From NCBI GenBank assembly GCA_025935445.1, contig JAICVG010000009.1:1-10657 (forward strand): a stretch of 10,657 nucleotides of DNA. The letters run 5' to 3'. The stretch is from Nitrososphaera sp. (GTDB lineage Archaea; Thermoproteota; Nitrososphaeria; Nitrososphaerales; Nitrososphaeraceae). Of the stretch, positions 1 to 10,657 are shown one piece after another. The notes under the pieces are model-generated. The model worked only from the letters and a program-made list of their open reading frames with translations. It was not told the origin of the DNA and searched no databases. The position numbers and the translations under genes are program-made. The stretch's first letter is position 1, and every line of letters begins with the position of its first letter.

Positions 1-83
1 ATGACCACTGTGCCATGGAGATCATTTCCTGCTACTATGGAACTTTCAGCCAAAGAAATTGAGACATCTTTCTGTGCGCTCAA
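1..83 (-). CDS. Partial gene, N-terminus only; possible beta-sandwich (arrestin/Spo0M-like) protein
   Basis: Only the first 27 codons are visible; the gene continues past the left edge. Reading from a TTG at 81-83 gives LSAQKDVSISLAESSIVAGN followed by DLHGTVV. An in-frame stop lies at 99-101, so TTG is the most likely start; no ATG or GTG is available. The alternation of hydrophobic residues around an 'xxAGNDLHGTVV' turn resembles the first two strands of arrestin/Spo0M-like beta-sandwich proteins, which open with a '..pGe.v.G.V.l' pattern. That is a weak resemblance from memory. TATA-like boxes upstream at 111-117 and 137-143 support a real gene here. The plus-strand reading of the same bases (28 codons to a TAA at 85-87) looks less protein-like. 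Confidence 0.45.
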   Translation of the reverse strand, partial: MSAQKDVSISLAESSIVAGNDLHGTVV

Positions 84-110
84 GTAAATAACAAGATCTC
101 ATGACGGCAG

Positions 111-143
111 ATTTAAACCAATTTGAGGAGCAGGCTTTTTTAT
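111..143 (-). promoter_or_regulatory. TATA-like boxes for the left-edge gene
   Basis: On the minus strand there are two candidate boxes. TATAAAAA at 136-143 would start transcription near base 113, giving a 30-base leader. TTTAAAT at 111-117 would start it near base 88, about 5 bases before the TTG start. A perfect 10-base palindrome, ATTAGCTAAT (152-161), sits just upstream of the first box and could be an operator. The rest of 84-342 shows no other gene on either strand that I would defend. Confidence 0.35.
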
Positions 144-342
144 ACTCAATTATTAGCTAATTAATCCAAGACACTGGATACCATCTTGATATAGATCTAC
201 TATATCCTAAGTCGATTATAAGAGGAATGTATATCGCTTCACATTTTCGCCCAACATTTAGATGTAATATCTTTAAAGAAAGAGAGGCAGTAATTGTGAG
301 TGATGGTGAAAATACAAAGCTTGGGAAATTAGAACGGGTGCG

Positions 343-1113
343 TCAAGCGCCAGGTTTTAGTTTGCTTGCCATTCTGTTTCTTGCATCGATTACCTTGATG
401 TGTGTTTGTAGAAGATCTTTATAGCTGTCCAACAACTTTATCTGCTCGTTGTAGGGTTCTTTACGGATCTTAGTCATCGTCTCTTCAAAGAGGCGGACCA
501 AGGAATTGACATTGTCTCCTAAGGAGTGAATATCTTTTGAATCATCTTTAGTAGCAACATTGATAGTTTGTTGCTTGAGTCGTTTTCCTGTTCCCTTCGC
601 AGAATCTTTTGCCTCTTTGATAGCTGTGACGATCAGTTCTTTCAGCGATCCTCCTGTCTTCCTAGCTTCGTCAGAAACTGATATCTCTTCCTCTTTTGAA
701 GTTTGAGGAGAAGAAGAAGAAGGGACTATTACTGCGCTATCGGAAGTACTGGAAGGCACCGTTGGCGATGATTCTACTCCAGGGGTAGTAATATCTTTGT
801 CATCAACAATTGTGTTGGCGGAAATGATGGTGGCAGCTGTAGTCGTCGTCTTGGCTGTTTTTTTTGTCTCAGATCCTTGCCGAGGAGGTTGCGGTTGCGC
901 TTGTGGTTTTTCCTTTTGTTGCTGACTGTGAGTAGCAGTAGTAACAATAACACTCATTTTTGATCTGGTCTGTTCTAAAGATCCACTTGTTTGTAGCGAT
1001 TTACGTCTTCCTCTATGAGTAGCAACAACAATTAACACTGCAGTCAAAGGAATAGCAGCTAGAGATGATGCTATTATCACTGCCCTTTTGTTTAACATCT
1101 TTTTTCTTGTCAT
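343..1113 (-). CDS. Single-pass membrane protein with Ser/Thr-rich linker and helical C-terminal domain, unknown function
   Basis: The 256-residue protein is not one I recognise. It begins with a basic stretch (MTRKKMLNKR), then one hydrophobic segment at about residues 11-32, then a second basic patch (HRGRRK, 33-38), so it is anchored by one N-terminal membrane helix; basic residues on both sides leave the orientation open. Residues about 38-150 are a low-complexity linker rich in Ser, Thr, Pro and Gln, probably disordered. Residues about 150-256 are charged and predicted helical (KELIVTAIKEAKDSAKGT at the start, then a region around LVRLFEETMTKIRKEP), perhaps a coiled-coil interaction domain. 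The start at 1113 fits a TTAAAT box near 1149-1155 with a leader of about 14 bases. The second ATG at 1098 is an alternative and fits a CTATAT box at about 1130-1135. No catalytic motif is visible. Confidence 0.8.
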   Translation of the reverse strand: MTRKKMLNKRAVIIASSLAAIPLTAVLIVVATHRGRRKSLQTSGSLEQTRSKMSVIVTTATHSQQQKEKPQAQPQPPRQGSETKKTAKTTTTAATIISANTIVDDKDITTPGVESSPTVPSSTSDSAVIVPSSSSPQTSKEEEISVSDEARKTGGSLKELIVTAIKEAKDSAKGTGKRLKQQTINVATKDDSKDIHSLGDNVNSLVRLFEETMTKIRKEPYNEQIKLLDSYKDLLQTHIKVIDARNRMASKLKPGA

Positions 1114-1151
1114 TATTATCTTTGTTCACATATAGATCTCTAACCATTCAT

Positions 1152-1268
1152 TTAAGAATTCAAGGTATAATAATCTGGAATATTTATTACCTGTCTTTCT
1201 AAAAGTATTGGCTTGGTGTAGATGTAGACGATTCTATCTAGTAAATCCATCTTAGAGTCTTTTGGCAT
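1152..1268 (-). CDS. Possible 38-residue protein, unknown function
   Basis: An ATG at 1268 opens a 38-residue frame (MPKDSKMDLLDRIVYIYTKP, then an ILLERQVINIPDYY stretch) ending in TAA at 1152-1154. The frame is open for 22 further codons upstream, with a GTG at 1289 as an alternative start (45 residues). The amphipathic start and lack of rare runs look protein-like. It lies 38 bases upstream of the membrane-protein gene on the same strand, so the two could be co-transcribed. No Shine-Dalgarno sequence is evident and the only TATA-like sequence at the right distance (TATTCA) is poor. It may also be a chance frame. Confidence 0.35.
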   Translation of the reverse strand: MPKDSKMDLLDRIVYIYTKPILLERQVINIPDYYTLNS

Positions 1269-1650
1269 GTGTTGTCGACTAGCTGTCACAGAATGAATAG
1301 GAGGACCAAACGAAAATCCGCAACTGTCGATTAACTAATGGTCACACACGAAGGATTGGGAGGAGAAGGAGCAGAGAGCCGATTCTAGGAAACCTGTGAT
1401 AAAATGGTTGATAGAACCCTATGGCAGCGTAACTCATATAGAGAAAGACACCGGCCGGCACCATCTCTCCTACACCACCATCACATCTTAGACATCCTCT
1501 ATATGCCTTCTGTAAATGAATATCCTCTAGCGCCTATTGCCAAGATAAAAGCACAAATCTCAGGTACTAATGTACGCAGAGAATTACATACACACACATA
1601 TACAACCATGCATACGAATGTATGTCTGCAAGTATGAGATAACTCTAATT
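1269..1650. other. Gene-poor gap with a purine-rich stretch, a small dyad and a weak ORF
   Basis: No convincing gene is seen in these 380 bases. Bases 1353-1378 are nearly all purine on the plus strand. A plus-strand frame from an ATG at 1503 to a TGA at 1635-1637 encodes 44 residues. Its start (MPSVNEYPLAPIAKIK) loosely recalls the N-terminus of archaeal histones, but the match stops after about 25 residues. A dyad CATAC-GAAT-GTATG lies at 1611-1624. CATATAC at about 1597-1603 could be the TATA box for the gene starting at 1651, giving a leader near 25 bases. Confidence 0.4.
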
Positions 1651-1959
1651 ATGAATGCCGATTATTTTGAGATACATAGGCTGACAGAAGATCTTGCCAA
1701 GCTCTACTCTACTGCTTGCGCGACATCTTGGTTCAAGATAGCAGGTAACAAGCGCCCATCTCAGGAAGAATTCCGGCATAAGGTTGTGGAATTCATGAAG
1801 CACTTTGAATACACACTTGCCTCTTTTCCACAGACACAGGCAGCGGATCAATTCCGGGAACAGGCAAGGAAAAGCCTAGAAAAAGAAATTGCAAAGGTGC
1901 TTGCAGGCGAGAATAAGGACGTAGAAAAACGCTACAAGTATTTTGTAGACTACAGCTAG
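1651..1959 (+). CDS. Small helical protein, unknown function (102 residues)
   Basis: Starting at the ATG at 1651 the product is 102 residues (MNADYFEIHRLTEDLAKLYS and onward). I do not recognise the family. It is rich in charged residues and predicted almost wholly helical, with helices around 8-25, 39-57 and 64-85, and has no membrane segment or signal peptide. The frame stays open upstream to an ATG at 1570, but that extension (many His, Thr, Cys and Tyr codons from an ACATACACAC-rich stretch) is not protein-like, so 1651 is preferred. The gene ends convergent with the HD-domain gene; its TAG (1957-1959) overlaps that gene's TAG inside a single CTAG. It is most likely a soluble cytoplasmic protein. 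Confidence 0.7.
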   Translation: MNADYFEIHRLTEDLAKLYSTACATSWFKIAGNKRPSQEEFRHKVVEFMKHFEYTLASFPQTQAADQFREQARKSLEKEIAKVLAGENKDVEKRYKYFVDYS

Positions 1960-2579
1960 ATTTCCTTTTGCAGCTGCCTGATGAACAGCATCATAAATTT
2001 TGTACGCTCTTGAGCAATTTTCTTGGCAGTTCTGGTGTGCATCAAGTCCTTTAATTTCAGCAACTTGGTCTGAAAATGGTCAAGTGTCCATTGCATATCG
2101 TCTAAGCCCCTGTCGGATCTGCAGAATGGGTCGTTAGCGTTGTAAAAGGTCCTGTTCTCTGAACCACCAACGCTAAATGTGCGCGCAATCCCTATTGCGC
2201 CGAGCGCGTCAAGCCTGTCAGCATCCTGAAGTATTCTTCCTTCAAGGCTTGCGGGAACAAGTCCCTTGGAGTAGCTGTGCGCCCGTATGCAATAAGATAT
2301 CTGATTTATCTGGTCTTGGGGATAGCCGTGGATCTGCAGTATGTTTTCTGCCAAGTCAGCGCTTTCATCTGAAGACTTGGACGACGTTGCGCTTCTCTTG
2401 GGGTATACAACAAGGTCATGCAGCAGGACTGCAGGAAGCAATATCTCCATATTGGTGCCTTCCCGTCGGCCTATCAGTTTGGCATTTTTATAGACACGCA
2501 TAATGTGGTGGAAGTCATGCGCAGGGTCCCGGCCCTCTAGCATCGTCTTTACTTTTCTTTTGATCATCTCGTGCATCAT
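1956..2579 (-). CDS. HD-domain metal-dependent phosphohydrolase (YedJ/YpgQ-like)
   Basis: The 207-residue protein has the ordered ligands of an HD-superfamily hydrolase: His25 in AHDFHHIMRV (residues 20-29), the His54-Asp55 pair in AVLLHDLVVY, and Asp121 in QDADRLDALGAIG (118-130). These match the YedJ/YpgQ branch, whose studied members hydrolyse nucleoside triphosphates or related phosphate esters with a divalent metal in the cytoplasm. The substrate here cannot be read from sequence. Length is usual for the family and the catalytic set is complete. The ATG at 2579 is immediately followed by a second ATG; I chose the first because a TATA box at 2601-2608 puts transcription start on that base. 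The gene is convergent with the 102-residue protein gene and shares its stop region. It is separated by 293 bases from the zinc-ribbon pair upstream on the same strand. Confidence 0.88.
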   Translation of the reverse strand: MMHEMIKRKVKTMLEGRDPAHDFHHIMRVYKNAKLIGRREGTNMEILLPAVLLHDLVVYPKRSATSSKSSDESADLAENILQIHGYPQDQINQISYCIRAHSYSKGLVPASLEGRILQDADRLDALGAIGIARTFSVGGSENRTFYNANDPFCRSDRGLDDMQWTLDHFQTKLLKLKDLMHTRTAKKIAQERTKFMMLFIRQLQKEI

Positions 2580-2600
2580 ACTAATCGACTCCCACCTGTT

Positions 2601-2608
2601 TATTAATA
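2601..2608 (-). promoter_or_regulatory. TATA box for the HD phosphohydrolase gene
   Basis: TATTAATA is centred 26 bases before the A of the ATG at 2579, so the transcript is predicted to be leaderless. A GGTGGGAG sequence between box and start resembles a Shine-Dalgarno but would be outside a leaderless message. The remainder of 2609-2872 shows no gene on either strand that I can support. Confidence 0.5.
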
Positions 2609-2872
2609 AAAGTGGCTAGTATGAAGAGGCGTGCTGAATCTTATCCTTTCTGTCAGTAGCTTTTCAATTCAAATGAACCTTTTAACATATATTTAGATAT
2701 GACTACCAGAGCATCAAGTGAAAATTTCCTAAGAGGATAGAGACAAGCTATCGTGCTAGACTTATGAGAAAGCAAGTAACCCAAAGGAAATATTAGCTAT
2801 ATTTCATGCAAAGTATCTGACTTATAGATAAGCAGATTCAAAGATCCTGCCATGAGCTCCTTATACTCTTCC

Positions 2873-3034
2873 TTAGGCGATATTTGGCTCCGTTCTATCT
2901 TGCCAACAATTTAGACAAAAGTTACCCTCCTCTTGAAAGATGAAAGCCTCCTGGTTACATATATCGCAATTTATCCTTTTTTCTCTGGATAATACGCTCA
3001 CCGTTGCATCATCTTCAAGATAGACGTCTAACAT
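2873..3034 (-). CDS. Small treble-clef/zinc-ribbon-like protein (53 residues)
   Basis: An ATG at 3034 starts a 53-residue frame ending in TAA at 2873-2875. It carries two CxxC pairs: Cys23-x2-Cys26 in RINCDICNQE and Cys40-x2-Cys43 in GNFCLNCWQD. The 13-residue spacing suits one structural zinc site. The N-terminal 20 residues are acidic (MLDVYLEDDA). The family is not identified beyond that. The ATG lies inside the end of the upstream zinc-ribbon gene: the seven bases ATGTTAG hold both this start and the previous stop, a 7-base overlap typical of translational coupling. No separate promoter is needed. Two Cys pairs, codon-wise clean reading and the coupling make it a credible gene despite its size. 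Nucleic-acid or protein binding is a guess. Confidence 0.72.
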   Translation of the reverse strand: MLDVYLEDDATVSVLSREKRINCDICNQEAFIFQEEGNFCLNCWQDRTEPNIA

Positions 3035-3234
3035 TGGCTAGCTCCTCTTCTATTGTGTCGTCGTCGTCGTCTGCTCTGGCCTCTTAGTTGTCTATTGCAG
3101 CACGGACACCGAATAGTACCAGATTCAAAATACTTGGCACACTTTGTACAATATTTAAGGCCCAACGCATATGGGCTAGGCGAGGGAAAGCATGGATATG
3201 CTAGTCTATCACACAGGTTTCTACACGGTGGCAT
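3028..3234 (-). CDS. Thaumarchaeal MPPC-type zinc-ribbon protein with Arg-rich tail
   Basis: The 68-residue product starts MPPCRNLCDRL, has a central zinc ribbon YCTKCAKYFESGTIRCPCCN (Cys29, Cys32, Cys43, Cys46) and ends in a tail with five consecutive Arg (55-59) and more Arg after. As I recall, proteins opening MPPC with Cys4 and Cys8 and a 'C..C ... CPCC..RLR' ribbon are a multi-copy family of Nitrososphaerales; their role is unknown, with DNA- or RNA-associated regulation the usual guess. The basic tail supports nucleic-acid contact. The tail codons come from a CGT/CGA-type triplet run (about 3059-3071) and could vary by slippage. A TATA box at 3261-3266 puts the transcript start two or three bases before this ATG, which fixes the start. 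The gene overlaps the next zinc protein by 7 bases. Confidence 0.8.
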   Translation of the reverse strand: MPPCRNLCDRLAYPCFPSPSPYALGLKYCTKCAKYFESGTIRCPCCNRQLRGQSRRRRRHNRRGASQC

Positions 3235-3260
3235 TGCTTTAGAACCTGAGAATTTCTTGC

Positions 3261-3266
3261 TATAAC
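3261..3266 (-). promoter_or_regulatory. TATA box for the zinc-ribbon pair
   Basis: GTTATAGC on the minus strand is centred about 26-28 bases before the ATG at 3234, implying a transcript with virtually no leader that would carry both overlapping zinc-protein genes. Confidence 0.45.
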
Positions 3267-3277
3267 CTAGCTAGCAC

Positions 3278-3316
3278 GAAAGGGGGAGGGAGAGGAAAGA
3301 ACATGTTATGTCATGT
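3278..3316. promoter_or_regulatory. Homopurine tract and inverted repeat between divergent genes
   Basis: Between the zinc-ribbon pair (minus) and the ribbon-helix-helix gene (plus) lie a 24-base run of purines only (3278-3301, with GGGGGAGGG inside) and a perfect inverted repeat ACATG-N6-CATGT (3301-3316). The repeat is 29 bases upstream of the plus-strand TATA box, a plausible operator position. Binding by the neighbouring ribbon-helix-helix protein is inference. Confidence 0.35.
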
Positions 3317-3344
3317 GATTACATATAATATATGAACAAAATTG

Positions 3345-3352
3345 CTATAAAG
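3345..3352 (+). promoter_or_regulatory. TATA box for the ribbon-helix-helix gene
   Basis: CTATAAAG is centred near 3349, predicting transcription from about 3375 and a leader of about 12 bases to the ATG at 3387. A second AT-rich stretch (ACATATAATATATG, 3321-3334) lies further upstream and is less well placed. Confidence 0.5.
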
Positions 3353-3386
3353 TAGCCCAATTATCTTATAGGAACTGTGAACTGAT

Positions 3387-3764
3387 ATGGTCAAGCGAGG
3401 TGGCAAGGAGGTAATTACCGTAGAGATATTTAAGGAGACATACGATACAATGAAGGCTATTGCCACTAAGAAGCATTGGAGCACTAAGGACTACATCAAC
3501 AATGTGCTCTTGGAGGCAATCGAAAGAGACAAGTTCCTCTACTCATATGCTCCCTCGCTGTCAAAAGTGGGTTATGAAGATAACATCCTGTTTATTCGAG
3601 ACGCAAAGCTTGGCAAAACTACAGAGATCTCTCTTCGAGACCGCTCCCTTTACTGTAATGTATGTAATTCCAAGGACTGTGTCCATATTCACTACGCTTT
3701 TGCCCTGCCAGAAATGGCCAAGCTGTATCTGCATAGACTAGTATCTAAAGCTAGAACAAGGTGA
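3387..3764 (+). CDS. Ribbon-helix-helix protein with C-terminal CxxC/CxH zinc-like cluster
   Basis: The 125-residue protein has an N-terminal ribbon-helix-helix pattern: strand KEVITVEIF (7-15), helix 1 at about 16-29, and helix 2 beginning STKDYINNVL (32-41) and running to about 49. This is the MetJ/Arc-type DNA-binding fold, which acts as a dimer. After a middle segment comes a Cys/His cluster, YCNVCNSKDCVHIHYAFALP (89-108): Cys90-x2-Cys93-x4-Cys98-x-His100, similar in spacing to a SWIM zinc finger (CxC...CxH). I recall similar RHH plus Cys/His proteins in Thaumarchaeota, without an assigned function. A role as a metal-dependent or redox-dependent transcription regulator is inferred. It is divergent from the zinc-ribbon pair across 152 bases that contain an inverted repeat, so autoregulation or control of the pair is possible. 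Confidence 0.72.
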   Translation: MVKRGGKEVITVEIFKETYDTMKAIATKKHWSTKDYINNVLLEAIERDKFLYSYAPSLSKVGYEDNILFIRDAKLGKTTEISLRDRSLYCNVCNSKDCVHIHYAFALPEMAKLYLHRLVSKARTR

Positions 3765-4105
3765 TCAAGTCAAAGGCAGACCACCAATTTCAGATGTTTT
3801 GGTTGTCATACTAAAGAAAATTCGAAATCTGATATCTCTATATCAAAATAATCTAGGCAGATGATCTTTTGCTGCAAGACTCCTTACGTATTATAGCTGC
3901 CAAGCTGCTGGATGAGGAGAAATGGGTACAGCAGCACTTTCATACTAAAAGGAGATCCTATATATTGCATGCTATGAGGTTTTACAACAAAGTCTGCATT
4001 TTTTGGTATTTAGATGCGTAGGTTATTTCAGCGACTATGTGTGTATCTTGCATTTTAGGCTAAAGATATTATTATATTATCACTACCAAACAAACCCATC
4101 CCCTC
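3765..4105. other. Gene-poor gap with weak short frames
   Basis: No established gene is recognised. The gap is A+T-rich. It holds a 50-residue plus-strand frame (3869-4021, listed separately) and a 23-residue minus-strand frame from an ATG at 4053 (MQDTHIVAEITYASKYQK...) that I would not defend. I saw no repeats, hairpins with T-runs or traces of a transposase. Confidence 0.4.
3869..4021 (+). CDS. Doubtful 50-residue ORF
   Basis: A TTG at 3869 opens 50 codons ending in TAG at 4019-4021. The first half (LLQDSLRIIAAKLLDEEKWV) reads like an amphipathic helix; the second half is less protein-like (HAMRFYNKVCIFWYLDA). CTATATCA at 3838-3845 is centred about 26 bases before base 3867-3868, which would make a leaderless transcript from this TTG. 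The family is not recognised. It could be a small gene, the remnant of a larger one, or chance. Confidence 0.22.
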   Translation: MLQDSLRIIAAKLLDEEKWVQQHFHTKRRSYILHAMRFYNKVCIFWYLDA

Positions 4106-4125
4106 TTTTAAATCGTTAATATATC
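4106..4125 (+). promoter_or_regulatory. TATA-like boxes upstream of the stand-alone Cys-domain gene
   Basis: TTTTAAAT (4106-4113) and TTAATATATC (4116-4125) predict transcription from about 4136 or 4147, giving leaders of about 31 or 20 bases before the TTG at 4167. The second is the better placed. Confidence 0.35.
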
Positions 4126-4166
4126 AGAGCTTAGTTCTTTCAATGGTTGTTGGCTGAATTCATATA

Positions 4167-4343
4167 TTGAAGAGCAAAGGACAACAAACATGTGCCCTAT
4201 GCGGTCGGGTCATCAAAGCAAGCGCTATCAAGCAAAAAGTGGGTGGAACTTATTATATAGTTGATAAAGATGAGTGTGCTATAATATTGAAGAGACTCCA
4301 TAGTGTATATGGCAATGATTTTTGCATAATGCTCAAAGAATAA
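4167..4343 (+). CDS. Stand-alone TRASH-like Cys-domain miniprotein (58 residues)
   Basis: From a TTG at 4167 the frame gives 58 residues ending in TAA at 4341-4343. The core is TCALCGRVIKASAIKQ (8-23), then GGTYYIVDKDECAIIL (26-41), then KRLHSVYGNDFC (42-53), with Cys9, Cys12 and Cys37 as likely metal ligands and Cys53 extra. It is a clear relative of residues 279-316 of the large ATPase-cyclase protein encoded head-on 38 bases away: both share CALC, D-x2-EC, an RL pair and YG at matching positions. TRASH/YHS-like domains bind metal and often sense it. A TGA lies four codons before the TTG in the same frame, after an ATG at 4143, so this could be the broken tail of a longer gene instead. No longer gene can be traced upstream, which favours a true miniprotein. 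Confidence 0.55.
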   Translation: MKSKGQQTCALCGRVIKASAIKQKVGGTYYIVDKDECAIILKRLHSVYGNDFCIMLKE

Positions 4344-4381
4344 CATCATCACAAAATAATTCATTTATCTATTCTAATTTA

Positions 4382-5950
4382 TTATTCATTAGAGAAAACC
4401 TTGGAGGGAATTTCTGGATTGCCAAAGTCATCAGAATACGCCGAATACAATTTGATTTGCTGCCCGTGTTTTATCCTGTATTTGTTGGAAATCAGATTAA
4501 TTACCCTACGATACTCGTCTTTTAATGAAATTAACTCTTCAGCCATTTTTTCTGCTATGAGTATATGACCACTGTCGCCGGCATCCATCACTCTACGAGC
4601 AATTATAATGCCAGGACCCCATATGTTCTGTACATTATTGAGATCGCTCACTGTAAATACGGGACCTGATCCTAGTCCGATTCGTACTCCTATTGAATCT
4701 GCAGCATATTTCTCTTCATTATATGCGCGTACCTTGTGGTGAAGCTGAATGCTAAGTTCAAGTGGACTTTCTGGATTTGAGAGAAACCCAATTGCCATTC
4801 CATCACCTGACGGTAAAATGATCTTCTTGCCTGTGGATGCCTTTCTGAAAGAATCACAAGAATAAATAAGCTCATTTAGGATTTGAATTTTCTGAATCTG
4901 CTTTTTCACAGACAGCGTTGGGTCCGAAAGACCAACCATGTCAATGTAGAAAAAGCTTGCATGAAAAGCTTGTGAGGGCAATCCTGTATCTGATATTTTT
5001 GAACCATATGCATTTTCCAACCTGTAGTAAATCTCCATACACTCTTTGCTATCAAATATAAGATCTGATTTAACTAAGGGTGTTCCTATTACTGGCTTGG
5101 CACAAAGCGCGCATGTTATTTCGGAGGGAGATCCAAGAGATGAGCGCTGTGCATCGCTAAAAATAATAGTGCCGCTGCTAGAGATTTTGAAACTAGTCCA
5201 TTTAGGATCATAATAAACTCCTTTCAAATGGCGCACCCTGATGCTTCTAATTGCCGCGTCGTTAGAATCTTCTTTTAATCTCATCTCGATAATGCCATCT
5301 ACTATGGAACTCAGATTACTAACCATTCTCTGATCTACTGATGAGGTAGTCAGTGTAAAAATTGCAGTTACATTCAGACCTTTCAAAATACGTGTCAAGT
5401 CCATTACAAATTCTATCAACGTCTTTTCTCCAATTAAGAGTAGTGTGTGCGTCATTGAATCTATAACTAATCGTATTGGTTTATCATTACCGGCGACGAC
5501 ATCCTCATGCTCCCTCTTCTGATCTGAAGAGGCCTTCTGCGTCTCACTTGTAGACTTAATTTCAAGGCTACGTTTCAGAGCTGAAAGTATTGCATTTGCT
5601 AGCCCTTTTCCAGAAACTGCTCTCTCATTATTAATGGGCAATGACATATCATCACATGGATTGATATATTCCAGACGATCGAGAATATTCTTATTTTCTA
5701 CATTAGAAAAGAGCGCGTCAAATTGCATCCTGCTCAAGTCCGTACTTATGAACATGCATTTTTCTCCTTTGAGCAATCCATCTAACAGGAACTGTCTGCA
5801 GTACATTGTCTTGCCTACACCTGAAGGACTGGAGAGGAGCAAGATCTTTGGGCCCATGGTTTGAAAGGGCAGATAAATTCCTGGTATCAAGAGACTACTC
5901 CTGATATTGTTATTCTGAGCACGATCCAAATTATTACTAGCCCTCGACAA
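4382..5950 (-). CDS. RecA/KaiC-like ATPase fused to TRASH-like Cys domain and class III nucleotidyl-cyclase-like domain
   Basis: The 522-residue protein has three parts. Residues about 20-265 form a RecA/KaiC-like ATPase: Walker A SPSGVGKT (41-48, first Gly replaced by Ser), ISTD (68-71) where KaiC has its catalytic acids, a charged insertion at about 131-156, and Walker B IRLVIDS (159-165). Residues 279-316 are a small Cys domain (Cys280, Cys283, Cys304). Residues about 330-505 are a class III cyclase homology domain with metal aspartates Asp337 (FYIDMVG) and Asp383 (PSGDGMAIGF), VRIGLGSGPV (422-431) and NIWGPGIIIARRVMDAG (442-458). Arg453 is kept, but the substrate Lys, substrate Asp and transition-state Asn of active enzymes align with Leu379, Asn442 and Ile449. 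The start is TTG directly after an in-frame TGA; Met32 would cut into the ATPase. It follows the MinD-like gene by 15 bases, so the two are almost certainly one transcript. Cytoplasmic; output unknown. Confidence 0.82.
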   Translation of the reverse strand: MSRASNNLDRAQNNNIRSSLLIPGIYLPFQTMGPKILLLSSPSGVGKTMYCRQFLLDGLLKGEKCMFISTDLSRMQFDALFSNVENKNILDRLEYINPCDDMSLPINNERAVSGKGLANAILSALKRSLEIKSTSETQKASSDQKREHEDVVAGNDKPIRLVIDSMTHTLLLIGEKTLIEFVMDLTRILKGLNVTAIFTLTTSSVDQRMVSNLSSIVDGIIEMRLKEDSNDAAIRSIRVRHLKGVYYDPKWTSFKISSSGTIIFSDAQRSSLGSPSEITCALCAKPVIGTPLVKSDLIFDSKECMEIYYRLENAYGSKISDTGLPSQAFHASFFYIDMVGLSDPTLSVKKQIQKIQILNELIYSCDSFRKASTGKKIILPSGDGMAIGFLSNPESPLELSIQLHHKVRAYNEEKYAADSIGVRIGLGSGPVFTVSDLNNVQNIWGPGIIIARRVMDAGDSGHILIAEKMAEELISLKDEYRRVINLISNKYRIKHGQQIKLYSAYSDDFGNPEIPSKVFSNE

Positions 5951-5965
5951 TCAATATACCACGCT

Positions 5966-6862
5966 CTAAACTCCTATCTGCCTTGCCATGGTAAGCTGTT
6001 CAAGCTGTTTTGCGAAAGGATGATCTGGGTGTTGCAGCACCGTCAGGAATTCTTTTTTCTGGAACTGGATATCGCAATAGCAAGGGATAGCAGATATCAA
6101 CTCCATCTTGGTTTGATCAGAGAGAAAAGTATCAGAACCAAGTTCCTTCTCAAATGTTTGTATTTGTATCGGAGTCCCTTCAGCTAGCACACTACTATTA
6201 CTCTTATTTGTAGATTGGGAGCCTTGAAGATAGGTCCTTGGAATACAATAACCAGATACTAAATTTAAAAGAAGAAAGGATTTCGATCCAAACTTTGTAA
6301 ATGATCCATAGATATCGTTCGCCATTTTTATAGTGCCTTCAATATCAAGATCTCCAAACTTGAGTGTAAGGAATAGTACGTCTGCAACTGCTAGTGAATT
6401 GATGGACCAATATCTGATACCTGGGCTTGTATCTAGGATAACATAATCTGATTCATAATCTGAGATCAAATCTTCTCGTAGTTGAACAAACCTTCTAAGA
6501 AGCTGTATATTGGCATTGGCAGTCTTGATGCTCCCTTCTAATCTGTAAATCTCATCCTTTTGGGGGTTTGAAAAACCAACCAATAACTTTCCCATCTTCT
6601 TAGTTCTATCGGCTGCATGTTTGGTCAGAGTGGATGTCATGTCGACCATTATTTCATTTAAGTCAGAATTCTCAAACAAGAGATCGTTTATCCACTTATT
6701 TGGAGAATAATCAAAATAGGCATGAAGGCTAGGCGCATAAACGTCAAGATCAAGCAAGGACACATTATATCCTTTAAGTGATAGCATGGCGGCTAGGTTA
6801 CATGCTATTGTTGTTTTGCCAGTGCCGCCCTTGTATGAGTGGAACGCAATGCATCGGGGCAT
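5966..6862 (-). CDS. MinD/ParA-family ATPase
   Basis: The 298-residue protein has the deviant Walker A motif SYKGGTGKTT (9-18) with the signature Lys11 and catalytic Lys16, the A' segment LLDLDVYAPSL (36-46) and Walker B YVILDTSPG (140-148). This places it in the MinD/ParA/Mrp (SIMIBI) class, ATPases that dimerise on ATP and position or load partner molecules on membranes or DNA. The end (HPDHPFAKQLEQL) is a usual tail for the family; I see no obvious C-terminal membrane-targeting amphipathic helix. ParB, centromere-like repeats and a septum gene are all absent nearby, so plasmid or chromosome partition is not indicated. It is the first gene of an operon with the ATPase-Cys-cyclase protein, which is its likely partner. 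The ATG at 6862 just before KGGTGKTT is the only sensible start. Confidence 0.88.
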   Translation of the reverse strand: MPRCIAFHSYKGGTGKTTIACNLAAMLSLKGYNVSLLDLDVYAPSLHAYFDYSPNKWINDLLFENSDLNEIMVDMTSTLTKHAADRTKKMGKLLVGFSNPQKDEIYRLEGSIKTANANIQLLRRFVQLREDLISDYESDYVILDTSPGIRYWSINSLAVADVLFLTLKFGDLDIEGTIKMANDIYGSFTKFGSKSFLLLNLVSGYCIPRTYLQGSQSTNKSNSSVLAEGTPIQIQTFEKELGSDTFLSDQTKMELISAIPCYCDIQFQKKEFLTVLQHPDHPFAKQLEQLTMARQIGV

Positions 6863-6894
6863 ATCTTATGGGTATAACTCATTAGACATACAGA

Positions 6895-6905
6895 CCTATT
6901 TAGGA
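6895..6905 (-). promoter_or_regulatory. Possible TATA box for the MinD-cyclase operon
   Basis: TCCTAAATAGG on the minus strand is centred near 6900, predicting a start near 6874 and a 12-base leader. GTTATACC closer in (about 6872-6879) would start transcription inside the gene and is less likely. Confidence 0.3.
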
Positions 6906-7207
6906 ATTGCTTGACTCCTTTAACCTTGGCTAAACTGAGGATAACAAAGTAAGCCTATGCTTATTGCTTGCCTGACATTAACGTGTGCGTACTAAGATGT
7001 AGTGTAATGGTAAAAGCCAACTCGAAAAGAGTTTATTATCTGTACTCTTCACTTGCTGTCTTCGTAACTACTGGAACAGAAAAATTTGTTGTTTAGATTT
7101 TGCATAAACTGAGATTTTCTGTATAACGGTTGTATATGTATTCTGGAACCACCGGCATAAGCAATATCAAGCACGTTTTTAAATAGGCAAACTACGCGCA
7201 ATCACAT
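6906..7207. other. Gap with an orphan TATA-like box and a 21-codon frame
   Basis: No established gene, tRNA or repeat is seen. On the minus strand a strong TATA-like sequence, CTATTTAAAAA (7176-7186), has no annotated gene downstream. Its predicted start (about 7155) falls within 3 bases of an ATG at 7158 that opens 21 codons (MPVVPEYIYNRYTENLSLCK...) to a TAA at 7093-7095. It could drive a small RNA or a microprotein, or be an AT-rich chance match. Confidence 0.3.
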
Positions 7208-7216
7208 ATTAAAAAA
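7208..7216 (-). terminator. T-rich terminator after the permease gene
   Basis: On the minus strand TTTTTTAAT begins 29 bases after the permease stop, preceded by CTCTCAGC. Archaeal transcription stops at such T-runs without needing a hairpin. The gene itself ends in four successive in-frame stops (7236-7247). Confidence 0.5.
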
Positions 7217-7244
7217 GCTGAGAGATTTTAGATATCTATTATTA

Positions 7245-9596
7245 TTATTTGAACACTCTCTGGATTGCGGACTTGGCTCTATGCACGCCGGGTATGGTAA
7301 AGTCCTTGGCTATTATTACAGGGCAGTTGAACTGATCCAGCAGTGCCAAAAAGTCAGGGTTCTGAAACACTGAATAGCCGCCCACTGTGGCACCCAATAT
7401 GACAATGTCTGGCTGTAACGTGCTGACGGCTGCAAGCACAGCATCGGCAGCAGCTGGGCTTCCTTCAGGCAACTTCACTTCCATTAGGTTGACGCCTAGC
7501 ATGCTCAAGTAGTCCTGTTGCATTGCAACACTGCTACTCTTGTGATTGTGACCACCACCCCCTCTGACAAGTGAGACCAGTCCTACTTTGAACATACCCG
7601 AATGCTCCAGCCAGCTGGTAGCTTTTAGCAGGACATCTGAGTGGTCGCCTCCGTCATAGATTGCCACCAAGCTCCTTTTCTCTCCATCTGCAATTGCTTC
7701 CGGCTTCCTCATCTCAATGTCAAAGTGCTTCTGCTTTGGTTCTAGCTCAAGCGTGTCATTCTCTGCCTTTATTGCAAGCACCTTGCAGGTCATCAGAGTT
7801 GAAAGTTTCCTGTCGTGGCGAAGTGTTTCAAAATCGGTGACAAGAAGGTCAATCCTTTGCTCTTCAATGGTTGCAAGGATCGCTTCAGTCGAGTCATGTG
7901 AAACCCTCACAAGGTAGTGGCTTGGAGTATTTTCCCTGTCTAATATTTTTTCCAAAGGATCAAAAGATCGCTTGGCAGTGTCAGCAAATGCTACGCCGGC
8001 AGAAAGCGGCGTTTGATGAGGCACAGTTATGACGCGAAGTATGTTTATCTCGCCTCCTGTCTCTTTAGCTACTCTTATTGCATATTTCAAGAGCCTGTCA
8101 GGGTCTTCCGGTGTATATGGAATGAGGATGCGGAAGTCCTGCCTGTTTAGGTCTCCTTCAGAAGTCACTATGGGCGCATAGTGCTGTATCTCCTGCTTGA
8201 AAGTGTACATCCTATAAAGCACAAAGCCTACTAATATCCATAGTATAGTTATGCCCCAGCTGAGCGGTTGGGTGACAAGCAGATAGAGCGCAAGCCCCAA
8301 CTTTAGGAAAATGCCGACAATCGGTATCACAGGGAAGAAGGGCGTCTTGAACCCATACGATAGCTTATTGCCATATATCCTACGTATGGTGATAACTGCA
8401 ATGTTTACCTGTATGAACAGGAGAAGAAAGATCACACCTGCCGCCACTGCAATATCTGCAAGCGGCAGCGCGTATGCCATAAAAGACATAATTATTCCAG
8501 AAATTATTATCGCAATGTGGGGTGTTCTGTTTACTGGGTGAATGGAACTGAGCTTATGGGGGAGGTTGTAGTGCCGACCCATCGCAAATGCCACTCTAGC
8601 CGAAGAAAATGTAGTAGCGTTCAGCGCAGCCAGTGTTGAGACCATTCCGCCGCCAAGCACTATCAAGGCGCCATAGGGCAGAAACATCTCGGCGGCCTTC
8701 ATGATACCAAGCTCGCCACCTTCGCCTATGAACCTCCATGCAGCAATCCCTTCAGGTGATATTGCGCCTATTGATACATACGCTACTAGGCAATAGAGTG
8801 TGACTACTATTGCAAGCGAGATAAAGATCGCTCTTGGTATGTTACGCTTTGGGTTTTTAACTTCCTCTCCCGTCTGGACGATGATCTCGTAACCTTCAAA
8901 AGCTATGAAAGTGAGGCCCATCGCAGCAACCAAGCCCCCTATGCCTGTTGGCATAAAGTCAGCAAAGTTGTCCGTCGAATTTGGGTTGTTATGCATCATC
9001 CAAGAGCCGGCGACTATTAGAGAAAGGATGGTGCCAAGCTGTACAATAGTGACAATAGTTCCGGTCTTGCCTGTTTCAGAAGCTCCCTTGATGTTAATGT
9101 ATGCAAATGCTGCGATGGAGGCCACGGCTATCAGCTTGTCAAATGGTATGACTCCAAACAATGGCTGGTCAGATAATACGCCGGCCACGTTTGGGCCAAG
9201 CAACTGGTACAAGAAAGCCCCAAAGCCGACTGCATAAAGGCTTCCTGCTATTATGTGAGCAAACCATGCCATCCAGCCGCTGATAAACGCATTTGGTCGG
9301 GGCAGTCCTTCTCTTATCCACAGATACCCTCCTCCTGCCTCTGGCATTGCTGAGCCCAGTTCTGCGTATGCCATTGCCGTAAACAGCGTAATGGTGGCAT
9401 TGATGATGAATGCAAGAATGACTGCACTGCCTGCTAAACCAATTGCTGGTCCAGTCAGCACGAAGATTGCACCACCAATCATGCCTGCTATGCCAACCAT
9501 TATGATGTCCATAAGGCTCAGAGTGCGCACAAGCTGATGTTGATGTTGATGCTCTCCGGGCGGACCAGGAGATTCTGGGCCTGTCGAGGCCGACAA
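7245..9596 (-). CDS. APC-superfamily amino-acid permease with two C-terminal UspA-like domains
   Basis: The 783-residue protein has a membrane part of about 12 helices (residues 26-465) followed by two universal-stress-protein-like domains (about 487-612 and 640-766). APC features are the broken first helix VGIAGMIGGAIFVLTG (34-49), EAGGGYLWIREGL (86-98) and FEGYEIIVQTGEEVKNPKR (233-251). APC transporters of this kind import amino acids or polyamines by exchange or with cations; the substrate cannot be read here. The permease-Usp fusion is known from archaea, where the cytoplasmic tail is thought to regulate transport. Neither Usp domain shows a complete GxxGx9G(S/T) ATP motif; the second has only GATVGG (735-740), so they may not bind ATP in the classic way. 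The start is TTG at 9596, giving a Pro-rich tail and HQHQHQ (16-21) before helix 1; no ATG precedes helix 1 except Met29. It is divergent from the polynucleotide kinase gene. Confidence 0.9.
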   Translation of the reverse strand: MSASTGPESPGPPGEHQHQHQLVRTLSLMDIIMVGIAGMIGGAIFVLTGPAIGLAGSAVILAFIINATITLFTAMAYAELGSAMPEAGGGYLWIREGLPRPNAFISGWMAWFAHIIAGSLYAVGFGAFLYQLLGPNVAGVLSDQPLFGVIPFDKLIAVASIAAFAYINIKGASETGKTGTIVTIVQLGTILSLIVAGSWMMHNNPNSTDNFADFMPTGIGGLVAAMGLTFIAFEGYEIIVQTGEEVKNPKRNIPRAIFISLAIVVTLYCLVAYVSIGAISPEGIAAWRFIGEGGELGIMKAAEMFLPYGALIVLGGGMVSTLAALNATTFSSARVAFAMGRHYNLPHKLSSIHPVNRTPHIAIIISGIIMSFMAYALPLADIAVAAGVIFLLLFIQVNIAVITIRRIYGNKLSYGFKTPFFPVIPIVGIFLKLGLALYLLVTQPLSWGITILWILVGFVLYRMYTFKQEIQHYAPIVTSEGDLNRQDFRILIPYTPEDPDRLLKYAIRVAKETGGEINILRVITVPHQTPLSAGVAFADTAKRSFDPLEKILDRENTPSHYLVRVSHDSTEAILATIEEQRIDLLVTDFETLRHDRKLSTLMTCKVLAIKAENDTLELEPKQKHFDIEMRKPEAIADGEKRSLVAIYDGGDHSDVLLKATSWLEHSGMFKVGLVSLVRGGGGHNHKSSSVAMQQDYLSMLGVNLMEVKLPEGSPAAADAVLAAVSTLQPDIVILGATVGGYSVFQNPDFLALLDQFNCPVIIAKDFTIPGVHRAKSAIQRVFK

Positions 9597-9643
9597 ATTT
9601 AGCGGTAAAACAGTCTAATAGAGAAATAAACGTTTAGAATTGA

Positions 9644-9649
9644 TATATA
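9644..9649 (-). promoter_or_regulatory. TATATA box in the permease/kinase divergent region
   Basis: CTATATATC on the minus strand predicts permease transcription from about 9620 (24-base leader). A second AT-rich site, CGTTTATTT (about 9623-9631), would instead give a 4-base leader. Because TATATA is symmetrical it could also serve the plus strand, but the kinase gene has nearer candidates such as AAACTATTT (9675-9683). Confidence 0.4.
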
Positions 9650-9715
9650 GTCGTCAAACGCTCGGCTTTAGAAAAACTATTTGGAGCAAACCGCACAGTA
9701 ATACACACAAGAGAG

Positions 9716-10657
9716 ATGCCCAACGTGCTCAAGGTTAGAATGATAAAAGGTCCGGCCAAGGTAGTTGTAAAAGGGGCATGCCACGTTCTTGGAAGTGACG
9801 TGTCGGGGCAGACAGTAAAGGTAAGGGCCGGCAAGGCGCTCCCATTTGAGCCAAGCAACAGGTGCAGGCTGCAAGCTTGGCTTGGACATGGCGCAAGGCT
9901 ATGGTGGGCTGACCCTAAGCAAGCCGGAACCTCTATGTGGTACAGTCTTGCCCAGCAGGTATGTGTCTTAGCTGCCCGCAAAAAAACTACAGTAATGCTC
10001 GTAGGTGATACTGACACCGGCAAGTCAACGCTTGCGATATATCTTGCAAATATGGCAATCAGGCGTGGGCTTGTTCCAATCGTTATAGACGGAGACGTTG
10101 GTCAGGGTGATCTCGCGCCGCCTACTGCCATAGGAGCTGCAGTCCTCTCAAAACAGGTAGTTGATCTGCGTGATGTTAATGCCAACCTGTTTGAATTTGT
10201 TGGAAGCATATCACCCATAGGATGTGAGGGCTTGATTGCAAAAAAATCGAGGTCTATACTTGATAGGACTGGTCCGATCACCGATATCTGCATTGTCAAC
10301 ACAGACGGCTACGTGAAGAACGGTGGCCTCCAGTACAAGGAAATGATTGCAGAAGAGTTGCAACCTGATGTAGTAATATGCCTGGGTGAAAATGTATTGC
10401 TACTTGATAGGTCTAAGATCCGGTCGTCGCAGATTCTGCACGCTAGCTCAAGCAGTCAGGCATACAAGTCAAGGCTTGAGCGCTTGAGCCGCAGACTCGA
10501 TCAGTTCCTGCGATATGTAGGCAATGCATCTTATACTGCGAAGCTGTCACAAGTTAAGTTCGATTACATGAGCAAGCTTTTTTCGTCTTCCGATCTATTT
10601 CAGCAGCAGCCGCCGCCCATAAAGCAGCTAGAGCCAGAAAACATGACAGGAATGTTC
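9716..10657 (+). CDS. Clp1/Grc3-family polynucleotide 5'-hydroxyl kinase, C-terminus missing
   Basis: The reading frame from ATG 9716 stays open to the right edge: 314 residues, no stop. A beta-rich N-terminal domain (about 1-75) is followed by a kinase domain with Walker A VGDTDTGKST (96-105), the family motif VIDGDVGQGDLAPP (123-136) corresponding to the Asp-x-Asp-x-Gly-Gln and Pro signature of Clp1/NOL9/Grc3, and TDGYVKNGG (196-204) plus PDVVICLGE (217-225). Family members transfer the gamma-phosphate of ATP to the 5'-OH of RNA, and in the Pyrococcus enzyme also DNA, in RNA processing or repair. The tail after residue about 290 becomes Gln/Pro-rich. Relatives are about 350-370 residues, so perhaps 40-60 residues lie outside. 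The predicted leader is short and shows no Shine-Dalgarno. It is divergent from the permease with 119 bases between. Confidence 0.88.
   Translation, partial: MPNVLKVRMIKGPAKVVVKGACHVLGSDVSGQTVKVRAGKALPFEPSNRCRLQAWLGHGARLWWADPKQAGTSMWYSLAQQVCVLAARKKTTVMLVGDTDTGKSTLAIYLANMAIRRGLVPIVIDGDVGQGDLAPPTAIGAAVLSKQVVDLRDVNANLFEFVGSISPIGCEGLIAKKSRSILDRTGPITDICIVNTDGYVKNGGLQYKEMIAEELQPDVVICLGENVLLLDRSKIRSSQILHASSSSQAYKSRLERLSRRLDQFLRYVGNASYTAKLSQVKFDYMSKLFSSSDLFQQQPPPIKQLEPENMTGMF

Follow-up and report, generated by a model that had tools for sequence, protein, structure and literature searches.

Archaeal MinD proteins position motility structures, as described in parts of PMC11588486. FleN also governs a second ATPase-bearing regulator, and structures of FleN-FleQ complexes were among our Foldseek matches. 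The defining trait of the metallochaperone MinD-type ATPases (Mrp/NUBPL, CooC, archaeal HypB) is a Cys motif that holds a metal or Fe-S cluster between subunits. Type IV pili have been connected with KaiC/FlaH ATPases (passages of PMC4858521). Archaeal class III cyclases have been described as very few (excerpt of PMC8646023), and pyrimidine cyclases retain the Asp pair, with different residues selecting the base (excerpt of PMC11224242). In CopM and CopR, a short C-x2-C knuckle is found both stand-alone and fused (PMC7830388, in part).

Here, a gene pair of Nitrososphaera sp. is compared with these systems. It is located in the window, i.e. the whole analysed stretch of 10,657 nucleotides. 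Nitrososphaeraceae drive much of soil nitrification and depend on copper and, with urease, on nickel. To our knowledge, little is known about regulation in this family. The conserved MinD/fusion pair and a tiny knuckle protein look like an undescribed signalling system of soil ammonia-oxidising archaea, possibly tied to metal.

The gene pair at 4382-6862 and a small neighbour

A MinD/ParA-family ATPase of 298 aa (5966..6862, minus strand) is followed on the same strand by a 522 aa KaiC-knuckle-cyclase fusion with a TTG start (4382..5950). Both open reading frames of the first-pass annotation were confirmed. So was its spacing: 15 bases (5951..5965) separate the MinD stop codon from the fusion start, provided that the latter is the TTG at 5950. 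Database copies of the fusion begin at residue 8, 21 or 32; one of them, P0013, has 491 aa, is 100% identical and apparently represents this very gene. A start at residue 32 is unlikely because it would delete the IPG motif, whose P23 is conserved in at least 90% of the fusion alignment. The TTG start is supported by the peptide upstream of residue 20, which is conserved in relatives. In this N-terminal region, the indel compared to the nearest relative comprises 12 bases. A TGA immediately precedes the TTG.

The ATPase was assigned by Pfam matches (AAA_31/ParA/CbiA), an AlphaFold model searched with Foldseek and residue invariance in relatives. Its deviant Walker A motif reads HSYKGGTGKT, and signature K11 and P-loop K16 are present in 65/65 sequences. 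Three Cys and two His (H8, C206, C261-x-C263, H281) are invariant in all 65 relatives. The model has a mean pLDDT of 78.2, with C206 inside the low-confidence segment 204-242. Its nearest folds are FlhG/MinD/Soj (best E 8e-11), with FleN also among them. The score for archaeal MinD, TIGR01969, is only 35.3 bits at a cut-off of 201.75, and PF10609 (Mrp-type) covers only residues 4-55. In comparisons with 38 solved sequences, the best stretches stop at or before profile position 185, so that the C-terminal part is unmatched. Inspection of 30 tails by eye revealed no evident C-terminal amphipathic membrane-targeting helix; the localisation role that the first-pass annotation also raised is conjectural.

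The fusion had been read as a second P-loop ATPase, a Cys segment and a cyclase-like domain, and this composition holds. The KaiC/RecA-like domain (residues ~22-270; 5141..5887, minus strand) carries Walker A SPSGVGKT and Walker B VIDS and belongs to the KaiC superfamily (PF06745, 76.3 bits vs cut-off 26.6). The KaiC catalytic Glu pair is not conserved: by eye, the family profile has Ser-Leu and the window Asp-Leu. At some loci (L067, L069), the Walker motifs are degenerate. Identity with circadian KaiC was rejected: tandem CI/CII domains and the Glu pair are lacking, and the TIGR02655 score is far below cut-off (30.3 vs 546.25). A KaiC-type timer, which the first-pass annotation had considered, is unlikely given the single KaiC domain, the Glu pair that is not conserved and three versions in family f2 that lack KaiC.

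Between the KaiC and cyclase domains lies a TRASH/LIM-like Cys knuckle with putative metal ligands (residues 277-316; 5003..5122, minus strand). Its pattern is C-x2-C...F-[D/H]-x2-3-[C/H], in the window C280-x2-C283 ... F299-D-x3-C304. Both C280 and C283 are invariant across 39 fusion sequences.

The class III cyclase-like domain (residues ~326-512; 4415..4975, minus strand) was assigned by PF00211 (23.7 bits vs cut-off 21.9), a profile match to Ma1120, its nearest solved relative (E 9e-8), and residue invariance. Metal-binding Asp337 and Asp383 as well as Arg453 are invariant in 39/39 aligned sequences. The PF00211 score and the two metal aspartates place it among the class III nucleotidyl cyclases, with synthesis of cyclic nucleotides as a candidate role only. 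The base-selecting residues and the Asn of adenylate/guanylate cyclases are absent: L379/N442 replace the purine-selecting Lys/Asp, and I449 replaces the Asn. We take these positions to be the base-selecting Lys/Asp (or Glu/Cys-Gly) and transition-state Asn sites. PADLOC cyclase models did not match the fusion. A defence system was rejected: PADLOC yielded only weak matches (mads_8, PDC-M28B, MkoB, DrmC) and no system.

The first reading had overlooked a 58 aa stand-alone knuckle protein with a TTG start, encoded convergently with the fusion (4167..4343, plus strand). A profile built without this ORF detects it (E 5.7e-9). Its ortholog in G379 is identical in 51/58 residues, with codon-position changes of 2/3/9. 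The TRASH model PF08394 gave no match to the window ORF; small knuckle proteins reach at best 20.8 bits (cut-off 27). In the 14 genomes searched, canonical TRASH matches above cut-off are located elsewhere in the genome.

Recurrence and partners of the MinD-family ATPase

Of 57 fusion-type loci, 45 have a close MinD no more than 1.5 kb away; they come from 38 of the 46 Nitrososphaeria genomes, and the adjacency is therefore not due to chance. MinD is upstream and on the same strand in 42 of the 45 adjacent pairs. Pair and gene order are conserved, and adjacency in this genome only is excluded. The 12 loci without MinD within this distance comprise three contig edges, two with MinD at 2.1-2.5 kb and seven unexplained cases, six of them from genera g6/g9. 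MinD and fusion co-vary (mirror-tree r=0.71; 0/5000 permutations as high; 18 pairs), a signal that partly reflects shared descent. The pair occurs in two families, and in several genomes twice, with every copy paired (e.g. G072, G115, G287). By eye, its flanking genes mostly differ among genera while the pair persists. KaiC is missing in three versions of family f2 (L074-L076); in two of these genomes (L074, L075) the order is PLD-small knuckle-MinD-knuckle-cyclase, head to tail. Four genomes (87-99% complete) contain neither a close MinD nor a knuckle or fusion. The literature searched contained no description of a MinD-fusion signalling pair, and the matching passages of PMC7785015 on copper limitation in N. 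viennensis do not name these genes. The proposal of an archaeal signalling-type pair without prior description is supported within this literature. At several loci, the PLD-like gene is found together with SCO4226-like genes; the Streptomyces protein SCO4226 is nickel-binding (excerpt of PMC4186839).

Partners were surveyed for 65 MinD genes, among 99 close matches listed. The fusion was found within two genes of 20/65, and a histidine kinase beside 19/65 (15 with a detected knuckle). For another 21, no gene for a fusion, kinase, PLD or TM6 is encountered inside two genes; 14 of them form one orthologous clade. Partner type clusters on the MinD tree (11 changes vs 33.5 shuffled), helped by near-copies. 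By profile, the fusion knuckle matches that of the kinases (probability 97.6, E 3.5e-12); judged by this match, the two are homologous and a feature common to both partner types. Other MinD copies neighbour histidine kinases that carry this knuckle as well, which makes it the companion most often shared. The suggestion that MinD's partner is the fusion itself stands insofar as the pair recurs, but is too narrow: the same MinD family is also found beside knuckle-bearing histidine kinases and the small knuckle gene. The recurring unit comprises a distinct MinD-family ATPase and proteins with a homologous Cys knuckle, namely the fusion, the small protein and, elsewhere, histidine kinases that carry it N-terminally.

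Small knuckle ORFs are present in 11 family genomes that are well assembled (at most 80 contigs); there, 14/15 of these ORFs lie within 5 kb of a gene of this MinD family, with 0.11 expected. Overall, the figure is 24/66. It is 0/41 in genera g5, g6, g8, g9 and g12, whose genomes are mostly fragmented into many short contigs but include some contigs of at least 29 kb. Mid-size knuckle proteins (101-320 aa) are near MinD in 1/18 cases and long ones in 21/29, with knuckle profiles that were trained on MinD loci.

A candidate mechanism and its alternatives

We tentatively propose a signalling module of Nitrososphaeraceae that is switched by ATP, with MinD docking on knuckle proteins and perhaps linked to metal or redox state; at somewhat below even chances, this is our preferred reading, in which docking, metal and output are inferred. 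MinD would dimerise with ATP, and the ATP form would dock on the knuckle of its partner and switch or cluster it. Docking may be gated by metal binding or redox sensing at the invariant Cys/His residues of MinD and at Cys/Asp/His in the knuckle. The small knuckle protein could be a carrier or a competing adaptor. The KaiC domain may bind nucleotide and oligomerise in a regulatory role. The cyclase-like domain would provide the output of the fusion, either as a nucleotide-metal sensor or as a cyclase of a non-canonical substrate; in sister loci, a histidine kinase would take its place. A bolder version, which we regard as unlikely, is a metal/redox-gated pathway particular to ammonia-oxidising archaea: MinD with its own three-Cys/two-His site would load Cys-knuckle adaptors and switch a KaiC-knuckle-cyclase whose product would be a cyclic nucleotide different from cAMP/cGMP, and the same MinD-knuckle switch would be reused for histidine kinases.

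The MinD could instead place archaella, pili or chemosensory arrays in the style of MinD2/MinD4/FleN, with the fusion as ArlH-like adaptor. This agrees with the published roles of archaeal MinD and KaiC/FlaH ATPases, with FlhG and FleN among the nearest folds and with PF00437 matches of some kind above cut-off in 57/61 family genomes. The weaker of these matches, present in nearly all pair genomes, are mostly ~605-655 aa frames with E ~1e-6 to 1e-10 and were assumed to be another ATPase family; only strong matches (E<1e-30) were counted as pilus-type motors, and these occur in only 8/61 family and 7/32 pair genomes. CheW (PF01584) is present in only 4/32 pair genomes, and with its absence from 28/32, chemotaxis was rejected as obligatory partner. 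Both strong PF00437 and CheW are lacking in 25/32 pair genomes, and 16 of these are 90% complete or more. Furthermore, no archaellum, pilus or chemosensory gene adjoins the pair in the window, as had been noticed before for pilus and chemotaxis genes, and the family-f2 versions lack KaiC. An archaellum or pilus partner is unlikely, and the positioning reading as a whole appears quite improbable. Simple retention of MinD and fusion as neighbours by descent would fit the 14 MinD orthologs of genus g2, which have a conserved neighbourhood and no knuckle gene detected within two genes. It is highly improbable, as the pair persists while its flanks vary by genus, is found in two families and as paired duplicates, and survives KaiC loss.

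Regarding the output, MinD-controlled production of cAMP/cGMP, with CRP-like receptors detecting the product, would be in line with the PF00211 score, the conserved D337, D383 and R453 and the receptor-type PF00027 domains in 26/61 family genomes. We consider it rather doubtful: L379, N442 and I449 replace the purine-selecting Lys and Asp and the Asn, and PF00027 matches are absent from 19/32 pair genomes, eight of them at least 95% complete. A CRP-type receptor was accordingly rejected as required effector. Somewhat unlikely is a pseudo-enzyme sensor limited to nucleotide and metal binding, from which MinD or its knuckle partner would learn the energy state. The three lost canonical cyclase residues, the non-conserved KaiC Glu pair and the Walker motifs degenerate at some loci point to such a sensor, but metal aspartates and an arginine invariant in 39/39 sequences exceed what simple binding seems to need, and Ma1120, which is active, also lacks the Asn, with Ala at this position in the alignment.

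Comparison with known systems

The window MinD shares the deviant Walker A ATPase fold with MinD/ParA and FleN-FlhG proteins such as Haloferax MinD2 and MinD4. It differs in its low TIGR01969 score, the invariant three Cys and two His and the unmatched C-terminal part. Moreover, unlike MinD2, MinD4 and FleN, its family is mostly encoded in genomes without CheW, a MinD family separated from chemotaxis. Its invariant C206, C261-x-C263 and H281 may or may not correspond to the metal-binding Cys motif of the metallochaperone ATPases, of which PF10609 matches only residues 4-55. In contrast to ArlH and the archaeal KaiC-like 'signal transduction hubs', the fusion lacks the Glu pair and is joined to knuckle and cyclase.

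The knuckle resembles the TRASH domain of the archaeal CopT/CopR regulators and the copper chaperone CopM, as far as the excerpted account describes it, in being short, of the C-x2-C type and present in small stand-alone and fused forms. It is distinguished by Asp or His where the TRASH consensus has Cys. The cyclase-like domain shares the fold family, the metal Asp pair and the Arg with class III cyclases such as Ma1120 and with Pycsar cyclases, and differs from both in its selector positions L379/N442/R452 plus I449. Here, class III cyclase-like domains recur as part of one module alongside KaiC and MinD.

Conservation of the pair and its gene order

The gene for the MinD-like ATPase (5966-6862, minus strand) and that for the fusion of KaiC-like ATPase, Cys knuckle and class III cyclase-like domain (4382-5950, minus strand) form a conserved pair. 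The fusion search over 400 genomes of the class gave some match (E ≤ 1e-3) in 148, including cyclases of different architecture and KaiC-only matches. MinD matches, mostly distant ParA relatives, were found in 360 of the same 400 genomes. The working set from the matches listed comprises 57 fusion-type loci, spread over 46 genomes, together with 99 close MinD matches. Within it, a close MinD gene lies at most 1.5 kb from the fusion at 45/57 loci: upstream on the same strand at 42, divergent at two and convergent at one. At least one pair is present in 38 of the 46 genomes. The conservation of pair and order across genomes of the class, on which the operon proposed in the first-pass annotation depended, is borne out by these counts. 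Three of the 12 loci without MinD in this range lie at contig edges, two have MinD farther off (2.1 and 2.5 kb), and seven carry the fusion alone on the contig, six of them in two genera (g6 and g9). The pair locus is present in named genomes such as Nitrososphaera and Ca. Nitrosocosmicus; in Ca. Nitrosopolaris, the fusion is present and MinD is not adjacent. MinD and fusion protein distances correlate (r=0.71, 18 pairs, 0/5000 permutations as high), as would be expected under co-inheritance, yet this overlaps with species descent.

Locus L115 (LDIY01000023.1), filed as 'candidate division TM6 bacterium SOIL31', has a PLD-MinD-fusion arrangement of the Nitrososphaera type; this contig is probably archaeal and wrongly assigned. 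In the window, a fusion of an amino acid permease with a universal stress protein domain (7245-9596, minus strand) is encoded upstream of MinD, with ~380 bases between.

Residues of the ATPases, the knuckle and the cyclase-like domain

K11, K16, D38, D40, D139, D144 and N200 of MinD are invariant in 65/65 sequences. The same holds for C206, C261, C263 and H281 and for H8, which lies just ahead of Walker A. The structure model places FlhG, MinD and Soj as the predicted nearest folds; comparison with solved sequences gave no best stretch past profile position 185. The KaiC domain in the window has its Walker motifs. By eye, the catalytic Glu pair positions of KaiC are Asp-Leu in the window and mostly Ser/Asn-Leu in relatives. 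The knuckle follows the pattern C-x2-C ... F-[D/H]-x2-3-[C/H] and resembles TRASH and YHS, but scores below both cut-offs; canonical TRASH hits in the 14 genomes searched are located elsewhere.

D337, D383 and R453 of the cyclase-like domain do not vary among 39 sequences, and the nearest solved relative by profile is Ma1120 (E 9e-8). Adenylate and guanylate cyclases of class III have base-selecting positions (Lys/Asp) and a transition-state Asn. Aligned with Ma1120, the fusion has L379 and N442 for the selector Lys and Asp and I449 at the Asn position, where Ma1120 itself has Ala. In the aligned stretch, the Ma1120 variants 5D0G/5D0H differ from the wild type at both selector positions and, as third and last difference, at the residue preceding the Arg (R452 in the fusion). 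A large related family (L096-L100, L142, L143, L145-L180) consists mostly of proteins of about 390-480 aa with a cyclase and a C-terminal domain. The knuckle is absent from the members compared, and no MinD neighbour is labelled beside L142, L143, L145-L147 and L149-L180; L148 is one true MinD-fusion pair amid the L145-L180 range.

The knuckle as companion of MinD

MinD surroundings were collected for 65 of the 99 close matches. The fusion, first taken to be the probable partner, lies within two genes of 20/65 MinD genes; it is not the sole partner, since 19/65 lie equally close to a histidine kinase, with a knuckle detected in 15 and none in four. For 5/65 the only such neighbour is TM6, a multi-helix membrane protein, and 21/65 have none of the three, 14 of them being one orthologous clade. 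Partner types cluster on the MinD tree (11 changes vs a shuffled mean of 33.5; 0/200 as low), which owes part to near-copies. Such kinases stand next to other MinD copies of family f1, and profile comparison shows the kinases' N-terminal Cys segment to be a homologue of the fusion knuckle (probability 97.6, E 3.5e-12). In three genomes of family f2 (L074, L075, L076), the protein encoded after MinD is a knuckle-cyclase of 247-254 aa that lacks KaiC. The knuckle is the commonest shared companion of MinD.

A MinD ortholog of genus g2 with a conserved neighbourhood (L081, L084, L198-L200, L202, L205, L206, L208, L210-L212, L217, L218) mostly adjoins a 210-aa membrane-anchored protein with a weak DUF1806 match; no knuckle gene was detected near it.

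Small stand-alone knuckle ORFs were found with a profile from fusion and kinase knuckles (A7). One in the window, unnoticed in the first reading (4167-4343, plus strand, 58 aa), is convergent with the fusion and scores E 5.7e-9 against a profile built without it. It shares 51/58 residues with its nearest-genome ortholog and reads as coding because changes at codon positions 1/2/3 number 2/3/9. Such ORFs occur at 27/76 collected loci in frames of at most 200 aa (29 in all). Two f2 operons have one flanked by the PLD-like gene and MinD, with the three genes reading the same way (L074, 6189-6371; L075, 3636-3806). A 125-aa protein in the window (3387-3764, plus strand) has no Pfam or NCBIfam match; inspected visually, its N-terminus resembles a ribbon-helix-helix and its Cys/His C-terminus a SWIM domain.

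Knuckle matches, counting those of fusions and kinases, were obtained in 50/61 family genomes. Among the genomes with knuckle hits, 11 are assembled in no more than 80 contigs; in these, 14/15 small ORFs lie at most 5 kb from a MinD-family gene (expected 0.11). Over all counted rows, the figure is 24/66, with 0/41 in genera g5, g6, g8, g9 and g12, in part because of short contigs; part lie on contigs of at least 29 kb. Long knuckle proteins are near MinD in 21/29 rows and mid-size ones (101-320 aa) in 1/18. These counts are biased toward MinD-linked hits, since the profile derives from ORFs found at MinD loci. In 12 near-complete genomes, A7 placed 12/17 small ORFs near MinD (hand count; frames ≤200 aa, E ≤ 1e-3). 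Among 54 genomes with known MinD places, 43 have both close MinD and knuckle, four lack both, two lack MinD only and five the knuckle only. From adjacency and co-occurrence, the knuckle is therefore a wider Nitrososphaeraceae element whose tie to MinD is strong and not exclusive.

Comparison with known systems

Archaeal MinD proteins place archaella and chemosensory arrays (PMC11588486), and type IV pili are linked with KaiC/FlaH and FleN/MinD ATPases (PMC4858521). CheW occurs in 5/61 family genomes and 4/32 pair genomes, and strong secretion-ATPase matches (PF00437, E<1e-30; weaker ones over cut-off, present in most genomes, were set aside) in 8/61. Both are absent from 25/32 pair genomes, 16 of which are at least 90% complete. 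The CRP-like cyclic nucleotide receptor domain PF00027 occurs in 26/61 family genomes and had no match in 19/32 pair genomes. The cNMP-binding domains of the 26 family genomes include that at G000:C126:5182-5442 and relatives (L221-L224); most of the ORFs that carry them are about 510-600 aa long.

At several loci, the pair is adjoined by a PLD-like protein of about 350-390 aa that has no kinase; with it occurs a small protein of SCO4226 type (PF14026, 42.3 bits vs cut-off 28.5), and the two genes remain together even apart from the pair (genomes G132, G136). Streptomyces SCO4226 binds nickel (PMC4186839). The genome that contains the window gave no SCO4226-like match, and its PLD-like matches score weakly and fall in longer frames. 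At L085 (4296-4868, minus strand), near a MinD gene, a winged-helix protein of 191 aa whose C-terminus carries a knuckle resembles CopT-type copper regulators (HTH_45 24.3 bits, TRASH_HVO_1752_C 20.1 bits, both below cut-off).

The module is real. We infer that MinD binds the knuckle and that metal is involved, and any function given to the cyclase-like domain is likewise inferred. No description of it was found in the papers searched, a coverage outside which the 2017 KaiC census lies. Its parts are of known kinds, and their combination appears to be new.
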